Source of the DNA: Jiangella anatolica | GTDB taxonomy: Bacteria; Actinomycetota; Actinomycetes; Jiangellales; Jiangellaceae | DNA length: 64,000 nt | Assembly: GCF_003236295.1 (NCBI RefSeq) | Contig: NZ_POTW01000002.1 | Coordinates: 1-64,000, forward strand | Direction of reading: 5' to 3' | Shown: piece by piece, positions 1-64,000 of the stretch | Numbering within the stretch: position 1 is the stretch's first letter | Layout: every line of letters starts with the position of its first letter | Position numbers and translations under genes: made by a program | The notes under the pieces: generated by a model | Told to the model about the DNA's origin: nothing | What the model saw: the letters and a program-made list of their open reading frames with translations, nothing else | Database searches by the model: none

Positions 1-365
1 CGGAGCTGACCGCAGCCAAGATCGTCGGCGAGACCGCCGGCATCACCCGGTTCGCCAGCGAAGCCAAGTACGCCATGCACGCCGGTGTCGCCCCCGTCCC
101 CGTGTGGTCGGGCCGGACCAAGGGCCGCGTGCGCATGAACAAATCCGGCAACCGGCAACTCAACGCCGCCCTGCACCGCATCGCGGTCACCCAGATCAGA
201 CTGCACGGACTCGGCCGTGCCTACTACAACAAACGCATCGCCACCGGCGACACCACCACCGAAGCCCTGCGAGCCCTCAAACGACGACTCGCCCGAACCG
301 TCTTCAACACCCTGAAGAACAACCCATCAACCGCAACCGCGCCGAACCTCGCAGCAGCGGCTTGA
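1..365 (+). pseudogene. IS110-family transposase, C-terminal fragment cut by the window edge
   Basis: The frame is open from base 3 and reads ELTAAKIVGETAGI, then an HAGVAPVPVWSG-type stretch, a run of basic residues and RMNKSGNRQLNAALHRIA, ending at TGA 363-365. This is the conserved end of the C-terminal (Transposase_20) domain of IS110/IS116/IS902 transposases, which normally run about 400 residues, so only the last 120 or so are visible. The catalytic N-terminal DEDD domain lies, if present, left of the window, so whether the gene is intact cannot be judged. I see no terminal repeat after the stop; IS110 elements usually lack terminal inverted repeats. The VOC gene begins 15 bases downstream. 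Confidence 0.85.
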
Positions 366-380
366 CATAGGAGAAACGCC

Positions 381-818
381 ATGGCCACTGTCACGCCGTA
401 TCTCTGTGTCGCCGACGCCGCCGCGGCGCTCGAGTTCTATGCCGCCGCGTTCGGCGCGGTCGAGACGTCGCGCTGGACCGACCCGGCGACCGGCTCGATC
501 GGGCACGCCGAGTTCACCGTCGAAGGGGCGCTCGTCATGATCGCCGACGAGTGGCCCGAGGGTGGTGTCTACGCGCCGACCCCGGGCCGTTCGTCGGTGT
601 CGCTCGTCCTCACCGTGGCCGACGTCGACGGGCTGTTCGAGCGGGCGGTCGCCGCCGGCGCCACGGTCGACCGTCCGGTCACGGACTCGCCGCACGGCCG
701 CGGCGGGTGGCTGTTCGACCCGTTCGGTCACCGCTGGCATCTGTCCGCGCCCGGTTCCGCCGACGTGTCGAAGGCCGAGCTGCAGGCCGCCGTCGGCGAC
801 GACTACGTGATCAGCTAG
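381..818 (+). CDS. VOC-family (glyoxalase/PhnB-like) protein
   Basis: The 145-residue product has the paired beta-alpha-beta-beta-beta layout of the vicinal-oxygen-chelate superfamily. An N-terminal half begins TPYLCVADAAAALEFYAAAFGA, and a C-terminal half ends with GGWLFDPFGHRWHLS, the typical DPFGxxW signature of PhnB/bleomycin-resistance-like members. ATG 381 is preceded by AGGAGAAA, a good ribosome site. The substrate cannot be told from sequence; this subgroup is often of unknown function or binds a small hydrophobic ligand. Its stop codon overlaps the convergent lipoprotein gene by three bases. Confidence 0.85.
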   Translation: MATVTPYLCVADAAAALEFYAAAFGAVETSRWTDPATGSIGHAEFTVEGALVMIADEWPEGGVYAPTPGRSSVSLVLTVADVDGLFERAVAAGATVDRPVTDSPHGRGGWLFDPFGHRWHLSAPGSADVSKAELQAAVGDDYVIS

Positions 819-1570
819 TACCCGGCCGCCAGCAACGCGGCGTCGACGATCCGCGCGACGTCGACGAGCGTGTCGCCGCCACTGGCCACGCTGGCGGCGA
901 GCGTCACCGAGACGTCGTCGCGGCGCCAGGCGACCTGCAGGTTCGACGGCGCGCTCAGCGACGCCCAGGCCTCGGTGCCGAGACTGGTGACGTCCTCGGT
1001 GCCGCCGCCGAGCAGGTCGGCGGCGCTGACCCAGTCGTCGAACGTGGAGATGCTGAGGACGAGCTCCTGGCCGGTGGCGCCGGTCCACGCGCAGCCCGGC
1101 CCGAACCCGTCGGCCGCCGACGTGTCCTCCGGCGTCGGGTTCGCGCCGATCAGCGCGGCGATCGCCTCGACTCCGAGTGTGCACGCGTCGATCGGCTGGG
1201 CGACGGGGTCGCCGGCCGGTGGGTCCTCGTCGGCGCCGCCCGGGTCGGGCTGCTCGCCGGCCCCGTCGCTGCCGGTGTCGCCTTCGCCTGCGGGTGCGCC
1301 CGCGGCATCGCCGCCGGCCGGTCCTGTTGCGCCGTCGCCGCCGTCCTGTCCGCCGTCGGCGGCGGGTGCCTCGGTGTCGTCCGCCGCGGGTGTCGCCGCC
1401 GGCGTCTCCCCCTCGGCGTCGGTCGGGGCCGGTGCGGGGGCAGTCGAGTCCCACGCCGGTGTCGGCGTCGACTCCGCGACCGGGTCGTCGTCACCGCCGC
1501 AGCCGGCCAGCGCGACAGCGGACAGAACCAGGGCAGCCGCGACCGCGGACCGCTTGGTCGAAGTGATCAC
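815..1570 (-). CDS. secreted lipoprotein, DUF3558-like
   Basis: I chose GTG 1570 (VITSTKRSAV) because it opens a textbook lipoprotein signal: a short basic stretch, a hydrophobic run AAALVLSAVAL, then the lipobox LAGC at about residues 22-25, with GAGAGG upstream. The open frame continues upstream to 1936 but that part is low-complexity and unlikely to be translated. The mature protein has a 100-residue Pro/Ala/Asp/Gly-rich linker followed by a folded domain of about 110 residues with two cysteines (DACTLG and GPGCAWTG). That pattern resembles DUF3558 lipoproteins of actinomycetes. The role is unknown; it should sit on the outer face of the membrane. Confidence 0.75.
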   Translation of the reverse strand: MITSTKRSAVAAALVLSAVALAGCGGDDDPVAESTPTPAWDSTAPAPAPTDAEGETPAATPAADDTEAPAADGGQDGGDGATGPAGGDAAGAPAGEGDTGSDGAGEQPDPGGADEDPPAGDPVAQPIDACTLGVEAIAALIGANPTPEDTSAADGFGPGCAWTGATGQELVLSISTFDDWVSAADLLGGGTEDVTSLGTEAWASLSAPSNLQVAWRRDDVSVTLAASVASGGDTLVDVARIVDAALLAAGY

Positions 1571-1936
1571 CTGCGGAAACCTCTCGTGAGCACGTCGAAG
1601 CGGTCCCGACACTAGCAACAGAAATCGGACCAGCCCCTGGCCGTGTCGATAACGGTCGAGGAACGGATCCGGGCCGGAACGCACGTGGAACCTGGGATGA
1701 CCTTGGGAGGATGCCGTCTTGGATCTGCCGGCGAGCACCCCGCGGCTCGGTACGACGAAGCGCTCCGGTGGTACGAGCAGGTCAGCGCGGATTCCAATCC
1801 CCTGCATTGGGCCGTCGCGTGCCGAGGGCGGTTCATTGGGACCGCAAGGCGTTGGTGATGCGGAGGCGGAGCGCTCCGATCGATAGGGCCGAAAATGGGT
1901 CGTCGGCGGGGCTGGAGGATCGTTAGCGTCAGGCAC
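1571..1936. other. intergenic stretch without a convincing gene
   Basis: These 366 bases separate a leftward lipoprotein gene from a rightward methyltransferase gene, so both promoters should lie here. An open frame of 71 codons (1643-1858, +) has no recognisable domain. A perfect 12-base palindrome CGGAGCGCTCCG sits at 1867-1878, about 60 bases before the methyltransferase start, and could be an operator. No clear -35/-10 pair stands out. Confidence 0.5.
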
Positions 1937-3052
1937 ATGGTCTACGAGAGCCCGCTGGCCTACGCGCTCGGAATCGAGGGCATCGCCTTGCTGCGCGCCC
2001 TGGCCGACGGTGGCGGCCGTGACGCGGTGGAATCGCGGGTGGCGGAGATCCGGCGGCTGCTCGACGACGACTCACTGACTCGGGTGGCCGCCGACGTGGG
2101 CCGGGTGGATACGGTCACGGGTTACCGCCAGTGGTCCCGGGATTATGACGAGCCGGGCAATCCCGCCTTCGATGTGGACGAGCCCGTGATCGCCGACATC
2201 GTCGACGGGCTTCCGGCCGGTGATGCGTTGGACGCCGCCTGCGGGACCGGCCGGATCTCCCGGCTGCTGGCCGACCGCGGTCACCGGGTGCTCGGCGTGG
2301 ACAGCTCGGCGGAGATGCTTGTCCGAGCGCGCACCCGGGTGCCCGAGGCCACGTTCCAGCCCGGCGATCTGACCGCGCTCCCGGTGCCCGCCTCCACGAC
2401 CGATCTGGTCGTCTGCGCGCTGGCCCTGACCCACGTCCGTGACCTCGCGCCGGTGCTCGCCGAGTTCGCGCGAGTACTCCGCCCGGGAGGGCACGTGGTG
2501 CTGTCCGACATGCATCCCGAGACCGTGCTCCGTGGCTGGATCCCGTCCCTGGGCGGACCGGATGGCCGTCCCGTCCGGGTGACCAGCCATCGCCACTCGA
2601 TCGGGGACTACGTGCGGGCCGCCGTGAGCGCAGGACTGCGCCCGTTGCGTTGCGAAGAACCCGTCCTCGAACCGCTGGTCGCCTCCGCCGAGCCGCCACC
2701 GGACCCGGCAGTCGTCGAAGCGCTGCATGATCCGAGCGTCTGGCCGTGGTCTCCGAGCGTGCTGGTGCCCCAGGCAGCGCGGGCGGCCGACGCCGGCGTC
2801 CCGGCCGGGCTGATATGGCACTTCCAGCTGTCGACGCACGCTGCTGGCGAGGATGGTGGCGGGCGACCCTGGCCATCAATGGCATCAAATGACACTGAGA
2901 CCAGAACTGAGACCGGACGCACGTCGGGCCGGTCCTGGTCAGGACCGGCCCTCGGTATTCGTGCTGGTGGTGCGGAGGCGGCGGGATTTGAACCCGCGAG
3001 AGGGTTTGAGCCCTCAACCCGCTTAGCAGGCGGGCGCCATAAACCGGGCTAG
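1937..3052 (+). CDS. class I SAM-dependent methyltransferase with an over-extended C-terminus
   Basis: Starting at ATG 1937 (MVYESPLAYALGIEG), the product has an N-terminal helical segment and a Rossmann methyltransferase core. Motif I reads ALDAACGTGRISRLLADRGH, followed by GVDSSAEML (motif II), VPASTTDLVVCALALTHV and VLRPGGHVVLSD. These are the marks of the Methyltransf_11/25 group acting on small molecules. The recognisable domain ends near WHFQLS at about base 2835. After that the frame stays open for 70 more codons of low-complexity sequence and runs antisense through the tRNA-Ser gene before its stop at 3050-3052. Either the original stop was lost by a small deletion or frameshift, or the tail is truly translated; I favour the former. 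Confidence 0.75.
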   Translation: MVYESPLAYALGIEGIALLRALADGGGRDAVESRVAEIRRLLDDDSLTRVAADVGRVDTVTGYRQWSRDYDEPGNPAFDVDEPVIADIVDGLPAGDALDAACGTGRISRLLADRGHRVLGVDSSAEMLVRARTRVPEATFQPGDLTALPVPASTTDLVVCALALTHVRDLAPVLAEFARVLRPGGHVVLSDMHPETVLRGWIPSLGGPDGRPVRVTSHRHSIGDYVRAAVSAGLRPLRCEEPVLEPLVASAEPPPDPAVVEALHDPSVWPWSPSVLVPQAARAADAGVPAGLIWHFQLSTHAAGEDGGGRPWPSMASNDTETRTETGRTSGRSWSGPALGIRAGGAEAAGFEPARGFEPSTRLAGGRHKPG

Positions 3053-3063
3053 GCGACGCCTCC
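2973..3063 (-). tRNA. tRNA-Ser(GCT)
   Basis: The minus strand folds into a class II tRNA. The acceptor GGAGGCG (3063-3057) pairs with CGCCTCC (2980-2974), with G as discriminator. The anticodon stem CCCGC/GCGGG encloses loop CTGCTAA, giving anticodon GCT (codons AGC/AGU). There is a long variable arm and the T arm GCGGG-TTCAAAT-CCCGC. CCA is not encoded. The methyltransferase frame on the opposite strand reads into it. Confidence 0.95.
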
Positions 3064-3143
3064 ATGCCTGGCGGAGCACTGAGTGCAACACCGGGCGACG
3101 CAAGGCTACCGTTCCGGCGCCGGAGACGGCAAAGTCAGATGGT

Positions 3144-3797
3144 GTGAGATCTCACGAGCGAGCCTGGCGCGATCGTCGCGAGGCCGGTGAGCTGCTGGGC
3201 GTGGCCGTCCAGGAGCAGCTCAGCGACGCCGGTGAGGTGGTGGTGCTGGGGCTGCCCAGAGGTGGGGTGGCGGTCGCGCGGCCCGTCGCCGAGGCCGTCG
3301 GCGGCGAGCTGGACGTGCTCGTGGTGCGGAAGGCCGGCGTGCCGTGGCAGCCGGAGCTGGCGCTGGGCGCGGTCACGGCGTCGGGGCATCGCGTCGTCAA
3401 CGGGGAGGTCGCCCGGCGCACGCGACTGCGGCCGGACGAGATCGACGCGGTCTTCGAGCGGGCGCAGACGGCCGCGCGCGACCGGGAGCGGCTGCTGCGC
3501 GGCGACCGGCCGCCTGTGGAGACAGCAGGGCGGACGGTCGTGCTGGTCGACGACGGGGTGGCGACGGGTGCGACGATGCGAGCGGCGGCCGAGCTGGTGG
3601 CGTCGGCCGAGCCGCGGCCGACGGCGACGATCGTCGCGGTGCCGGTGGGTCCGAGGGACACCATCGACGAGCTGGCGGAGCTGGCCGACGCGGTCGTGGT
3701 GCTGCGGATCCCGGAGTCGTTCATGGCGGTCGGCGAGTGGTACGACGACTTCCGGCAGGTCGAGGACGCCGACGTCAGGGCGCTGCTGCGACCGTGA
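3144..3797 (+). CDS. phosphoribosyltransferase-domain protein
   Basis: The 217-residue product carries the type I PRTase fold. The PRPP-binding loop reads VVLVDDGVATGATM at about residues 130-143 and an N-terminal GLPRGGVAVA loop is at about 38-47. The sequence between them (VRKAGVPWQPELALGAV) matches the broad group of stand-alone PRTases often annotated as putative phosphoribosyl transferases, sometimes fused to a dienelactone-hydrolase-like domain, which is absent here. Substrate base is unknown. The GTG start at 3144 is the furthest upstream; the tRNA-Ser gene is divergent 80 bases away. Confidence 0.85.
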   Translation: MRSHERAWRDRREAGELLGVAVQEQLSDAGEVVVLGLPRGGVAVARPVAEAVGGELDVLVVRKAGVPWQPELALGAVTASGHRVVNGEVARRTRLRPDEIDAVFERAQTAARDRERLLRGDRPPVETAGRTVVLVDDGVATGATMRAAAELVASAEPRPTATIVAVPVGPRDTIDELAELADAVVVLRIPESFMAVGEWYDDFRQVEDADVRALLRP

Positions 3798-3919
3798 CCG
3801 TGGTCACGTTCGCAACTTATCCACCGGTTCGCGCGTCTTGTATCAGAGGCGGTCGCCCGGACGTCCGCCTGGACCGGGCTGCGGTGTGATTATCCTGGCT
3901 TCGGCGGATAGAGCGGATC

Positions 3920-5557
3920 ATGAGAGGTGACCGGCAGGTGCAGCGCGCACGACGAGCTCAGGGTGCTCGACGCGCTCGGCTGCAGAAGCGACGGCAGCAG
4001 CGGAACCAACGCTACGGCCGGTTCATCGGACTCACCGCGCTCGGCTCGCTGATCCCCGGCACCGGTCTGATCGCCGCGGGGAAGCGCCGCCTCGGCACCA
4101 CCGTGCTCGTCATCCTCGTCGCCCTGATGATCCTCGGGCTCGCCGTCGTCGTGCTGATCCCGCCGACGGAGCTGGCGTCCTACGGCGGCGACCGGCAGAT
4201 GATGCTGATCGTCGGGACGGCGCTCGCGGCCGGCGCCGTGGCGTGGCTGCTGATCGCCCTCGGCACGCATCGTTCGCTCGAACCGGACGGCCTGCCCACC
4301 GGGAAGCGGCTGGCCGGCGCGCTCGTCGTCATCGTCAGCGCGTCCGTCGTCGTGGCGCCGATGGCGGTCGGCTCGCGGTACGCGTTCACCCAGCGCGAGC
4401 TGGTCGGCAACATCTCCTCCAGCGGCGCCAGCAACACCACCCCCGAGGTCGACACGTCCGACCCGTGGGCGGACAAGCCGCGGCTCAACGTGCTGTTCCT
4501 CGGCGGTGACGCCGGCGAGGGCCGGTCCGGGCTGCGTCCGGACACCCAGATCCTCGCCAGCATCGACACCCACACCGGCGCGACGACGATGATCTCGCTG
4601 CCACGCAACCTGCAGAACTTCCCGTTCCCCGAGGGCACGCCACTGGCAGCGGCCTACCCGAACGGCTTCAGCGGCGGCGGCGACGCCGGCGAGTGGATGC
4701 TCAACGCCGTCTACGCGAACGTGCCGCGCGATCACCCCGAGGTGTTCGAGGGCGTCGGCGACCCGGGCGCGGACGCCACCAAGTGGGCCGTCGAGGGCGC
4801 GCTCGGCATCGACGTCGACTACTTCATCATGGTCGACCTCGCCGGCTTCGAGGCCGTCGTCGACGCGCTCGGCGGCATCACCGTCAACGTTCCGCGCGAC
4901 ATCCCATGGGGTAACAAGAGCCTGCCCGATGGCACCTGCACCGAGGCCAACGGCTACATCCAGCAGGGCGACAACCAGCACCTCGACGGGTTCCAGGCGC
5001 TCTGGTTCGCCCGCTCCCGCTGCGGCAGCGACGACTACGAGCGCATGGAGCGCCAGCGCTGCGTCATGAACGCGATCGTCGCCAAGGTCGACCCGGCGAC
5101 GCTGCTCAGCCAGTACCAGAGCCTGGCCTCGGCGGCGGGCGACATCATCACGTCCGACGTGCCGGCCGACCTGTTCCCGGCGCTGATCGAGCTGATGGTG
5201 AAGGTCCGCACGCAGCCGCTGGAGAGCCTGACGCTGGACAACGAGTTCTTCGGCAGCATGGGCACCACGTCCGCCGACCCCGACTACGACGCGCTGCACG
5301 CCCGCGTCCAGGAGATCCTCACCGCACCGGACGACGCGGCCACGCCGGACCCGGGCGAGACGGGGACGCCCGGTGACACCACCGAGGCGACCGGGCAGAA
5401 CGCCGACGACGCGGCCAGTGACGGCTCCGGCGCCGCGATCGAGCACGCCTCCGACGACGCCGACGCCGAGGCGGAGCAGCCGGCCGAGGAACCCACCGAA
5501 GGTGCGACGGACGAGCCCGCGGCCGACGAGCCGGTCGACGCCGGCAGCGTCTGCTGA
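3920..5557 (+). CDS. LCP-family (LytR-CpsA-Psr) cell-wall glycopolymer ligase
   Basis: LCP proteins move lipid-linked glycopolymers onto peptidoglycan on the outer face of the membrane. This 545-residue protein begins with a very basic cytoplasmic stretch (residues 1-35) and has three membrane segments at about 58-80, 94-115 and 132-150. An extracytoplasmic LCP domain starts at LNVLFLGGDAGEG (about 189). Family marks are LRPDTQILASID with its Arg/Asp pair, ISLPRNL, LWFARSRCGSDDYERMERQR and the final helix bundle. The last 80 residues are an Asp/Glu/Ala/Thr-rich disordered tail, longer than usual. It ends two bases before a convergent lipoprotein gene. Confidence 0.92.
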   Translation: MRGDRQVQRARRAQGARRARLQKRRQQRNQRYGRFIGLTALGSLIPGTGLIAAGKRRLGTTVLVILVALMILGLAVVVLIPPTELASYGGDRQMMLIVGTALAAGAVAWLLIALGTHRSLEPDGLPTGKRLAGALVVIVSASVVVAPMAVGSRYAFTQRELVGNISSSGASNTTPEVDTSDPWADKPRLNVLFLGGDAGEGRSGLRPDTQILASIDTHTGATTMISLPRNLQNFPFPEGTPLAAAYPNGFSGGGDAGEWMLNAVYANVPRDHPEVFEGVGDPGADATKWAVEGALGIDVDYFIMVDLAGFEAVVDALGGITVNVPRDIPWGNKSLPDGTCTEANGYIQQGDNQHLDGFQALWFARSRCGSDDYERMERQRCVMNAIVAKVDPATLLSQYQSLASAAGDIITSDVPADLFPALIELMVKVRTQPLESLTLDNEFFGSMGTTSADPDYDALHARVQEILTAPDDAATPDPGETGTPGDTTEATGQNADDAASDGSGAAIEHASDDADAEAEQPAEEPTEGATDEPAADEPVDAGSVC

Positions 5558-5558
5558 C

Positions 5559-6578
5559 CTACTCGTACAGCACGTAGTCGGGCACCGGCGTCAGCGCCAG
5601 CACCTGCGCCGGCGTCATGAGCGGCCCGCGCTCGGTGTCCTCGTCGAAGAACAGCTTGAATCCGGCGGCGACGTGCGGCGGCTTGGTGGCCATCAGCGTC
5701 CGCCAGGTCTGCTCCTTCTCCGCCTGCGTGCCGATGCCGTCCACGCTCTTGATGGACACGACGCCCGGGTGCGGCTGCAGCGTCGCCTCGTCGGCGACGA
5801 CCGACGCGTGCACCTGGTGGAACACCATCACCTTCTCCGGCAGGTCGTGCTCGGCCACCAGCGTGGACAGGTAGGCGGCGACGGAGTCCAGCTCGGCGCC
5901 GGTCGTGTTGCCGTACACGCGGCCGGGCACCTCACCGGGGTCGACGGCCCACTCCGGATCCAGCGCCAGGCCCACGTCGGGCTCGGTCAGCCACGACTCC
6001 AGCCGGGTCACCTCGTCGAGGAAGTCCGACCGGCCGGGCTGGATGTTGAGCAGCAGCAGCGCGCCGTGCCGCCGGGCCGCCGCGAGGTAGGCGGCGATGA
6101 CGTCGTCGGGCTCGTGCGTGCGGTACAGCCCGTCGGCCGCCGGTGACCCGTGCGCGACCACCGTGATCAGCTCGAACACCGGCAGGACGGTGCGCCCGTC
6201 GGCCGCGTACTGGGCGGCGAGCGCGTCGATCTGTGCCGCCGCGGCGTCCAGCCCGTCCTCGGTGAGCCGGCCGAACGACGGCGACCGGCCGCCGGAGAAG
6301 CCGACCAGCCGGTGCGTCGGCAGGATCGTCCGGGCGCCGTCGGGCAGCGTGGCCGGCGGGTCCGGCGTCGGCGTCGGGCTGGGCGAGCGGCCCACGCCGT
6401 CCGGCCCGAGCGGTCGCGGCCCGGACGTCGCGTCGCCGGGCCCGTCGGGCATGGGTGACGGCGTCGGGCCCGCCGCCCAGGGCGCCTCGGGGGTGCGGCC
6501 GCCGTCGTCGCCACCGTCGCCGGCCGCGCATCCGGTCATCGTCAGCGCGGTCAGCAGCAGGAGCAGAGCCCTACGCAC
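5559..6578 (-). CDS. secreted lipoprotein of unknown function
   Basis: The product begins MRRALLLLLTALTMTGCAAG, a lipoprotein signal with lipobox MTGC (Cys about 17), so it should be anchored outside the membrane. A Pro/Gly/Ser-rich linker of about 70 residues leads to a domain of roughly 250 residues (LVGFSGGRSPSFGRLTEDG to the C-terminus). This alternates strands and helices such as VLPVFELITVVAHGS, LLLNIQPGRSDF and VGLALDPEWAV, a layout suggestive of a TIM-barrel hydrolase-like fold. I know no assigned function for this family. It is convergent with the LCP gene, with one base between stops. Confidence 0.75.
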   Translation of the reverse strand: MRRALLLLLTALTMTGCAAGDGGDDGGRTPEAPWAAGPTPSPMPDGPGDATSGPRPLGPDGVGRSPSPTPTPDPPATLPDGARTILPTHRLVGFSGGRSPSFGRLTEDGLDAAAAQIDALAAQYAADGRTVLPVFELITVVAHGSPAADGLYRTHEPDDVIAAYLAAARRHGALLLLNIQPGRSDFLDEVTRLESWLTEPDVGLALDPEWAVDPGEVPGRVYGNTTGAELDSVAAYLSTLVAEHDLPEKVMVFHQVHASVVADEATLQPHPGVVSIKSVDGIGTQAEKEQTWRTLMATKPPHVAAGFKLFFDEDTERGPLMTPAQVLALTPVPDYVLYE

Positions 6579-6617
6579 CCACCCAAGTCTCGCCCGGCCT
6601 GCCGGAATTGCAACCGT

Positions 6618-7094
6618 TCAGCCGAGCTCGTCCTGACCGGAGAGCGGACGGTAGCCGCGGTCCTGGTTCAGCCGGCCGCGCAGCTCCCGGGCCAGCGTCC
6701 GCGGCTCGACGTCGATGGACGTGGTGCGGATGAGGCTCTGCCGCCCGCCGGAGAGGTCGACGGAGACGATCGTGCCATCGGTCTGGACCTTGCGGACGTC
6801 GCGCCACGGCACCCGCCGCCCGACGCCGAACCCCGTCGCGTTGACGAAGCCGTCGTCGTCGAGCACCAGCCTGGTGCCGCGGCCGAACACCCGCAGCACG
6901 CCGACCACCAGCACCACGAGGCAGACGAGCGACGCCAGCGCCAGCAGCACGAGCAGCGTGCCCTCGAGCCAGCCGGCGAGGTCGACCGACAGCACGACCA
7001 TCAGCGCGATGGTGATCAGGCCGAGACCGGCGGCGCCTACCCCGACACCGCGGACCGCGAGCTGGACCGGTGGGCCGTAGACGGTGCGTGTCAC
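6618..7094 (-). CDS. membrane protein with a bacterial PH-like domain
   Basis: The 158-residue protein has two adjacent membrane helices (about residues 15-37 and 43-66). A cytoplasmic stretch follows, beginning GRGTRLVLDDDGFVNATGFGVGRRVPWRDV, which resembles the bacterial PH domain of small actinobacterial membrane proteins. The family has no fixed role. Forty bases separate it from the downstream lipoprotein start on the same strand, so the two may be co-transcribed. Confidence 0.7.
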   Translation of the reverse strand: MTRTVYGPPVQLAVRGVGVGAAGLGLITIALMVVLSVDLAGWLEGTLLVLLALASLVCLVVLVVGVLRVFGRGTRLVLDDDGFVNATGFGVGRRVPWRDVRKVQTDGTIVSVDLSGGRQSLIRTTSIDVEPRTLARELRGRLNQDRGYRPLSGQDELG

Positions 7095-7121
7095 GGCCCC
7101 AGTGTGTCACGGGCCTGCAGG

Positions 7122-7298
7122 TCAGGCCGTGGAGGCCATCCGTGCCCGGTTCTCGGCGATGATCCGGCACAGCGGGCACAGATCGAGCCCGTGCCGGCGG
7201 GTCCAGCCGGACAGCGTCGCGCGGGCATGGTGCGGCGTCGTGCCCGTGGTTCCCAGGTCGCCGCATTGGTCGCAGACGATGGCCACCTGTGCGCTCAT
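7122..7298 (-). CDS. small zinc-ribbon-like protein, 58 aa
   Basis: An unlisted short gene reads MSAQVAIVCDQCGDLG and ends MASTA. It has two Cys-x2-Cys knuckles (VCDQCG and LCPLCR) 29 residues apart, separated by a linker with two adjacent histidines (TTPHHAR), as in small treble-clef or zinc-ribbon proteins. ATG 7298 has a strong ribosome site AGGTAGGAG seven bases upstream, which argues for real translation. It lies 27 bases upstream of the PH-domain gene on the same strand. Function is unknown; DNA, RNA or protein contact via one zinc ion is a reasonable guess. Confidence 0.65.
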   Translation of the reverse strand: MSAQVAIVCDQCGDLGTTGTTPHHARATLSGWTRRHGLDLCPLCRIIAENRARMASTA

Positions 7299-7466
7299 GG
7301 TCTCCTACCTGTCTGTCGTGCGCCGCCCCCGGCGCGTCCCCACCCTGTGTCAAGGATGCCTGACCGCCAGTGATGTGGCGAGCAAACTCGCCGTGCATGA
7401 CGATCGAAAACGTCCGTGACCTGCGTCCAGGCTAGCGATCACAACGGTGCGAGGTGGGCATAACGA

Positions 7467-9122
7467 TCAATTGCGGTCGATGATCGCGGCAATGCGGTGA
7501 ACGGGCAGCTCGATCAGCGGCGCGTCGAGCACGGACGGGGGCACGCCGGACTCGTCGACCAGGCGGCGCGCCTCGTTCTTGGTGAGCGGCTCCCCGCCGG
7601 CTCGCCGGCTCGCCTTGATCAGCGCGTCGCGCCAGGCGGAGCTCAGCCGGCGGTGCGCGTGGTCGAGCAGGAACCTCCGCGCGACGGCGTCCGGCGGCAG
7701 GTCCGCGGCAGGCACCTCGGCAGCCTCGACGATCGCGTGCTTGGAATCCGGTGTGCTGCGCCGGAACCGCAGCCGCCACTTCGGCCCGACCAGCCGCTGC
7801 AGGTCCTGCTGGCCGGCCTGGGAGGTGACGGCGGGGTGGTTGTTCTGGACGGCGGCGGCGAGCCGGCGTGCGTCGAGCGCCAGCAGCGTCCGCAGCAGCC
7901 AGCCGCCCGGATCGCCGACGAGGTGGACGGCGACCGCGGCCGAGCGCGCGTTCGGGATCGCCGCCGCGGCTCGTCCGGCGAACACGTCGGACAGGGCGAC
8001 CCCGACGGGCGACCCGTCCCCGGACGGTCGACGTGGGGCGACGAGCGCGCCGACGGGCAGCGCTTCGGGTCCCGCGGCGGCGGCCAGCAGCGCCGTCAGC
8101 ACGTCGTCGGCGGCTGGGCGGGCGCCCTCGAGCGACTGGCTGCCGTGCGTGTAGATGTTCACCGGCTGCTGCGCCGACCGCGCCAGCGCCGGCCAGGTCG
8201 CCGTCGTCGGCTGGCACACGTAGAGGTCGCTGGCGCTGCCGACCGCCTGGGCGCCGGTGTAGCGGTTGAAGTGCGGCAGGATCGCCTCGGTCGCGAGCGC
8301 GAGGTCGACCAGCTCGCGCTGCACCTTCAGCCCGAGCGCCGGCTGGTGCCGTCCGTATCCGTAGGCCATGACGAGGCGGCCGTTCGTGCGGTCGCGCAGG
8401 CTCTCCAGGCCGCGGGCGAGGAACAGCCGGACGCCTTCAGGGGTGTAGGGCGGGTCGGTGAAGACGAGGTCGCCGGTCTCGCGGACGGCTGAGGGCAGGC
8501 CGAACCGGAAGTCGGCGTAGGCGGTCCGGATCGGCAGCCCGAGTTCCGCCGCCTGCTCGTCGACGAACCGGAGCAGCGTCTCGTCCAGGTCCGCGACCAC
8601 GACGTTCACCCGCGGGTTGACCAGGCCGACCGCGATCGACGTGAGGTCGTGGTCGCCGACGCAGACCAGCGTCGCGCCGTCGAGGTCGAACGTGCTGTTC
8701 AACCAGAGCGCGCGGCGCAGCGCGGTGACCGGCGTCGCGGGGACGTGATCGAGCGCGGCGACCGCCGCCGGCGCGGCCGCGATGACCGCGGCGAGGCGCC
8801 GCGCGACCTCGTCGTCCGGCGGCGGGTCGGCCGGGCCCGGCAGCGCGGTCACCGTCAGGCCGTCGAGCCCGAACCGCTCCCGGTACCGCGACCCGTCGCG
8901 GACGGTGTAGCCGCGTGCCGTGGTCCGCAGATCGCCGCCGAGCGCCTCCAGCAGCCGCTCGACCAGCCGCCGCGGGACGGCGTGCCGCCGGACCAGGTCG
9001 TCCAGCGTGATCGGGCCGCTGACCAGGGCGGACAGCGTCTCCCGGAGTGGGCGCGCGGCGATGCCGAGCCCCGACACCAGGTCGGCGACACGGTCGATGG
9101 CGTCGGCGTTCGGCGAGTCCAA
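7467..9122 (-). CDS. bis-aminopropyl-spermidine-synthase-family (BpsA-like) protein
   Basis: The 551-residue product has an N-terminal winged-helix-like segment (residues 15-75). A Rossmann domain follows with LVCVGDHDLTSIAVGL (cofactor loop), VVVADLDETLLRFV and the catalytic-type motif VFTDPPYTPEG. This order is that of the BpsA family, whose archaeal member adds aminopropyl groups to make branched polyamines. The actinobacterial proteins carry an extra C-terminal domain of about 190 residues, here rich in Ala and Arg, of unknown role. The only upstream start is TTG 9122, two bases from the end of tRNA-Ser, with no ribosome site, so translation may start inside the frame or on a processed transcript. 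Confidence 0.75.
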   Translation of the reverse strand: MDSPNADAIDRVADLVSGLGIAARPLRETLSALVSGPITLDDLVRRHAVPRRLVERLLEALGGDLRTTARGYTVRDGSRYRERFGLDGLTVTALPGPADPPPDDEVARRLAAVIAAAPAAVAALDHVPATPVTALRRALWLNSTFDLDGATLVCVGDHDLTSIAVGLVNPRVNVVVADLDETLLRFVDEQAAELGLPIRTAYADFRFGLPSAVRETGDLVFTDPPYTPEGVRLFLARGLESLRDRTNGRLVMAYGYGRHQPALGLKVQRELVDLALATEAILPHFNRYTGAQAVGSASDLYVCQPTTATWPALARSAQQPVNIYTHGSQSLEGARPAADDVLTALLAAAAGPEALPVGALVAPRRPSGDGSPVGVALSDVFAGRAAAAIPNARSAAVAVHLVGDPGGWLLRTLLALDARRLAAAVQNNHPAVTSQAGQQDLQRLVGPKWRLRFRRSTPDSKHAIVEAAEVPAADLPPDAVARRFLLDHAHRRLSSAWRDALIKASRRAGGEPLTKNEARRLVDESGVPPSVLDAPLIELPVHRIAAIIDRN

Positions 9123-9123
9123 G

Positions 9124-9216
9124 CGGAGGGCATGGGATTCGAACCCATGAGGACGGAGAGGGCCCCGCCCTAGAACTTTTCAAGAGTTCCCCGTTCGGCC
9201 ACTCCGGCAGCCCTCC
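9124..9216 (-). tRNA. tRNA-Ser(TGA)
   Basis: The minus strand gives acceptor GGAGGGC paired with GCCCTCC, discriminator G, D stem CCG/CGG, and anticodon stem GAACT/AGTTC around loop CTTGAAA, so the anticodon is TGA (codons UCN). A long GC-rich variable arm and the T arm ATGGG-TTCGAAT-CCCAT complete a normal class II tRNA. CCA is not encoded. It sits directly upstream of the BpsA-like gene on the same strand. Confidence 0.95.
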
Positions 9217-9262
9217 AGGCAGGTGCAAGTGTGCCATGTCCGGCGTGTGGCAGCATCGAGCG

Positions 9263-10018
9263 GTGAGCGAGGCCGAGACGCCGTTGCCGGGTGGCCGGGC
9301 GGACGGCGCCGTCCGGGTCGGCGACACCGTGCGGCGGCCGGCCGGCCCGTGGACGCCGGCGGTGCACGCCCTGCTGGACGGGTTGCGCGCCGCCGGTCTG
9401 GACGGCGTCCCGCCGGTCCATGGCGTCGACGAGCGGGGACGCGAGGTGCTCGGGCTGATCCCGGGCCGGGCGATCGCGCGCGACGAGGTCGTCTCCGACG
9501 CGTTGCTGGCCGACGGGGTGCGCTGGCTGCGCCGCTTCCACGACGCCGTCGCCGGATACCGGCCGGCGGGCGAGGTCACGTGGCGGCACGGGCGGCGGGC
9601 GCTGGCCGACGGCGAGATCGTCTGCCACAACGATCCGGCCGCCTACAACTGGATCGCGTCCGGCGACCGCGTCGTCGGGGTGGTCGACTGGGACATGGCC
9701 GGGCCGGGCGTCGCGCTGGACGACCTGGCGTTCGTCGCGTGGATGTCGGTGCCGCTGCGGACCTCGTCGCCGGTCGACGACGTCGCGCGGCGGCTGCGGT
9801 CGATGGCGTCGGCGTATGGCGACGTGACGCCGTTGGAGCTCCTAGCTCACGTCCGGCGGCGGATGACGATGGCCGCCGACCGGATCGAGGCCGGTCAGCG
9901 CCGTGGCGATCCGGGGCTGCTGAACCTCGCGGCGACCGGTGAGCCGGGCCGGACCCGCTCGGCGCTGGCCGCGCTGGCCGGCCGGGAGCCGGCGATCGTC
10001 GCCGCCCTCCGCGGCTGA
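9263..10018 (+). CDS. aminoglycoside-phosphotransferase (APH)-family kinase-like protein
   Basis: From GTG 9263 the 251-residue product shows the C-terminal kinase lobe of the APH/choline-kinase fold. The catalytic loop reads IVCHNDPAAYNW (Brenner-type HxD...N) and the metal-binding motif VGVVDWDMAGPG follows about 14 residues later. The ATP-binding N lobe is short and poorly conserved, as in many soil actinomycete members. Such proteins phosphorylate small alcohols or sugars; resistance to an aminoglycoside should not be assumed. The in-frame upstream extension crosses the tRNA and is not real. Confidence 0.85.
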   Translation: MSEAETPLPGGRADGAVRVGDTVRRPAGPWTPAVHALLDGLRAAGLDGVPPVHGVDERGREVLGLIPGRAIARDEVVSDALLADGVRWLRRFHDAVAGYRPAGEVTWRHGRRALADGEIVCHNDPAAYNWIASGDRVVGVVDWDMAGPGVALDDLAFVAWMSVPLRTSSPVDDVARRLRSMASAYGDVTPLELLAHVRRRMTMAADRIEAGQRRGDPGLLNLAATGEPGRTRSALAALAGREPAIVAALRG

Positions 10019-10215
10019 CGTTCCGGCTGCCGGGTCGCGGCCGGAATCGCGGCGGCGGCCGGGAGATGCAGCCCGCCCGGCTGGGAGGGCACCCACCCTA
10101 TGGGCGGGTACCGACAACGTCGGAGGAACGGCGCGCGCCACCTGCGACGTTGTGGTCGGATGCCGAACGGGCATGGCGACGCTGGCTGAGCTGCGCGCGG
10201 ACGCAGTCTCACCGG
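10019..10215. terminator. intergenic region between convergent genes, with inverted repeats
   Basis: A perfect nine-base inverted repeat, ACAACGTCG at 10114-10122 and CGACGTTGT at 10145-10153, encloses a 22-base GC-rich centre that itself contains the palindrome GGCGCGCGCC. It lies between the stops of the rightward kinase-like gene and the leftward sulfurtransferase gene, where a two-way transcription stop is expected. No T tract follows. Confidence 0.4.
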
Positions 10216-11046
10216 TCAGGGGCCGGTGGCGGCGGGGCGGTCCGGGTCGGCGGACCACTGCGACCACGAGCCCGGGTACAGCGTCGCGTCGATGCCGGCG
10301 AGCGCGAGCGCGGCGATCTCGTGCGCCGCTGTGACGCCGGAGCCGCAGTAGACGCCGACGGGGCGGGAGCCGTCGACGCCGAGGGCGGCGAAGCGGGCGC
10401 GCAGCGCCGCCGGGTCCAGGAACCGGCCGGTGGCGTCGACGTTCTCCGTGGTCGGCGCGCTCGCCGCCCCCGGGATGTGCCCGGCCCGCGGGTCGATCGG
10501 CTCGGTCTCGCCGCGGAACCGCTCCCCGGCGCGCGCGTCCAGCAGCATCCCGCCGTCGGCGAACCCGGCGACGGACTCCACCTCCAGGGTGGGCAGGGAG
10601 TCGGGCCGCAGCACCACGTCACCGGCGGGCGGCGTCACCGGCCCCGTCTCCAGCTCGCCGCCGGCCGCCGTCCAGGCGGCCAGCCCGCCGTCGAGCAGCC
10701 GCACGTCGGACAGGCCGGCCCAGCGCAGCAGCCACCACGCCCGCGCCGCGGACATCCCGCCGAGATCGTCGTACGCGACGACGGTGTCGCCAGCACGCAC
10801 GCCCCACCGCCGGGCCGCCGCCTCCAGCACCTCGACGGACGGCAGCGGATGCCGGCCGGCCGACGGTGACGGCGGTGCGGCCAGCTCGGTCTCCAGGTCG
10901 GCGTAGACCGCACCGGGCAGATGACCGGCCAGGTAGTGGTCGTGGCCGTGCGGGTCGCCGAGCTTCCAGCGGACGTCCACGAGCACGGTGCGCTCCCCCG
11001 CGGCCAGCCGCCGGCCGAGCGAGTCGGTGTCGATCAGCACGCTCAC
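10216..11046 (-). CDS. sulfurtransferase (tandem rhodanese domains)
   Basis: The 276-residue product has two rhodanese domains. The first, about residues 5-125, is inactive-like (TVLVDVRWKLG; no Cys in the loop). The second, about 150-270, has the active loop VYCGSGVTA with Cys at about 234. The family comprises thiosulfate and 3-mercaptopyruvate sulfurtransferases, which hand sulfane sulfur to cyanide or thiols in the cytoplasm. The CGSGVTA loop type is common in actinobacterial SseA-like enzymes. GTG 11046 is the start that fits the domain (VSVLIDTDSL); the frame upstream enters the ArsR operator region. Confidence 0.88.
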   Translation of the reverse strand: MSVLIDTDSLGRRLAAGERTVLVDVRWKLGDPHGHDHYLAGHLPGAVYADLETELAAPPSPSAGRHPLPSVEVLEAAARRWGVRAGDTVVAYDDLGGMSAARAWWLLRWAGLSDVRLLDGGLAAWTAAGGELETGPVTPPAGDVVLRPDSLPTLEVESVAGFADGGMLLDARAGERFRGETEPIDPRAGHIPGAASAPTTENVDATGRFLDPAALRARFAALGVDGSRPVGVYCGSGVTAAHEIAALALAGIDATLYPGSWSQWSADPDRPAATGP

Positions 11047-11073
11047 ACCGCTCACGCTAGCCCACGTCGACCA

Positions 11074-11089
11074 GCAACCCGCGGGTTGC
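11074..11089. promoter_or_regulatory. palindromic operator 1 (GCAACC-N4-GGTTGC)
   Basis: The 16 bases GCAACCCGCGGGTTGC are a perfect palindrome lying 28 bases upstream of the leftward sulfurtransferase start. Its half-sites GCAACC and GGTTGC, with a four-base spacer, are identical to those of operator 2, 34 bases away. Binding by the ArsR protein encoded at 11585 is inferred. Confidence 0.7.
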
Positions 11090-11105
11090 ACAAGCACACC
11101 AACAT

Positions 11106-11125
11106 GTGCAACCCTGAGGTTGCAC
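11106..11125. promoter_or_regulatory. palindromic operator 2 (GTGCAACC-N4-GGTTGCAC), likely ArsR site
   Basis: GTGCAACC at 11106-11113 and GGTTGCAC at 11118-11125 form a perfect inverted repeat with spacer CTGA, ending 22 bases before the SRPBCC start codon and just ahead of the ribosome site GGAGAGAGG. Size and position suit an ArsR/SmtB-type dimer blocking the promoter of its own operon. Confidence 0.75.
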
Positions 11126-11147
11126 TAAGGAGAGAGGAAGGCACGGA

Positions 11148-11588
11148 ATGACCGACCGCATCGAACGAGACATCGTCATCGCCGCCACCCCGCAGCGGGT
11201 CTGGGAGATCGTCACCCGGGCCGAGCACCTCGGCACCTGGTTCGCCGACGCCGGCGCCCAGATCGACCTGCGGCCCGGCGGCGCTCTCACACTCACCTGG
11301 AAGGAGTACGGCGTCTCGCGCGGCATCGTCGAGACCGTCGAGCCGCACACGACGTTCGCGTTCCGCTGGGCGCTCGACGACGGCGCGCCGGGCGAGGGCA
11401 ACTCGACCCGCGTCGAGTTCACGCTCAGCCCCGACGGCGACGGCACCCGGTTGCGGGTGGTCGAGACCGGGTTCGAGGACCTGGCCGGCGGCCCGGAGGC
11501 CCAGGCGAAGCACGTCGAGCAGAACACCGCGGGCTGGCAGGCAGAGCTGGACGAGCTGCGCACCTACGCGGAGTCGACCCCGGCATGA
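11148..11588 (+). CDS. SRPBCC (AHSA1-like START-fold) protein
   Basis: The 146-residue product is a single helix-grip domain. It opens DRIERDIVIAATPQRVWEIVTRAEHLGTWF, the standard start of Activator-of-Hsp90-like SRPBCC proteins, and closes with a long helix after TGFEDLAGG. These proteins bind hydrophobic ligands in a deep cavity; the ligand is unknown. ATG 11148 has a good ribosome site. The gene overlaps the following ArsR gene by four bases (ATGA). This SRPBCC-ArsR pairing is common in actinobacteria and suggests joint sensing or response. Confidence 0.88.
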   Translation: MTDRIERDIVIAATPQRVWEIVTRAEHLGTWFADAGAQIDLRPGGALTLTWKEYGVSRGIVETVEPHTTFAFRWALDDGAPGEGNSTRVEFTLSPDGDGTRLRVVETGFEDLAGGPEAQAKHVEQNTAGWQAELDELRTYAESTPA

Positions 11589-11902
11589 ACCTGCTCGACG
11601 CGGTGCTGGTCGCGCTCGCCGAGCCGACCCGGCGGCAGCTGCTGGACCTGCTGGCCGAGCGGGGCGAGGCGAGCGCCAGCACGCTGGCCCAGGCGCTGCC
11701 GGTGACCCGGCAGGCGATCGTCAAGCACCTCGCCGTGCTCGACGACGCCGGCCTGGTCAGCAGCCGGCGGGCCGGGCGCGAGGTGCGCTACCGGACCCGG
11801 CCGGAGCGGCTGGCGCAGGCGGCCCGCGACCTCAGCGAGCTGGCCACCGCGTGGGAGACCCGCCTGGCGACGATCAAGCGCCTGGCCGAGGAGGGCGACT
11901 AG
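11585..11902 (+). CDS. ArsR-family winged-helix transcription repressor
   Basis: The 105-residue protein starts LDAVLVALAEPTRRQLLDLL, has the recognition helix region VTRQAIVKHLAVLDDAGLV and the wing SSRRAGREVRYRTRPE. This is the classical ArsR HTH_20 layout. I see no Cys pair, so metal sensing as in ArsR/SmtB is unlikely and the inducer may be organic. It is translationally coupled to the SRPBCC gene and probably binds the two GCAACC-N4-GGTTGC sites upstream. Confidence 0.9.
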   Translation: MNLLDAVLVALAEPTRRQLLDLLAERGEASASTLAQALPVTRQAIVKHLAVLDDAGLVSSRRAGREVRYRTRPERLAQAARDLSELATAWETRLATIKRLAEEGD

Positions 11903-12459
11903 GAGACGGGCCGGGACCACGTCTCGTGCGTCGCGATGACGGCGGACGAGTGGGCCCGGCCGTCCGCGGCGCCGACCTCGGGCCGGCCGAGCACCCGGGC
12001 GCCGTCGACCTCCAGCGTCGCGTCGGTGCAGAACGTGAGCAGGTTGGTCAGTGTCCACGGCACGCCGCCGAGCCGCCAGTCCACCGCCTGTCCCGGCCGC
12101 GTCTCGACCGGCCGGCTGATCGTCGTGACGACGCGGCTGCCGTCGGCGCCGACCACCTTCGCGCGGGCGTGGTCGGAGCCGATGTGCCATTCGACGACGT
12201 CGCACTCGACCGGGTCGCCGATCTCCGGCAGTCCCTCCAGTTCCGGGAACCAGCGGCTGAACGTCTCGGCCAGCCAGCCGCCGAGCGTCGCGTCGGGCGT
12301 GAGCAGCCGGACGACGTCGTCACCGTCGACCCAGGCCAGCACGGCCAGCCCGGACCCCTCCGTGCTCCACTCCGCCTCCCACAGCGAGACGAACCCGGCG
12401 CGGGCGTCGGCGCGCATGAGCGTGGCGCAGGGGTTGGCTCCGATGAACTCGACCGGCAT
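11899..12459 (-). CDS. conserved hypothetical protein, 186 aa
   Basis: The product (MPVEFIGANPCATLMRADARAGFV...) is a soluble protein without signal or membrane segments. It has several short strands and tryptophans (SLWEAEWSTEG, ECDVVEWHIGSDHAR, WRLGGVPWTLTNLLTF). I do not recognise a named domain. Its stop overlaps the end of the convergent ArsR gene by four bases. It lies directly downstream of the acyl-CoA ligase on the same strand, with no gap between that stop and this start, so the two are likely one transcript. Confidence 0.65.
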   Translation of the reverse strand: MPVEFIGANPCATLMRADARAGFVSLWEAEWSTEGSGLAVLAWVDGDDVVRLLTPDATLGGWLAETFSRWFPELEGLPEIGDPVECDVVEWHIGSDHARAKVVGADGSRVVTTISRPVETRPGQAVDWRLGGVPWTLTNLLTFCTDATLEVDGARVLGRPEVGAADGRAHSSAVIATHETWSRPVS

Positions 12460-14094
<1,635 letters not shown>

Positions 14095-14230
14095 GAGACC
14101 CTCCTCAGAGAGGACCCGGCGACGCCGCGTCTGTCACTCCCACCCTGCCGCAGGAACACAGCCTGCGGAAGCCTTGATCGAGATCTACGTCCAGGGGCGC
14201 GTCCGGCGCGTCCGTGCTTAGGGTGTGCCG

Positions 14231-15517
14231 ATGCAGACAGCAGTGCTCGGCACCCGCGGCACGGCGTGGTCGCCGGAGACGCGCCTCTACTCCGACGGGG
14301 TGGTGATCGGCGCCGACGGCGCGCCGCTGCTGGTCCCGCCGCACGGCGGGCTGCGCCGGCTGCCCGGCACCGGCTACCTCGACCCGGCCTCCGGTCCGCT
14401 GACCGGCGCGGCCGTACCCACCGCCGACGAGGTCGACGCCGCGCGCGAGCTGCTCGCGGCCACCGAGCTGCCCGGCCGGGACACGCCGTACCGGGCGATG
14501 GCCGAGGAGGCGCTGGTCGACATCGGCGTGCTGACGTTCCCGAACGGCGCCGCGGTCGCGGCCGGCAGCCCGTACTGGCGCTACGTGTGGCCGCGCGACG
14601 CCGGCTACATGGCCGCCGCGCTGACGGTGTGCGGCCGGCCGGAGCCGGCGTACGCGCTGCTGGCGTACGTGGCCGCGATGCAGGAGGCGGACGGCACCTG
14701 GCAGGCGCGCTACCTGCCCGACGGCTCGCGCGACGTGCCGGATGACCGCGGGCTGCAGCTCGACGGCATCGGCTGGACGCTGTGGGCGACGTGGGTGTGG
14801 GCCGGCGCGACCGGCCGCGACCCCGGCTCGCTGGCGCCGATGATCCGCGCCGCCGTCGAGGCCGCGCTGGCCGCGCTGGACCCGTTGACCGGGCTGCCGC
14901 GGGCGTCGCAGGACTTCTGGGAGATCGACCTCGACGAGGCGACGCTCGGCTCGGCGGCGCCGCTGCTGCTCGGCCTGCGAGCCGGACGCGACCTGCTGCG
15001 CCTGCTCGATGGGGCGGACGGCGGCGGGCTGGCGGCGCGCGCGGCCGACGGCGCCGAGCGGCTGGCGGACGCCGTCACCGCCGGGTTCGGCGCGCACGGC
15101 TACACCCGGCGGATCAGCGGCGACGGTGGCCGGGACGCGTCCGTGGCGTTCCTGCTCCCGCCGTTCGCCCCGGCCGGCGACGACGCGGTCGCGGCGGCCT
15201 GGCGCGACGCCGTCGACGCGACCACCGTCGGCAACGGCGGCGTCCGCCCCGGCGAGGAGTGGACCGACCTCGTCACCGGCTGGACGCCGCAGGTGTCGCT
15301 GCACGCGCTGACGGCGGCGTCGCTCGGCGAGACCGCGCTCGCGCACCGGCTGCTGAGCTGGCTGGACCTGCGCCGGACGGCGCTCGGCGCGCTGCCGGAG
15401 AAGGTCACCGCCGACGGCCGCCCGGCCGCCGTCGCGCCGCTCGGGCTGACCGGCGCGACCGTGCTGCTGGCGCTGGCCGCGCTGGACGGACGGCCGCTGC
15501 CGACCCCTGCCGCCTGA
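14231..15517 (+). CDS. glycoside hydrolase family 15-like protein
   Basis: The 428-residue product resembles the (alpha/alpha)6-barrel catalytic domain of GH15 glucoamylases and trehalases. The first active-site region reads SPYWRYVWPRDAGYMAAAL, with further conserved regions DDRGLQLDGIGWTLWATWV and PRASQDFWEIDLDEATLGSAAPLLLGL, whose Glu fits the general acid. PGEEWTDLVTGWTPQVSLHAL near the C-terminus fits the base region. No signal peptide, so the substrate is likely an intracellular alpha-glucoside. The N-terminal beta domain of longer GH15 enzymes is reduced to about 70 residues. ATG 14231 is used; GTG 14225 is equally possible. Confidence 0.8.
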   Translation: MQTAVLGTRGTAWSPETRLYSDGVVIGADGAPLLVPPHGGLRRLPGTGYLDPASGPLTGAAVPTADEVDAARELLAATELPGRDTPYRAMAEEALVDIGVLTFPNGAAVAAGSPYWRYVWPRDAGYMAAALTVCGRPEPAYALLAYVAAMQEADGTWQARYLPDGSRDVPDDRGLQLDGIGWTLWATWVWAGATGRDPGSLAPMIRAAVEAALAALDPLTGLPRASQDFWEIDLDEATLGSAAPLLLGLRAGRDLLRLLDGADGGGLAARAADGAERLADAVTAGFGAHGYTRRISGDGGRDASVAFLLPPFAPAGDDAVAAAWRDAVDATTVGNGGVRPGEEWTDLVTGWTPQVSLHALTAASLGETALAHRLLSWLDLRRTALGALPEKVTADGRPAAVAPLGLTGATVLLALAALDGRPLPTPAA

Positions 15518-15541
15518 CCGCTCCCGGGGAGATACTGGACC

Positions 15542-16420
15542 ATGCGCCGGCTGCGGTTCCTGCTGATGCTCCTGGTCACCGTGATCCTGGCCGGCACCGT
15601 GGCCGCCATCCTGGCGCTGACCTCCGACGGTGAGGACGACGTCGCCGCCGGGGACGACGACGGCCCGGTGCCGGAGCTGACCGTCACGGCCGAGATCCGG
15701 CGCTCGTTCAACCGGTCCGGGCTGGTCGTCATCGCCGTCACCAACCACGGCGCCGTGCCGGTCACCGTCACGTCCGCGGAACTGCTCAGCGACTCCTTCG
15801 AGCCCACCGGCCCGCAGCCGTTCGACGTCACCATCCCACCCGGCGACACCCCACGCGACCTCCAGGTCGAGTACGGCCTGGCCACGTGCCCGGACGGCAT
15901 CGACTCGGCGGCGGTCGAGTCGCGGGTCGAGCTACGGGCCACCGCCGAGGGCGGCGGCGAGCACGCGCTGGTGCTCGACCTGCCCCACCCCAACGGCACG
16001 CTGGACCGGCTGCTGCGCACCGACTGCCGCGATGCCGCACTGGCCGAGGCCGTCACCCTGACGATGGGCCCGCTCACGCCGCGCGACGACGACACACTCA
16101 CCGGCGTCCTCACGGTGACCCGGGTCGACGGCGGCGCCGTGCCGGCCGTCGTCACCGACACCCGCGGCAGCGTGCTGTTCACGATCACGCCGCAGGCCGA
16201 CCCGGCGCTGCCGCCCGGCCAGTTGCGCATCGTCGCCGACGTCCTGGGCTGTACCGGCCACGCGATCGGCGACGCGAAGCGGCCGTACGGCTTCACCGCG
16301 TGGATCGACCTCGGCGACGGCGAGGAGATCCCCACCGCGATCCCCGTCGACGACGCGCACAAGGCCGCCCTCACCGCCATGCAGCCGATCCGCTGCGCCG
16401 TCCAGGGCGACGACCGCTGA
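15542..16420 (+). CDS. membrane-anchored extracytoplasmic protein, unknown function
   Basis: The 292-residue product has one N-terminal hydrophobic helix (about residues 5-27, LRFLLMLLVTVILAGTVAAILAL), an acidic linker and two beta-rich domains of about 120 residues. These contain TVTAEIRRSFNRSGLVVIAVTNHG and MGPLTPRDDDTLTGVLTVTRV. Single cysteines (TCPDGI, DCRDAA, GCTGHA, RCAV) may form two disulfides outside the cell. It resembles an immunoglobulin-like surface protein but I cannot name a family. The start is 24 bases after the GH15 stop. Confidence 0.7.
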   Translation: MRRLRFLLMLLVTVILAGTVAAILALTSDGEDDVAAGDDDGPVPELTVTAEIRRSFNRSGLVVIAVTNHGAVPVTVTSAELLSDSFEPTGPQPFDVTIPPGDTPRDLQVEYGLATCPDGIDSAAVESRVELRATAEGGGEHALVLDLPHPNGTLDRLLRTDCRDAALAEAVTLTMGPLTPRDDDTLTGVLTVTRVDGGAVPAVVTDTRGSVLFTITPQADPALPPGQLRIVADVLGCTGHAIGDAKRPYGFTAWIDLGDGEEIPTAIPVDDAHKAALTAMQPIRCAVQGDDR

Positions 16421-16492
16421 CCGAGCTGTCGAGAACCGGGGCACGGCTCCGACCCACTGCCGACAGTGCCGCACACGAGACGGGAGCACCTG

Positions 16493-16848
16493 ATGAAGTA
16501 CATGATCATGATGTTCGGCGACGCCGAGACGATGATGGGCACGGCCTCGAAGGAGTGGATCGAGGAGATGATCGGCTTCATGGTCCAGCTGGACAAGGAC
16601 CTGGAGGACTCCGGCGAGCTTGTCTTCCAGCAGGGGCTGGCCGACTCGTCGACGGCGAAGACGGTCGAGCTGCAGGACGGGCTGCCGGTCGCCACCGACG
16701 GGCCGTTCGCGGAGGCGAAGGAGTCGCTGATCGGCTTCTGGGTCGTCGACGTCGAGAGCGAGGAACGGGTGCTGGAGATCGCCGGGCAGATCGCGAAGTA
16801 CGCCGGCCGACTGGAGGTCCGCCCGGCGATGGACGCCCCACCGGACCT

Positions 16849-16852
<4 letters not shown>
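16493..16852 (+). CDS. YciI/DGPF-family protein partnered with ECF sigma factor
   Basis: The 119-residue protein (MKYMIMMFGDAETMMG...) has the ferredoxin-like YCII fold with the family motif VATDGPFAEAKESLIGFWVVDV at about residues 70-91. This is the DGPF subgroup that is genetically linked to ECF42 sigma factors. ATG 16493 follows CGGGAG. The last codons overlap the sigma gene start (GTGA). Its biochemical role is not settled; some YciI members are small dehydrochlorinase-like enzymes. Confidence 0.9.
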
Positions 16853-18066
<1,214 letters not shown>

Positions 18067-18674
18067 ACCACGTGGGTGGCGGCGTCGGTCTGCACCGTGC
18101 TGACGGGCGCCAGCTCGACGTGGCCGGTGGTCCGGTCGAACAGCGGGGTGCCGTCGCCGAACAGCACCGGCACGACGTGCAGCGAGATCTCGTCGACCAG
18201 GCCGGCGGCGAGGTACTGGCGGGCGACGTCGGCGCCGCCCATGACGCAGACGGCGCCGTCGCCGGCCGCGGCCCGGGCCTGGGCGAGGGCGTCCTCGATG
18301 CCGCCGGTGGCGAACGTGTAGACGCCGTTCTCGGGTGACTCCGGCGGCGCCTCGTGCGTCACGACGACGGCCGGCCGCCGGGCCGCGCCGGTCGGGCCGT
18401 CGGCGCCCCACCAGGGCACGGCGTCGTCGTAGTTGCGCCGGCCGGTGATGACCGCGCCGAGGCCATCGAGGGCCTCGCTCAGCAGCGCCGCGCCGCTCTC
18501 GGTGCGGACCCAGTCGTGCAGGCGCTCGCCGCCGCGTCCGAGGGGCTCCTCGGGGGTGCGGCCGGCCGCCGTGATGTAGCCGTCGAGGGAGATGCTGATG
18601 TCCAGGGTGAGTGTGTTCATGCCCCCTGTAACGACGCCGTGCGCGCCGACTCATCGGTTCTGCAGAATGTCCCG

Positions 18675-19595
18675 ATGGACGACTTCCCGGCGGCCATCCA
18701 CCAGCACCGGCGCGAGCTGCACGTGCACTGCTACCGGATGCTCGGCTCGTTCGACGACGCCGAGGAGGTCGTGCAGGAGGCGCTGCTGCGGGCGTGGACG
18801 CACCGCGACTCGTTCGACGGCGGCAACCTGCGCGCCTGGCTCTACCGCATCGCCACCAACGCCTGCCTGGACCTGCTGCGGCAGCGCAACCGGCGGCCCG
18901 AGCAGGTGCGTTCCTTTGCCGAGGTTCCGTGGCTGCAGCCCTACCCGGACCGGCTGCTCGACCAGGTCGCGCCGAGCGCGGACGAGCCGGAGGCCGTCGT
19001 CGTCGGGCGGGAGACGATCGAGCTGGCGTTCGTCGCGGCGATGCAGGCGCTGCCGGCCCAGCAGCGGGCCGTGCTCATCATGCGCGAGGCGATCGGCTGG
19101 TCGGCGGCGGAGACGGCGGCGATCCTGGAGACGTCGGTGCCGGCGGTGAACAGCGCGCTGCAACGGGCGCGGGCGACGCTGCACCGCGCGCCGCGGCCGG
19201 ACTCCGGCCCGTCGCGCACCGTGCTCAGCGCCGACGAGCGTGACCTGCTGGACCGCTACATCGCGCTGAGCGAGCGCCCCGACGCCGATCGGATGGCCGC
19301 GCTGGTCCGCGACGACATCCGGGTCACGATGCCGCCGCAGCCGGTCTGCTACGACGGCTGGGCCGCGCTGGCGCCGCTGCATGCGGCGGCCGCCGAGCAC
19401 GGCGACTGGCGGCTGCTGCCCACGACGGCGAACCGGCTGCCGGCGGCCGCCTGCTATCTGCGCCCACCGGGCGAGTCGGCGTTCACGGCCTTCAAGATCG
19501 ACGTGCTCCGGGTCGAGGACGGCCTGATCGCCGAGGTCACCACGTTCGGCCCCGAACTGTTCCCCGCCTTCGACCTCCCCGCCGAGCTCCCATGA
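18675..19595 (+). CDS. ECF sigma factor with C-terminal SnoaL-like domain
   Basis: The 306-residue product has region 2 (HCYRMLGSFDDAEEVVQEALLRAWTHRDSF), region 4 (ALPAQQRAVLIMREAIGWSAAETAAILETSVPAVNSALQRARATL) and a SnoaL-type alpha-beta domain (YIALSERPDADRMAALVRDDIRVTMPP...). This is the SigG/TIGR02960-type family that also appears in mycobacteria. The C-terminal domain replaces an anti-sigma factor. ATG 18675 gives a start in line with the family. The stop codon lies inside the AT-rich hairpin that follows. Confidence 0.9.
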   Translation: MDDFPAAIHQHRRELHVHCYRMLGSFDDAEEVVQEALLRAWTHRDSFDGGNLRAWLYRIATNACLDLLRQRNRRPEQVRSFAEVPWLQPYPDRLLDQVAPSADEPEAVVVGRETIELAFVAAMQALPAQQRAVLIMREAIGWSAAETAAILETSVPAVNSALQRARATLHRAPRPDSGPSRTVLSADERDLLDRYIALSERPDADRMAALVRDDIRVTMPPQPVCYDGWAALAPLHAAAAEHGDWRLLPTTANRLPAAACYLRPPGESAFTAFKIDVLRVEDGLIAEVTTFGPELFPAFDLPAELP

Positions 19596-19636
19596 TCATC
19601 AATGATCGAATCCGGCCGATCATTGATGATCATGGG
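19589..19636. terminator. 20-bp perfect hairpin between convergent genes
   Basis: Bases 19589-19608 and 19617-19636 are exact inverted repeats around an eight-base loop (AATCCGGC). The arms, CCATGATCATCAATGATCG plus one more C-G pair, are AT-rich, unlike the surrounding DNA. The stem includes the stop codon of the sigma factor and ends 11 bases before the sulfatase stop, so it can end transcription from both sides. There is no T tract. Confidence 0.75.
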
Positions 19637-19647
19637 GCGGGGCGGTG

Positions 19648-21078
19648 TCAGTGGCGGACGTCGAGGTGGAAGGCCTCGGTGTGGTAGCCGGGCCAGCCGT
19701 TGGCCCGCTGCTCGGCGACGGTGTCCTCCATCGGCTCGACGGCGGGCAGGGCGCCGCCGTCGAGGTACCGCTCGCCGCCGGCGTCGACGATCGCCGTGAC
19801 CAGCCGGTCGCGCCAGTCGGCGACGGATGCGGTCCGGGCGAGGTCGTGCAGCTCCCGCGGGTCCGAGGCCAGGTCGAACAGCTGCTCCGCCGGCCCCTCC
19901 GGATACCAGATGTACTTGTGCCGCCCGTCCGTGATGGCCAGGTAGTACGGCACGCCCGGCGGCCCGGCGTCCCCACCGGCCAGCCCGACGACGACCCGCG
20001 GCCGGTCGCCGGCGGCCGCCAGCGCGACGAGATCCTCGCCGTCGACGTCCTCGGGCGCCGGAGCGCCGGCGGCGGCCACGAACGTCGGCAGCACGTCGGC
20101 CAGCGTCACCGGCGTGCGCACCACCGTCCCGGCCGGCACTGACGAGCAACCCGCCGCCGGGCGCACGATCAGCGGCACCCCCGAGGCCGCCTCGTGGAAG
20201 AACACCTTGTTGCCGGTGCGGTGGTCCCCGAGGAACTCGCCGTGATCGGACGTTAACACCACAGTCGTCCGCGCCAGCTCGCCCGCGTCCTGCAGCGCGG
20301 CCAGCACCCGGCCGAGGTTGTAGTCCAGCTGTGTCACCAGCCCGTAGTACGCGGCCCGGGCCGCCCGCACGACCGACGGATCGAGCAGGTCGAACGAGCC
20401 GCGATGACGCTGCCGCCGGAACGCCGCCGGTGCGTCGTCGCCGGCCCAGTCGCCGACGACGGGGTCAGGGATCGGCGCGTCGCGGTACATCGAGTAGTAC
20501 GGCTCCGGCGGGTCCAGCGGCGGGTGCGGCTTGCTGTAGGAGAGCCACAGGAACATCGGCCGGGTCGGGTCGCGCCGGTGCCGGATGTGCTCGACCGCCC
20601 GCTCGGACAGCCACGACGTCAGCGTCTGCGCCTCCGGCACGGTCGCCAGGCCCGGCGACAGCTCGTTCTGCCCGAGCCCGTGCCGCATCGCCGGAACACC
20701 GGTCCGGTAGTAGTCGTCGGGCAGGATCAGCTCTTCGAAGCCGTGGTGCGCCCGCGGCGGCGTGAAGTGCATCTTCCCGATGCCGGTGGTCGAGTACCCG
20801 AGCGCGCCGAGCCGGGCCGGCAACGTCGGCGCGCCCGGCGCCAGCACGTCCGACGTCGCGCCGTTGTGCGTCATGCCGTGCCGCAGCGCCGACCGGCCGG
20901 TCAGCAGCGTGAGCCGCGACGGCACACAGACTGGCGTCGACGCGTAGGCGGCGTCGAACCGGATGCCCCCGCGCGCGAGCTGGTCCAGGTGCGGCGTGCG
21001 CAGGAACGACGGCGCGCCCGGGCCGACGGTGTCGCGGCGCTGCTGGTCCGTGGTGACGAGCAGCAGGTTCGGCCTCAT
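19648..21078 (-). CDS. type I sulfatase
   Basis: The 476-residue enzyme hydrolyses sulfate esters. It starts MRPNLLLVTTDQQRRDT with the metal-binding Asp at about 11. It has the formylglycine motif CVPSR at about 51-55 inside TPVCVPSRLTLLTGRSALRHG; the Cys must be oxidised by a formylglycine-generating enzyme encoded elsewhere. Later metal and sulfate motifs include GKMHFT and VVLTSDHGEFLGDH. No signal peptide is visible, so a cytoplasmic enzyme acting on imported sulfated sugar is likely. It is the last gene of the ABC operon; ATG 21078 overlaps the oxidoreductase stop by four bases. Confidence 0.93.
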   Translation of the reverse strand: MRPNLLLVTTDQQRRDTVGPGAPSFLRTPHLDQLARGGIRFDAAYASTPVCVPSRLTLLTGRSALRHGMTHNGATSDVLAPGAPTLPARLGALGYSTTGIGKMHFTPPRAHHGFEELILPDDYYRTGVPAMRHGLGQNELSPGLATVPEAQTLTSWLSERAVEHIRHRRDPTRPMFLWLSYSKPHPPLDPPEPYYSMYRDAPIPDPVVGDWAGDDAPAAFRRQRHRGSFDLLDPSVVRAARAAYYGLVTQLDYNLGRVLAALQDAGELARTTVVLTSDHGEFLGDHRTGNKVFFHEAASGVPLIVRPAAGCSSVPAGTVVRTPVTLADVLPTFVAAAGAPAPEDVDGEDLVALAAAGDRPRVVVGLAGGDAGPPGVPYYLAITDGRHKYIWYPEGPAEQLFDLASDPRELHDLARTASVADWRDRLVTAIVDAGGERYLDGGALPAVEPMEDTVAEQRANGWPGYHTEAFHLDVRH

Positions 21079-22340
21079 AGGTACTCGATCGTGCCGTTCT
21101 GACGGGACCGCTCGGCCGCGTAGGCGACCCAGTGGCTCTCCAGGCTCTCCTCGAACGCGCTCGGCGCGGCCTGCACCGGAAGCCCGGCCCGTCGCCGCCG
21201 GGTGCGCTCGGCGAAGTCGGCCATCAGCCCGGCGTCGCCGCCGGAGTGGCCGCCGCGGTTCTCACCGACCTGCTCGACGTACGGCTCCGCGCCGGTGAAC
21301 GGGGTGACGGAGATGCGGCCGGCCTCGAGGTCGGCGTCGATCTGGCCGTGGCTGCCCATCATCGTGATGAGGCGGGTGTTGTGCTGCGTGAACGCCGACA
21401 CGACGAGCGACGCGGTGACGCCGTTGGCGTAGCGCAGCGACGTGGTCTGGTGGTCGACGACGTCGTTGTCCATGCGGTAGACGCAGCGGCCGTAGTCGGT
21501 CTCGCGCAGCGCCCGCAGCCGTCCCTCCGGCGACGGATCGCGAGTGATGACGGAGACCGGCCAGGTGTCGACGCCGGCCAACTGCTCGACGTAGAACCGT
21601 TCGGCGTTGTACGGGCAGCTGGCCGCGACCGCGCACCCGTCGATGCAGCGGTCGGTGGAGCCGGGCGGCGCGTTCTCGATGCGGAAGTGCCGCCGGTCGC
21701 CGAACGACGAGACCGCCAGGCACGGGGCGCCGACCAGCCAGCGGAGGATGTCCAGGTCGTGGCAGGCCTTGGCCAGCAGCATCGGGCTGGAGTCGGCGGT
21801 CCGGTGCCAGTTGCCGCGGACGTAGCTGTGCGCGAAGTGCCAGTAGCCGATGTGCTCGGCGTGCTGGATGCCCTGCAGGTCGCCGATGGCGCCGTCGTCC
21901 AGCAGCCGCTTCAGCGCGTTGAAGAACGGCGTGTAGCGCATGACGTGGGAGACGGTGATCGCGCCGGGCCGGTCCTTGGCGGCCGCGACCAGCCGGTCCA
22001 GCTCGCTCGGCGTCGGCGCCATCGGCTTCTCCAGCAGCACGTCGTAGCCGAACTCCAGCGCGCGCAGCGTCGGGTCGACGTGCACCCGGTCCGGCGTGGC
22101 GACGACGACCGCGTCCCAGGGGCCGCGGCGCGACAGCGCCGTCCGCCAGTCGGTGTACCGGTGCGCCGCCGGCACGCCGTGCGCGTCGCCGACGGCGGCC
22201 AGCCGGCCCTCGTCGGTGTCGGCGATCCCCGTGACCACGGCCGCCTCCGGATGCTGCAGGCACCAGCCGGCGTACGCGGTGCCGCCGCGGCTCCCGGCGC
22301 CGATCACCAGCAGCCGCACCGGCGCGTCGATGTCCGTCAT
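21075..22340 (-). CDS. Gfo/Idh/MocA-family oxidoreductase
   Basis: The 421-residue protein has an N-terminal NAD(P) Rossmann fold (VRLLVIGAGSRGGTAYAGW) and the family motif VLLEKPMAPT at about residues 95-104. A C-terminal substrate domain carries HDLDILRWLVGAP. Three cysteine-bearing loops (RCIDGCAVAASCPYNAERFY) are typical of the longer sugar-dehydrogenase branch with a structural metal site. It likely oxidises the imported sugar or a desulfated product. ATG 22340 lies just past the permease stop; GTG 22346 would overlap it. Confidence 0.9.
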   Translation of the reverse strand: MTDIDAPVRLLVIGAGSRGGTAYAGWCLQHPEAAVVTGIADTDEGRLAAVGDAHGVPAAHRYTDWRTALSRRGPWDAVVVATPDRVHVDPTLRALEFGYDVLLEKPMAPTPSELDRLVAAAKDRPGAITVSHVMRYTPFFNALKRLLDDGAIGDLQGIQHAEHIGYWHFAHSYVRGNWHRTADSSPMLLAKACHDLDILRWLVGAPCLAVSSFGDRRHFRIENAPPGSTDRCIDGCAVAASCPYNAERFYVEQLAGVDTWPVSVITRDPSPEGRLRALRETDYGRCVYRMDNDVVDHQTTSLRYANGVTASLVVSAFTQHNTRLITMMGSHGQIDADLEAGRISVTPFTGAEPYVEQVGENRGGHSGGDAGLMADFAERTRRRRAGLPVQAAPSAFEESLESHWVAYAAERSRQNGTIEYL

Positions 22341-22342
22341 GC

Positions 22343-23206
22343 TCACCCCTTCTCGGCCCCGGCGGTGAGGCCCTCGACCAGCAGCCGCTCGGCGGCGAAG
22401 AACAGCGCGACGACCGGCAGCGTGAGCAGCACGGACCCGGCCATGAGGACCGTCGCCGACACGCTGATGTCGTCCAGCTGTGCCAGGCCGAGCGATACCG
22501 TCCAGTTGTCCCGTCGCTCCAGCAGGAAGAGCAGCGCGAACAGGTACTCGTTCCACGCGATCATGAACACGTAGAGCGACGTGGCGGCGATCGCCGGCAT
22601 CGCCAGCGGCAGCACGATCCGGACGATCACCTGGGCCCGGTTGCAGCCGTCGACCATCGCCGCGTCCTCCAGACCCTGCGGGATGGACCGGAAATAGTTG
22701 CGCAGCATGTAGACCGACACCGGCACCGTCGACGCCAGGTAGATGACGATCAACGCCGGCAGCTCGCCGCGCAGCCCGAGCCGCGAGAACAGCACGAACA
22801 GCGGGATCGCCATGACGATGCCGGGGAACATGTAGACGGCGAAGAACGAGACGTTGACGACGTTCTTGCCGGGGAAGCGCAGCCGGGTCGCCGCGTACGC
22901 GCCCAGCACCGACAGCAGCACGGTCGCCACGACCGAGCCCAGCGCGACGAGCAGCGAGTTGCCGAAGAACGAGAGCAGGCCGTAGCCGCCGTCGTCCGGC
23001 GACGCGACCACCCGCCGGTACGCGGCCAGGTTCAGCTCGCCCAGTGACGGCAGGCCGAGCGGGTCCTGCAGCACCGCCTGCAACGGCCGGACCGACAGCA
23101 GCAGCATGTAGAAGAGCGGCAGCACGCAGGCGACCAGCACGAACGCCAGCCACAACACCCGCGCGACCCCGAGGACGCGAGTCTCCACCACCTCCCGCGA
23201 CGCCAT
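22343..23206 (-). CDS. carbohydrate ABC transporter permease (MalG type)
   Basis: The 287-residue protein has six predicted membrane segments and the inner-membrane EAA loop GLEDAAMVDGCNRAQVIVRIVLPLAMPAI, which contacts the ATPase. That places it in the CUT1/MalG family of sugar importers. TGA of the previous permease overlaps its ATG by one base (TGATG), giving tight coupling. It pairs with the other permease and the lipoprotein; no ATPase gene is in the operon, so a shared MsiK-like ATPase is expected. Confidence 0.92.
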   Translation of the reverse strand: MASREVVETRVLGVARVLWLAFVLVACVLPLFYMLLLSVRPLQAVLQDPLGLPSLGELNLAAYRRVVASPDDGGYGLLSFFGNSLLVALGSVVATVLLSVLGAYAATRLRFPGKNVVNVSFFAVYMFPGIVMAIPLFVLFSRLGLRGELPALIVIYLASTVPVSVYMLRNYFRSIPQGLEDAAMVDGCNRAQVIVRIVLPLAMPAIAATSLYVFMIAWNEYLFALLFLLERRDNWTVSLGLAQLDDISVSATVLMAGSVLLTLPVVALFFAAERLLVEGLTAGAEKG

Positions 23207-24147
23207 CAGACCTCCGACTCCTGCTTCAGCACGCCGTACCGGTAGTAGACGGCGAACGCGATGATCAGCACGACGGACATCAGCAGGCCGAGCGCCGCCG
23301 CGCCGCCGACGTCGTTGCGCGAGACCAGGTATTGGTAGACCTGCACGGCGACGACCTCGGTGCCGGCGGCGCCGCGGGTCAGCAGGTACACGTCGTTGAA
23401 GTTCTGGAACGTCCAGATGAAGCGCAGCAGCACCAGCAGCGCGATGACGCCGGACAGCTGCGGCGCGACGACGTAGCGGAACCGCTGCAGCGGGGTGGCG
23501 CCGTCGACGCGCGCCGCCTCCTCCAGGTCGCGCGGCAGCCCCTGCAGGCGAGCCAGGATGAACAGGAACGCCAGCGGGAACGTCTTCCACGCCTCGAACG
23601 CGATGACCGTCAGCAGTGCGATCGGCACGTCGAAGCCGGCGCCGAACAGCTCGACCCGGTGGAACCGCTCGCTGAGGAACCCGACCGGCCGGTCCCAGCC
23701 CAGCACGTCGACGCCGAACACGTTGACCGGCCCGAACTGCGGGTTCAGCAGCGTCCGCCACACCAGTGCGGCGGACACGACCGGGATCACGTACGGCACC
23801 AGCACGAACGCCCGGATGATCATCCGGCCGGGGAACCGGTGCCGCAGCGCCAGCGCCGTCGCCAGGCCGGCGCCGACCGACAGCACCGTCCCGCCGATGC
23901 TGTAGACGAGCGTCGTGCGCACCATCTCCCACAGGTCGGCACTACCCAGCACGGTCTGGAAGTTGCGCAGCGTCAGCGTGATGTCGAAGACGTTCTGCAG
24001 GTCGATCAGCCGCAGCCGCTGGAACGACATCACGATCGTCCACAGGAACGGCAGCACCACCACCAGCAGCACGATCAGCACCGTCGGGCTGACCAGCGCC
24101 AGCCCGGCGCGCGCCTCGCGTGCCCGCAGCGAGACAGCCACCGGCAT
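23206..24147 (-). CDS. carbohydrate ABC transporter permease (MalF type)
   Basis: The 313-residue partner permease starts MPVAVSLRAREARAGLALVSPTVLIVLLVVVLPFLW with a first membrane helix at about 15-37. It carries the EAA motif GLPRDLEEAARVDGATPLQRFRYVVAPQLSGVI. Motif and length match UgpA/MalF-type CUT1 permeases. Start ATG 24147 shares one base with the TGA of the binding-protein gene. The much longer open frame upstream is a shadow of the binding-protein gene. Confidence 0.92.
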   Translation of the reverse strand: MPVAVSLRAREARAGLALVSPTVLIVLLVVVLPFLWTIVMSFQRLRLIDLQNVFDITLTLRNFQTVLGSADLWEMVRTTLVYSIGGTVLSVGAGLATALALRHRFPGRMIIRAFVLVPYVIPVVSAALVWRTLLNPQFGPVNVFGVDVLGWDRPVGFLSERFHRVELFGAGFDVPIALLTVIAFEAWKTFPLAFLFILARLQGLPRDLEEAARVDGATPLQRFRYVVAPQLSGVIALLVLLRFIWTFQNFNDVYLLTRGAAGTEVVAVQVYQYLVSRNDVGGAAALGLLMSVVLIIAFAVYYRYGVLKQESEV

Positions 24148-25550
24148 CAGCCCAGGTCGGACTGGAGCCGGGAGGCGCTCTCGTCCATCTGCGCGGCCGC
24201 CTCGGCCGGCGTGATCGTGCCGTCCAGCGCGTCGCGCAGGATGTTGGTCAGCTCCAGGTCGCCGTACATCGCGGTGACCAGCGCGCCCTGGCCCTGCGGG
24301 AAGCCCCAGCGCTCGAACCCGGTGGCGCCCTCGCTGATCGTCTGGACCGCCTCGTCGCCGTACAGCTCGCCGACGGACAGCTGCTCCTGCCCGGATCCGA
24401 CCGCGAGCTCGGACCAGCCGTCGACGTAGGACGTGTCGCCGGCCTCCGGCCCGGTGCGCATCGGGAACCGGCCCTCCGGCGAGATGGACAGGAACCCCAT
24501 GTACCCGTCGCCGACCAGGTAGCGGACCAGTTCCTTCGCCGGCTCGGTGTCCGCCGACGTGGTGATGCCGAGGTTGATGGTCAGCCCGAACTGGGTCGGC
24601 TCGTCGCCGGACGGGCCCTGGAACAGCGGCAGCATCGTGGTGCGCTCGACCAGCCACTGCTGGTCGGCGGCGCACTCGGCACAGGTGAGCGGCGTGTCCG
24701 CGAACAGGCCGGCCAGCTCGTCGAGCAGGTGCGGCGACCACGACGTCATCGCGGTCTGCCCGGCGAGGTAGTTGGCCCGGGTCGTGTCGACGTCGCCGGC
24801 GCCGGTGGGCGCGTACTGGGCGAGGTCGACGTAGAACTGGATGGCCTCCTCGCACTCCGGGCTGTCCAGCGTGACCTCGCCGGAGTCGTCGACCAACTGG
24901 CAGTCGTTGGCCAGCGCGACGTGCTCGAAGACCTGCATGGTGAATCCGTCGCCGCCGGTGCTGCCCAGCGCGAAGCCGGACAGCCCGTCCTGCCCGTTCA
25001 GCGCCTCGGCCGCGGCCAGGACGCTGTCGTAGGTCGTCGGCTCCTCCAGGCCGGCCGCCTCGAACAGGTCGGTCCGGTAGAAGATCATCTGGCCCCAGCC
25101 GTCGGACGGGACGGTGGCGTACTCGCCCTCGGCGTCCTCGACCCGGATGAGCTCCAGCGCGCTCTCGTTGAACGTGTCGGCGCCCAGCTCGTCGATCAGG
25201 TCGCTGGCGACGGCGGAGTCGAGGATGCCCTCGGCGACCCAGCCCGCGGCCAGCTCGACGCCGTGCACGACGACGTCGGGCAGGTCACCGGCGGCGGCCG
25301 CGGACACCATCGCCTGGGACAGGTCCGGCGCGCTGACGCCGACCAGCTCGACGTCGATGCCGGACTGCGCGGTGAAGTCGGCGAGCACCTGCTGCATCGT
25401 CGCGATCCGCTCCGACGTGTCGTACACCGTCCACAGCGTGATGCTGCCGCCGCCGTCCCCGTCGCCGTCCGCGCTGTCGCCGTCGTCGCCGCCGCAGCCC
25501 GCCGCGACCAGGCCGATCACCGCGAGTGCAGTCAGAGGTCGTCGCCACAT
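24147..25550 (-). CDS. extracellular sugar-binding lipoprotein of an ABC importer
   Basis: The 467-residue protein begins MWRRPLTALAVIGLVAAGCGGDDGD, a lipoprotein signal with the lipid-bearing Cys at about 19. The fold is the family 1 solute-binding protein (ITLWTVYDTSERIATMQQVLADFTAQSGIDVELVGV at the start of the mature part). It delivers sugar or an oligosaccharide to the two permeases. It is the first gene of the leftward operon and faces the Lrp/AsnC regulator across about 120 bases. Confidence 0.92.
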   Translation of the reverse strand: MWRRPLTALAVIGLVAAGCGGDDGDSADGDGDGGGSITLWTVYDTSERIATMQQVLADFTAQSGIDVELVGVSAPDLSQAMVSAAAAGDLPDVVVHGVELAAGWVAEGILDSAVASDLIDELGADTFNESALELIRVEDAEGEYATVPSDGWGQMIFYRTDLFEAAGLEEPTTYDSVLAAAEALNGQDGLSGFALGSTGGDGFTMQVFEHVALANDCQLVDDSGEVTLDSPECEEAIQFYVDLAQYAPTGAGDVDTTRANYLAGQTAMTSWSPHLLDELAGLFADTPLTCAECAADQQWLVERTTMLPLFQGPSGDEPTQFGLTINLGITTSADTEPAKELVRYLVGDGYMGFLSISPEGRFPMRTGPEAGDTSYVDGWSELAVGSGQEQLSVGELYGDEAVQTISEGATGFERWGFPQGQGALVTAMYGDLELTNILRDALDGTITPAEAAAQMDESASRLQSDLG

Positions 25551-25598
25551 GATGCCGTCCCTCCTCGGTGGAGCGCCTGCAGAATGTGGGGCACCATG

Positions 25599-25618
25599 CT
25601 TGGGAAATGTGATTCAAG
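25599..25618. promoter_or_regulatory. possible Lrp-type operator in the divergent promoter region
   Basis: CTTG at 25599-25602 and CAAG at 25615-25618 flank an AT-richer centre (GGAAATGTGATT), placed between the sugar-binding gene and the Lrp/AsnC gene. Lrp-family sites are loosely symmetric with AT-rich centres, so this is a fair candidate, but the symmetry is weak. Confidence 0.3.
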
Positions 25619-25673
25619 GTGTCAACGAATGGAGAAGGTATGCAAGGAATTGCGAACATCGGGCGGTGATCTG

Positions 25674-26678
25674 ATGGAATCGGTGCGACTCGACGAGCTC
25701 GACCGGCTCGTCATCGGCGCGCTGCTGGCGCATCCGCGGGCGACGCACGCGACCATCGGGCAGGCGGTGCGCAGCTCCGAGGCGACGGTGTCACGGCGCA
25801 TCGCGCGGCTGCGGCGGACCGGCGCCGTCCGCGTCGTCGGCGCCCTGGACTCGCAGATCAGCCACCGGGCCCGGTCGGTGTTCGTGCGGCTGCGGTGCGC
25901 GCCCGGCGCGGCCGACGAGCTGGCGCTGCCGCTGGCGCAGTGGGACGAGACCGGCTCGGTCAAGGTGCTGACCGGCAGCGTCGACTGCGTCGCCGAGGTC
26001 GCCTACACGTCCAACGAGCACCTCTATGCGCTGATGATGCACCGGCTGCCGCAGTTCGACGGCGTCATGGCGACGTTCAGCAACCAGGTGATCCGGCGGT
26101 TCTCCACGCCGCACGGCTGGAACCCCGGGCTGCTGCCGGACACCGTCGTCGCCGAGTTACGGGCGGAGCGGCGCGACCGGTGGAGCGAGCGGCCGGAGCC
26201 GGACGAGCCGGCGCCGATGTCGGAGCTGGACGAGCGGATCGTCGCCGCGCTCATCGACGACGGGCGGATGAGCTGGCAGGAGCTCGCCGCCCGGTGCGGC
26301 GTCACGCCGAGCACCGCGCGACGGCGCACCGAGGCGCTGATGGCCGGCGGCGTGCTGCGGATGCGCACCGTCGTCGAGCCGGAGGTGCTGGGCCTGCTGG
26401 TGAACGCGTTCGTCTGGCTCACCATCAGCCCGACGAAGATCGGCATCGCCGGTGAGATCCTGGCCCGGCACCGCAGCGTCGTGATGATCGCGGCCACCAC
26501 CGGCGACCGGAACCTGTGTGGCGAGATCGCCGTCGCCAGCGACAGCGCGCTCTACGAGTTCCTCTCCGAGACCGTCGGTCATCTGCCCGGTCTGATCCAC
26601 GCCGACGTCGCGGTCGCGCTGCGTACTGTCAAGCGCGCCGGGATGATCGCCGCGGACCTGCGGTCGTCCGGGTCGTGA
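25674..26678 (+). CDS. double-length Lrp/AsnC transcription regulator
   Basis: The 334-residue protein has two Lrp-type modules in tandem. The first HTH is at about residues 5-50 (DELDRLVIGALLAHPRATHATIGQAVRSSEATVSRRI) with an effector region after it. A second HTH is at about 182-225 (LDERIVAALIDDGRMSWQELAARCGVTPSTARRRTEALM), followed by a RAM/AsnC domain. Doubled Lrp proteins occur in actinobacteria and act alone rather than as a dimer of single modules. It is divergent from the sugar/sulfatase operon and likely controls it. ATG 25629, preceded by AAGGTG, is an alternative start adding 15 residues. Confidence 0.9.
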   Translation: MESVRLDELDRLVIGALLAHPRATHATIGQAVRSSEATVSRRIARLRRTGAVRVVGALDSQISHRARSVFVRLRCAPGAADELALPLAQWDETGSVKVLTGSVDCVAEVAYTSNEHLYALMMHRLPQFDGVMATFSNQVIRRFSTPHGWNPGLLPDTVVAELRAERRDRWSERPEPDEPAPMSELDERIVAALIDDGRMSWQELAARCGVTPSTARRRTEALMAGGVLRMRTVVEPEVLGLLVNAFVWLTISPTKIGIAGEILARHRSVVMIAATTGDRNLCGEIAVASDSALYEFLSETVGHLPGLIHADVAVALRTVKRAGMIAADLRSSGS

Positions 26679-26751
26679 ACGGGGCCGGAACTCCGCACGA
26701 TCATGTGAATCTCATGCGTCATCGGGGCTCCCGGAGGGCTATGGTCGGGGT

Positions 26752-27306
26752 ATGCACGAGAGTGATGCAGCGCACGATGCTGTGCGCCGCGACCCTATAG
26801 AGATCGTTCCTTACGACACCGCGTGGCCCGAATCCTTCGAGCAGCAGCGACTCAGCGTCGAGCCGGCGCTGCGCCCCTGGCTGATCGGCTCGGTCGAGCA
26901 CGTCGGCAGCACGGCGGTGCCGGGACTGGCCGCCAAGCCGATCATCGACATGGTGGCCATGGTGGCCTCCTACGAAGAGGCCGAGGGCGCCGTCGCCGCG
27001 ATGCGCGAGATCGGCTGGACCCACGTGTGGGAGGCCGGCGACCAGGAGCTGCGGCGCTGGTCGTTCTGCTACCCCGACCCGGCCTGGCGCACCCACCACC
27101 TGCACGTGGTCGAGTACGTGTCCCAGTTGGGCCGCGACTGCGTGGCGTTCCGCGACCACCTGCGCCGCCATCCCGACGACGCGCGCACCTACGCGGGCAT
27201 CAAGGAGAGCCTGGCCGCCGTGCACCACGACGACCGGCCGGCCTACCGGGCGGGCAAGGCGCCGTTCATCGAGGACATCATGCGACGGGCGTCCGTCCAG
27301 CACTGA
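26752..27306 (+). CDS. GrpB-family (nucleotidyltransferase-fold) protein
   Basis: The 184-residue product carries the GrpB/UPF0157 signature IEIVPYDTAWPESFEQQRLSVEPAL, then IGSVEHVGSTAVPGLAAKPIIDMVAMV, which holds the GS and DxD-like positions of the nucleotidyltransferase fold, and WRTHHLHVVEYVS. Function is not established; some members are fused to dephospho-CoA kinase. Its end overlaps the convergent DUF389 gene by 29 bases. Confidence 0.9.
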   Translation: MHESDAAHDAVRRDPIEIVPYDTAWPESFEQQRLSVEPALRPWLIGSVEHVGSTAVPGLAAKPIIDMVAMVASYEEAEGAVAAMREIGWTHVWEAGDQELRRWSFCYPDPAWRTHHLHVVEYVSQLGRDCVAFRDHLRRHPDDARTYAGIKESLAAVHHDDRPAYRAGKAPFIEDIMRRASVQH

Positions 27307-28228
27307 GCCGCGGCAGCCGGCCGGCCGCCGCCTTCAACCCGAGCAGGGTGAGCACGCCGGCCAGCACGATCGCGCCCATGTTGATGCCGAGCTGAGCGGC
27401 CGCGCCGCCCACCTCGGCGCGGTCGCCGAGAGCCAGGGCCAGCCCCAGGTTCCCGGCGGCGGGCACCGTCGTCACCGAGATGAACACGCCCACCAGCGCG
27501 CCCGACTTCGCGGACGTGAGCGACAGGATGCCGGCGGTTCCGGCGATGAACGCCACGACGAACGACCACCGGTCCGGATGCCAGATGAACCCGGTGAGCG
27601 GCCGTTCCGCGGTCAGCACCGACGCGTCGATCCAGCCTGCCCACGACGCGAGCAGGCCGAGCAGGGTCGTGACGCCGATCGCGATGGTGAACCCGGCCAC
27701 GAGCGTGACCAGCGACTGGCGCACGATGCTGAACCGCCGGTGCACCAGGCCGACGGCGATGCCGGCCAGCGGCCCGAACTCCGGGCCGACGACCATCGCG
27801 CCGACCACCAGGATCGCGGAGTCGAGCACAATGGCGATCGCGGCCAGCACGGCGGCCAGGCTGAGGAACCAGACGAACGTGTTCGACAGCACCGAGTCCT
27901 CGTCGGCGCGGCGCACCACCTGCTCCCAGATGACGGCGTCGGCGCCTTCGCCCGGCGCCTCGTCCTCGGCGCGCTCGGCGGCCGCCGACACCGAGGTCTC
28001 GACCGACTCCAGCGCGATCGTGCCGGTCTGGTCGACGCCGAGCTCGCGCAGTCCCCGGAGCATGCCCTCGGCCGACTCGCGGGCCAGCTCGGCCAGCACG
28101 ACGTCGCCGGCGGGGCGCACGGACGCGCCGCGCAGGACCGCGATGCTGGCAACGCCCGGGCACTCCTCGAGCATCGCGACGATGCGATCGGTGGTCTCCG
28201 CCGGCGTCGAGACGCGCAGGTGCAGCAC
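27278..28228 (-). CDS. DUF389 integral membrane protein
   Basis: The 316-residue protein has a soluble N-terminal ACT-like half (residues 1-100: LHLRVSTPAETTDRIVAMLEECPGVASIAVL). Five to six membrane helices follow, with the DUF389 core AAVLAAIAIVLDSAILVVGAMVVGPEFGPLAGIAVGLVHRR. The GAMVVGPE motif is diagnostic (TIGR00341/TIGR00271 type). Transport substrate is unknown. GTG 28228 is used as start. Confidence 0.92.
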   Translation of the reverse strand: MLHLRVSTPAETTDRIVAMLEECPGVASIAVLRGASVRPAGDVVLAELARESAEGMLRGLRELGVDQTGTIALESVETSVSAAAERAEDEAPGEGADAVIWEQVVRRADEDSVLSNTFVWFLSLAAVLAAIAIVLDSAILVVGAMVVGPEFGPLAGIAVGLVHRRFSIVRQSLVTLVAGFTIAIGVTTLLGLLASWAGWIDASVLTAERPLTGFIWHPDRWSFVVAFIAGTAGILSLTSAKSGALVGVFISVTTVPAAGNLGLALALGDRAEVGGAAAQLGINMGAIVLAGVLTLLGLKAAAGRLPRLSAGRTPVA

Positions 28229-28258
28229 GGCGCCATCGTAAGGGCGCCGCAGGTGTGG

Positions 28259-28399
28259 TCAGCGCAGGTCGCTCACCAGCAGCGTGGCGTCGCAGGGCCA
28301 GGCCGAGCCGCAGACGGCGCACAGCCCGGCGTCGTCGGCGTGGTCGTTGAGCACGGTGTTGCCGTCGGTGAGCCGGACTTCGCGGTCTCTGACGTCCAT
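28259..28399 (-). CDS. small cysteine-containing protein, 46 aa
   Basis: A short gene not usually caught by automatic calls reads MDVRDREVRLTDGNTVLNDH, then a CAVCGSAWPC cluster, and ends LVSDLR. The three cysteines in Cys-x2-Cys-x5-Cys suggest a small metal or redox knuckle. ATG 28399 is preceded by CTGGAGCC, a fair ribosome site, and coding starts 30 bases upstream of the DUF389 start on the same strand, so they may form one transcript. The function is unknown. Confidence 0.6.
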   Translation of the reverse strand: MDVRDREVRLTDGNTVLNDHADDAGLCAVCGSAWPCDATLLVSDLR

Positions 28400-28494
28400 G
28401 GCTCCAGTCAAGGACGATCATGTAAGGGCCGGTGTTCGGGCAGGTGACGGCGGTGTGAACACTGGCCTGCACGCCGGCTTGTACGCTGGCGGCC

Positions 28495-29439
28495 GTGACC
28501 GATGGCGTGGTTCTGCAGGTGGGCGGGCTCCATCCGACGGCCGAGCGGGAGCTGGCGACGACGTACGGCGCGCTGCGGCTGCCGCCGGCGGGACCGGAGC
28601 GCGCGGCGTTCCTTGCCGAGCACGGTGGCGACGTGACCGTCGCGGTCACCGGCGCCGGCATGGACGCGGAGCTGATCGGCGCGCTGCCGCGGCTGGCCGC
28701 CGTCATCAATCTCGGCGTCGGCTACGACGCGGTCGACGTGGCGGCGTTGCGGCCGCGTGGGATCGCGCTCAGCAACACGCCGGACGTCCTCACCGACTGC
28801 GTCGCCGACCTCGCCGTCGGCGGGCTGATCGACGTGTACCGCGGCCTGTCCGCCGGCGACCGGTTCGTCCGCAGCGGCGCGTGGGCGGCGGGGGCGAAGT
28901 TCCCGATGCGGCGCCGGGTCAGCGGCGCCCGGGTCGGCATCCTGGGCCTCGGCCGCATCGGCCGGGCCGTCGCGCACCGCCTCGAGGCGTTCGGCTGCTC
29001 GATCAGCTACCACAACCGCCGCCGCGTCGACGACGTCGCGTATGCGTACGCGGCCTCGCCGGTGGAGCTGGCCGCGTCCGTCGACGCGTTCATCGTCGTC
29101 ACTCCCGGTGGCGCCGGCACCCAGGCGCTGGTGTCGGCCGAGGTCCTGGCCGCGCTCGGGCCGTCCGGCTTCCTCGTCAACGTCGCGCGCGGCAGCGTCG
29201 TCGACCAGGACGCGCTGGTGACAGCGCTCGGGTCCGGCTCGCTCGGCGGCGCCGCGCTTGACGTCTTCGCCGCCGAGCCACAGGTGCCGGAGGAGCTGTT
29301 CGCGCTGGACAACGTCGTGCTGCTGCCGCACATCGGCAGCGCGACGGTCGAGACGCGGGAGGCGATGGCGCAACTGGTGCTGCGCAACCTGGAGCGGTTC
29401 CTGGCCGACGGGACGCTGGTGACGCCCGTGCCGCTTTAA
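28495..29439 (+). CDS. NAD-dependent D-2-hydroxyacid dehydrogenase
   Basis: The 314-residue protein reduces or oxidises 2-oxo/2-hydroxy acids. The NAD-binding motif is ARVGILGLGRIGRAV at about 145-159. The catalytic set is seen as NVARGSVVDQDALV (Arg), EPQVPEELF (Glu) and LPHIGSATVETR (His). This is the glyoxylate/hydroxypyruvate reductase group. GTG 28495 is the start; the stop TAA shares one base with the ATG of the nitrilase gene, so the two are coupled. Confidence 0.92.
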   Translation: MTDGVVLQVGGLHPTAERELATTYGALRLPPAGPERAAFLAEHGGDVTVAVTGAGMDAELIGALPRLAAVINLGVGYDAVDVAALRPRGIALSNTPDVLTDCVADLAVGGLIDVYRGLSAGDRFVRSGAWAAGAKFPMRRRVSGARVGILGLGRIGRAVAHRLEAFGCSISYHNRRRVDDVAYAYAASPVELAASVDAFIVVTPGGAGTQALVSAEVLAALGPSGFLVNVARGSVVDQDALVTALGSGSLGGAALDVFAAEPQVPEELFALDNVVLLPHIGSATVETREAMAQLVLRNLERFLADGTLVTPVPL

Positions 29440-30230
29440 TGGGCGGCATGCGGGTCGTTCTGACGCAGTTCTCGGCGGGGACGGATGTCGCCGCCAACCT
29501 GGACACGATCCGGCGGCTGACGGACGGGGTCGCGGCCGACCTTCTCGTGCTGCCGGAGGCGGTCATGCACGACTTCGGCGACCCCGCGCTGCCGCTCGGC
29601 CCGGTGGCGCAGCCGCTGGACGGGCCGTTCGTCGCGACGCTGGCCGCGGTGGCCCGGTCGGCGGGCGCCGTCGTCGTCGGCGGCATGTTCGAGCGCTCCG
29701 ACGATGTCGACCGGCCCTACAACACGCTGGTCGCGGTCGGGCCCGACGGCGCGCTGCTGGCGACGTACCGCAAGGCGCACCTCTACGACTCGTTCGGCTA
29801 CCGCGAGTCGTCCCGGCTGCTCGCCGGCGCGGCGGTGCCCGCCGTGTTCACGGTCGACGGGGTCCGGCTCGGCCTGTTGACCTGCTACGACCTGCGGTTC
29901 CCGGAACAGGGGCGGGCTCTGGTCGATGCGGGCGCCGACGCGTTCGTCGTGCCGGCGGCGTGGGTGCGCGGGCCGCTGAAGGAGGATCACTGGCAGACGC
30001 TGCTGCGGGCGCGGGCGATCGAGAACACGGTGTACGTGGCCGCGGCCGCCCAGACCGGCCGGGCCTACTGCGGGCTCACCCAGCTGGTCGATCCACTCGG
30101 CGTCGTGGTCGCCGCCCTGGGCGACGAGGAGGGCCGGCTGGCGTCCTCACTTGACCCGGCCCGCATCGCCGCGGCCCGGGACCGCAATCCGGCGCTGCTG
30201 CATCGGCGCAGCTGGCCCGCGCCCTCGTGA
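29439..30230 (+). CDS. carbon-nitrogen hydrolase (nitrilase superfamily)
   Basis: The 263-residue enzyme hydrolyses amides or nitriles. The catalytic triad is visible: Glu40 in VLPEAV, Lys112 in YRKAHLYDSFGY, and Cys149 in LTCYDLRFPE. The pattern DLRFPE after the Cys is typical of the omega-amidase/Nit2-like branch. ATG 29439 overlaps the dehydrogenase stop; ATG 29448 is an alternative. The MobA gene begins four bases before its stop. Confidence 0.92.
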   Translation: MGGMRVVLTQFSAGTDVAANLDTIRRLTDGVAADLLVLPEAVMHDFGDPALPLGPVAQPLDGPFVATLAAVARSAGAVVVGGMFERSDDVDRPYNTLVAVGPDGALLATYRKAHLYDSFGYRESSRLLAGAAVPAVFTVDGVRLGLLTCYDLRFPEQGRALVDAGADAFVVPAAWVRGPLKEDHWQTLLRARAIENTVYVAAAAQTGRAYCGLTQLVDPLGVVVAALGDEEGRLASSLDPARIAAARDRNPALLHRRSWPAPS

Positions 30231-30925
30231 CGATGCCCGCCGGCGAGCAGGTGGACCCGCCCCGCCCGGACCGGGTGGGACCGACCCTAGCGCCCGGCAC
30301 CGACAGCGCGGGCCGTGCCGCTAGCCCGGCGGGGCGCCGCGATCACTCGGCGCGCGCCGGCAGCTGGGCGGCGGTCGTGCTGGCCGGCGGGGCGGGACGG
30401 CGGCTCGGCGGGACGGACAAGCCGGCGCTCGTCGTCGGCGGGCGGACCTTGCTGGACCGGGCCGTCGCGGCGGCGGCCGAGGCGGGCGCCGCGCAGATCG
30501 TCGTCGCCGGGCCGCGCCGGGACACGTCGACGCCGGTGACGTGGACGCGGGAGGACCCACCCGGCGGCGGACCGCTGGCCGGGCTCGCGGCCGGCCTGGC
30601 CGCGCTCGACGACCCGGCACCGGGCGCCGTCGTCGTCCTGGCGGCGGACCTGCCCAGGATCTCGCCGGAGCTGGTCGGACGGCTGCTGACCGGCCTGGAG
30701 GTAGACACCGACGTCGTCGCCGTCGTCGATGCCGCCGGGTGGGTACAGCCGTTGGTGGCGGCGTACCGGACCGAGCCGCTGGTGGCCGCGCTGGCCGCCG
30801 TCGGCGACCCACGGGACCGGCCGGTGCGCGCGCTGCTCGAGCACCTCGGAGTGGCGACGCTTCGCGACGAGGACGGCGCGGCGGACATCGACACGCCGGA
30901 CGACCTGGCCCGATGGCGGCCATGA
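30227..30925 (+). CDS. mobA: molybdenum cofactor guanylyltransferase (MobA-like)
   Basis: The 232-residue protein has a disordered start (residues 1-45), then the nucleotide-binding motif WAAVVLAGGAGRRLGGTDKPALVVGGRTLLDR. PGGGPLAGLAAGL and VVLAADLPRISPELV follow, the last holding the DxP metal motif. This matches MobA, which joins GMP to molybdopterin. It overlaps the nitrilase gene by four bases (GTGA); ATG 30233 would remove two residues. DUF6457 lies just downstream. Confidence 0.9.
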   Translation: MTMPAGEQVDPPRPDRVGPTLAPGTDSAGRAASPAGRRDHSARAGSWAAVVLAGGAGRRLGGTDKPALVVGGRTLLDRAVAAAAEAGAAQIVVAGPRRDTSTPVTWTREDPPGGGPLAGLAAGLAALDDPAPGAVVVLAADLPRISPELVGRLLTGLEVDTDVVAVVDAAGWVQPLVAAYRTEPLVAALAAVGDPRDRPVRALLEHLGVATLRDEDGAADIDTPDDLARWRP

Positions 30926-30967
30926 TCAGTGGAGGATGGGCCGGACGGCGGGAGGAAGGTACGTGAC

Positions 30968-31231
30968 ATGGACAGCTGGGTGACCGCGTTGTGCGAACGG
31001 CTGGGGGTTCCGGTCGACGACGTCGACGTCGGCGGCATCCTCGACCTCGCCCGCGACGCCGCGCACACGGTGGAGCGGCCGGCCGCGCCGGTGACGGCGT
31101 TCATCGCGGGCTACGCGGCGGCGACGAAGGGCGGCGGCGCGGCCGCCGTCAGCGCGGCGCTGGACACCGCGGGCGAGCTGGCCCGGGACTGGAACGACGG
31201 TCCCGACGCCACCACGCCCACGCTGCAGTGA
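30968..31231 (+). CDS. DUF6457-type small protein next to mobA
   Basis: The 87-residue protein reads MDSWVTALCERLGVPVDDVDVG, then DLARDAAHTVERPAAPVTAFIAGYAAATKGG. This all-helical pattern is the DUF6457 family that in actinobacteria is often fused to or beside MobA-like proteins, so a role near molybdenum-cofactor handling is inferred. ATG 30968 follows GGAGGAAGG. About 40 bases separate it from the mobA stop. Confidence 0.8.
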   Translation: MDSWVTALCERLGVPVDDVDVGGILDLARDAAHTVERPAAPVTAFIAGYAAATKGGGAAAVSAALDTAGELARDWNDGPDATTPTLQ

Positions 31232-31256
31232 GCGCCGTCCGCTAGCGTTCACGGCT

Positions 31257-32357
31257 GTGCAGACCAAGAGCTCGGTCCACCTGCCGGCCCCGGCCGACAT
31301 CGTCGACCCGCTGCGCCTGCTGACCAAGCGCGTCATCATCGCCCTCGGCGTGCTGGTGGTGACGGCCCTGCTCGTGTACATCGACCGCGACGGCTACAAC
31401 GACAACTCCGACGGGTCGGTCGACCTGCTGGACGCGTTCTACTACACGACCGTCTCGCTCTCGACCACCGGCTACGGCGACATCGCACCGGCGTCAGACA
31501 CCGCTCGGTTCGTCAACATCGTGCTCATCACCCCGCTGCGGGTGCTGTTCCTGATCGTCCTGATCGGCACCACACTGGAGACACTGACCACCCGCAGCCG
31601 GGAGCAGGTGCGGCTCAACCGCTGGAGGAGAAAGTTGCGCGACCACACCGTCGTGATCGGCTACGGCGTCAAGGGGCGCAGCGCGGTGAACACGATGCTC
31701 GCGAACGGCATCGCGACGGAGACGCTGGTCGTCGTCGACCCGGACCCGGCCGCGATCGCCGAGGCGAACGAGCAGGGGCTGGTCGCCGTCATGGGCGACG
31801 CCACCCGCACCGAGGTGCTGCGCCGGGCCGGCGTGCCGACCGCCAGCCGCATCGTCATCACCACCGCGCGCGACGACGCCAGTGTGCTGGCCACGCTCAC
31901 CTGCCGGCAGCTCAACCAGACCGCGAACATCGTCGTGTCCGTCCGCGAGGCCGACAACCTGGCGCTGGTCCGGCAGGGCGGCGCCAACGAGGTCGTCACG
32001 TCGTCCGACGCCGTCGGCCGGATCCTGGGCCTGGCCACCGTCAGCCCGGCGCTCGGCCACGTGCTGGAGGACCTCACGACCTCCGGCGTCGGCCTCGAGG
32101 TGGCCGAGCGGCTGGTGTCGCCGCGCGAGGAGGGCAAGCAGCCGCGGCAGATCGCCGACCTCGTCGTGGCCGTGGTCCGTGACGAGGAGGAGCTGCCGTT
32201 CCACTCGCCGGCCATCGGGCACCTGGTCCGCGGCGACCGCCTCATCGTGATCCGGCCGTCCGAGGAGTACCCGTGGGCCCGGCGCGAGGACGCGCACGAG
32301 CCGCCGCCCGCGGACGAGCCGGAGGACCCGGCGGACCGGCCGCCGGGCGGCATCTGA
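31257..32357 (+). CDS. potassium channel family protein with TrkA-N domain
   Basis: The 366-residue protein has two membrane helices (about 26-42 and 88-108) around a pore helix and selectivity filter TTGYGD at 70-75. A cytoplasmic RCK/TrkA-N domain starts at VVIGYGVKGRSAVNTML (about 131) and binds a nucleotide. A C-terminal TrkA-C-like part and a proline/acid-rich tail follow. GTG 31257 lies 25 bases after the DUF6457 stop. The next gene overlaps by one base (TGATG). Confidence 0.92.
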   Translation: MQTKSSVHLPAPADIVDPLRLLTKRVIIALGVLVVTALLVYIDRDGYNDNSDGSVDLLDAFYYTTVSLSTTGYGDIAPASDTARFVNIVLITPLRVLFLIVLIGTTLETLTTRSREQVRLNRWRRKLRDHTVVIGYGVKGRSAVNTMLANGIATETLVVVDPDPAAIAEANEQGLVAVMGDATRTEVLRRAGVPTASRIVITTARDDASVLATLTCRQLNQTANIVVSVREADNLALVRQGGANEVVTSSDAVGRILGLATVSPALGHVLEDLTTSGVGLEVAERLVSPREEGKQPRQIADLVVAVVRDEEELPFHSPAIGHLVRGDRLIVIRPSEEYPWARREDAHEPPPADEPEDPADRPPGGI

Positions 32358-33334
32358 TGCACGCGGTCGTCATCACCGAGCCCGGCGGGCCGGAGCTCCT
32401 GGCCTGGCGCGAGGTGCCGGACCCGGTCTGCGGGCCGGGCGAGGTGGTCGTCGACGTCGTCGCGTCCGCCGTCAACCGCGCCGACCTGCTGCAGCGACGG
32501 GGCAAGTACCCGGTCCCGGCCGGCGCGCCGGAGTGGCCCGGTCTGGAGTGCAGCGGCACGATCAGCGAGGTCGGCGACGGCGTCACCGGCTGGAAGGCCG
32601 GCGACCAGGTGTGCGCGCTGCTGTCCGGCGGCGGGTACGCGGAGCGGGTCGCGGTGCCGGTCGGTCAGTTGCTGCAGGTCCCGCGCGGCGTCGACCTCGT
32701 GACGGCGGCCGCGCTGCCCGAGGCGTTCTGCACGGTGTGGTCGAACCTGGTGATGACCGCCGGCCTGCGTGGCGGCGAGGTGCTGCTGGCGCACGGCGGC
32801 GCGAGCGGCATCGGGACGGCCGCGATCCAGGTCGGACGCGCGCTGGGCGCCACGGTCGCGGTGACGGCCGGGTCGGCGGCCAAGCTGGAGCGGTGCGCCG
32901 AGCTCGGCGCGTCGATCCTGGTGGACTACCGCGGCGACGACTTCGTCGAGGCGGTCCGCTCGGCCACCGGCGGGCACGGCGCCGACGTCGTCCTCGACAT
33001 CATGGGCGGCGCCTATCTGGCCCGGAACATCGACGTGCTGGCGCCCGACGGCCGCATCACCATCATCGGGACGATGGGCGGTCACGTCACCGAGCTGGAC
33101 CTCGGCGCCGTCATGGCCAAGCGGGCCCGGATCACCGGCTCGCTGCTGCGCCAGCGCAGCATCGCCGGCAAGGCCGCCGTCGTCGCCGAGGTGTGCGAGA
33201 ACGTGTGGCCGCTGATCGAGTCCGGCGCCGTCCGGCCGGTCGTCGACCGCGTGCTGCCCATGCCGGAGGCGGCCGAGGCGCACCGCGTCGTCGCCGCCGG
33301 CGAGCACGTCGGCAAGGTGCTGCTCACGACCTGA
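32357..33334 (+). CDS. NAD(P)H-quinone oxidoreductase (zeta-crystallin/PIG3-like MDR)
   Basis: The 325-residue medium-chain dehydrogenase starts MHAVVITEPGGPELLAW and has ADLLQRRGKYPVPAGAPEWPGLECSG, the PIG3-type signature. The NADPH-binding loop LLAHGGASGIGTAAIQVGRALGA lies at about 143-165. It lacks zinc-binding residues of alcohol dehydrogenases, as expected. It likely reduces quinones by one or two electrons in the cytoplasm. It is coupled to the channel gene. Confidence 0.92.
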   Translation: MHAVVITEPGGPELLAWREVPDPVCGPGEVVVDVVASAVNRADLLQRRGKYPVPAGAPEWPGLECSGTISEVGDGVTGWKAGDQVCALLSGGGYAERVAVPVGQLLQVPRGVDLVTAAALPEAFCTVWSNLVMTAGLRGGEVLLAHGGASGIGTAAIQVGRALGATVAVTAGSAAKLERCAELGASILVDYRGDDFVEAVRSATGGHGADVVLDIMGGAYLARNIDVLAPDGRITIIGTMGGHVTELDLGAVMAKRARITGSLLRQRSIAGKAAVVAEVCENVWPLIESGAVRPVVDRVLPMPEAAEAHRVVAAGEHVGKVLLTT

Positions 33335-33425
33335 GATCGCTGAGACCAGCGCCGATGACGCTGTCGTGATGACTCGATGAGACATCCGAGGTCACGGGTC
33401 CCGAAGGGGGCGTACCCTGGCGAAC

Positions 33426-33977
33426 GTGGTCATGTCGCTGGAGTCCGAGCTCGACCGCCCGGTCACGCACCGCCGGACCGCCCGCGCGCTCCTCGTCGAG
33501 CCCGGCGGACGCGTGCTGCTTTTCGAGGACAGCGACCCGTCCGCGCCCGGCGCGCCCACGTTCTGGATCACCCCGGGCGGCGGCGTCGACTCCGGCGAGA
33601 CCCTGCTCGACGCGGTGGTCCGTGAGGTCGAGGAGGAGACCGGCCTGCGGCTGGCGCCGTCGGCGTTCCGTGGTCCGATCGCCGAGCGGACCGTCGTGCA
33701 CGCCTACTCCGACAAGATCGTCGTCCAGTCCGAGACGTTCTTCGTCGCCGACGCGCCGACCCAGGAGATCGTGCCGGCCGGGCTCACCGAGGACGAGCAG
33801 CTCACCGTCATCGGGCACCGCTGGTGGAGCCTGGACGAGCTGAGCAGCACCGAGCGGCCCGTGTGGCCGGTGGGGCTGCCCGGCCTGGTCGCGGCCGCGC
33901 ACACGCCGGCGGATTGGCCGGTCGCGCTCAGCGCCGCCGAGGAGTCGACGATCCCGACCAACCATTTCGCCCGCTGA
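33426..33977 (+). CDS. NUDIX hydrolase
   Basis: The 183-residue protein carries a complete Nudix box, GGVDSGETLLDAVVREVEEETGL at about residues 52-74, with all key Gly/Glu/Arg positions. An N-terminal segment THRRTARALLVEPGGRVLLF precedes it. The substrate is a nucleoside diphosphate derivative that cannot be named from sequence. GTG 33426 (alternative ATG 33432) fits the fold. Confidence 0.9.
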   Translation: MVMSLESELDRPVTHRRTARALLVEPGGRVLLFEDSDPSAPGAPTFWITPGGGVDSGETLLDAVVREVEEETGLRLAPSAFRGPIAERTVVHAYSDKIVVQSETFFVADAPTQEIVPAGLTEDEQLTVIGHRWWSLDELSSTERPVWPVGLPGLVAAAHTPADWPVALSAAEESTIPTNHFAR

Positions 33978-34119
33978 CGCCGACCTGCGCCGGGGGTCGC
34001 CTTCTCTCTGGTTGACTCGCCACGGAGGCCGTGAGACAGTGCCGGTCCGTCCACCTTCGGGTTGGATTGATGGCGCGTCCCGTCGATCACAGATTCCACC
34101 TGCGGCGGGACAGCCAAGT

Positions 34120-34206
34120 GGAGGCGTCGCGTAGTGGCCGAGCGCGCCGGCTTGAAAAGCCGGTGAGGGTGGAAATCCTCCGTGGGTTCGAATCCCACCG
34201 CCTGGC
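34120..34206 (+). tRNA. class II (serine-type) tRNA-like gene with apparent GAA anticodon and frayed acceptor
   Basis: The D stem GCG/CGC (34129-34131, 34143-34145), the anticodon stem CCGGC/GCCGG with seven-base loop TTGAAAA (34152-34158), a variable stem GAGG/CCTC and the T arm GTGGG-TTCGAAT-CCCAC all pair well. The long variable arm and GG-rich 5' end are serine-like, yet the loop places GAA at positions 34-36. The acceptor is GGAGGCG against CGCCTGG, so the outer two pairs are G-G mismatches. A degenerate tRNA-Ser or an unusual recoding tRNA are both possible; a scanner may report Ser(TGA) if it shifts the loop by one. Confidence 0.6.
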
Positions 34207-34265
34207 CAGACCTGTCCGGTTTGCCCCGTTTCATGCGGAGGCTGCTGCTTGATAGCCGGGGGTTC

Positions 34266-34284
34266 CGCGCGCGTTGAGCGCGCT
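34266..34284 (+). terminator. GC-rich hairpin after the tRNA-like gene
   Basis: GCGCGC (34267-34272) and GCGCGC (34278-34283) enclose GTTGA, about 60 bases beyond the tRNA-like gene. It could end that short transcript; no T run follows. Confidence 0.3.
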
Positions 34285-34396
34285 GCGATCGATGCGGGAT
34301 GTCGGGCCTGGATCACCTCGACCTGCGTTCGCCTCACGCCGGCAAGGCGCAACGGGGCGAACCGGGCCTCCTTCCTCACCTCTGACCAGCACCGAC

Positions 34397-34428
34397 TTGA
34401 CCAGCCATACCGAGTATGCATACTTGGT
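34397..34428 (+). promoter_or_regulatory. promoter with PadR operator
   Basis: A -35-like TTGACC is at 34397-34402. Over the expected -10 zone lies the near-perfect palindrome ACCGAGTATGCATACTTGGT (34409-34428), whose central 12 bases AGTATGCATACT are exact and whose outer ACC/GGT also match. This is the shape and size of PadR-type operators, and it is four bases from the padR start codon, so self-repression is expected. The distance also suggests a leaderless or very short 5' end. Confidence 0.8.
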
Positions 34429-34432
34429 AGCC

Positions 34433-35035
34433 ATGTCGATTCGTCACGGTCTGCTGGCTCTGCTGGAGCGTTCGCCGATGTACGGCTATCAGTTGCGGCA
34501 CGAGTTCGAGCGGTCCACCGGCGCGACCTGGCCGCTCAACGTCGGCCAGGTCTACACGACGCTGGCTCGGCTGGAGCGCGACGGGCTGGTGGCGCAGACC
34601 GGCGAGTCCGACGAGGACGGCAAGGTCGTCTACCGGCTCACCGACGCCGGCCACGCGGAGCTGACCGGCTGGTTCGCCACCCCGATCGGCGGCGCCGACC
34701 GGCCGCGCGACGAGCTGGCGATCAAGGTGGCGTTGGCGCTGACGACCCCCGGCGTCGACGTGCGGGCGGTGCTGCAGACGCAACGCACGGCGACGTTGCG
34801 GCACCTGCAGGAGCTGACCCGGCTGAAGGCGGTCGCCGACGGGTCCGAGGACACCGCCTGGCTGCTGGTGCTGGACTCGATGATCTTCCGGGCCGAGGCC
34901 GAGGTCCGCTGGCTGGACCACTCCGAGACCCGGCTGGCGCGGCGCGGCACGACCTCCCCGCCGGCGAACCGGCCCGGCGCCGCCGCGCCGGACCCGGCCG
35001 ACGCCGGCGCCGGCGATCGCGCGGTGCCGCGATGA
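34433..35035 (+). CDS. PadR-family transcription repressor
   Basis: The 200-residue protein begins MSIRHGLLALLERSPMYGYQLRHEFERSTGATWPLNVGQVYTTLARLERDGLV, the classic PadR winged helix. A C-terminal helical dimer domain follows (residues 90-175), then a Pro/Ala-rich tail. It is the first gene of a coupled operon with an ABC ATPase and permease (ATGA overlap), a common layout where PadR senses the compound that the transporter removes. ATG 34433 sits right after the operator; the longer frame upstream is not real. Confidence 0.92.
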   Translation: MSIRHGLLALLERSPMYGYQLRHEFERSTGATWPLNVGQVYTTLARLERDGLVAQTGESDEDGKVVYRLTDAGHAELTGWFATPIGGADRPRDELAIKVALALTTPGVDVRAVLQTQRTATLRHLQELTRLKAVADGSEDTAWLLVLDSMIFRAEAEVRWLDHSETRLARRGTTSPPANRPGAAAPDPADAGAGDRAVPR

Positions 35036-35763
35036 CCGGTGACCTGGTCCTCGAGCTCCGGGCGGCCGGTCGCGTGCACGCCGACGGGCCGGACGTGGTG
35101 CACGCGCTGCGCGACGTCAGCCTCGCCCTGCGCACCGGTGAGCTGGTCGCCGTCATGGGGCCGTCGGGATCCGGCAAGAGCACGCTGCTGCACCTGGCCG
35201 GCGGCCTCGACACACCTACCGAGGGCGCCGTCCTCGTCGAGGGCACCGACCTCGCGACGCTGAACCGCGCCGAGCTGGCCGCGATCCGCCGCCGCAGCCT
35301 CGGCTACGTCTTCCAGGACCTCAACCTCATCCCCGCGCTCACCGCCGCCGAGAACGTCGCGCTCCCTCGCGAGCTCGACGGCGTCCGCGCCCGGGCCGCC
35401 CGGCAGGAGGCGCTGGCGGCGCTGACGGAGGTCGGTGTCGGCGACCTCGCCGACCGGTTCCCGGACGAGATGTCCGGCGGCCAGCAGCAACGGGTCGCGA
35501 TCGCCCGGGCGCTCGTCGGGCCGCGGCGGCTGGTGCTGGCCGACGAGCCCACCGGCGCGCTGGACTCGCAGACCGGCGAGGACGTGCTGCGGGTGCTGCG
35601 GGCCCGCTGCGACGCCGGCGCCTCCGGGCTGCTGGTGACGCACGAGGCGCGGCACGCCGCCTGGGCCGACCGGGTGGTGTTCCTGCGCGACGGCGCGCTG
35701 ATCGACGACACCGGGGTGGCGCCGCCGCCGGAGGTGCTGCTGGGCGCGGACGGCTTCGGATGA
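35032..35763 (+). CDS. ABC transporter ATP-binding protein (MacB/LolD type)
   Basis: The 243-residue ATPase has Walker A GPSGSGKST at 43-51, Q-loop VFQDLNLIPALTAAENVALP, signature MSGGQQQRVAIARAL at about 143, Walker B LVLADEPTGALD and the His switch VTHEARHAAW. The ENVALP and DEPTGALD patterns put it in the FtsE/LolD/MacB group. It powers the FtsX-like permease encoded next, with a four-base overlap at each end. Confidence 0.95.
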   Translation: MTGDLVLELRAAGRVHADGPDVVHALRDVSLALRTGELVAVMGPSGSGKSTLLHLAGGLDTPTEGAVLVEGTDLATLNRAELAAIRRRSLGYVFQDLNLIPALTAAENVALPRELDGVRARAARQEALAALTEVGVGDLADRFPDEMSGGQQQRVAIARALVGPRRLVLADEPTGALDSQTGEDVLRVLRARCDAGASGLLVTHEARHAAWADRVVFLRDGALIDDTGVAPPPEVLLGADGFG

Positions 35764-38504
35764 GCCGGCGGGGGCGCGGCTGGCGGCCCGCGCTGCGGAT
35801 CGCCCGGCGGCAGGTGCGCCGCAACCTCGGCCGGTCGCTGCTGGTCGCGGTGCTGGTCGGGCTGCCGGTCGCCGGCGCCACCATCGCCGACGTCCTCTAC
35901 CGCAGCGCCGAGTCGCCGGACCGGTCCGCGTACCAGCGGATGGGCGACGCCGACGCCGTCCTCGAGATCACGGCGTTCGACCGGCTGCCGGTGCCGCCGG
36001 ACGGCACGCCGCCGATCATCGAGCTCACCTCCAACGAACTGCCCGAGCCCGACCGCGACCCCGCCTCCGTCGACCTGGCCGCGCTGGTCCCGCCGGGCAC
36101 CGTGCTGGTCCCCGACCGGCTCAACTACACCGTCCGGCTGCGTGACGGCGACACCGTGCTGCGCCCGCAGCTGCTCGACATCGGCGCGCAGGGCGGCCCG
36201 CTGTCCGACCACGTGTACCGGCTGGACGAGGGGCGCTGGCCGGAGCGGCCGGACGAGGTCGCGTTGACGCGGCGGCTGGCCGAGCAGCTGGACCTGCTGG
36301 ACGGCGGCGACCTGCGTCCGGACGCGACGGTGCGGTTCGACGGCGGGCCGGAGCTGCGGGTCTCGGGGCTGCTGATCGACCCGTTCTTCCTCGACGGCGA
36401 GGCGATCAGCGCCGCGCCCGGCTCCGAGGCCGCCGAGTTCGCCGCGACCGCGCTGGACCACGGCTGGAACGACCTGGCGTACACGGGCGGGCGCGCCTAC
36501 CTGGCCGACCTGCCCGCCGGCGCCGACCTCACCGCGCTCGGCGTGGCCCTGGCCGCGGACGGCGTCGGCCTGCAGACGCGCAGCGCGATCGCCGATCCGG
36601 GCCAGTACTACGAGGGCGGCGGCAGCGGGCCGACCGCCGAGGAGGTGCAGCAGGCCGCGCTGACCGCCATGGTCGTCGGTCTGGGGCTGCTGGAGGTCGT
36701 GCTGCTGGCCGGCGCCGCGTTCGCCGTCGGGGCCCGGCGGCAGGTCCGCGAGATCGGCCTGCTCGTCGCCGGCGGCGCGAGTGCGGCACAGGTGCGCCGG
36801 ACGGTGCTGGCGCAGGGACTGGTGCTGGGCGTGCTCGGCGCGGCGCTGGGCCTGGCGGCCGGCGCGGCGCTGGTGCCGCTCGCCGCGCCGGCCTGGGAGT
36901 CCTACCTCGGCTCGCTGATCGACGACTGGACGTTCGGCTGGGCGGAGTTGGCCATCGCCGCCGGCGTCGGTGTGCTGTCCGGGCTGGCGGCCGCCGTGGT
37001 GCCGGCCATCGGCGCCGCCCGGATGCAGCCGGTCGACGCGCTGGCGCAGCGGTTCCGGACCACCCGGCTGGCGGCCCGGCTGCCGCTGCTCGGCGTCGTG
37101 CTGTTCGTCGCGGGCGCCGGCGGCGCGCTGATCGCCAGCCGAATCCTGGCCGGGACGCTGGACGAGTACGGCCGGCAGTTGGCGGAGCTGGCCGGCAGCG
37201 GCCGGTATCTCCTGGCGCCGGTGACGGCGCCCTACATCGCCGTCCAGCTGACAGGGGCATTGGTCGCGACCGCCGGGCTGGTCATGCTGCTGCCCGGGCT
37301 GATCTCGGCGCTGGCCCGCGGGGCGCACCGGCTCGGCCTCTCCGCCCGGCTGGCGTTGCGCGACGCGGCCCGGCACCGGCACCGCACCGCGCCGACGGTC
37401 GCGGCCATCGCGATCGTCGTGGCCGGGACGACGGCGGTCGCGTTCGCCGCCGGCGGCTCGGCCCGGGCCGAGGAGCTGCGCTACACGCCGTCGCTGCCCG
37501 ACAACGTCCTCCGCGTCGAGGTCGACCGGCACGGACAGCCGATGGACGACGCGCTGGCGCAGCTCGCAGCCGCCGAGGAGGAGCTGACCGCGCGGCTGCC
37601 CGATGCCGTCGTCCACCGGGTGACGGAGGCGACCGTGCCGCTGATGAACGGCGACCAGATCATGCACGACAGCGCGTGGCTGCAGGGCCAGGGGATCTGC
37701 GCCGACTGCGGCTCGGCGACCGGTTCGGTCTACATCGCGGTCGCCGACCCGGCGATCATGGCCGTCGCCGCCGGTCACGAGCCGAGCCCGGCCGACCTCG
37801 CCGCCGTCGCCGCCGGCGAGATCGTCGTCTACGACCGCAGCTACCTCGACGACACGAGCACCGCCGCCGTCGACACGTTTCCGGCCGACGACGGGCCGCC
37901 GGTCCGGATCGAGCTCCCCGGGCACCTGGCCGAGCGCGACCTCGCCTACACGTCACTGCCGGGCGCCTTCGCCTCGGCGCAGACGCTGGAGGCGAACGGC
38001 TTCAGGCTCGTGTCGTCGGTCAGCATCGTGACGTTCGGCGACACGACACCGGACCAGCTCGACGCCGCCATGCTGGCCGCCGAGGCCGCCGGCGCCTTCC
38101 CGATGATCGAGGTGGCGCCGGAGCCCGAGGCGGACGCGGCGGTGCTGGCGCTGACCGCGGGCGCGGCGTTCGTGACGCTGGTCGGCGTGGCGATCGCGGT
38201 CTCGCTGGCCGCCGCCGAGGGCCGCGCCGACCTGGCCACGCTGGCCGCCGTCGGTGCGCCACCCCGCCGTCGGCGTGCCCTGGCCGGCGCGCAGGCGCTG
38301 GTCGTGGCCGGGCTCGGCGTACTGATCGGATCCGGGCTGGGCGTCTACTTCGCCTATCTCGTGTGGCCGGCGCTGGGCTCGCCGGAGTTCATCTGGGCCT
38401 GGGACACCCTCGCCGTCACCGGTGTCGCCGTGCCCGTCCTGGCCGTGCTCATCGCGGTGCTCTTCACCCCGAGCCGGCTGCCGATGGTCAGGAGGGTCGA
38501 GTGA
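35760..38504 (+). CDS. FtsX-like ABC permease, large
   Basis: The 914-residue membrane protein has an N-terminal membrane helix, a large extracytoplasmic domain (about 45-290) and two FtsX blocks. One lies at about 300-420 (ALTAMVVGLGLLEVVLLAGAAFAVGARRQVREIGLLVAGGASAAQVRRT) and a second at the C-terminus (VTLVGVAIAVSLAAAEGRADLATLAAVGAPPRRRR). A second outside domain lies between. It works with the ATPase before it, probably in export or resistance rather than import, as is usual for PadR-linked MacB-type systems. Confidence 0.92.
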   Translation: MSRRGRGWRPALRIARRQVRRNLGRSLLVAVLVGLPVAGATIADVLYRSAESPDRSAYQRMGDADAVLEITAFDRLPVPPDGTPPIIELTSNELPEPDRDPASVDLAALVPPGTVLVPDRLNYTVRLRDGDTVLRPQLLDIGAQGGPLSDHVYRLDEGRWPERPDEVALTRRLAEQLDLLDGGDLRPDATVRFDGGPELRVSGLLIDPFFLDGEAISAAPGSEAAEFAATALDHGWNDLAYTGGRAYLADLPAGADLTALGVALAADGVGLQTRSAIADPGQYYEGGGSGPTAEEVQQAALTAMVVGLGLLEVVLLAGAAFAVGARRQVREIGLLVAGGASAAQVRRTVLAQGLVLGVLGAALGLAAGAALVPLAAPAWESYLGSLIDDWTFGWAELAIAAGVGVLSGLAAAVVPAIGAARMQPVDALAQRFRTTRLAARLPLLGVVLFVAGAGGALIASRILAGTLDEYGRQLAELAGSGRYLLAPVTAPYIAVQLTGALVATAGLVMLLPGLISALARGAHRLGLSARLALRDAARHRHRTAPTVAAIAIVVAGTTAVAFAAGGSARAEELRYTPSLPDNVLRVEVDRHGQPMDDALAQLAAAEEELTARLPDAVVHRVTEATVPLMNGDQIMHDSAWLQGQGICADCGSATGSVYIAVADPAIMAVAAGHEPSPADLAAVAAGEIVVYDRSYLDDTSTAAVDTFPADDGPPVRIELPGHLAERDLAYTSLPGAFASAQTLEANGFRLVSSVSIVTFGDTTPDQLDAAMLAAEAAGAFPMIEVAPEPEADAAVLALTAGAAFVTLVGVAIAVSLAAAEGRADLATLAAVGAPPRRRRALAGAQALVVAGLGVLIGSGLGVYFAYLVWPALGSPEFIWAWDTLAVTGVAVPVLAVLIAVLFTPSRLPMVRRVE

Positions 38505-38665
38505 ACAGCAGCACAGTGCGCCGTGCCCGGCAGGCCGCGCGCCGCCGGACGCTGGAGCTGCTCGCCCTGCGCAGAGCGGAGGCGGCCGGACGGCAACAGC
38601 GCCCGGCGCCGGCGCGTGGACGTCAAGTCCGACCCGGCCGGGCGGAAGCTGGCCCGGAGGGGTAA
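38501..38665 (+). CDS. possible small basic protein, 54 aa
   Basis: GTG 38501 overlaps the FtsX stop (GTGA) and the frame ends TAA at 38665, ten bases before the Bpa start. The product is strikingly Arg/Ala/Gln-rich and would bind nucleic acid or be disordered. The overlap suggests coupling, but the composition is also that of random GC-rich frame, so I hold it as doubtful. Confidence 0.3.
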   Translation: MNSSTVRRARQAARRRTLELLALRRAEAAGRQQRPAPARGRQVRPGRAEAGPEG

Positions 38666-38675
38666 AGATGGTCCC

Positions 38676-39251
38676 ATGACGGAGCCGAACGAGAACGCCC
38701 AGTCCCGCGAGACCCCCGAGGACGACGAGCAGCGCGTGGTGGTCGTCGGCCCCGACGGCATGGCCATCGAGTCCGCGCCCGGCGGTCAGGAGGGGCAGCG
38801 CTCGCTCACCGACCTGGTCGAGCAGCCGGCCAAGGTCATGCGCATCGGCAGCATGATCAAGCAGCTGCTCGACGAGGTGAAGGCCGCGCCGCTCGACGAG
38901 GCCAGCCGCCGCCGCCTCGGCGAGATCCACCGGGCCTCCATCGACGAGCTCGAGGACGGCCTGGCGCCGGAGCTGGTCGACGAGCTGGAGCGGCTCGCGC
39001 TGCCGTTCGGCGACGACACCGTGCCCACCGACGCCGAGCTGCGGGTCGCGCAGGCGCAGCTGGTCGGCTGGCTGGAGGGCCTGTTCCACGGCATCCAGAC
39101 CACGCTGTTCGCGCAGCAGATGGCCGCGCGGGCGCAGCTGGAGCAGATGCGCCGTGCGTTGCCGCCGGGGGTGCAGCTTGCGCCCGGCCAGGCGATGCCC
39201 GGTCAGCCCGAGGACGGCGGCGACCAGCGCGGCAGCGGGATGTATCTCTGA
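38676..39251 (+). CDS. bpa: bacterial proteasome activator Bpa
   Basis: The 191-residue protein matches the actinobacterial Bpa/PafE family (DUF2587). A disordered acidic start is followed by the helical core QRSLTDLVEQPAKVMRIGSMIKQLLDEVKAAPLDEASRRRL and LVDELERLALPFGDDTVPTDAELRVAQAQLVGWLEGLFHGIQTTLFAQQMAARAQLEQMRRALPPG. The final residues GMYL correspond to the GQYL-type tail that docks into the 20S proteasome. Bpa opens the proteasome gate without ATP and feeds unfolded proteins. ATG 38676 is in line with the family. Confidence 0.93.
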   Translation: MTEPNENAQSRETPEDDEQRVVVVGPDGMAIESAPGGQEGQRSLTDLVEQPAKVMRIGSMIKQLLDEVKAAPLDEASRRRLGEIHRASIDELEDGLAPELVDELERLALPFGDDTVPTDAELRVAQAQLVGWLEGLFHGIQTTLFAQQMAARAQLEQMRRALPPGVQLAPGQAMPGQPEDGGDQRGSGMYL

Positions 39252-39318
39252 CGAACGCGGCCGGCGATCCGCTGCTGGGGCGGATCGCCGGCCGGGTCGT
39301 GCCGGTGCAGGGCGCCGG

Positions 39319-39774
39319 TCAGGCGGCCGTGCGGGCGTGGCTCTCGATGACGCTGGCCAGGCGTGGCAGCGCCTCCTCGACGTGCTTTTGCGCCTGCGGG
39401 CGCAGCTTGCTGTAGACCTTCTTGACGCTGTCGCGCTGCGACGCCGCGGCGCGCGCGTCGGAGACGCCGAGCAGGGCGTCGGCGACCTCGGCGCGGCGGC
39501 CCTCGAAGTAGTCGGCGAGCGAGCCGCCGCCGGTGGCCTGGAAGTCGGCGTAGAACGGCTCGGCCCGTTCGACGAACGAGTCGAGCATGTTGTCGATCGT
39601 CTCCGGGACGAACCCGGCGTTGATCCTCTTCAGCACCGCGTAGCCGCCCTTGACGGCCATGCCGGAGACGCCGCCCTTGTCGGAGACCTCGGCGTCGACG
39701 AGCTGGTGGAGGTCCTTGACGACGGCGGGCCGGCGGGCCGGGTCGAGAAGGATCTCGCGAAGTGTGTCAGCCAT
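39319..39774 (-). CDS. helical conserved hypothetical protein (DUF6918-like)
   Basis: From ATG 39774 the 151-residue product reads MADTLREILLDPARRPAVVKDLHQLVDAEVSDKGGVSGMAVKGGYAVLKRINAG, then a long helical stretch. It looks like the uncharacterised actinobacterial family I recall as DUF6918. The start is preceded by GAGGGGCACTTCCCAC. No membrane segment or catalytic motif is visible. It stands alone, convergent to bpa. Confidence 0.75.
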   Translation of the reverse strand: MADTLREILLDPARRPAVVKDLHQLVDAEVSDKGGVSGMAVKGGYAVLKRINAGFVPETIDNMLDSFVERAEPFYADFQATGGGSLADYFEGRRAEVADALLGVSDARAAASQRDSVKKVYSKLRPQAQKHVEEALPRLASVIESHARTAA

Positions 39775-39901
39775 GTGGGAAGTGCCCCTCAGTATCGAAA
39801 TGATCAGGTGTGACGGTGGTTGCTCCGCCACTGTAGAACACGAAGATCGGTGCGGCGAAGAGTGGCATTCGCGCGCTTTGTCCGTGCGGCGCCGGCCGGG
39901 G

Positions 39902-40708
39902 TCAGGCGAAGTAGCCGTCGAGCACGGTGGCCAGGCCGTCGGACTCCACGTCGGCGCAGACGGCGTCGGCCACGGCCTTGACGTCGTCGGGGGCCTGGCC
40001 CATCGCGACGCCGACGCCGGCCCAGCGCAGCATCTCCACGTCGTTGTGGCCGTCGCCGACGGCGAGCGCGTCGGCCCCCTGCAACCCGAGCTTGCCGGCG
40101 ACCTTGCTCAGCCCGGACGCCTTCGAGACGCCGACCGGCATGATGTCCAGCCACGCGGTGTAGCCGATCGCGTAGTCGACGCTGGGCAGGCCGGAGGCGT
40201 GGGCGATCTCGCGCAGCCGGTCGCGGTCGCCGTCGGGCCAGCGCACGACCAGCCGGGTCACCGGCTGAGCGACCAGCGCCTCGTGCGGGACGACGGTGAC
40301 CGTGCCGTCGAGGTCGCCGGCCGGGAACTCGCCGGTGACGCGGTAGCCGCGGCCCAGCTCCTCGACCGCCAGCACGGCGTCGGGGATCCGGGTGGTGAAG
40401 TACCGCACGGTGTCGGTGATGTCGAACGTCTCGATGTCCACCGGCGCCCGGCTCTCGACGTCGACGACGACGGCGCCGTTCGAGCAGACCGCGTAGCCGT
40501 CCTTGAGCCCCAGCTGGTCCAGCAGCGGCAGCGTCGAGTGCATCGACCGCCCGGTGGCGACGACGATGTGCGCACCGGCGTCGTGCGCTCGCCGCACCGC
40601 GTCGACGACGACGGCTCGCGGCGGCCGGTGGAACTCGGCGTAGGTGACGATCGTGCCGTCGACGTCGAGTGCGACCAGCGCCGGGCGCCACTCGCCGGCC
40701 GGCGTCAC
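39902..40708 (-). CDS. HAD-superfamily (Cof-type) hydrolase
   Basis: The 268-residue phosphatase has HAD motif [13 protein letters not shown] (Asp at about 15), motif [11 protein letters not shown], a type C2 cap with substrate-facing strands and motif [35 protein letters not shown]. This is the Cof family acting on sugar phosphates or cofactors in the cytoplasm. GTG 40708 overlaps the serS stop by four bases, so it is translated with serS, a conserved order in actinobacteria. Confidence 0.92.
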
Positions 40709-41970
40709 GCCGCGACCGGTTCCAGCAGCTCGCGTCCGCCGAGGAACGGGCGCAGCGCCTTCGGCACGTGCACCGAGCCGTCGGGCTGCTGGTGGTTCTC
40801 CAGCAGCGCCACGATCCATCGCGTCGTCGCCAGCGTGCCGTTCAGCGTCGCGACCGGGCGGGTGCCGCCGTCGGTGCGCTCGCGGATCCCCAGCCGGCGG
40901 GCCTGGAACGTCGTGCAGTTCGACGTCGAGGTCAGCTCCAGCCAGCGCTCCTGCGACGGCAGCCACGCCTCGCAGTCGAACTTGCGCGCCGCGCTGGACC
41001 CGAGGTCGCCGGCCGCGACGTCGATGACGCGGTACGGCAGCTCCATGTCGGCCAACATCTGCTCCTCCCAGCCGAGCAGGCGCGCGTGCTCGTCCGCGGC
41101 GTCCTCCTCGCGGCAGTAGCAGAACATCTCGACCTTGTGGAACTGGTGAACGCGGATGATCCCGCGGGTGTCCTTTCCGTAAGAACCCGCCTCGCGCCGG
41201 TAGCAGGCCGACCAGCCGGCGTAGCGCAGCGGCCCGTCGGAGAGGTCGACGATCTCGTCGGCGTGGTAGCCGGCCAGCGCGACCTCGCTGGTGCCGACCA
41301 GGTAGAGGTCGTCGGCCTCGACGCGGTAGATCTCGTCGGCGTGCGCGCCGAGGAAGCCGGTGCCGCCCATGATCTCCGGGCGCACCAGCGTCGGCGTGAT
41401 GACCGGCGTGAACCCGGCGGCGACGGCGGTGGCCATGCCGTGGTTGAGGATGGCCAGCTCCAGCTGGGCGCCGACGCCGGTGAGGAAGTAGAACCGTGAG
41501 CCCGACACCTTGGCGCCGCGCTCGGTGTCGATGGCGCGCAGCCCCTCACCCAGCTCCAGGTGGTCGCGGACCCGCTCCAGCGCCGGCTTGTCGCCGACCT
41601 CCCTGAGCACGACGTAGTCGTCCTCGCCGCCGGCGGGCACGCCGTCGAGGACGAGGTTCGACGGCACCCGGGCCAGCTCGTCGAGGGTCGCCTGTGCTGC
41701 CGCGGCGGCGGCCTCGGCGGCCTTCACCTCGGCGGCCAGCTCCTGGACCGCGGCCAGCAGCTGTTGCTTCTCCTCCGGCGCGGCCTTCGAGATCAGCTTG
41801 CCCCGGCTCTTCTGCTCCGCGCGCAGCCGCTCGAACTCGGCGAGGGAGGACCGGCGCGACTCGTCGGCGGCGAGCAGCTCGTCGACGACGGCCTCGCTCT
41901 CGCCGCGCGCTCGCTGCGAGGCGCGGACACGGTCGGGGTCTTCCCGGATCAGGCGCAGATCTAGCACCAC
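40705..41970 (-). CDS. serS: seryl-tRNA synthetase
   Basis: The 421-residue class II synthetase charges tRNA-Ser. It has the N-terminal coiled-coil arm (about residues 30-105), motif 1 around [13 protein letters not shown], motif 2 [27 protein letters not shown] and motif 3 [18 protein letters not shown]. The arm is the part that recognises the long variable arm of tRNA-Ser, relevant to the three class II tRNAs in this window. Start is GTG 41970 or the next codon GTG 41967. Confidence 0.97.
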
Positions 41971-42025
41971 CCGAGGGTATCGGGCCGGGCGGCCGGGGCG
42001 CGCGGGGGTTTCGCTCCGCCGCGGC

Positions 42026-42961
42026 TCAGCCGCGCAGCTGCGCCAGCCAGGCGGCGGCGTCGTCGAAGTCGGCGTTCGCGGTGCCGGGCAGCACCGGCGG
42101 GCGGACGCCGTCGGCGCGCGGGTAGGAGCCGAGGAAGCGGACGCTGCCGCAGACCCGGCGCAGGCCCATCATCGCCTCGCCCACCCGGGCGTCGGCGACG
42201 TGGCCCTCGACGTCGATGGCGAAGCAGTAGCGGCCCATGCCGTTGCCGGTGGGCCGCGACTCGATCCGGGTGAGGTTGACGCCGCGGGCGGAGAACTGCT
42301 CGAGGATCTCCAGCAGCGCGCCCGGGTGGTCGTCGCGGATGAACGCGACCAGCGTGGTCTTGTCCGAGCCGGTCGGCCGGCCCGGCCGCCCCGGCGGCGT
42401 GACGAGGACGAACCGGGTGACGGCGTCGGAGTCCTCGCCGATGTCGACGGCCAGCGCGTCCAGGCCGTAGCGCTCGCCGGCCAGCGGCGCTGCGATCGCC
42501 GCGTCGTACACGGTGCCGTCGGCGCCCGGCGTCCGGTTCGCGACGGAGGCCGCCGCGGCCGCCGTCGACGGGCCGAGCGCGATGACGGCGTCGGGCAGCT
42601 TCGCCGTGACCCAGGCCCGGCACTGCGCCTCGGCCACCGGGTGCGTCACGATGCGCCGGACGTCGGCGAGGTCCGTACCGGGGCGGGCGAGCAGGGTGAA
42701 CGTGACCGGCAGCAGCACCTCGGCGGTGATCGCGAGCGGCTCGCCGCGGATCAGCTCGTCCAGCGTGGCGTTGACCGAGCCCTCGACCGAGTTCTCCAGG
42801 GGTACGACCGCGCCGGCCACCTCGCCCGTACGCACCGCGTTGATGGCGGCGTGCACCGTCGGCGACGGCTCCAGCGTCGCGCCGGCCAGGGCGGGGAAGC
42901 GCAGAGCGGCCGCCTCGGTGAAGGTTGCCTCCGGGCCCAGGTAGGCGTAACGATCGGTCAT
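42026..42961 (-). CDS. pheA: prephenate dehydratase
   Basis: The 311-residue enzyme makes phenylpyruvate for phenylalanine synthesis. The catalytic domain starts [17 protein letters not shown] and includes [21 protein letters not shown] in the DAVTRFVLV stretch is the family's active-site region. A C-terminal ACT domain ([36 protein letters not shown], about residues 200-285) binds phenylalanine for feedback inhibition. It is transcribed towards serS with about 55 bases between. Confidence 0.96.
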
Positions 42962-43043
42962 ACCCAGCAGCCTAGTGTGTCAGCCTGGCCACAATTGGCG
43001 GCTTCATTGCCGCCCGAAGGAGCAGGTGCGGATACGGTCGACC

Positions 43044-45371
43044 ATGATGGACGTGGAGCGCGCAGGCAGGACCGGCACGCATCCCGGCGCCGCGCGACGC
43101 CGGATGCGGGCGGGCCGCACTCGCCTCGGCGTCCTCCTGATCATGGTGCTGGCCGTTCTCGCGCCGCTGCTGACGCCGTCCGCGGCGGCCGCCGAGACAC
43201 CGCCGGCCGCGACGACGTCGGACCCGCAGCAGCGCGTCGTCTTCCTCGGCATCGCCGGGCTGGCCTGGCCCGACATCACCGCCGAGGGCACGCCGAACCT
43301 CTATGAGATGGCCGGCTCCGAGGCGGCCGGCTCGCTGACCGTCCGTACCGTCCGCACGCGCACCTGTGTGGTCGACGGCTGGCTGACGGTGAGCGCCGGG
43401 CGCCGCGCCACGGACATGTTCGACACCGACGCCGACGGCGAGAACGACCGGTACTGCCGGCAGCCGCCGGAGCCGGTCGCCGCCCAGGACGGTCCCGGCG
43501 TCATGGTTCCGGCCTGGGAGCTGCTGCAGCAGCAACAGGACGACAACTCCTACAACGCCGAGATCGGCCTGCTCGGCGACCGGCTGGCCGAGGCCGGCGT
43601 GTGCGCGACGGCCGTCGGCCCGGGCGCGGCGCTGGCACTGGCCGACTCGACCGGGCGGGTGCCGACGTACCACCAGTTCACCGGCGATCTCGGCGGCGGG
43701 CTGCTGAACGAGTGCCCGGTGACCGTCGTGGATCTCGGCGGACTGGCCAACCCGGCCCCGCGCGGCAGCGACGAGGCCACCGTCCAGGCCGCGCTGGACA
43801 CCCGGCGGCAGACCGCGGCCAGCATCGACCAGCTCGTCGGCCGGATCATCGACCAGCTGCCGCCGGACACCGCGCTGATGATCGCCGGGCTGGCCGACAG
43901 CGTCGCCACCCCGGTCCCGCTGCCCGAGGAGCCCACGCCGATGCCGCCGGCCGGGCTGCGCGTGGCGCTCGCCTCCGGTCCGATCGCCGACGGCGGCACG
44001 TTCGGGCCGCAGTGGCTGACGTCGTCGTCGACGCTGTGGCCGGGGCTGGTGCAGCTGACCGACGTCGCGTCGACGCTGCTGGCCTACGCCGGTGTCGACG
44101 AGCCCGCGAAGGACTCCGTCGGGCGGCCCTGGCGGGGCGCCGGCGCCCACCCGGGCAGCTCTGCGGCGACGGTGTCCGAGCTGATCGGCGTCGACCGCGC
44201 CTCGGACATCTACCGCGACCAGTCCGGCCCGTTCTTCCAGATCCTCGGCGTCGTGCTGCTGGTGACGTTCGCCGCAGCGGTGCTGGCGCTGCGCCGCCGG
44301 GTGTCGTCGCGGTCGGTCGTGCTGCGCGTCGTGCAGGCGGTCGCGGTGCTGGCGGCGGCCGCGCCGGTCGCGTCGTACCTGGCCAACGTCACCCGGTGGT
44401 GGCGCTACGACCAGCCGAACACCGTCCTCTGGACGTCGATCGTCGTCGGGGCCCTGGCGCTGACGGTCGTCGCGCTGGCCGGGCCGTGGCGCCGTCGCGT
44501 CTACGGGCCGCCGGGGGTCGTGGCCGGCGTGACGGCGACGGTGCTGGCGGTCGACGTCGCCAGCGGGTCCTCGTTGCAGCAGTCGAGCCTGCTCGGGCTG
44601 TCGCCGCTGGTGGCCGGCCGGTTCTACGGCTTCGGCAACATCCCGTTCGCGATCTTCGTCGTCGCCAGCCTGGTCGCCGCGGCGGCGCTGGGCCAGTGGC
44701 TGCTCGACATCCACCGGTCGCGTCGGTTCGCCGCCGGCGCCGTCATGGTCGTCGGCATGATCGCCGTGGTCATCGACGGCGCTCCGCAGGCCGGCGCGGA
44801 CGTCGGCGGCATCCTCGCCGCGATCCCCGGTTTCGCGGTGCTCGTGCTCGGCACCTACGGCGCCCGCGTCACGTTCGCCCGCCTGGCGCTCGCCGCCGCC
44901 GGCGCGACCGCGCTGTTCGGGCTGTTCGCGTTCCTCGACTGGCTGCGCCCACCCGGCTCGCGGACGCACTTCGGCAGCTTCTTCGACGACGTGCTCTCCG
45001 GCGACGCGCTGACGGTGATCTTCCGCAAGGCCGAGGCGTCGTTCGGGACACTGGAACGCTGGCCGATCTACGGCTGGCTGGTGCCGGTCATCTACGTGGT
45101 GATCCTCTGGCTGACCCGGCCCGACGGCGAGCAGGCGATGGAGCGGACGGTCCAGCACTGGTCGCTGTTCCGGTACCTGGTGTGGGCCGCGCTGCTCACC
45201 GGCGCCGCCGGGTTCGCGGCGAACGACTCCGGCATCATCGTGCCGGCGCTGCTGCTGACGGTGGGCGTGCCGCTCGGCGTCGCGGCGGTCGCGGCGGCGT
45301 CGCGGCTGTCGCCGTCACCGGCCGACGACACGCCTATGGCGTCCTCTAGCGAAATCTACGGTTCCCGCTAG
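43044..45371 (+). CDS. large membrane protein with alkaline-phosphatase-like outer domain
   Basis: The 775-residue protein has an N-terminal signal-like helix (about 25-48), then an extracytoplasmic domain of about 330 residues. This reads VVFLGIAGLAWPDITAEGTPNLYEMAGSEAAGSLTVRTV and resembles the alkaline-phosphatase/nucleotide-pyrophosphatase fold. Eleven or so membrane helices follow (about 395-760). It may modify or translocate an envelope component; the family is known only as conserved in actinomycetes. ATG 43044 or 43047 fits the signal. It is divergent from pheA. Confidence 0.8.
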   Translation: MMDVERAGRTGTHPGAARRRMRAGRTRLGVLLIMVLAVLAPLLTPSAAAAETPPAATTSDPQQRVVFLGIAGLAWPDITAEGTPNLYEMAGSEAAGSLTVRTVRTRTCVVDGWLTVSAGRRATDMFDTDADGENDRYCRQPPEPVAAQDGPGVMVPAWELLQQQQDDNSYNAEIGLLGDRLAEAGVCATAVGPGAALALADSTGRVPTYHQFTGDLGGGLLNECPVTVVDLGGLANPAPRGSDEATVQAALDTRRQTAASIDQLVGRIIDQLPPDTALMIAGLADSVATPVPLPEEPTPMPPAGLRVALASGPIADGGTFGPQWLTSSSTLWPGLVQLTDVASTLLAYAGVDEPAKDSVGRPWRGAGAHPGSSAATVSELIGVDRASDIYRDQSGPFFQILGVVLLVTFAAAVLALRRRVSSRSVVLRVVQAVAVLAAAAPVASYLANVTRWWRYDQPNTVLWTSIVVGALALTVVALAGPWRRRVYGPPGVVAGVTATVLAVDVASGSSLQQSSLLGLSPLVAGRFYGFGNIPFAIFVVASLVAAAALGQWLLDIHRSRRFAAGAVMVVGMIAVVIDGAPQAGADVGGILAAIPGFAVLVLGTYGARVTFARLALAAAGATALFGLFAFLDWLRPPGSRTHFGSFFDDVLSGDALTVIFRKAEASFGTLERWPIYGWLVPVIYVVILWLTRPDGEQAMERTVQHWSLFRYLVWAALLTGAAGFAANDSGIIVPALLLTVGVPLGVAAVAAASRLSPSPADDTPMASSSEIYGSR

Positions 45372-45392
45372 ACGACACCATAGAGTCCGATC

Positions 45393-46589
45393 ATGGACCC
45401 GGTGCGCAATCCGTACGCTCCCGGCGCCGGTCAGCGTCCCCCCGAGCTGGCCGGCCGCGACCGCGAGCTGCAGCAGTTCGACGTCGTGCTGGAGCGGATC
45501 GCGCGGGGGCGGCCGGAGCGGTCGCTGGTGCTCACCGGGCTGCGCGGCGTCGGCAAGACGGTGCTGCTGAACGCGCTGCGGTCGCAGGCGATCGGGCGGA
45601 TGTGGGGCACCGGGAAGATCGAGGCCCGGCCGGACCAGTCGCTGCGCCGGCCGCTGGCCAGCGCGCTGCACATGGCGGTCCGCGAGCTCACCCCGCGGCA
45701 CCGCGACCCCGACCGCGTCGACTCCTTCCTCGGCGTGCTCAAGGCGTTCGCGCTGCGCTCGGCCGGCGACGACGCGAAGCTGCGGGACCGCTGGCAGCCG
45801 GGCATCGACGTGCCCGCGGCGACCGGCCGCGCCGACACCGGCGACATCGAGGTCGATCTCGTCGAGCTGCTGGTCGACGCTGCCGGCGTCGCCCGCGACG
45901 TGGGCGTGGGCATCGCGCTGTTCGTCGACGAGATGCAGGACATCCCCGCGCCGGACGTGTCCGCGCTGTGCGCCGCCTGCCACGAGCTGTCCCAGCAGGG
46001 ACTGCCGCTGGTCGTCGTCGGGGCCGGGCTGCCGCACCTGCCGGCCGTTCTCTCCGCGTCGAAGTCGTACTCGGAGCGGCTGTTCCGGTACGTGCGGATC
46101 GACCGGCTGGACCGCGAGGCGGCCGACCGCGCGCTGGTCGCGCCGGCGTCGGAGGAGGGTGTCGTCTACGACCCGGCGGCGCTCGACGCGCTCTACGCGG
46201 CGACCGAGGGCTACCCGTACTTCGTGCAGGCCTACGGGAAGGTCACCTGGGACAACGCCCCGACCGACCCGATCGGCGCCGACGACGTCCGGATGGCCGC
46301 GCCGGAGGCCCAGGCCGAGCTGGCGGTCGGCTTCTTCGGCTCACGGTACGAGCGGGCCACCCCGGCCGAGCGCGAGTACCTGCGGGCGATGGCCGCCCTG
46401 TCCGACGACACCCACGGCGTCGTCCCCACCTCCGACGTCGCCACCTACCTCGGCCGCAAGCCTTCGTCGCTCTCGCCGGCCCGCGACTCGCTGATCAAGA
46501 AGGGCCTGGTGTACTCGGCCGAGCGCGGCACGATCGCGTTCACGGTCCCGCACTTCGGCATCTACCTGCGCAAGCACGCCACCGTCTGA
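45393..46589 (+). CDS. AAA-type ATPase (ATPase_2/AAA_16-like) with C-terminal winged helix
   Basis: The 398-residue protein has a Walker A GLRGVGKT at 49-56, Walker B IALFVDEMQDIP at about 173-184 and a later sensor region PLVVVGAGLPHLPAVL. Its C-terminal part (about 320-395) looks like a winged helix (VATYLGRKPSSLSPARDSLIKKGLVY). This is the STAND-like ATPase group related to archaeal ATPases. Role unknown; it stands just upstream of the AbiE toxin pair, but with its own GC-rich codon use. Confidence 0.85.
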   Translation: MDPVRNPYAPGAGQRPPELAGRDRELQQFDVVLERIARGRPERSLVLTGLRGVGKTVLLNALRSQAIGRMWGTGKIEARPDQSLRRPLASALHMAVRELTPRHRDPDRVDSFLGVLKAFALRSAGDDAKLRDRWQPGIDVPAATGRADTGDIEVDLVELLVDAAGVARDVGVGIALFVDEMQDIPAPDVSALCAACHELSQQGLPLVVVGAGLPHLPAVLSASKSYSERLFRYVRIDRLDREAADRALVAPASEEGVVYDPAALDALYAATEGYPYFVQAYGKVTWDNAPTDPIGADDVRMAAPEAQAELAVGFFGSRYERATPAEREYLRAMAALSDDTHGVVPTSDVATYLGRKPSSLSPARDSLIKKGLVYSAERGTIAFTVPHFGIYLRKHATV

Positions 46590-46597
46590 AGTTTAGC

Positions 46598-46637
46598 TTG
46601 GAAAGTAGCACCTGAGCGATACACTTCAAGTATGAAG
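46598..46637 (+). promoter_or_regulatory. AbiE promoter with leaderless start and overlapping inverted repeat
   Basis: A -35-like TTGGAA (46598-46603) and -10-like TACACT (46620-46625) are 16 bases apart, and ATG 46632 lies only seven bases past the -10, so the transcript should start at or next to the start codon. The inverted repeat CTTCA-AGTA-TGAAG (46624-46637) overlaps both -10 and start codon and could be the site by which AbiEi represses itself. Confidence 0.6.
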
Positions 46638-47402
46638 GCCTCAAAGGCACTGCTGGCACTCGCTGAGCTGACGTCTTACCAGTGGGGAATGGTGACGTCG
46701 GCTCAGGCCGGCAGGCGCGGAGTCACTCGCCTGAATCTCTCTCGGCTTGCCGAGGCCGGGCATCTGATCCGCCTCGCCCATGGTGTGTACCTGGACGCAG
46801 GCGCACCGGGGGATCGGCACACAGATCTGCGCGCGGCATGGCTGAGCGCCGACCCCGCCCGGCTGGCTGAAGAGCGCCTGGCAGACGGGGCCCGTGGCGT
46901 CGTGATCGCGGGCGCCTCGGCCGCGCGTCTTCACGGCATCGGCGACCTGCCGGCCGCACGGCACGATTTCGTCTGTCCGCAGCGGCGCCAGAGCCAGCGA
47001 TCCGAGATCCGTTACCGGAAGCGGAACCTGGATCCGAGAGACCTCACGCTCGTCGAGGGCCTGCCGGTCATGACGGTCGAGCGCACGATCACTGATCTGG
47101 TCGAGGACATCAAGGAGCTCAGCCTTGTCGCCGACGTCCTGCGTGACGCTTCCGAAGGGCGGAGCCCAGACGCCGGACGGCTGGAGGAACTGCTCGCCCC
47201 CCTGGCTGAGCGCAACGGATTTCCCAGGGCAGATGGCGGCGCCCTGCTGAACCGCCTCAAGGAACTTGCAGGCACCGACCTGAAGACCGTCGCCCGGGAG
47301 ATCGCGTTGGCGCCGGAGCTTGGCGCACTAGTAGCGGCAAGCTTCGCCGAGAGCCATCCTCACGTGGATCTCGCGGCAATGGCGGCGAGTGGCCCACGAT
47401 GA
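46632..47402 (+). CDS. AbiEi-type antitoxin (type IV TA)
   Basis: The 256-residue protein has an N-terminal winged helix, LLALAELTSYQWGMVTSAQAGRRGVTRLNLSRLAEAGHLIRLAHGVY, typical of the AbiEi antitoxin N-domain. A C-terminal domain with VIAGASAARLHGIGDLPA and VEGLPVMTVERTITDLV follows, as in this family. It counters the nucleotidyltransferase toxin next to it without needing direct contact, in the established AbiE mechanism. It overlaps the toxin by four bases (ATGA). Codon use is less GC-extreme than its neighbours, a sign of transfer. Confidence 0.9.
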   Translation: MKASKALLALAELTSYQWGMVTSAQAGRRGVTRLNLSRLAEAGHLIRLAHGVYLDAGAPGDRHTDLRAAWLSADPARLAEERLADGARGVVIAGASAARLHGIGDLPAARHDFVCPQRRQSQRSEIRYRKRNLDPRDLTLVEGLPVMTVERTITDLVEDIKELSLVADVLRDASEGRSPDAGRLEELLAPLAERNGFPRADGGALLNRLKELAGTDLKTVAREIALAPELGALVAASFAESHPHVDLAAMAASGPR

Positions 47403-48301
47403 CCGGCTATTCCAGTGCCGCAGGCGTCGAAGCCGCGATCAAGGCGGCCGCCAGGAGGGCGGCCGCCGCCGACCCCTCACTGAACGTCGACGAACGGATC
47501 AGGCTGGAGCACTTCCATCGGTTCCTCAGCCGCGTGTTCTCCGAAGGTGAGGACTCCGAGTGGGTGCTCAAGGGCGGAACGGGAATGCTGGCGCGCGTGC
47601 CGTCGGCACGCGCCACTCACGACGTCGACCTCTATCGACGTGGTTTCACCCTGGATCAGGCTATGGCCGACCTGAGGCGGCTCGCCGAGGTCGACTTGGA
47701 CGATCACTTCCGCTTCGCCTACACGAGCCACAGTCGATCGGTCGGCGGTGACGGGCAGCCATTCACCGACGGCTACAGGGTGATGTTCGATGTCTTCGTC
47801 GGTGTGAAGAAGGTGTCACCGCTACGGGTGGATCTTGTGGTGGGTGCTGGAATCACGGCCGAGATCACGACGATGGAACCCGCCAGCAGCCTGGATCTGC
47901 CCCGGCTCGTCGGCCATCCCTATCGTCTCTATCCGGTCGTTGACCAGGTCGCCGACAAGGTCTGCGCAACCATGACGATCTACGGCGAACGTCGCTCGAG
48001 TCGCGAGAAGGACCTTGTCGACCTCGTGGTTCTGGCCGTGACACAGGACGTCGATGGGGCAGCCCTCGGCCATGCGATCGCGTCGGAGACCCGCCGCCGA
48101 ATGATGGAACCGTTCGGCCATTTCGCCCTGCCTGCGGACTGGGGCCGCGGCTACGCGCGACTTGCCAGGTCGGTCCCCTCCTGCTCGGAACACCGCACCG
48201 TGGCGCTTGCGCGAGAACTCATGGAGCGATTCATCGACCCGGCACTCGACGGTAGCGCCCGCCGCAAGTCCTGGTCGCACGACGACCTGGCCTGGTGTTG
48301 A
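47399..48301 (+). CDS. AbiEii-type nucleotidyltransferase toxin
   Basis: The 300-residue protein has the DNA polymerase beta-like nucleotidyltransferase motif WVLKGGTGMLARV followed by ATHDVDLYRRG, the G-x-D-x-D arrangement of AbiEii/DUF1814. Later conserved blocks VVDQVADKVCATMTIYG and SREKDLVDLVVLA match. Such toxins transfer nucleotides, in studied cases to tRNA, and halt growth. The less GC-rich codon use matches its antitoxin. The gene ends 27 bases before a CTAG-rich hairpin. Confidence 0.9.
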   Translation: MTGYSSAAGVEAAIKAAARRAAAADPSLNVDERIRLEHFHRFLSRVFSEGEDSEWVLKGGTGMLARVPSARATHDVDLYRRGFTLDQAMADLRRLAEVDLDDHFRFAYTSHSRSVGGDGQPFTDGYRVMFDVFVGVKKVSPLRVDLVVGAGITAEITTMEPASSLDLPRLVGHPYRLYPVVDQVADKVCATMTIYGERRSSREKDLVDLVVLAVTQDVDGAALGHAIASETRRRMMEPFGHFALPADWGRGYARLARSVPSCSEHRTVALARELMERFIDPALDGSARRKSWSHDDLAWC

Positions 48302-48327
48302 GCTCTCCATCGGGCCCTCTAGGACAA

Positions 48328-48345
48328 TCTAGCTCTGCAGCTAGA
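48328..48345. terminator. short hairpin between convergent genes, CTAG-rich
   Basis: TCTAGCT (48328-48334) and AGCTAGA (48339-48345) pair perfectly around CTGC. Four CTAG tetranucleotides occur in about 36 bases here, an uncommon word in GC-rich genomes. The hairpin lies between the toxin gene and the leftward flavohemoprotein-like gene and may stop both. Confidence 0.5.
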
Positions 48346-48357
48346 AAGCGCTAGAAC

Positions 48358-49827
48358 TCACCAGAGACCGTAATCGTCGACGATGATCTGCTCGTCGGGG
48401 ACGCCTTGCTCGCGCAGCCGCTCGAGGCTCGTGGCCACCATGGTCGTCGGGCCGGCGACGTAGACGCGGTGCTTCCGCCAGTCGCCGTAGGCGGAGACGA
48501 TGTTGCCCATGAGGTCGGGGCTGCGGTCGGTCGGGCCGTCCGGTGAGACGACCGGCACGACGGTGAGCCGCCGGTAGCGCACGCCGATCGACTCCAGGTG
48601 CGGCAGCGCATACAGATGGTCCCGGTCGCGGCCGGCATAGAAGACGTGCACGCGGCGGCCGTCCTGGCGCTGCTCCAGTTCCTGCAGCGCCGCCAGCACG
48701 GGCGCGATGCCGGTGCCGCCGGTGATGCAGAGCAGGTCGTGCTCGGACCGCGGCGTGGCGACGTCGTGGCCCTGGGGTGCGCCGAGGTGCAGCACGTCGC
48801 CGGGCTCGGTGCGCCAGACCAGCGCGCTGCTGACCCAACCGGCGCCGACGGTGCGGACGTGGAACTCCAGCAGGCCGTCGTCGCGGGGGGCGGAGGCCAT
48901 CGAGTAGGCCCGCCAGATCTTCGGCCGCCGCGGCGTCGTGACGTACGCGTACTGGCCGGGCCGGTACGGGTAGTCCGTGTGCGGGCGGACCTGCATGATC
49001 GCGAGGTCGTCGAGGATGCGCCGGTGGTAGACGACCTCGGCGTCCCACCACGGCGGCGAGATGACGGCGTCGCGGCGGGCGGCGCCGGACATGATCGCCG
49101 CGATCTTGTCGTAGGCCTCGATCCAGGCCCGCTCGTGCCGCGGCGTCCACGCGTCGCCGACGGCGCGGCGCACGGCCAGGACCAGCGCCGTGCCCACGGG
49201 GGCGTAGTGCTGGTCGATGACGCCGAACTTGCGGTGGTCGCGGCCCAGCGCCTCCAGGTACGGGACCAGCGTCTCGCGGTCGTCCGCGTTGCCGACGATG
49301 CGCACCAGCGCGCCGACCAGCCGCGACCGCTGCACCGCCATGCCCGCGCCGAACAGCTCGCGGGCCTCCGGCGCGATGGTGAACAACTGCGCGTAGAAGT
49401 CGACGCCGACGGACTCGAGGTGGTCCTCGACCAAGGAGAGGGTCTCGCGCAGCGCTTCGCCGTCGAGCCCCGTGTCGTTGGCTGGCTGAGGTTCCAGTGC
49501 TCGCTCCGGCTCCGCCTCGGTTCGTGCTGCCGCCCCGTCCCCTGATGCCGCGTCCTCTGACGCCCCGTCCGGCGACGCAGCGTCACCAGCCGGATCCGAC
49601 AGAGTGTCACTCGCTCCGTTGCCGTCCGCAACCGCACCGTCACCGTTGCGCCACATCGGGTGCCGTGCGACCGGAACACCGGGCTCGAACCACGACACGC
49701 TGTGACGCGTGTCAGCAGGGCCAGGTACCTCGCCACCGGTAGCGTCGATCATGGCGTCGCCCGACGCCACCCCGGTCCGAGCCCCTTCCGCCCCACGTTG
49801 TCCCGAAGACCGGGAGTGAGTCCACAT
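48358..49827 (-). CDS. globin-domain flavohemoprotein-like FAD/NAD oxidoreductase
   Basis: The product of about 489 residues has a disordered N-terminus of 120 residues (Asp/Gly/Ala-rich). A globin domain follows (about 125-250: TLSLVEDHLESVGVDFYAQLFTIAPEARELF, with LGRDHRKFGVIDQHY holding the haem-ligand His), then a ferredoxin-reductase-like part. The FAD motif is RAYSMASAP and the NAD motif ITGGTGIAPVLAALQEL. It resembles flavohemoglobins, which detoxify NO, though the long disordered start is unusual. ATG 49827 has GGAGAGG at good distance; ATG 49833 is two codons upstream. Confidence 0.88.
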   Translation of the reverse strand: MWTHSRSSGQRGAEGARTGVASGDAMIDATGGEVPGPADTRHSVSWFEPGVPVARHPMWRNGDGAVADGNGASDTLSDPAGDAASPDGASEDAASGDGAAARTEAEPERALEPQPANDTGLDGEALRETLSLVEDHLESVGVDFYAQLFTIAPEARELFGAGMAVQRSRLVGALVRIVGNADDRETLVPYLEALGRDHRKFGVIDQHYAPVGTALVLAVRRAVGDAWTPRHERAWIEAYDKIAAIMSGAARRDAVISPPWWDAEVVYHRRILDDLAIMQVRPHTDYPYRPGQYAYVTTPRRPKIWRAYSMASAPRDDGLLEFHVRTVGAGWVSSALVWRTEPGDVLHLGAPQGHDVATPRSEHDLLCITGGTGIAPVLAALQELEQRQDGRRVHVFYAGRDRDHLYALPHLESIGVRYRRLTVVPVVSPDGPTDRSPDLMGNIVSAYGDWRKHRVYVAGPTTMVATSLERLREQGVPDEQIIVDDYGLW

Positions 49828-49833
49828 CGTCAT

Positions 49834-50172
49834 CCTCTCCGCCCCGCTCTAACCTAGCGGTCGATCCGCCAGTTCGGCACGGAAGGAAGTGTCACGGTCG
49901 GACATACGTGTGCGATGAGGGCATCTTGATCATCCGGACGCGGGCGAAGTCGCCCGCCAAGATCAGGTAAACGCCCTGGTGATCAACGGTGTGCCGGTGG
50001 CAGGCCGGTCACCTGGGCGGTCGTCCAGGACAGCGCGGACATGGCGATGTCACATCTCATAATATGGACGTGATCGTATGGCGAATGGTTCACTGTCGGG
50101 AGGTTTGGCAGAGTCGTGCAGTGGGCACCACTGGATGCGGGTGGCGTGGGTCCGGTGAAGGGAGATCAGGCG
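49834..50172. other. intergenic stretch with a GATC-bearing palindromic element
   Basis: Over 330 bases separate the divergent globin and anti-sigma-like genes. An imperfect palindromic element spans 49926-49986: outer arms TTGATCA (49926-49932) and TGATCAA (49980-49986), and an inner perfect stem GCGGGCGA/TCGCCCGC around AG (49940-49957). This could be a repeated extragenic element or an operator. The frame at 50116 upstream of the next gene lacks coding signs. Confidence 0.5.
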
Positions 50173-50625
50173 GTGGGTCGAGTCGTGGCCACGAGGCGTG
50201 AGGCCCGATCCAACAGCGCACGCTCGGTCGAGCTGACCGGTGAGGTCAGCAACGTCCCGCACGCCCGCCACCTCGTCGCCGAGGATCTGCGCAACACCAA
50301 CATCTCCCCCACCGTCATCGAGAACGCGCTGGTCGTGGTCACCGAGCTGGTCACCAACGCGATCCTGCACGCGCAGCCGCTGCCGCTCGGCGGCACCCGT
50401 ACCGGCGTCGTCCTGCAGTGGGCCGTGCTCGGCAGCGACGTCCTCATCGAGGTGAGCGACGGCGGCGGCTCCGACCGCCCGCAGGTGCGCCAGCCGGCCT
50501 CGACCGAGGACCAGGGCCGCGGCCTGGGCATCGTCGACGCGATCGCCCGGGAGTGGCGGGTCCGGTCCGAGCCGGGCCGGGTGACGGTGCACGCCGTCGT
50601 CGGCCCGTGGAATCCCGCCGTCTGA
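50173..50625 (+). CDS. HATPase_c anti-sigma-like ATP-binding protein
   Basis: The 150-residue protein matches the SpoIIAB/RsbW-like regulator group common in actinomycetes. It has the segment VPHARHLVAEDL, the N-box VVTELVTNAILHAQPLPLGGTRTGVVL and the G1/G2 region DGGGSDRPQVRQ-STEDQGRGLGIVDAIAREW. These bind ATP and may phosphorylate or hold an anti-anti-sigma or sigma factor. GTG 50173 is favoured by GGGAG nine bases upstream; longer starts are possible. Confidence 0.85.
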   Translation: MGRVVATRREARSNSARSVELTGEVSNVPHARHLVAEDLRNTNISPTVIENALVVVTELVTNAILHAQPLPLGGTRTGVVLQWAVLGSDVLIEVSDGGGSDRPQVRQPASTEDQGRGLGIVDAIAREWRVRSEPGRVTVHAVVGPWNPAV

Positions 50626-50650
50626 CCTCTGACACGGGGCGTGCGACACC

Positions 50651-50740
50651 GTGACATGGGCGCGCGGCACCGTGACATCGGCTGTCGCTGTGACATCGGC
50701 GGGTGCCGTCGTGACATCGGCCGGGACACCGTGACATCGG
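50651..50740. repeat. five direct copies of GTGACATSGG at ~20-bp spacing
   Basis: GTGACATCGG (or CATGGG in copy 1) starts at 50651, 50672, 50690, 50711 and 50731, so the copies are 21, 18, 21 and 20 bases apart, close to two turns of the helix. The longer unit is roughly GACACCGTGACATCGGCC. The array lies between the anti-sigma-like gene and the DUF5926 gene, upstream of the latter's start at 50796. Confidence 0.8.
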
Positions 50741-50795
50741 CCGGGGCCCGCCTCCCGTTACCCGTTCGAAGACTGAGCGACTACCCTCGCCTTCC

Positions 50796-51713
50796 GTGAG
50801 TGCCACTACCGAGGTTCCCGTCGTCGGCCCCCGCCAGCCCTGCCCGTGCGGCTCGGGCAAGCGCTACAAGGTCTGCCATGGCAAGCAGGCCCGCGAGGCC
50901 GAGCGGCAGTACGTCGTCCGCCCGTTCGCCGGTCTGCCCGGCGAGTGCGACTGGGTGGCCATGCGCGAGATCGTGTCCGCCGCGACAGCGCCGCTGCGAC
51001 TGTCCTCCGGCGACGACCGCTCGGTGGTGCTGTGCACGCTGCTCCCGGGCGCGTTCCCGGCGCTGGTGCGCGACGGCGGCGAGATCCTGCTCGCGCTGCA
51101 GACCATGACGGCCACTGGCGACCCGGCCGCCGACCTCGGCCACACGCTGGCCACCGCGCTGGAGGCCGAGCCCGGCACGACGGTGAGCCCGGCGCCGCGC
51201 CCGGCCGGCGCGCCGCGGCTGCACGACCTCATCGACGTCGACGCGGAATTCCATGTGACGGTTCACGACGGATTCGACTACTGGTTGGATCCCGAGTCGG
51301 ACACCGGATCGGAGGCAAAGGCAGCCCTCGAGGAGGCCAATTCCGCTGTCGTGCCCTCGGCTCGCCTCACATCCGTCGACGCGGCCTACTGGTGCGCACT
51401 CGGCGACCGCGACCAGGTCCGCTGGGTGCTCCCGTACGACGAGGAGCCGCTGCTCGACGGACTGGCCCGGCTGCACGCCGCCGGCGCGGACACGCTCGGC
51501 GAGGGCACCCGGCTGCTCGGGACGTTCCGCGCCGCCGGCCTGCTCGTCCCGGTGTGGGATCTCGTCGACGGGACGCCCGCCGACGCCGTCGAGGAACCGG
51601 CCGCCGCGCTGGGCGAACGGCTGGCCGAGGCGGTGGCGCAGAAGTCCCCGCTGACGGGCGAGCAGCGCCGCGCGCGGGCCGGCCTGGCCAACCGTCAGGT
51701 CACCATCCGCTGA
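50796..51713 (+). CDS. DUF5926 protein with SEC-C zinc motif
   Basis: The 305-residue protein starts with an SEC-C motif (RQPCPCGSGKRYKVCHGK, about residues 13-30) that binds zinc as at the end of SecA. A soluble alpha-beta domain matching actinobacterial DUF5926 follows (YVVRPFAGLPGECDWVAMREIV and later LDGLARLHAAGADTLGEGTRLLGTFRAAGLL). Function is unknown; contact with ribosome or SecA has been guessed for SEC-C proteins. GTG 50796 is just past the repeat array. Confidence 0.88.
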   Translation: MSATTEVPVVGPRQPCPCGSGKRYKVCHGKQAREAERQYVVRPFAGLPGECDWVAMREIVSAATAPLRLSSGDDRSVVLCTLLPGAFPALVRDGGEILLALQTMTATGDPAADLGHTLATALEAEPGTTVSPAPRPAGAPRLHDLIDVDAEFHVTVHDGFDYWLDPESDTGSEAKAALEEANSAVVPSARLTSVDAAYWCALGDRDQVRWVLPYDEEPLLDGLARLHAAGADTLGEGTRLLGTFRAAGLLVPVWDLVDGTPADAVEEPAAALGERLAEAVAQKSPLTGEQRRARAGLANRQVTIR

Positions 51714-51916
51714 CGGCGCCGCACCGGCGCAGAAGAAGACCCCAGCCGCTCACGACGGGGGAACACGAGCGACCGGGGCCTTCATTGGAGCTTACCTTCT
51801 TCGAGGGGCAGAAGTTCCATCGAATGGCGACTTCTTCTGATTCGCTCCGTTACGGTCCGGTCTCGGCCGGTCTGCACCTTGTCGGAACAGTGCCGTGGCG
51901 CGAGGTATAGACCGTC

Positions 51917-53125
51917 TCAATGGCTGTCGCGCCGGATCGGGCACGACATGCACCGGGGGCCACCACGGCCGGAGCCCAGCTCGCTGCCGGTGATCCGCAG
52001 CACCTCGATGCCGGCATCCTCCAGCCGGGCGTTGGTCTCGGTGTTGCGTTCGTAGGCGACCGCCAGCCGCGGCGCGATGGCCAGCGTGTTGTTGCCGTCG
52101 TCCCACTGCTCCCGCTCGGCGGTGACGGGGTCCAGCCCGGTCTCGACGATGCGCAGCGCGTCGATGCCCATCGCCTTCGCCGCCACCTCGACGAACGGCG
52201 CCGGGTCGGCGTCGATGACCAGGTCGTCGCCGGACCACCGCAGCGCCACCGCGGTCAGCTCGTCGGCGACGTTCGGGTACATGACGATCGCGTCGTGGTC
52301 GACCATCGTCAGGACGGTGTCGAGGTGCATCGTCGCGCGGTCCTGCGCGATCGGCACGGCCAGGACGGTGTGCGCGAGGCCGGCGCGCAGCACGTTGCGG
52401 GCCAGCCGCTCGACGCCGGCCGGTGTCGTCCGCTCGCCGGTGCCGACCGCGACGACGCCGGGCCCGAGCAGCAGCACGTCGCCGCCCTCGAGGTTCTCCA
52501 GCTCCGGCCCGTAGACCGACGGCACGCCGGCGAAGCGCGGGTGGTGCCGGTAGATCGCCGACGTCAGGCTGGTCTCGCGCCGCCGCGCCGCCATCGCCAG
52601 GCTGGTGACGGCGACGTGGTCGCCGATCCACACGCTGGAGTCGCGCGTGAACAGCAGGTTCGGCAGCGGATCGATGACGAAGTCGTGCGGGTCCATCAGC
52701 CGGTAGGTCAGCCCGCGGCCGGTGCGCAGCTCGTCGTGCGCCAGCCCGGCCATCAGCACCTGGGCGAGGTCGTCCGGGTGCAGGCCGCTCAGGTGGTCGC
52801 GAAGCACGGCGCGCAGCGTGTCGCCGTGCCGCGGGTCGGCCAGCGCCGCGTCGATGCACTCCTGTCGTGCGGCGTCACCGGCCAGCGTCTGGGCCAGCAG
52901 CTGGGCGAGATAGAGCACCTCGACGCCGTGGTTGCGCAGCGTGTCGGCGAACGCGTCGTGCTCGTCCTGCGCCCGGCCCACCCACGGGATCCCGTCGAAG
53001 AGCAGCTTGTCGTTGTTGCGCGGCGTGAGCCGCTTCAGCTCCGGTCCGGGCCGGTGCAGCATGACGGTGCGCAGCCGGCCGACCTCGGAGTCGGCGGCGT
53101 CGGTCGTGGAGGCGGACGTTGTCAT
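51917..53125 (-). CDS. arcA: arginine deiminase
   Basis: The 402-residue enzyme turns arginine into citrulline and ammonia. The guanidino-hydrolase fold shows [14 protein letters not shown], the nucleophile Cys at about 392 in [10 protein letters not shown], and catalytic His and Asp in the [25 protein letters not shown] and [18 protein letters not shown] parts. No carbamate kinase or ornithine carbamoyltransferase gene is near, so it is not in a standard arc operon here. ATG 53125 fits the family. Confidence 0.93.
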
Positions 53126-53161
53126 CGAGAGCTGAGGCTACAGCGCCTAAGCTTGGCGGCC

Positions 53162-53917
53162 ATGACCACCGAGGACCGCCGCGCGGACGGTGTCGCCGCG
53201 ATCATCCCGGCGAAGGACGAGCAGGACCGCATCGCCGCCACCGTCGAGGCGACGACGGCCATCCCGGGGGTCGACCTCGTCATCGTCGTCGACGACGGCT
53301 CCACCGACCGCACCGCTGCGACCGCCACCGAGGCCGGCGCCGTCGTCGTCGGACACGCCCGCAACCGGGGCAAGGCTGCCGCGATGGAGACCGGCGCGAC
53401 GGCGCTGGCGGCGATCGAGTCGCGCGAGGCGGACCGGCCCGCGCCGCGGGCGCTGCTCTTCCTCGACGCCGACCTGGAGTCGACGGCGGGCAACGCGCGG
53501 CCGCTGGTCGACCCGGTGCTGGCGGACGAGGCGGACATGACCATCGGCGTGCTGCCGGCCCAGCGCACCGCGGGCGGCGGTCGCGGCCTGGTGGTCGACC
53601 TCGCGCGTACCGGCATCGAGCGGGCCACCGGCTGGACGGCGACGCAGCCGCTGTCCGGCCAGCGCTGCCTGACCCGGGCCGCGTTCGAGGCGGCGCTGCC
53701 GCTGGCCGAGGGGTTCGGCGTCGAGACCGGCCTGACGATCGATCTGCTGCGGGCCGGCTTCCGGGTCGTCGAGGTCGACGTCGAGTTCCACCATCGCGTG
53801 ACCGGCGCCGACCTCAAGGCGCAGCTGCACCGCGGCAAGCAGTACGCGCACGTCATGCGGGCGCTGGTCACCCGCGGCATCCGCCCGTCGGCGCCGGCCC
53901 GGTTCCGCCGTGTCTGA
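53162..53917 (+). CDS. family 2 glycosyltransferase (GpgS-like)
   Basis: The 251-residue transferase has AAIIPAKDEQDRIAATVEATTAIPGVDLVIVVDDGSTDRT at the start and the DAD metal motif LLFLDADLES at about 99-108. A catalytic loop GQRCLTRAAFEAALPLAEGFGVETGLTIDLLRAGF follows. This resembles GT-A enzymes close to glucosyl-3-phosphoglycerate synthase or polyprenyl-phosphate mannosyltransferase; the donor is not certain. ATG 53162 is divergent from arcA, 36 bases away. The next gene overlaps by eight bases. Confidence 0.88.
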   Translation: MTTEDRRADGVAAIIPAKDEQDRIAATVEATTAIPGVDLVIVVDDGSTDRTAATATEAGAVVVGHARNRGKAAAMETGATALAAIESREADRPAPRALLFLDADLESTAGNARPLVDPVLADEADMTIGVLPAQRTAGGGRGLVVDLARTGIERATGWTATQPLSGQRCLTRAAFEAALPLAEGFGVETGLTIDLLRAGFRVVEVDVEFHHRVTGADLKAQLHRGKQYAHVMRALVTRGIRPSAPARFRRV

Positions 53918-54731
53918 CGTGTGGGGGACCGACCGGCTGGACCTGCCGGCGTACCTGAACCGGCTCGGCATCGAGGTCCGTGAGCCGAGCCGGGCCGCGC
54001 TGGATGAGCTGCACGAGGCGCACGTGCGCACCTTCACCTTCGACAACGTCGACGTGCTGCTGGACCAGCATCCGGGCGTCGGGCTGGACGCCGTCCAGGC
54101 GAAGTTCGCCGGCCGGGGCCGCGGCGGCTACTGCTTCGAGCACTCGACGGTGGTCGCGGCGGCGCTGGAGCGGCTCGGCTACGACGTGGTCCGGCACCTC
54201 GGCCGCGTCGGCGACCCGGCCGCCGGCACCCAGCAGGGCCGCAGCCACATGGTCGTCGAGGTGGTGCTGGACGGGGAGCGGCTGCTGTGCGACCCCGGGT
54301 TCGGCATGGGCCTGCTGCGGCCGATCCCCATGGCCGACGGCGCCGAGTCCGACCAGGACGGCTGGCCCTACCGCGTCGACGCCGTCGGCGACGGCCTCTG
54401 GGGGCTGCGGCGGTACCGCGAAGCGGGCTGGGAGCTCGCGCACACGACCGACGAGTACGAGGTCAAGCCGATCGACGTCGTGATGGCGCACCACTACACC
54501 AGCACGTTCCCCGGCATCCACTTCCGCTCCGGCCTGATGGTCGGCAAGCACCTGCCCGGCCGGCACGTCATGGTCACGCATCGGACGGTGACGGTGCGCC
54601 GTCCGGGCGAGCCGACCGAGTACCGCCCGCTGCGCGACGGCGAGCTGGCCGAGTGGCTGGACGTGCTCGGCGCCGGGCTGACGGCGGACGAGCAGGCGCG
54701 GCTGCTCGCCCACGTCGCCACGCTGGACTGA
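53910..54731 (+). CDS. arylamine N-acetyltransferase
   Basis: The 273-residue enzyme has the complete NAT catalytic triad: Cys75 in RGGYCFEHS, His113 in GRSHMVVEV and Asp128 in CDPGFG. The fold begins AYLNRLGIEV and ends with a helical domain. It transfers acetyl from acetyl-CoA to arylamines or hydrazines; natural substrate in soil bacteria is unknown. GTG 53910 overlaps the glycosyltransferase by eight bases. Confidence 0.94.
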   Translation: MSDVWGTDRLDLPAYLNRLGIEVREPSRAALDELHEAHVRTFTFDNVDVLLDQHPGVGLDAVQAKFAGRGRGGYCFEHSTVVAAALERLGYDVVRHLGRVGDPAAGTQQGRSHMVVEVVLDGERLLCDPGFGMGLLRPIPMADGAESDQDGWPYRVDAVGDGLWGLRRYREAGWELAHTTDEYEVKPIDVVMAHHYTSTFPGIHFRSGLMVGKHLPGRHVMVTHRTVTVRRPGEPTEYRPLRDGELAEWLDVLGAGLTADEQARLLAHVATLD

Positions 54732-54740
54732 GCGACGCGC

Positions 54741-55031
54741 TCAGACCGGTTCGCGGAACGGGTCGTGCTCGGCGATCAGCTTGTCGACCCGGGCCTGGTC
54801 CAGCCGCTTCGTCAGCGCGTTGTCCTCCTGCTGGTCGCGGATGCACTTGGCCAGCGTGAACGCGGACGTGACGAGGTAGAGGGTGCCCAGGCCGAGGAAG
54901 GCCCGGGTCCAGGAGTCGATGTCGAGGTACAGGATGCCGACGACGACGGTGACCAGAGCGATCGCGAAGGACAGGATCGCCTGGACGTAGAACGCGGTGG
55001 TGGTCCTCGGAGTGGGCGGCGCTGTGGTCAT
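54741..55031 (-). CDS. YiaA/YiaB-type small membrane protein
   Basis: The 96-residue protein from ATG 55031 has two membrane helices (about 14-36 and 42-62: FYVQAILSFAIALVTVVVGILYL and TRAFLGLGTLYLVTSAFTLAKCI), followed by a charged tail. The pattern matches the YiaA/YiaB inner membrane family of unknown function. It ends nine bases from the convergent NAT gene. Confidence 0.82.
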   Translation of the reverse strand: MTTAPPTPRTTTAFYVQAILSFAIALVTVVVGILYLDIDSWTRAFLGLGTLYLVTSAFTLAKCIRDQQEDNALTKRLDQARVDKLIAEHDPFREPV

Positions 55032-55101
55032 GTCAGCACTGTGCCGCCTCGGCCGGGTCGTGGCCTGAGCGCCGTTGCTCAACCGGCCTGGGTACGCGTA
55101 C

Positions 55102-55509
55102 TCAGACGTGCTGCGTGATCCGGATCTGGTTGCCGAACGGGTCGCGCAGCGTGCAGTCGACGCCGTACGGATGCTCGGCCGGCTCCTGCGTGAACTCCAC
55201 GCCCCTGGCGGACAGCTCCGCGAACGCCTTGCGGCAGTCGTCGGTGGTGAGCACGCATGCGACGCCCAGCGCTCCCTTGGTCAGCAGGTCCCGGACCTGG
55301 CCGGCGACCTGCTCGCTGAGCGCGGGCGGACCGGGCACCTCGAGGAGCAGATGCCGCTCCGGATCGTCGGGCAGGGCGACGGTCAGCCAGCGGGTGAAGC
55401 CCAGGTCGACGTCGTTGGTGACCGTGAAGCCGAGCCGGCCGACGTAGAAGGCCAGGGCCTCGTCCTGGTCCAGGACGTGGACGGTGGTGATGCTGATGGC
55501 GTTGAACAT
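55102..55509 (-). CDS. VOC-family (glyoxalase-like) protein
   Basis: The 135-residue product has the repeat VOC halves: AISITTVHVLDQDEALAFYVGRLGFTVTNDV and GVACVLTTDDCRKAFAELSARGVEF, ending YGVDCTLRDPFGNQIRITQ with the DPFGN signature. It may bind or detoxify a small ligand. ATG 55509 agrees with the family. The longer frame upstream is not supported. Confidence 0.88.
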   Translation of the reverse strand: MFNAISITTVHVLDQDEALAFYVGRLGFTVTNDVDLGFTRWLTVALPDDPERHLLLEVPGPPALSEQVAGQVRDLLTKGALGVACVLTTDDCRKAFAELSARGVEFTQEPAEHPYGVDCTLRDPFGNQIRITQHV

Positions 55510-55586
55510 GCGCCCCACGCTAGGGGCCGGCGACGGCGGCCGCTTCTCCGAAACCGCTCGATGACGCGGGTCGCGCCAAAGCGCTG

Positions 55587-56162
55587 TCATGCGGTCGCGT
55601 CGTCCGCCGGTAGCTGGCACAAGTGCCCCAGTACCCGCTGCGCAAAGTCCGGGCAGCCTGCGTCCTGCAGTGCCTGGACCAGGCTCTTCGATCGCGGCCG
55701 CCGGTCCCAGTAGCGCTCTTGGTCGCGAGTCACCGCCCGGACGCGGTGCGGAGCAGAGTCGTCGACCAGCACGAGGAAGCTGTCGGGGGTGTGCACCTCG
55801 TACGGCAGGGTGTCCAGGTCGATGCCGGGCGAAGTGAACCCGCCGTCGGCAGTGATGAGGTAGGTCGCACCGGCGGCCACCGCGGCGGCGTGCACGTGCT
55901 GATCGTGCGGATCGTCGCCGGGAAACGACCCGTCGATCTCGAAGTCGTCGATCCTGGCGCCGGCCAAGGATCCTGCGATGCTGTCGCGGATCTGGGTGAT
56001 CACGCCGCCGGGGACGTTGGGGTGACGCCGCCGGTACTGATAGATGGCCTCGGCCAAAATGTCCTCGGTCCAGCACAGCTCATACAAGCCGCCGCGCGAC
56101 TCGAGCTGGATCATGATCAACCAGTCACGGAGCGTCTTGGAGTAGAGGACGTTGGCGTCCAC
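55587..56162 (-). CDS. PIN-domain toxin of an HTH/PIN toxin-antitoxin pair
   Basis: The 191-residue protein has the PIN ribonuclease fold: VDANVLYSKTLRDWL (first Asp), CWTEDILAEAIYQYRRR (Glu), GDDPHDQHVHAAAVAAGATYLITAD (second and third Asp). This is the VapC-like superfamily that cuts RNA. GTG 56162 is the only usable start after an in-frame stop. The hairpin at 56178-56205 lies just upstream of its start codon and after the HTH gene stop. It has less GC than average. Confidence 0.88.
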   Translation of the reverse strand: MDANVLYSKTLRDWLIMIQLESRGGLYELCWTEDILAEAIYQYRRRHPNVPGGVITQIRDSIAGSLAGARIDDFEIDGSFPGDDPHDQHVHAAAVAAGATYLITADGGFTSPGIDLDTLPYEVHTPDSFLVLVDDSAPHRVRAVTRDQERYWDRRPRSKSLVQALQDAGCPDFAQRVLGHLCQLPADDATA

Positions 56163-56177
56163 CAGCGCACGGGTGTG

Positions 56178-56205
56178 TCACCCACCGCAGGCTAGCGGTG
56201 GGTGA
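56178..56205 (-). promoter_or_regulatory. 10-bp perfect hairpin between antitoxin and PIN toxin genes
   Basis: TCACCCACCG (56178-56187) and CGGTGGGTGA (56196-56205) pair around CAGGCTAG. In the transcript it sits three bases after the HTH gene stop and about 15 bases before the PIN start codon, where it could cut toxin read-through or mask its ribosome site. Confidence 0.65.
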
Positions 56206-56208
56206 CGA

Positions 56209-56622
56209 CTATTCCAGGCCGAGCTCGTCCTCGATCAGGCGAAGCTCCTCGAACGCGGCGCGCCGGCGCTGAAGCTGGACGCGGCGGAAGTCCAGAACGT
56301 CGGTGCGCTTGAGGCGGTGATGGGTCCCGACCTTGTGGGCGGCGATCTCGCCGTCACGGATCATCCGCATGAGCGTCGGCCGGGAAACACCCAGCTGCTC
56401 GGCCGCGACCGTCGTGCTTAGCTCGTCAGGCAGCGTCTGCAGTGTCACACCGTCACCCCTCGCTACGGCTTCGAGCACGCTCCGCAAAAGAGCGGTGAGC
56501 TCGGCGGGCATCGCCCTTGCCTTCGTCTTCCCGCTGGCCGCGGTGAAACGAGGATCCGGAGTCTGCTCGACGAAGTCGCGGGCCAGCTGCTCCTGACGCG
56601 GCGTCACAGTTAGCGTGGACAT
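56209..56622 (-). CDS. HTH (excisionase/MerR-like) antitoxin of the PIN toxin
   Basis: The 137-residue protein from ATG 56622 has a C-terminal helix-turn-helix of excisionase type (TTVAAEQLGVSRPTLMRMIRDGEIAAHKVGTHHRLKRTDVLDF) after a helical N-terminal part. Such HTH genes are the common partners of PIN toxins in actinobacteria and repress their own operon. ATG 56622 has GGGAGGT eleven bases upstream. The toxin follows across a short hairpin. Confidence 0.85.
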   Translation of the reverse strand: MSTLTVTPRQEQLARDFVEQTPDPRFTAASGKTKARAMPAELTALLRSVLEAVARGDGVTLQTLPDELSTTVAAEQLGVSRPTLMRMIRDGEIAAHKVGTHHRLKRTDVLDFRRVQLQRRRAAFEELRLIEDELGLE

Positions 56623-56639
56623 CGTGACCTCCCGTGGTC

Positions 56640-56690
56640 TACAGATATGAGTGTCCACAGTTTCACTTACAACTGCAAGACATAATCTCA
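56640..56690 (-). promoter_or_regulatory. probable promoter of the HTH/PIN pair
   Basis: On the minus strand TTGTAA and, 17 bases later, CATATC lie within an unusually AT-rich patch, just ahead of the ribosome site GGGAGG for the HTH gene. This is where the antitoxin would bind to repress itself. Confidence 0.4.
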
Positions 56691-56725
56691 ATCACGGCGG
56701 TGGATGGGCCGCGCCGACAGCCAGA

Positions 56726-57127
56726 TCAGGGCGAGTTCGCGGGCCTCGTCCAGGCGTGTACGAAGCAGCCCGGCGCCGGCAGCGGCCGGCTCCGGACCCG
56801 GTACGCCGACGGCGACACCCCCAGCACCGACGCGAAGGTCCGGCTGAACGTGCCGGTGCTGGCGAACCCGACCGCGAGGCCGATGTCGGTGACGCTCGCC
56901 GCGGAGTCGCGCAGTAGCGCCATCGCCCGCTCCAGGCGCCGGCGCTGCAGGTACCGGTGCGGTGGCTCACCGAACGTGGCCTTGAACCCGCGGGTGAAGT
57001 GGGCCGGCGACATCAGCGCGATCCGGGCCAGGGCGGGGACGTCGAGCGGCTCGGCGTAGTGCCGGTCGATCGCGTCGCGGGACCGGAGCAGCCGGCGGTT
57101 GGCGTCCTCGGCCGGGCTGAACGTCAT
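56726..57127 (-). CDS. short AraC-family regulator, third gene of a two-component operon
   Basis: The 133-residue protein is almost only the AraC DNA-binding domain: RRLLRSRDAIDRHYAEPLDVPALARIALMSPAHFTRGFKATFGEPPHRYLQRRRLERAMALLRD and VTDIGLAVGFASTGTFSRTFASVLGVSPSAYR. No effector domain is present. Its ATG overlaps the response regulator stop (ATGA). The shape resembles small AraC proteins such as SoxS/MarA in outline, but any role in resistance is not shown. Confidence 0.9.
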   Translation of the reverse strand: MTFSPAEDANRRLLRSRDAIDRHYAEPLDVPALARIALMSPAHFTRGFKATFGEPPHRYLQRRRLERAMALLRDSAASVTDIGLAVGFASTGTFSRTFASVLGVSPSAYRVRSRPLPAPGCFVHAWTRPANSP

Positions 57128-57783
57128 GGTTCTCCCGCCACCGGCCGGACGTCGTCCAGGCCGTGCTCGATCGCGTACCGCGTGAGCTGCACCCGGTTGT
57201 TCAGGTGCAGCTTGCCGAGGATGTTCTGCACGTGGTTCTGCACCGTCCGGTGCGACACGACCAGCTGCTCGGCGATCTGCCGGTACGACCGGCCGGTGGC
57301 GACCAGCCGCAGCACCTCGGTCTCCCGCGCGGTGAGCCCGTCCCGGGCCGGCGGCCCGGCGGCGAGCTGGCGGAACTCGCCGAGCACGAGCCCGGCCAGC
57401 CCCGGCGTGAACACCGGCTCGCCGCGTCCGGCCCGGTCGACGGCGGCGACCAGTTCGTCGCGGGTGGCCGACTTGGTGAGGTAGCCGGTGGCGCCGGCCT
57501 TCATCGCGTCGAGCACGTCGCGCTGCTCGCCACTGGCCGACAGCACCAGCACGCACGGCGCCGGCGGCGGGCCGGAGCACAGCGCCCGGGTGACGTCGAC
57601 GCCGCTGCGGCCGGGCAGTTGCAGGTCCAGCAGGACGAGACCGGGCCGGGTCGCCGCGGCGACGCGCAGCGCCTGGTCGCCGTCGCCGGCGGTGCCGACG
57701 ACCTCGAAGCCGGCGTCGGCGAGGTCGCGGGCGACGGCGTCACGCCAGAGCGGGTGGTCGTCGACGACGAGGACGCGGGTCAC
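57124..57783 (-). CDS. NarL/LuxR-family response regulator
   Basis: The 219-residue protein has a receiver domain with acidic pair DD at 8-9, phosphorylation Asp53 (LVLLDLQLPG) and Lys in YLTKSA. A LuxR-type HTH is at about 148-195 (GLTARETEVLRLVATGRSYRQIAEQLVVSHRTVQNHVQNILGKLHL). GTG 57783 overlaps the kinase stop by four bases. It is the natural partner of the kinase before it. Confidence 0.95.
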   Translation of the reverse strand: MTRVLVVDDHPLWRDAVARDLADAGFEVVGTAGDGDQALRVAAATRPGLVLLDLQLPGRSGVDVTRALCSGPPPAPCVLVLSASGEQRDVLDAMKAGATGYLTKSATRDELVAAVDRAGRGEPVFTPGLAGLVLGEFRQLAAGPPARDGLTARETEVLRLVATGRSYRQIAEQLVVSHRTVQNHVQNILGKLHLNNRVQLTRYAIEHGLDDVRPVAGEP

Positions 57784-58925
57784 GGCGCGCTCCGGTCCGC
57801 GCCGACGGCGGCCCGGCGGGGCAGCCGCAGGGTGACCTCGACGCCGTCGCCGGGCCGCCCGACGACGACCGCCGTCCCGCCGAGCGCCTCCAGCCGGCCG
57901 ACGACCGAGCGGGCCACGCCGAGCCGGCCCTCGGCGGCGGCCTCCGCCAGCCGGCCGGGCGCGAACCCGGCGCCGGTGTCGCGGACCAGGACCGTGACGC
58001 CGTCGCCGTCGTCGTCCAGCAGCACGTACGCGGACGCGTCCGGCCCGGCGTGCCGCTCGACGTTGTCCAGCGTGGCGGCGACGGCGGCGTCCACCTCACG
58101 GGCCACCGACGAGGGCAGCCGCACCGGCGCCGGCGGCACCGCCACCGACACCCGTGGCGTCGCCCGCGCCAGGAGCAGCGCGCCGAGGTCCGTCCGCCTG
58201 GACGAACCTGCGGGCGCGGCCGTGATCAGCGCCCGCAGCGCCACCTCCTGTTCCGCCGCCAGCCCGGCCAGCTCGGCGGCGTCGCCACCCAGCTCCCGTC
58301 CGCGCCGCGACACGTACGTCAGCACCTGCAGCACGCCGTCGTGGACCACCCGCGCCAGCCGGTCGCGTTCCGCGGCCGCCGCCTGCTCGCGCAGCAGGGA
58401 GGCGAGCCGCCGCTCGGACCGCCGGGCCAGATCGCAGACGTACCCGACCAGCGCGCCCGCGACCAGCACCAGCACGGTGTTGTGCAACAGCGGCGCGGTG
58501 ACGGCGCCCCGCTCGGCCACGTTGGCCAGCCCGATCACGCCGGCCGCCGGCAGCGCCGCCGCCCAGCCGTACACCAGCGCCCACGCGATCACCGGGGCGG
58601 TCACCCAGAACACCGGCAGCGTCTGCGCACCCCGTTCGACCGCCGCCTCCAGCTGGAGCGGCCGCGTCGCGACGATCGCGGCGGCCGCCACCAGCAGATC
58701 GGCGCTCAGCAGCGGCCAGCGCCGCCACGACGGCCGCCGGTACCAGGCGAACGTCAGCGCGGTCCAGCCGCCCAGACCAGCCAGTACCAGCCAACCGGGC
58801 GTGACGTGCCGGTAGTCGTCGAGCGCGAACGCGTAGAGCGCGGCCGCGTACAGCACGGAGAAGGCCCGGAACACCGCCAGGGCACGCCACCACTGCTCCT
58901 CGTACCCCGGCAGCGCGGCGTCCAC
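57780..58925 (-). CDS. sensor histidine kinase (HisKA_3 type)
   Basis: The 381-residue kinase has about five to six membrane helices (residues 10-165) without a large outside domain. A HisKA_3 phosphoacceptor stretch AERDRLARVVHDGVLQVLTYVSRR follows, and an HATPase domain ends with DTGAGFAPGRLAEAAAEGRLGVARSVVGRLEALGG. It senses at or in the membrane and passes phosphate to the LuxR-type regulator. GTG 58925 starts the operon kinase-regulator-AraC. Confidence 0.93.
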   Translation of the reverse strand: MDAALPGYEEQWWRALAVFRAFSVLYAAALYAFALDDYRHVTPGWLVLAGLGGWTALTFAWYRRPSWRRWPLLSADLLVAAAAIVATRPLQLEAAVERGAQTLPVFWVTAPVIAWALVYGWAAALPAAGVIGLANVAERGAVTAPLLHNTVLVLVAGALVGYVCDLARRSERRLASLLREQAAAAERDRLARVVHDGVLQVLTYVSRRGRELGGDAAELAGLAAEQEVALRALITAAPAGSSRRTDLGALLLARATPRVSVAVPPAPVRLPSSVAREVDAAVAATLDNVERHAGPDASAYVLLDDDGDGVTVLVRDTGAGFAPGRLAEAAAEGRLGVARSVVGRLEALGGTAVVVGRPGDGVEVTLRLPRRAAVGADRSAP

Positions 58926-58978
58926 GGCGTCATCGTAGGGAGCGGGCCGGACGTTTCCCAGCGTTCTAGGCTGGCGGT

Positions 58979-59761
58979 ATGTCCTGGTACCGGCCGGTGG
59001 CCGTGGCGCCCGAGCTGCGCGACGCGCTCGTGTGCGGGTGGACGGCGCGGGTCGAGGGCGCCGAGCTGCTGGTGCCCGACGGCTGCATAGACGTCATGTG
59101 GCTGGCCGACGGACGGGTCATCGTGTGCGGACCGGAGACCGCGGCCTGGCCGGTGCTCACGCCGAAGGGCACCGAGGCCGCCGGCGTCCGGTTCCGTCCC
59201 GGCGTCGCGCCCGGCGTGCTGGGCGTGCCGGCGTACCTGCTGGTCGACAGCCGGGTCGGGCTCGACGACGTCCTCGGCCCCGGCGCGCGGACGCTGGCCC
59301 GCGAGGTCACCGACGCCGGCACGCCCGGCGGCCGGCTGGCCGTGCTCACGTCGGCGGCCCGCGGCTGGCTCGAGGACGCCGACGGGCCCGACCCGCTGAC
59401 GTCGTGGACGGTCCGGGTGCTGAGCCGGCGCAACCGCAGCGTCGCCGAGCTCGCCGACGCCGCCGGGCTCACCGACCGCCAGCTGCAGCGGCGCAGCCGG
59501 GCCGCGTTCGGCTACCCGCCGTCGATGCTGCGCGTGATCCTGCGGCTGCAGCGGTTCATGGCCCTGGCCCGTTCGCCCGGCAACGCCGCGCTCGGGCTGG
59601 CCGAGCTGGCCGTCCTCGCCGGCTACAGCGACCAGGCGCACCTCTCCCACGACTGCCGCCGGATCGCGTCGTGCACCCCGAGCGAGCTGCTGCTCAGCCA
59701 GGCGCCGGACTGGCACGGCCCAGGCTCGGTCGTCGACGGCGAGGCTGCCCGCGCGGCCTGA
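58979..59761 (+). CDS. AraC-family regulator with DUF6597-like N-domain
   Basis: The 260-residue protein has an N-terminal domain (about 5-130: YRPVAVAPELRDALVCGWTARV and DGCIDVMWLADGRVIVCGPETAAWPV) that matches DUF6597. A C-terminal AraC HTH pair follows (RNRSVAELADAAGLTDRQLQRRSRAAFGYPPSMLRVILRLQRFMALAR and LAELAVLAGYSDQAHLSHDCRRIASCTPSELL). It is divergent from the kinase operon by 53 bases and may be regulated with it. Confidence 0.9.
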   Translation: MSWYRPVAVAPELRDALVCGWTARVEGAELLVPDGCIDVMWLADGRVIVCGPETAAWPVLTPKGTEAAGVRFRPGVAPGVLGVPAYLLVDSRVGLDDVLGPGARTLAREVTDAGTPGGRLAVLTSAARGWLEDADGPDPLTSWTVRVLSRRNRSVAELADAAGLTDRQLQRRSRAAFGYPPSMLRVILRLQRFMALARSPGNAALGLAELAVLAGYSDQAHLSHDCRRIASCTPSELLLSQAPDWHGPGSVVDGEAARAA

Positions 59762-59822
59762 TCCGGCGCCGATGTCGGATCCGTACAAGCCCGCCGGCCG
59801 CCGCCCGCGGCACGGTAGGGGT

Positions 59823-60371
59823 ATGACCGACATCGCTGACCGTTACCGCCGGCTGGCCGCCACCCTGACCAGCCGCATCGAGTCCGTACCGGCTGACCGC
59901 TGGTCGTCGCCGTCGCCGTGCGAGGGCTGGACCACTCGTGACGTGGTCGCGCACCTGATCGACTGGCACGGCGGCGTCGCTAAGCTCGGCGGGCTGAGCC
60001 TGCCCGAGGGCCCGCCGGTCGAGACGGACCCCGTCGCCGCGTGGAAGCACACCCGCGACGCCATGCAGGAGCTGCTGGACGACCCGGAGCGCGCGAACAC
60101 CTCCTACGAGGGCATGTTCGGACCGACGACGGTCGCCGCGACGGCCGACAAGTTCCTGGGCCTCGATCTGATCGTGCACGGCTGGGACATCGCTCGCGGC
60201 GCCGGCCTCGACGACACGATCCCGCCCGAGGACGTCGCGGAGCTGCTGCCGATGGTCCGCGAGCTCGGCGACAACCTGCGCCGGCCCGGTGTCTGCGGCC
60301 CGGAGGTCCCGGTGCCCGGCGACGCCGACGACCAGACCAAGCTGCTGGGGCTGCTCGGGCGGCGCCGGTGA
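59823..60371 (+). CDS. TIGR03086-family metal-binding (mycothiol-enzyme-like) protein
   Basis: The 182-residue protein has the DinB-like four-helix bundle of the TIGR03086/MDMPI group. It begins RYRRLAATLTSRIESVPADRWSSPSPCEGWTTRDVVAHLIDWHGG and has LDLIVHGWDIARGAG with the second His. These three His positions bind a metal, and the family often uses mycothiol. ATG 59823 follows GGTAGGGGT. The C-terminal tail ends near the start of the next gene. Confidence 0.88.
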   Translation: MTDIADRYRRLAATLTSRIESVPADRWSSPSPCEGWTTRDVVAHLIDWHGGVAKLGGLSLPEGPPVETDPVAAWKHTRDAMQELLDDPERANTSYEGMFGPTTVAATADKFLGLDLIVHGWDIARGAGLDDTIPPEDVAELLPMVRELGDNLRRPGVCGPEVPVPGDADDQTKLLGLLGRRR

Positions 60372-60393
60372 GCCGCCGGGTGACAATGGAGGG

Positions 60394-60795
60394 GTGATCT
60401 CTGTCGAGTTGGCCCGGAAGCTGCGCGAGGCGGGGCTGCGCTGGGAGCCCCGTCCCGGCGACCGGTTCGTCATCGCCGACCGCGGCATGGACGACGAGGT
60501 CTTCGTGGTCAGCCACATGGTCGTCGACGTGCACGAGTTCCCGTCCGGCCGCGTGCTCGGGTTCAACGGCACCGTCGAGTGGGCGCTGGACAGCGTCGAG
60601 CAGGACGCCGCGCTGTGGCTGCCCGGCGAGTCGCGGCTGCGTGAGCTGCTGGGCGGCGCGTTCGCGGGTCTGGGTCGCGTCGGTGACGGCTACCGGGTGA
60701 CGCTCGAGGTCGGCGGGCGCCGGGTCGAGATCGACGACGAGCAGGCCGAGGAGGCCTACGGCAAGGCGCTGCTCTACCTGGCTACGGGCAGCTAA
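60394..60795 (+). CDS. conserved hypothetical protein, 133 aa
   Basis: From GTG 60394 the product reads VISVELARKLREAGLRWEPRPGDRFVIADRGMDDEVFVVSHMVVDVHEF and later WALDSVEQDAALWLPGESRLRELLG. It is soluble, with a likely alpha-beta fold; I recall it as an actinobacterial family without named function. It follows the TIGR03086 gene after 22 bases on the same strand with GGAGG before the start. Confidence 0.75.
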   Translation: MISVELARKLREAGLRWEPRPGDRFVIADRGMDDEVFVVSHMVVDVHEFPSGRVLGFNGTVEWALDSVEQDAALWLPGESRLRELLGGAFAGLGRVGDGYRVTLEVGGRRVEIDDEQAEEAYGKALLYLATGS

Positions 60796-60873
60796 GCTGC
60801 CATTCCCAGGATGACCCGAGCAACGCCGCCGTGCCAGGCGTCGTGCGACACGAGATCTCGTGGGCGTGGTCGA

Positions 60874-61551
60874 CTATTCCTCGATCGCGCCGCCGATCGC
60901 GCGCAGGTGGGCCCGGAACGTCAGGCCCGGCACGTCGCGGCGCCGGGCGAGGTACTCGGCGAAGCGCAGCTGGTCGCGCAGCGTCGTGCCGTCGCGGACC
61001 AGGTCGGCCTGCCGCCGCTCGGTGTCGCGGATCGACGCGGCCAGCGCGGCCAGCTCGCCGGCCCGGTCCAGCGGGACGACGACGACGCCGTCGTCGTCGG
61101 CGAGGACGGCGTCCTCGCGGGTGACGTCGAAGCCGGCCACCGTGGCGCGGGTGAGCGCGTCGGCCGGACGGTGGTCCAGCCGACGCGGCCCGGCCGGCAG
61201 CGCGCCGAGGCTGAACACCGGCAGCCCGATCGACCGGACGTCGGCGGTGTCGCGGTGCAGTCCCCAGATGACGACGCCGGACAGCCCGGCGGCACGCGCC
61301 TCGAGCACCGCGAGGTCGCCGACGCAGGCCTCGTCGCGCCGCCCGCCGTTGTCGACCACCAGCACGTCGCCCGGCCCGGCCGACTCGTACGCCTCCAGGA
61401 ACACGTCGACGCTGCCGACGTGGACGCAGGGCAGCGCCCGGCCGGCCGCCCGGTGCCCGGCCGTCACCGGCGGCAGCGCCGCGCACCGCAGCGGCACCCC
61501 CGCCCGCAGGCAGGCGTCGGCCAGGTGCGCGGTGGTGAGGTCCTCGAACAT
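60874..61551 (-). CDS. RraA-like aldolase/regulator-fold protein
   Basis: The 225-residue protein matches RraA/4-hydroxy-4-methyl-2-oxoglutarate aldolase. GDVLVVDNGGRRDEACVGDLAVLEARAAGLSGVVIWGLHRDTADV holds the conserved G-D and RD residues that bind a divalent metal. In this spot it is likely an aldolase on a sugar-acid product rather than a regulator of RNase E. It is 14 bases after the GH127 gene on the same strand. Confidence 0.9.
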   Translation of the reverse strand: MFEDLTTAHLADACLRAGVPLRCAALPPVTAGHRAAGRALPCVHVGSVDVFLEAYESAGPGDVLVVDNGGRRDEACVGDLAVLEARAAGLSGVVIWGLHRDTADVRSIGLPVFSLGALPAGPRRLDHRPADALTRATVAGFDVTREDAVLADDDGVVVVPLDRAGELAALAASIRDTERRQADLVRDGTTLRDQLRFAEYLARRRDVPGLTFRAHLRAIGGAIEE

Positions 61552-61565
61552 GCCCCGACTCTAGA

Positions 61566-63476
61566 TCAGATGGTCGGCAGCCAGACCCGCATCGTGGCCG
61601 GGCCGCGCGCGGCCCACGAGTGGTACGGGATCAGCCGGATCGACGCCGGGTCGGACCCGGCGTCACCCGCGCCGGCCGCGTACGGCCAGTCGTGATCGTC
61701 GTCGTCGACGAGGGCGCCGGTGGCGACGACAGCGCCGGACTCGTCCGTGCTCAGCGGCACGGACGCGTCCACCCGGACGGCGTCCACGTCGCGGCCCGCC
61801 GGCAGGTCGGCGGACTCCGCGCACAGCACCAGCGGGCCCCGCTCGACGGCGACGGCGCCGCGCAGCGCGTCGATCCGCGGGTCGGCCCGGACCCAGCGCG
61901 GCCGCATCAGCAGCCCCAGCCGCACCTCGTCGCCGGCCGCGAAGACCGCCGTCACCGACGCCATGCCGGGGCCCACGGAACGCCGGGTGCCGTCCGGCCC
62001 GACGAGCACGGCGCCCTCGGCCCAGGCCGGCACCCGTATCGACAGCGTCCACGGCGACGACGACGTCTCGGTCACGCGCAGCACGACGGCGCCGTCGTCG
62101 GGGTAGCCGGTGGACATGACGAACCCGGCCGGCCGCCCGTCCGGCAGCCGTGTCGACACCGTGGCGTCGGCGTACTGATGCACCTGCAGGCCGTCGTCGT
62201 CGGCGGTGACGAGGTACGCGGCCAGGCTGGCGAACGTCCGGGCGAGGTTGTTCGGGCAGCAGGACACGTCGAACCACGGCGCACGGACGCCGGACTCCGC
62301 GCGCGGGTGCGCCCGATCCGACGCGGGCAGCCCGCCGATCGCGCGCCGGTGCAGCGTGTTGACGTAGAAGAAGGAGCGCCCGTCGTCGGCCGGCGACGTG
62401 GCGATGACGTTGTACAGCGTCCGCTCGGCCAGATCCGCGTACTTCGGCGAACCCGTCGCCAGCAGCAGCCGCCAGGCCAGCTGCACCGACGCGACGGCGG
62501 CGCAGGTCTCCGAGTACGCCCGGTCCGGCGGCAGGAAGAAGTCGTCGCCGAACGCCTCGTCGGCGTGCCGCGCGCCCATGCCGCCGGTGAGGTACGTCCG
62601 CCGCGCGACCGTGGCCGCCCACTGCCGCTCGATGGCGGCCAGCAGCGCGGTGTCGCCGGTCTCGACCGCGACGTCGACGGCGCCCGAGGCCAGGTACAGC
62701 GCCCGGACGGCGTGCCCGTGGAACACCTCGGTGTCGCGCACCGGCACGTCGTCCTGGAAGTAGCCGCGGCCGAACTCCACGTCGGCCAGCACCCCGTTCC
62801 CGCGCCGCGAGACGAACAGCGCGGCCTGGTCCAGGTAGCGCCGCTCGCCGGTGATCCGGTACAGCTCCACCAGCGCCATCTCGATGACGGGGTGCCCGCA
62901 GTACCCCTGGTTGCCCGACGGCCCGAAGGTGTTGCACACGTGATCGGCGGCGCGCACCGCGACGTCGGCCAGCGGGCCGCCCACACCGGAGCGCAGCAGC
63001 GCGACGCCGGCCTGGATCAGGTGCCCGTAGCAGTACAGCTCGTGGCCCCACTCCAGGTCGGAGTAGCGCTCGGCCTGGCCGGGATGACCGAACGCGGTGT
63101 TGAGGTAGCCATCGGGCTCCTGTGCCCGCTCGATCACCTTGGCCAGCTCCTCGATCGACGCCACGGCGAACGCGTCGCCGGTGCGGGCGACCTCCCAGGC
63201 CATCGCCTCGATCAGCTTGTACACGTCGGAGTCGGAGAACTCCCGGCCGCGCCGGTCCCGGCCCACCCGGCCGTCGACGACCGCGGCGAAGTTGTCGATC
63301 CAGCCGACGCGGCGCTCCCAGCTCAGGTTGTGCTCCAGCGTGGCGGAGGCGTTGACGGACTGCCGGTCGCCCCAGAAGCCACCCGTGATGCGCACCTCAC
63401 GCAGGCCGAGCGGGCGCAGCCGCCCGGCGCTCGGCACCACGGGCCGGCCGGTCAGATCGTCGGGCACGATGGTCAT
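61566..63476 (-). CDS. GH127-like beta-L-arabinofuranosidase
   Basis: The 636-residue enzyme matches the GH127 family. It starts LGLREVRITGGFWGDRQSVNASATLEHNL and has YSETCAAVASVQLAWRLLLATG and FDVSCCPNNLARTFASLAAYL. The Glu-x-Cys and Cys-Cys positions fit the zinc site and nucleophile Cys of known GH127 enzymes. It removes beta-L-arabinofuranose from plant-type glycans. No signal peptide, so it acts on imported sugars. ATG 63476 overlaps the permease stop by four bases. Confidence 0.93.
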   Translation of the reverse strand: MTIVPDDLTGRPVVPSAGRLRPLGLREVRITGGFWGDRQSVNASATLEHNLSWERRVGWIDNFAAVVDGRVGRDRRGREFSDSDVYKLIEAMAWEVARTGDAFAVASIEELAKVIERAQEPDGYLNTAFGHPGQAERYSDLEWGHELYCYGHLIQAGVALLRSGVGGPLADVAVRAADHVCNTFGPSGNQGYCGHPVIEMALVELYRITGERRYLDQAALFVSRRGNGVLADVEFGRGYFQDDVPVRDTEVFHGHAVRALYLASGAVDVAVETGDTALLAAIERQWAATVARRTYLTGGMGARHADEAFGDDFFLPPDRAYSETCAAVASVQLAWRLLLATGSPKYADLAERTLYNVIATSPADDGRSFFYVNTLHRRAIGGLPASDRAHPRAESGVRAPWFDVSCCPNNLARTFASLAAYLVTADDDGLQVHQYADATVSTRLPDGRPAGFVMSTGYPDDGAVVLRVTETSSSPWTLSIRVPAWAEGAVLVGPDGTRRSVGPGMASVTAVFAAGDEVRLGLLMRPRWVRADPRIDALRGAVAVERGPLVLCAESADLPAGRDVDAVRVDASVPLSTDESGAVVATGALVDDDDHDWPYAAGAGDAGSDPASIRLIPYHSWAARGPATMRVWLPTI

Positions 63477-64000
63477 CCCTTCAGGGCTCCGGACATGAAG
63501 CCGCGCACGTAGTGCCGTTGCAGCAGGACGAACAGGAGCAGGCAGGGCAGCGCCATGATCACGACGCCGGCCTGGGTGGCGCCGAAGTCGACGGCGCCCA
63601 TGGTCTGCTGCCGCAGCGTGGCGATCGCCAGCGACAGCGGGTAGCGCGAGCTGTCGTTGATCATGAACAGCGGCGCGATGAAGTCGTTCCAGGCGTGCAG
63701 GAACGCGAACAGCCCGACGGTGATCATGCCGGGCCAGACCGCGAACACCAGCACCCGGCGCAGCACGCCGAACGTGCCGCAGCCGTCGACTAGCGCGGAC
63801 TCCTCGATCTCACGGGGCACCGCCTCGAACGAGATCCGCATCATGAACATCGAGAACGGCAGCTGGTAGAGCGTCAGCACCAGCGCCAGTCCGAACAGCG
63901 AGTTGCGCAGCCCCAGCTCGCCGAGCAGCACCCACAGCGGCACCAGCAGCGTCGCGTACGGGACCATGAGGATCGCGATGATCAGCAGGAACAGCGCGTC
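63473..64000 (-). CDS. carbohydrate ABC transporter permease (MalG type), cut by the window edge
   Basis: The visible 175 residues are the C-terminal part of a CUT1 permease. Several membrane helices and the EAA loop AVPREIEESALVDGCGTFGVLRRVLVFAVWPGMI are present, and the frame stays open to base 64000. The N-terminal helices lie beyond the right edge. It is upstream of the GH127 gene on the same strand and shares a four-base overlap with it, so uptake and breakdown of arabinose-bearing sugars are one operon. Confidence 0.92.
   Translation of the reverse strand, partial: DALFLLIIAILMVPYATLLVPLWVLLGELGLRNSLFGLALVLTLYQLPFSMFMMRISFEAVPREIEESALVDGCGTFGVLRRVLVFAVWPGMITVGLFAFLHAWNDFIAPLFMINDSSRYPLSLAIATLRQQTMGAVDFGATQAGVVIMALPCLLLFVLLQRHYVRGFMSGALKG

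Follow-up and report, generated by a model that had tools for sequence, protein, structure and literature searches.

A gene at positions 34120–34205(+) of the window, the 64-kb stretch of Jiangella anatolica DNA analysed here, combines a class II (serine-type) tRNA body with the anticodon GAA. It is probably an acquired gene of the tRNA-Ser(TGA) type whose anticodon arm slipped to GAA and whose end for serine charging was lost, and which persists as a silenced relic and not as a working adaptor. We establish its anatomy, its rarity, its absence from congeners and the position of its lesion. ARAGORN calls the gene as tRNA-Phe(gaa) at 34120–34207(+). The Rfam model RF00005, scanned against the 64-kb window, matches 34122–34203 with 44.5 bits and an E-value of 3.3e-6, so the tRNA match is not due to chance; in the same scan the host Ser(TGA) gene falls below the gathering score. 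A pattern for class II GAA tRNAs matches the window exactly once, and 0/100 shuffles contain any match. The parts of the gene and its surroundings are listed in Table 1.

Table 1. Positions in the window of the GAA gene and its parts, its two neighbours and two serine tRNA genes of the host
Feature	Positions	Strand	Remarks
Canonical host tRNA-Ser(GCT)	2972–3063	-	
Canonical host tRNA-Ser(TGA)	9123–9216	-	97–103 nt matched in 11/11 congeners at 99–100% identity
NUDIX hydrolase, left neighbour	33426–33977	+	Orthologues in 11/11 congeners
Acceptor 5′ strand, GGAGGCG	34120–34126	+	Pairs 3-7 formed; G1 and G2 opposite G
D stem 5′ strand, GCG	34129–34131	+	
D stem 3′ strand, CGC	34143–34145	+	
Anticodon stem 5′ strand, CCGGC	34147–34151	+	
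Anticodon loop, TTGAAAA	34152–34158	+	GAA at 34154–34156
Anticodon stem 3′ strand, GCCGG	34159–34163	+	
Variable arm	34164–34181	+	18 nt; stem GAGG/CCTC, extendable to GAGGGT/ATCCTC
T arm, GTGGG-TTCGAAT-CCCAC	34182–34198	+	
Acceptor 3′ strand, CGCCTGG	34199–34205	+	G71 and G72 cannot pair with G2 and G1
CCA	34206–34208	+	Immediately 3′ of position 72, without G73
PadR-family regulator, right neighbour	34433–35035	+	

The D, anticodon, variable and T helices that had been proposed in the sequence-only reading are all present as described, and the serine-type body with GAA and G.G mismatches at 1-72 and 2-71 is confirmed, with G73 absent as well. The acceptor is paired from 3-70 to 7-66, with G.G at 1-72 and 2-71 and C at position 73. 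Judged as a tRNA-Ser, the gene has the long variable arm with a stem (18 nt), but G.G and G.G stand where G1-C72 and G2-C71 are expected, C stands in place of the G73 discriminator, and the anticodon is GAA instead of a serine anticodon (NGA or GCT). Judged as a tRNA-Phe, it has the GAA anticodon, but its 18-nt variable arm is not the short variable loop of a class I body. Reading the loop in the Ser TGA register (CTTGAAA at 32-38) leaves 0/5 anticodon-stem pairs when counted directly from the sequence; thus GAA is the only paired register, and shifting the stem does not restore the canonical Ser(TGA) fold.

In bacterial tRNA-Ser, G1-C72, G2-C71 and G73 are reported to be conserved or determinant positions, and SerRS is independent of the anticodon (PMC9976931). 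The lesion of the window gene coincides with these reported serine identity positions, which derive from E. coli and other models and may differ for the host SerRS (encoded at 40705–41970 of the window). Furthermore, GGCCA at 34204–34208 is complementary to TGGCC in the D loop (34135–34139), and predicted folds that include 34206–34208 give this pairing a probability of up to 0.99. In these predictions the acceptor pairs 3-7 have a probability of 0.22–0.25 for 34120–34208, 0.01 for 34105–34222 and 0 for 34060–34260, whereas the RNA trimmed at 34205 is predicted to keep its cloverleaf, with pairs 3-7 at 0.92–0.99. A consensus scan, which is weak evidence in GC-rich genomes, found neither a promoter for the gene nor a terminator after it, and its sole promoter match precedes the PadR gene; a weak promoter candidate was seen by eye directly in the sequence (TTGACT at 34012–34017, a 17-nt spacer and GACAGT at 34035–34040). 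In its present form, the RNA is expected to be a poor substrate for charging by SerRS. The loss of G1-C72, G2-C71 and G73, together with the predicted misfold and the lack of a promoter or terminator in the scan, makes serine charging, and hence recoding, unlikely.

The host already has a complete set of serine tRNAs: GCT and TGA lie in the window, and a separate contig carries GGA and CGA. The GAA gene comes on top of this set. Its best match found is a Ser(TGA) gene from another family of the same class (L065), with 83% global identity, compared with 65% to the host's own Ser TGA gene and 68–72% to its own CGA, GGA and GCT genes, which rules out a recent copy of a resident serine tRNA. Alignment of the anticodon region with L065 requires a single deletion ahead of CTTGAAAA and an inserted G behind it. 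The earlier suggestion of a degenerate tRNA-Ser(TGA) whose anticodon stem slid by one pair fits this comparison. The gene is like a bacterial tRNA-Ser(UGA) in its class II body, long variable arm, and T and D arms, and unlike it in the GAA anticodon, the slid anticodon stem, G1.G72, G2.G71 and the missing G73. The nearest BLAST sequences among those inspected are ordinary serine tRNAs. Database searches matched the gene to 18 phage and 11 plasmid records; 15/18 phage matches are annotated as tRNA-Ser, and of the two genes whose anticodon was determined, that of the Acidovorax phage is Ser(tga) and the Nonomuraea one is Ser(cga). Across 393 genomes of the class, the class II GAA pattern matches in the host genome only. 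A canonical TGA pattern matched 3/9 genomes and also missed the host's own TGA gene, so that its negatives do not demonstrate absence; a tRNA-Phe pattern, judged too strict, gave 0 matches in the host's own genome. We infer a foreign origin; a donor was not found in the searches made.

The gene is private to this genome when compared with 11 congeners. No tRNA was found within 1.5 kb on either side of the orthologous NUDIX gene in 11/11 congeners, either by ARAGORN on the 3.5-kb loci or by Rfam at E ≤ 5. No orthologue of the gene was found. Used as a query against the congeners, the gene retrieves only matches of 73–83% identity, comparable to those of the host's canonical serine tRNAs, and the only such match whose anticodon was determined, in G005, is a Ser GCT tRNA. 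PadR starts 78–1082 nt past the NUDIX gene in 9/11 congeners; in L045 and L046 no PadR start was found within 1.5 kb of NUDIX. Just after the gene lies a 15-nt inverted repeat (93%; 34216–34230/34351–34365, 120 nt apart), in a stretch without a further genomic copy below E 0.05. We rejected an insertion by a repeated element: downstream, the adjoining 196 bp match no other place in the genome below E 0.05, and the upstream flank of the window gene was matched in 0/24 relatives.

In the scheme we favour, a tRNA-Ser gene of the TGA type would have been acquired horizontally and its anticodon arm would have slipped to a GAA (Phe) reading; the loss of G1-C72, G2-C71 and G73 would have disabled serine charging, and the 3′ end of the RNA would pair with its own D loop. 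Silencing may have been favoured because a charged copy would place serine at Phe codons. The expected poor charging by SerRS together with the predicted pairing between 3′ end and D loop makes a silenced relic the most likely outcome. The absence of a tRNA at NUDIX in congeners, the complete serine set of the host and the occurrence of the GAA pattern in 1/393 genomes speak for a relic. Against it, none of the internal helices has a defect, an unusual state for a gene in free decay; the predicted cloverleaf holds when the RNA is trimmed at 34205, and there may be a weak promoter, the candidate seen by eye; and the same tip lesion is found in unrelated GAA tRNAs and looks kept in a phage pair. 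Random decay, towards which the sequence-only reading had leaned, is thus an incomplete account of the gene, its internal helices being perfect and its tip lesion recurring in unrelated class II GAA tRNAs.

The recurrence emerged from a survey with a pattern for a class II body with GAA in which the acceptor was left free. It returned 16 stretches from a genome set of 84,980 species, and five scans of viral contigs with differing D arms returned 0, 3, 5, 6 (three new) and 1. Each stretch had to form at least 4/5 pairs in both the anticodon and the T stem, a filter failed by the genome stretches L048, L053, L058, L059, L060 and L063 and by the viral stretches L207 and L210. L124 was dropped as equal to L121, and L052 and L061 passed the filter but were set aside as permuted tRNA halves. 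There remained 18 distinct class II GAA tRNA-like genes, i.e. the window gene and 17 others. Breaks at 1-72 and/or 2-71 occur in 11 of the 18; the acceptor is intact in six, and in the remaining one, L118, only 3-70 is unpaired. From 1-72 to 7-66, the 18 genes have 9, 11, 3, 0, 0, 1 and 0 broken pairs, and 20/24 broken pairs lie at 1-72/2-71 (P = 6e-11 for random placement within each acceptor stem, which treats neighbouring pairs as independent; P about 9e-5 under a model of damage inward from the end). The acceptor register was set by the best fit of pairs 3-7 among three offsets, a choice that favours tip lesions; a fixed-offset analysis (L051 being the exception) gave the same outcome for nine genes.

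As a control, the viral scan for GCA with one of the same patterns matched 82 stretches. Among the 80 class II Cys tRNAs listed, 75 have an intact acceptor and five are broken at 1-72 and/or 2-71; this control used one fixed offset, and its five broken cases may include wrong registers. These 80 Cys tRNAs (GCA), from viral contigs L125–L204, have variable arms of at least 10 nt. Canonical serine tRNAs with TGA or CGA loops are intact in 21/21 cases with none broken, a soft control since similarity was the basis on which most had been retrieved. When GGT or GGC was put into the same class II pattern, 0 stretches matched, though these anticodons also alter A36, unlike GAA and GCA.

Several loci from the survey are of interest in themselves. 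The two sequences set aside, from Tenacibaculum (L052, about 3900–4210 of CANMIL010000002.1; L061, about 3900–4190 of JAHDDQ010000002.1), contain a row of tRNAs with an apparent circular permutation. Each of the three units has its T arm and 3′ acceptor strand upstream of the complementary 5′ acceptor strand and D arm; the acceptor strands are complementary over 6–7 nt across short linkers, with letters that differ between the species, and in both species ARAGORN recognises a complete tRNA-Met(cat) once the two halves of the third unit are joined. A 2014 review describes permuted tRNAs in algae and an archaeal lineage, and in bacteria for tmRNA only (PMC3978253, in the part consulted). The six GAA genes with an intact acceptor (L051, L056, L057, L123, L208 and L209) are of the serine type and could put serine at Phe codons; three of them are in viral contigs, and two of those three encode a GCCA end. 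In Bifidobacterium asteroides (L056, 6355/6571), a 26-nt stretch from the anticodon and variable-arm region of the GAA tRNA recurs 216 nt downstream with a single mismatch, an arrangement like that of an integration site. ATTC replaces the normal acceptor 3′ tip in a Sphingomonas gene (L055, 2386–2482) and a viral one (L118, 11813–11901), each followed by a GC-rich hairpin, and the two are perhaps related. An Aeromicrobium MAG (L050, 1272–1359) carries a serine-type body with the anticodon arm TCCGC-CTGAAAA-GTGGA and a 5′ tip broken at 1-72 and 2-71; we take its anticodon arm to resemble that of actinobacterial tRNA-Phe.

The GAA genes in viral contigs occupy various positions: between methyltransferase and replication genes in L119, near a DNA invertase in L122, between tape measure and distal tail genes in L123, and between the large terminase and portal genes, on the strand opposite to both, in L120 and L121. 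A blastn search of 50,697 phage records at E 1e-5 gave no match to L119- or L121-type elements, and the E. coli genomes yielded none to the L121 element; at E 1e-12, the L055 and L062 elements were not found in 60 and 40 relatives of their hosts, respectively. The genes of L120 and L121 (the latter also carried by L124) are accompanied by a promoter-like site and a terminator. Of the five differences between them up to position 72, one lies in the D loop; the others affect a base pair of the anticodon stem and a base pair of the variable stem, each changed on both sides, i.e. in a compensatory manner. Both retain G1.G72 and G2.G71, and their terminases share 47% identity. Among the matches listed from known phages, the L121 terminase is closest to that of a Lysinibacillus phage (67%), and one further record, counted beyond these, matches at 90–95%. 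ARAGORN found a GAA tRNA at the terminase–portal junction in 0/6 related phages, suggesting that the gene is an accessory insertion in L120 and L121. The junction is tight in L213, L215 and L216, holds other genes in L217 and L218, and in Streptococcus phage Javan64 (L214, MK449000.1) is a 540-nt spacer with a tRNA-Cys(gca) by ARAGORN; by eye, a second odd tRNA-like stretch precedes this tRNA-Cys(gca)-like gene (L214, 3750–4292). The GAA gene of the phage pair was retained, or else transferred, without pairing at its tip, and from the compared sequences the unpaired tip looks kept.

These genes raise the serious rival to a relic: the window gene may be a chromosomal member of a recurrent, phage-spread class of serine-shaped tRNA-like genes with a Phe anticodon, often carried as an extra phage gene and purposely uncharged through the loss of G1-C72 and G2-C71. 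Such RNAs could serve, for example, as decoys for a tRNA-targeting nuclease or toxin, or as uncharged tRNAs reading Phe codons. The tip is broken in 11/18 GAA genes against 5/80 viral class II Cys tRNAs and 0/21 canonical serine tRNAs, the damage is concentrated at 1-72/2-71 (20/24 broken pairs), and GGT and GGC give 0 matches in the same pattern. L120 and L121 add a promoter-like site and a terminator opposite to the terminase and portal genes, and keep G.G/G.G despite compensatory pair changes and terminases that are only 47% identical. The window gene has the features of the tip-broken genes (class II body, GAA, intact internal helices and breaks at 1-72/2-71), and it shares its G.G/G.G lesion and its anatomy with L120 and L121, at 62–63% sequence identity. 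However, it adjoins NUDIX and PadR and not phage genes, it has no promoter or terminator by the consensus scan (only the weak candidate seen by eye) and no orthologue, and it is predicted to misfold; 6/18 GAA acceptors are intact, the sole break in L118 is at 3-70, and the members could have arisen separately. If would-be mistranslators were detoxified again and again, this pattern of lesions would be expected without any function, although the phage pair, which looks maintained, counters this. As the window gene lacks the clear signs of a kept transcription unit seen in L120 and L121 and shares 62–63% identity with them, we prefer a relic and rank it above an uncharged functional class, which we consider a possible but rather unlikely account.

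It is less probable still that the gene is the remnant of an attachment site, i.e. a fragment left when a mobile element integrated into a tRNA gene. Such fragments are common and are often listed as tRNA genes (PMC9897764), the gene looks foreign, and the NUDIX–PadR spacer varies from 78 to 1082 nt among congeners. However, attachment-site fragments are partial copies beside elements (PMC9897764), with a complete copy at the other end, whereas the window gene is near full length and not a 3′ part, its two flanking genes are NUDIX and PadR, and the similar places in the genome are canonical serine tRNAs only. Finally, the recoding tRNA proposed in the sequence-only reading, which would actively place serine at Phe codons as deliberate mistranslation, is very improbable: SerRS is independent of the anticodon (PMC9976931), the GAA loop is well formed and in humans a naturally occurring tRNA-Ser variant inserts serine at Phe codons (PMC9956149), but G1-C72 and G2-C71 are broken, G73 is missing, the RNA with 34206–34208 is predicted to misfold, the scan gave no promoter or terminator, and neither an orthologue nor conservation was found.

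The relic that we favour can also be set beside known tRNAs with serine bodies and foreign anticodons. Allo-tRNAs have a 12-bp acceptor domain in an 8/4 or 9/3 layout (Mukai et al. 2017, as reviewed in PMC7609411); Phe is among the decodings listed for the 9/3 type, and a damaged allo-tRNA pseudogene overlaps a transposon-related gene (PMC7609411). The window gene shares their serine-type body with a non-serine anticodon, but it has the ordinary 7/5 layout and not a 12-bp domain. Human tRNA-Ser(AGA) G35A likewise joins a serine body to a Phe-codon anticodon, but it is a human polymorphism and is active in decoding Phe codons with serine (PMC9956149). In yeast, serine tRNAs with foreign anticodons can be toxic, and second changes tame this toxicity (PMC6827378). 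There, too, changes outside the anticodon lower toxicity and a Phe GAA version was built, although these are laboratory constructs changed at other positions (PMC6827378). In the literature covered, which included PMC13191261 and few subscription papers, we found no earlier report of broken-tip GAA genes among the serine tRNAs of bacteria or phages.

Since SerRS ignores the anticodon, any serine tRNA that reads Phe codons is poised to mistranslate them. The rarity and patchiness of these genes, and their repeated breakage at the serine identity pairs, are a natural record of how they are tolerated in cells and phages. Should the phage copies prove functional, they would represent a new type of phage accessory RNA, shaped like a tRNA but not charged like one; an uncharged class of this kind, if true, might provide decoys for defences or toxins that cut tRNAs, or tRNAs that occupy Phe codons without an amino acid.
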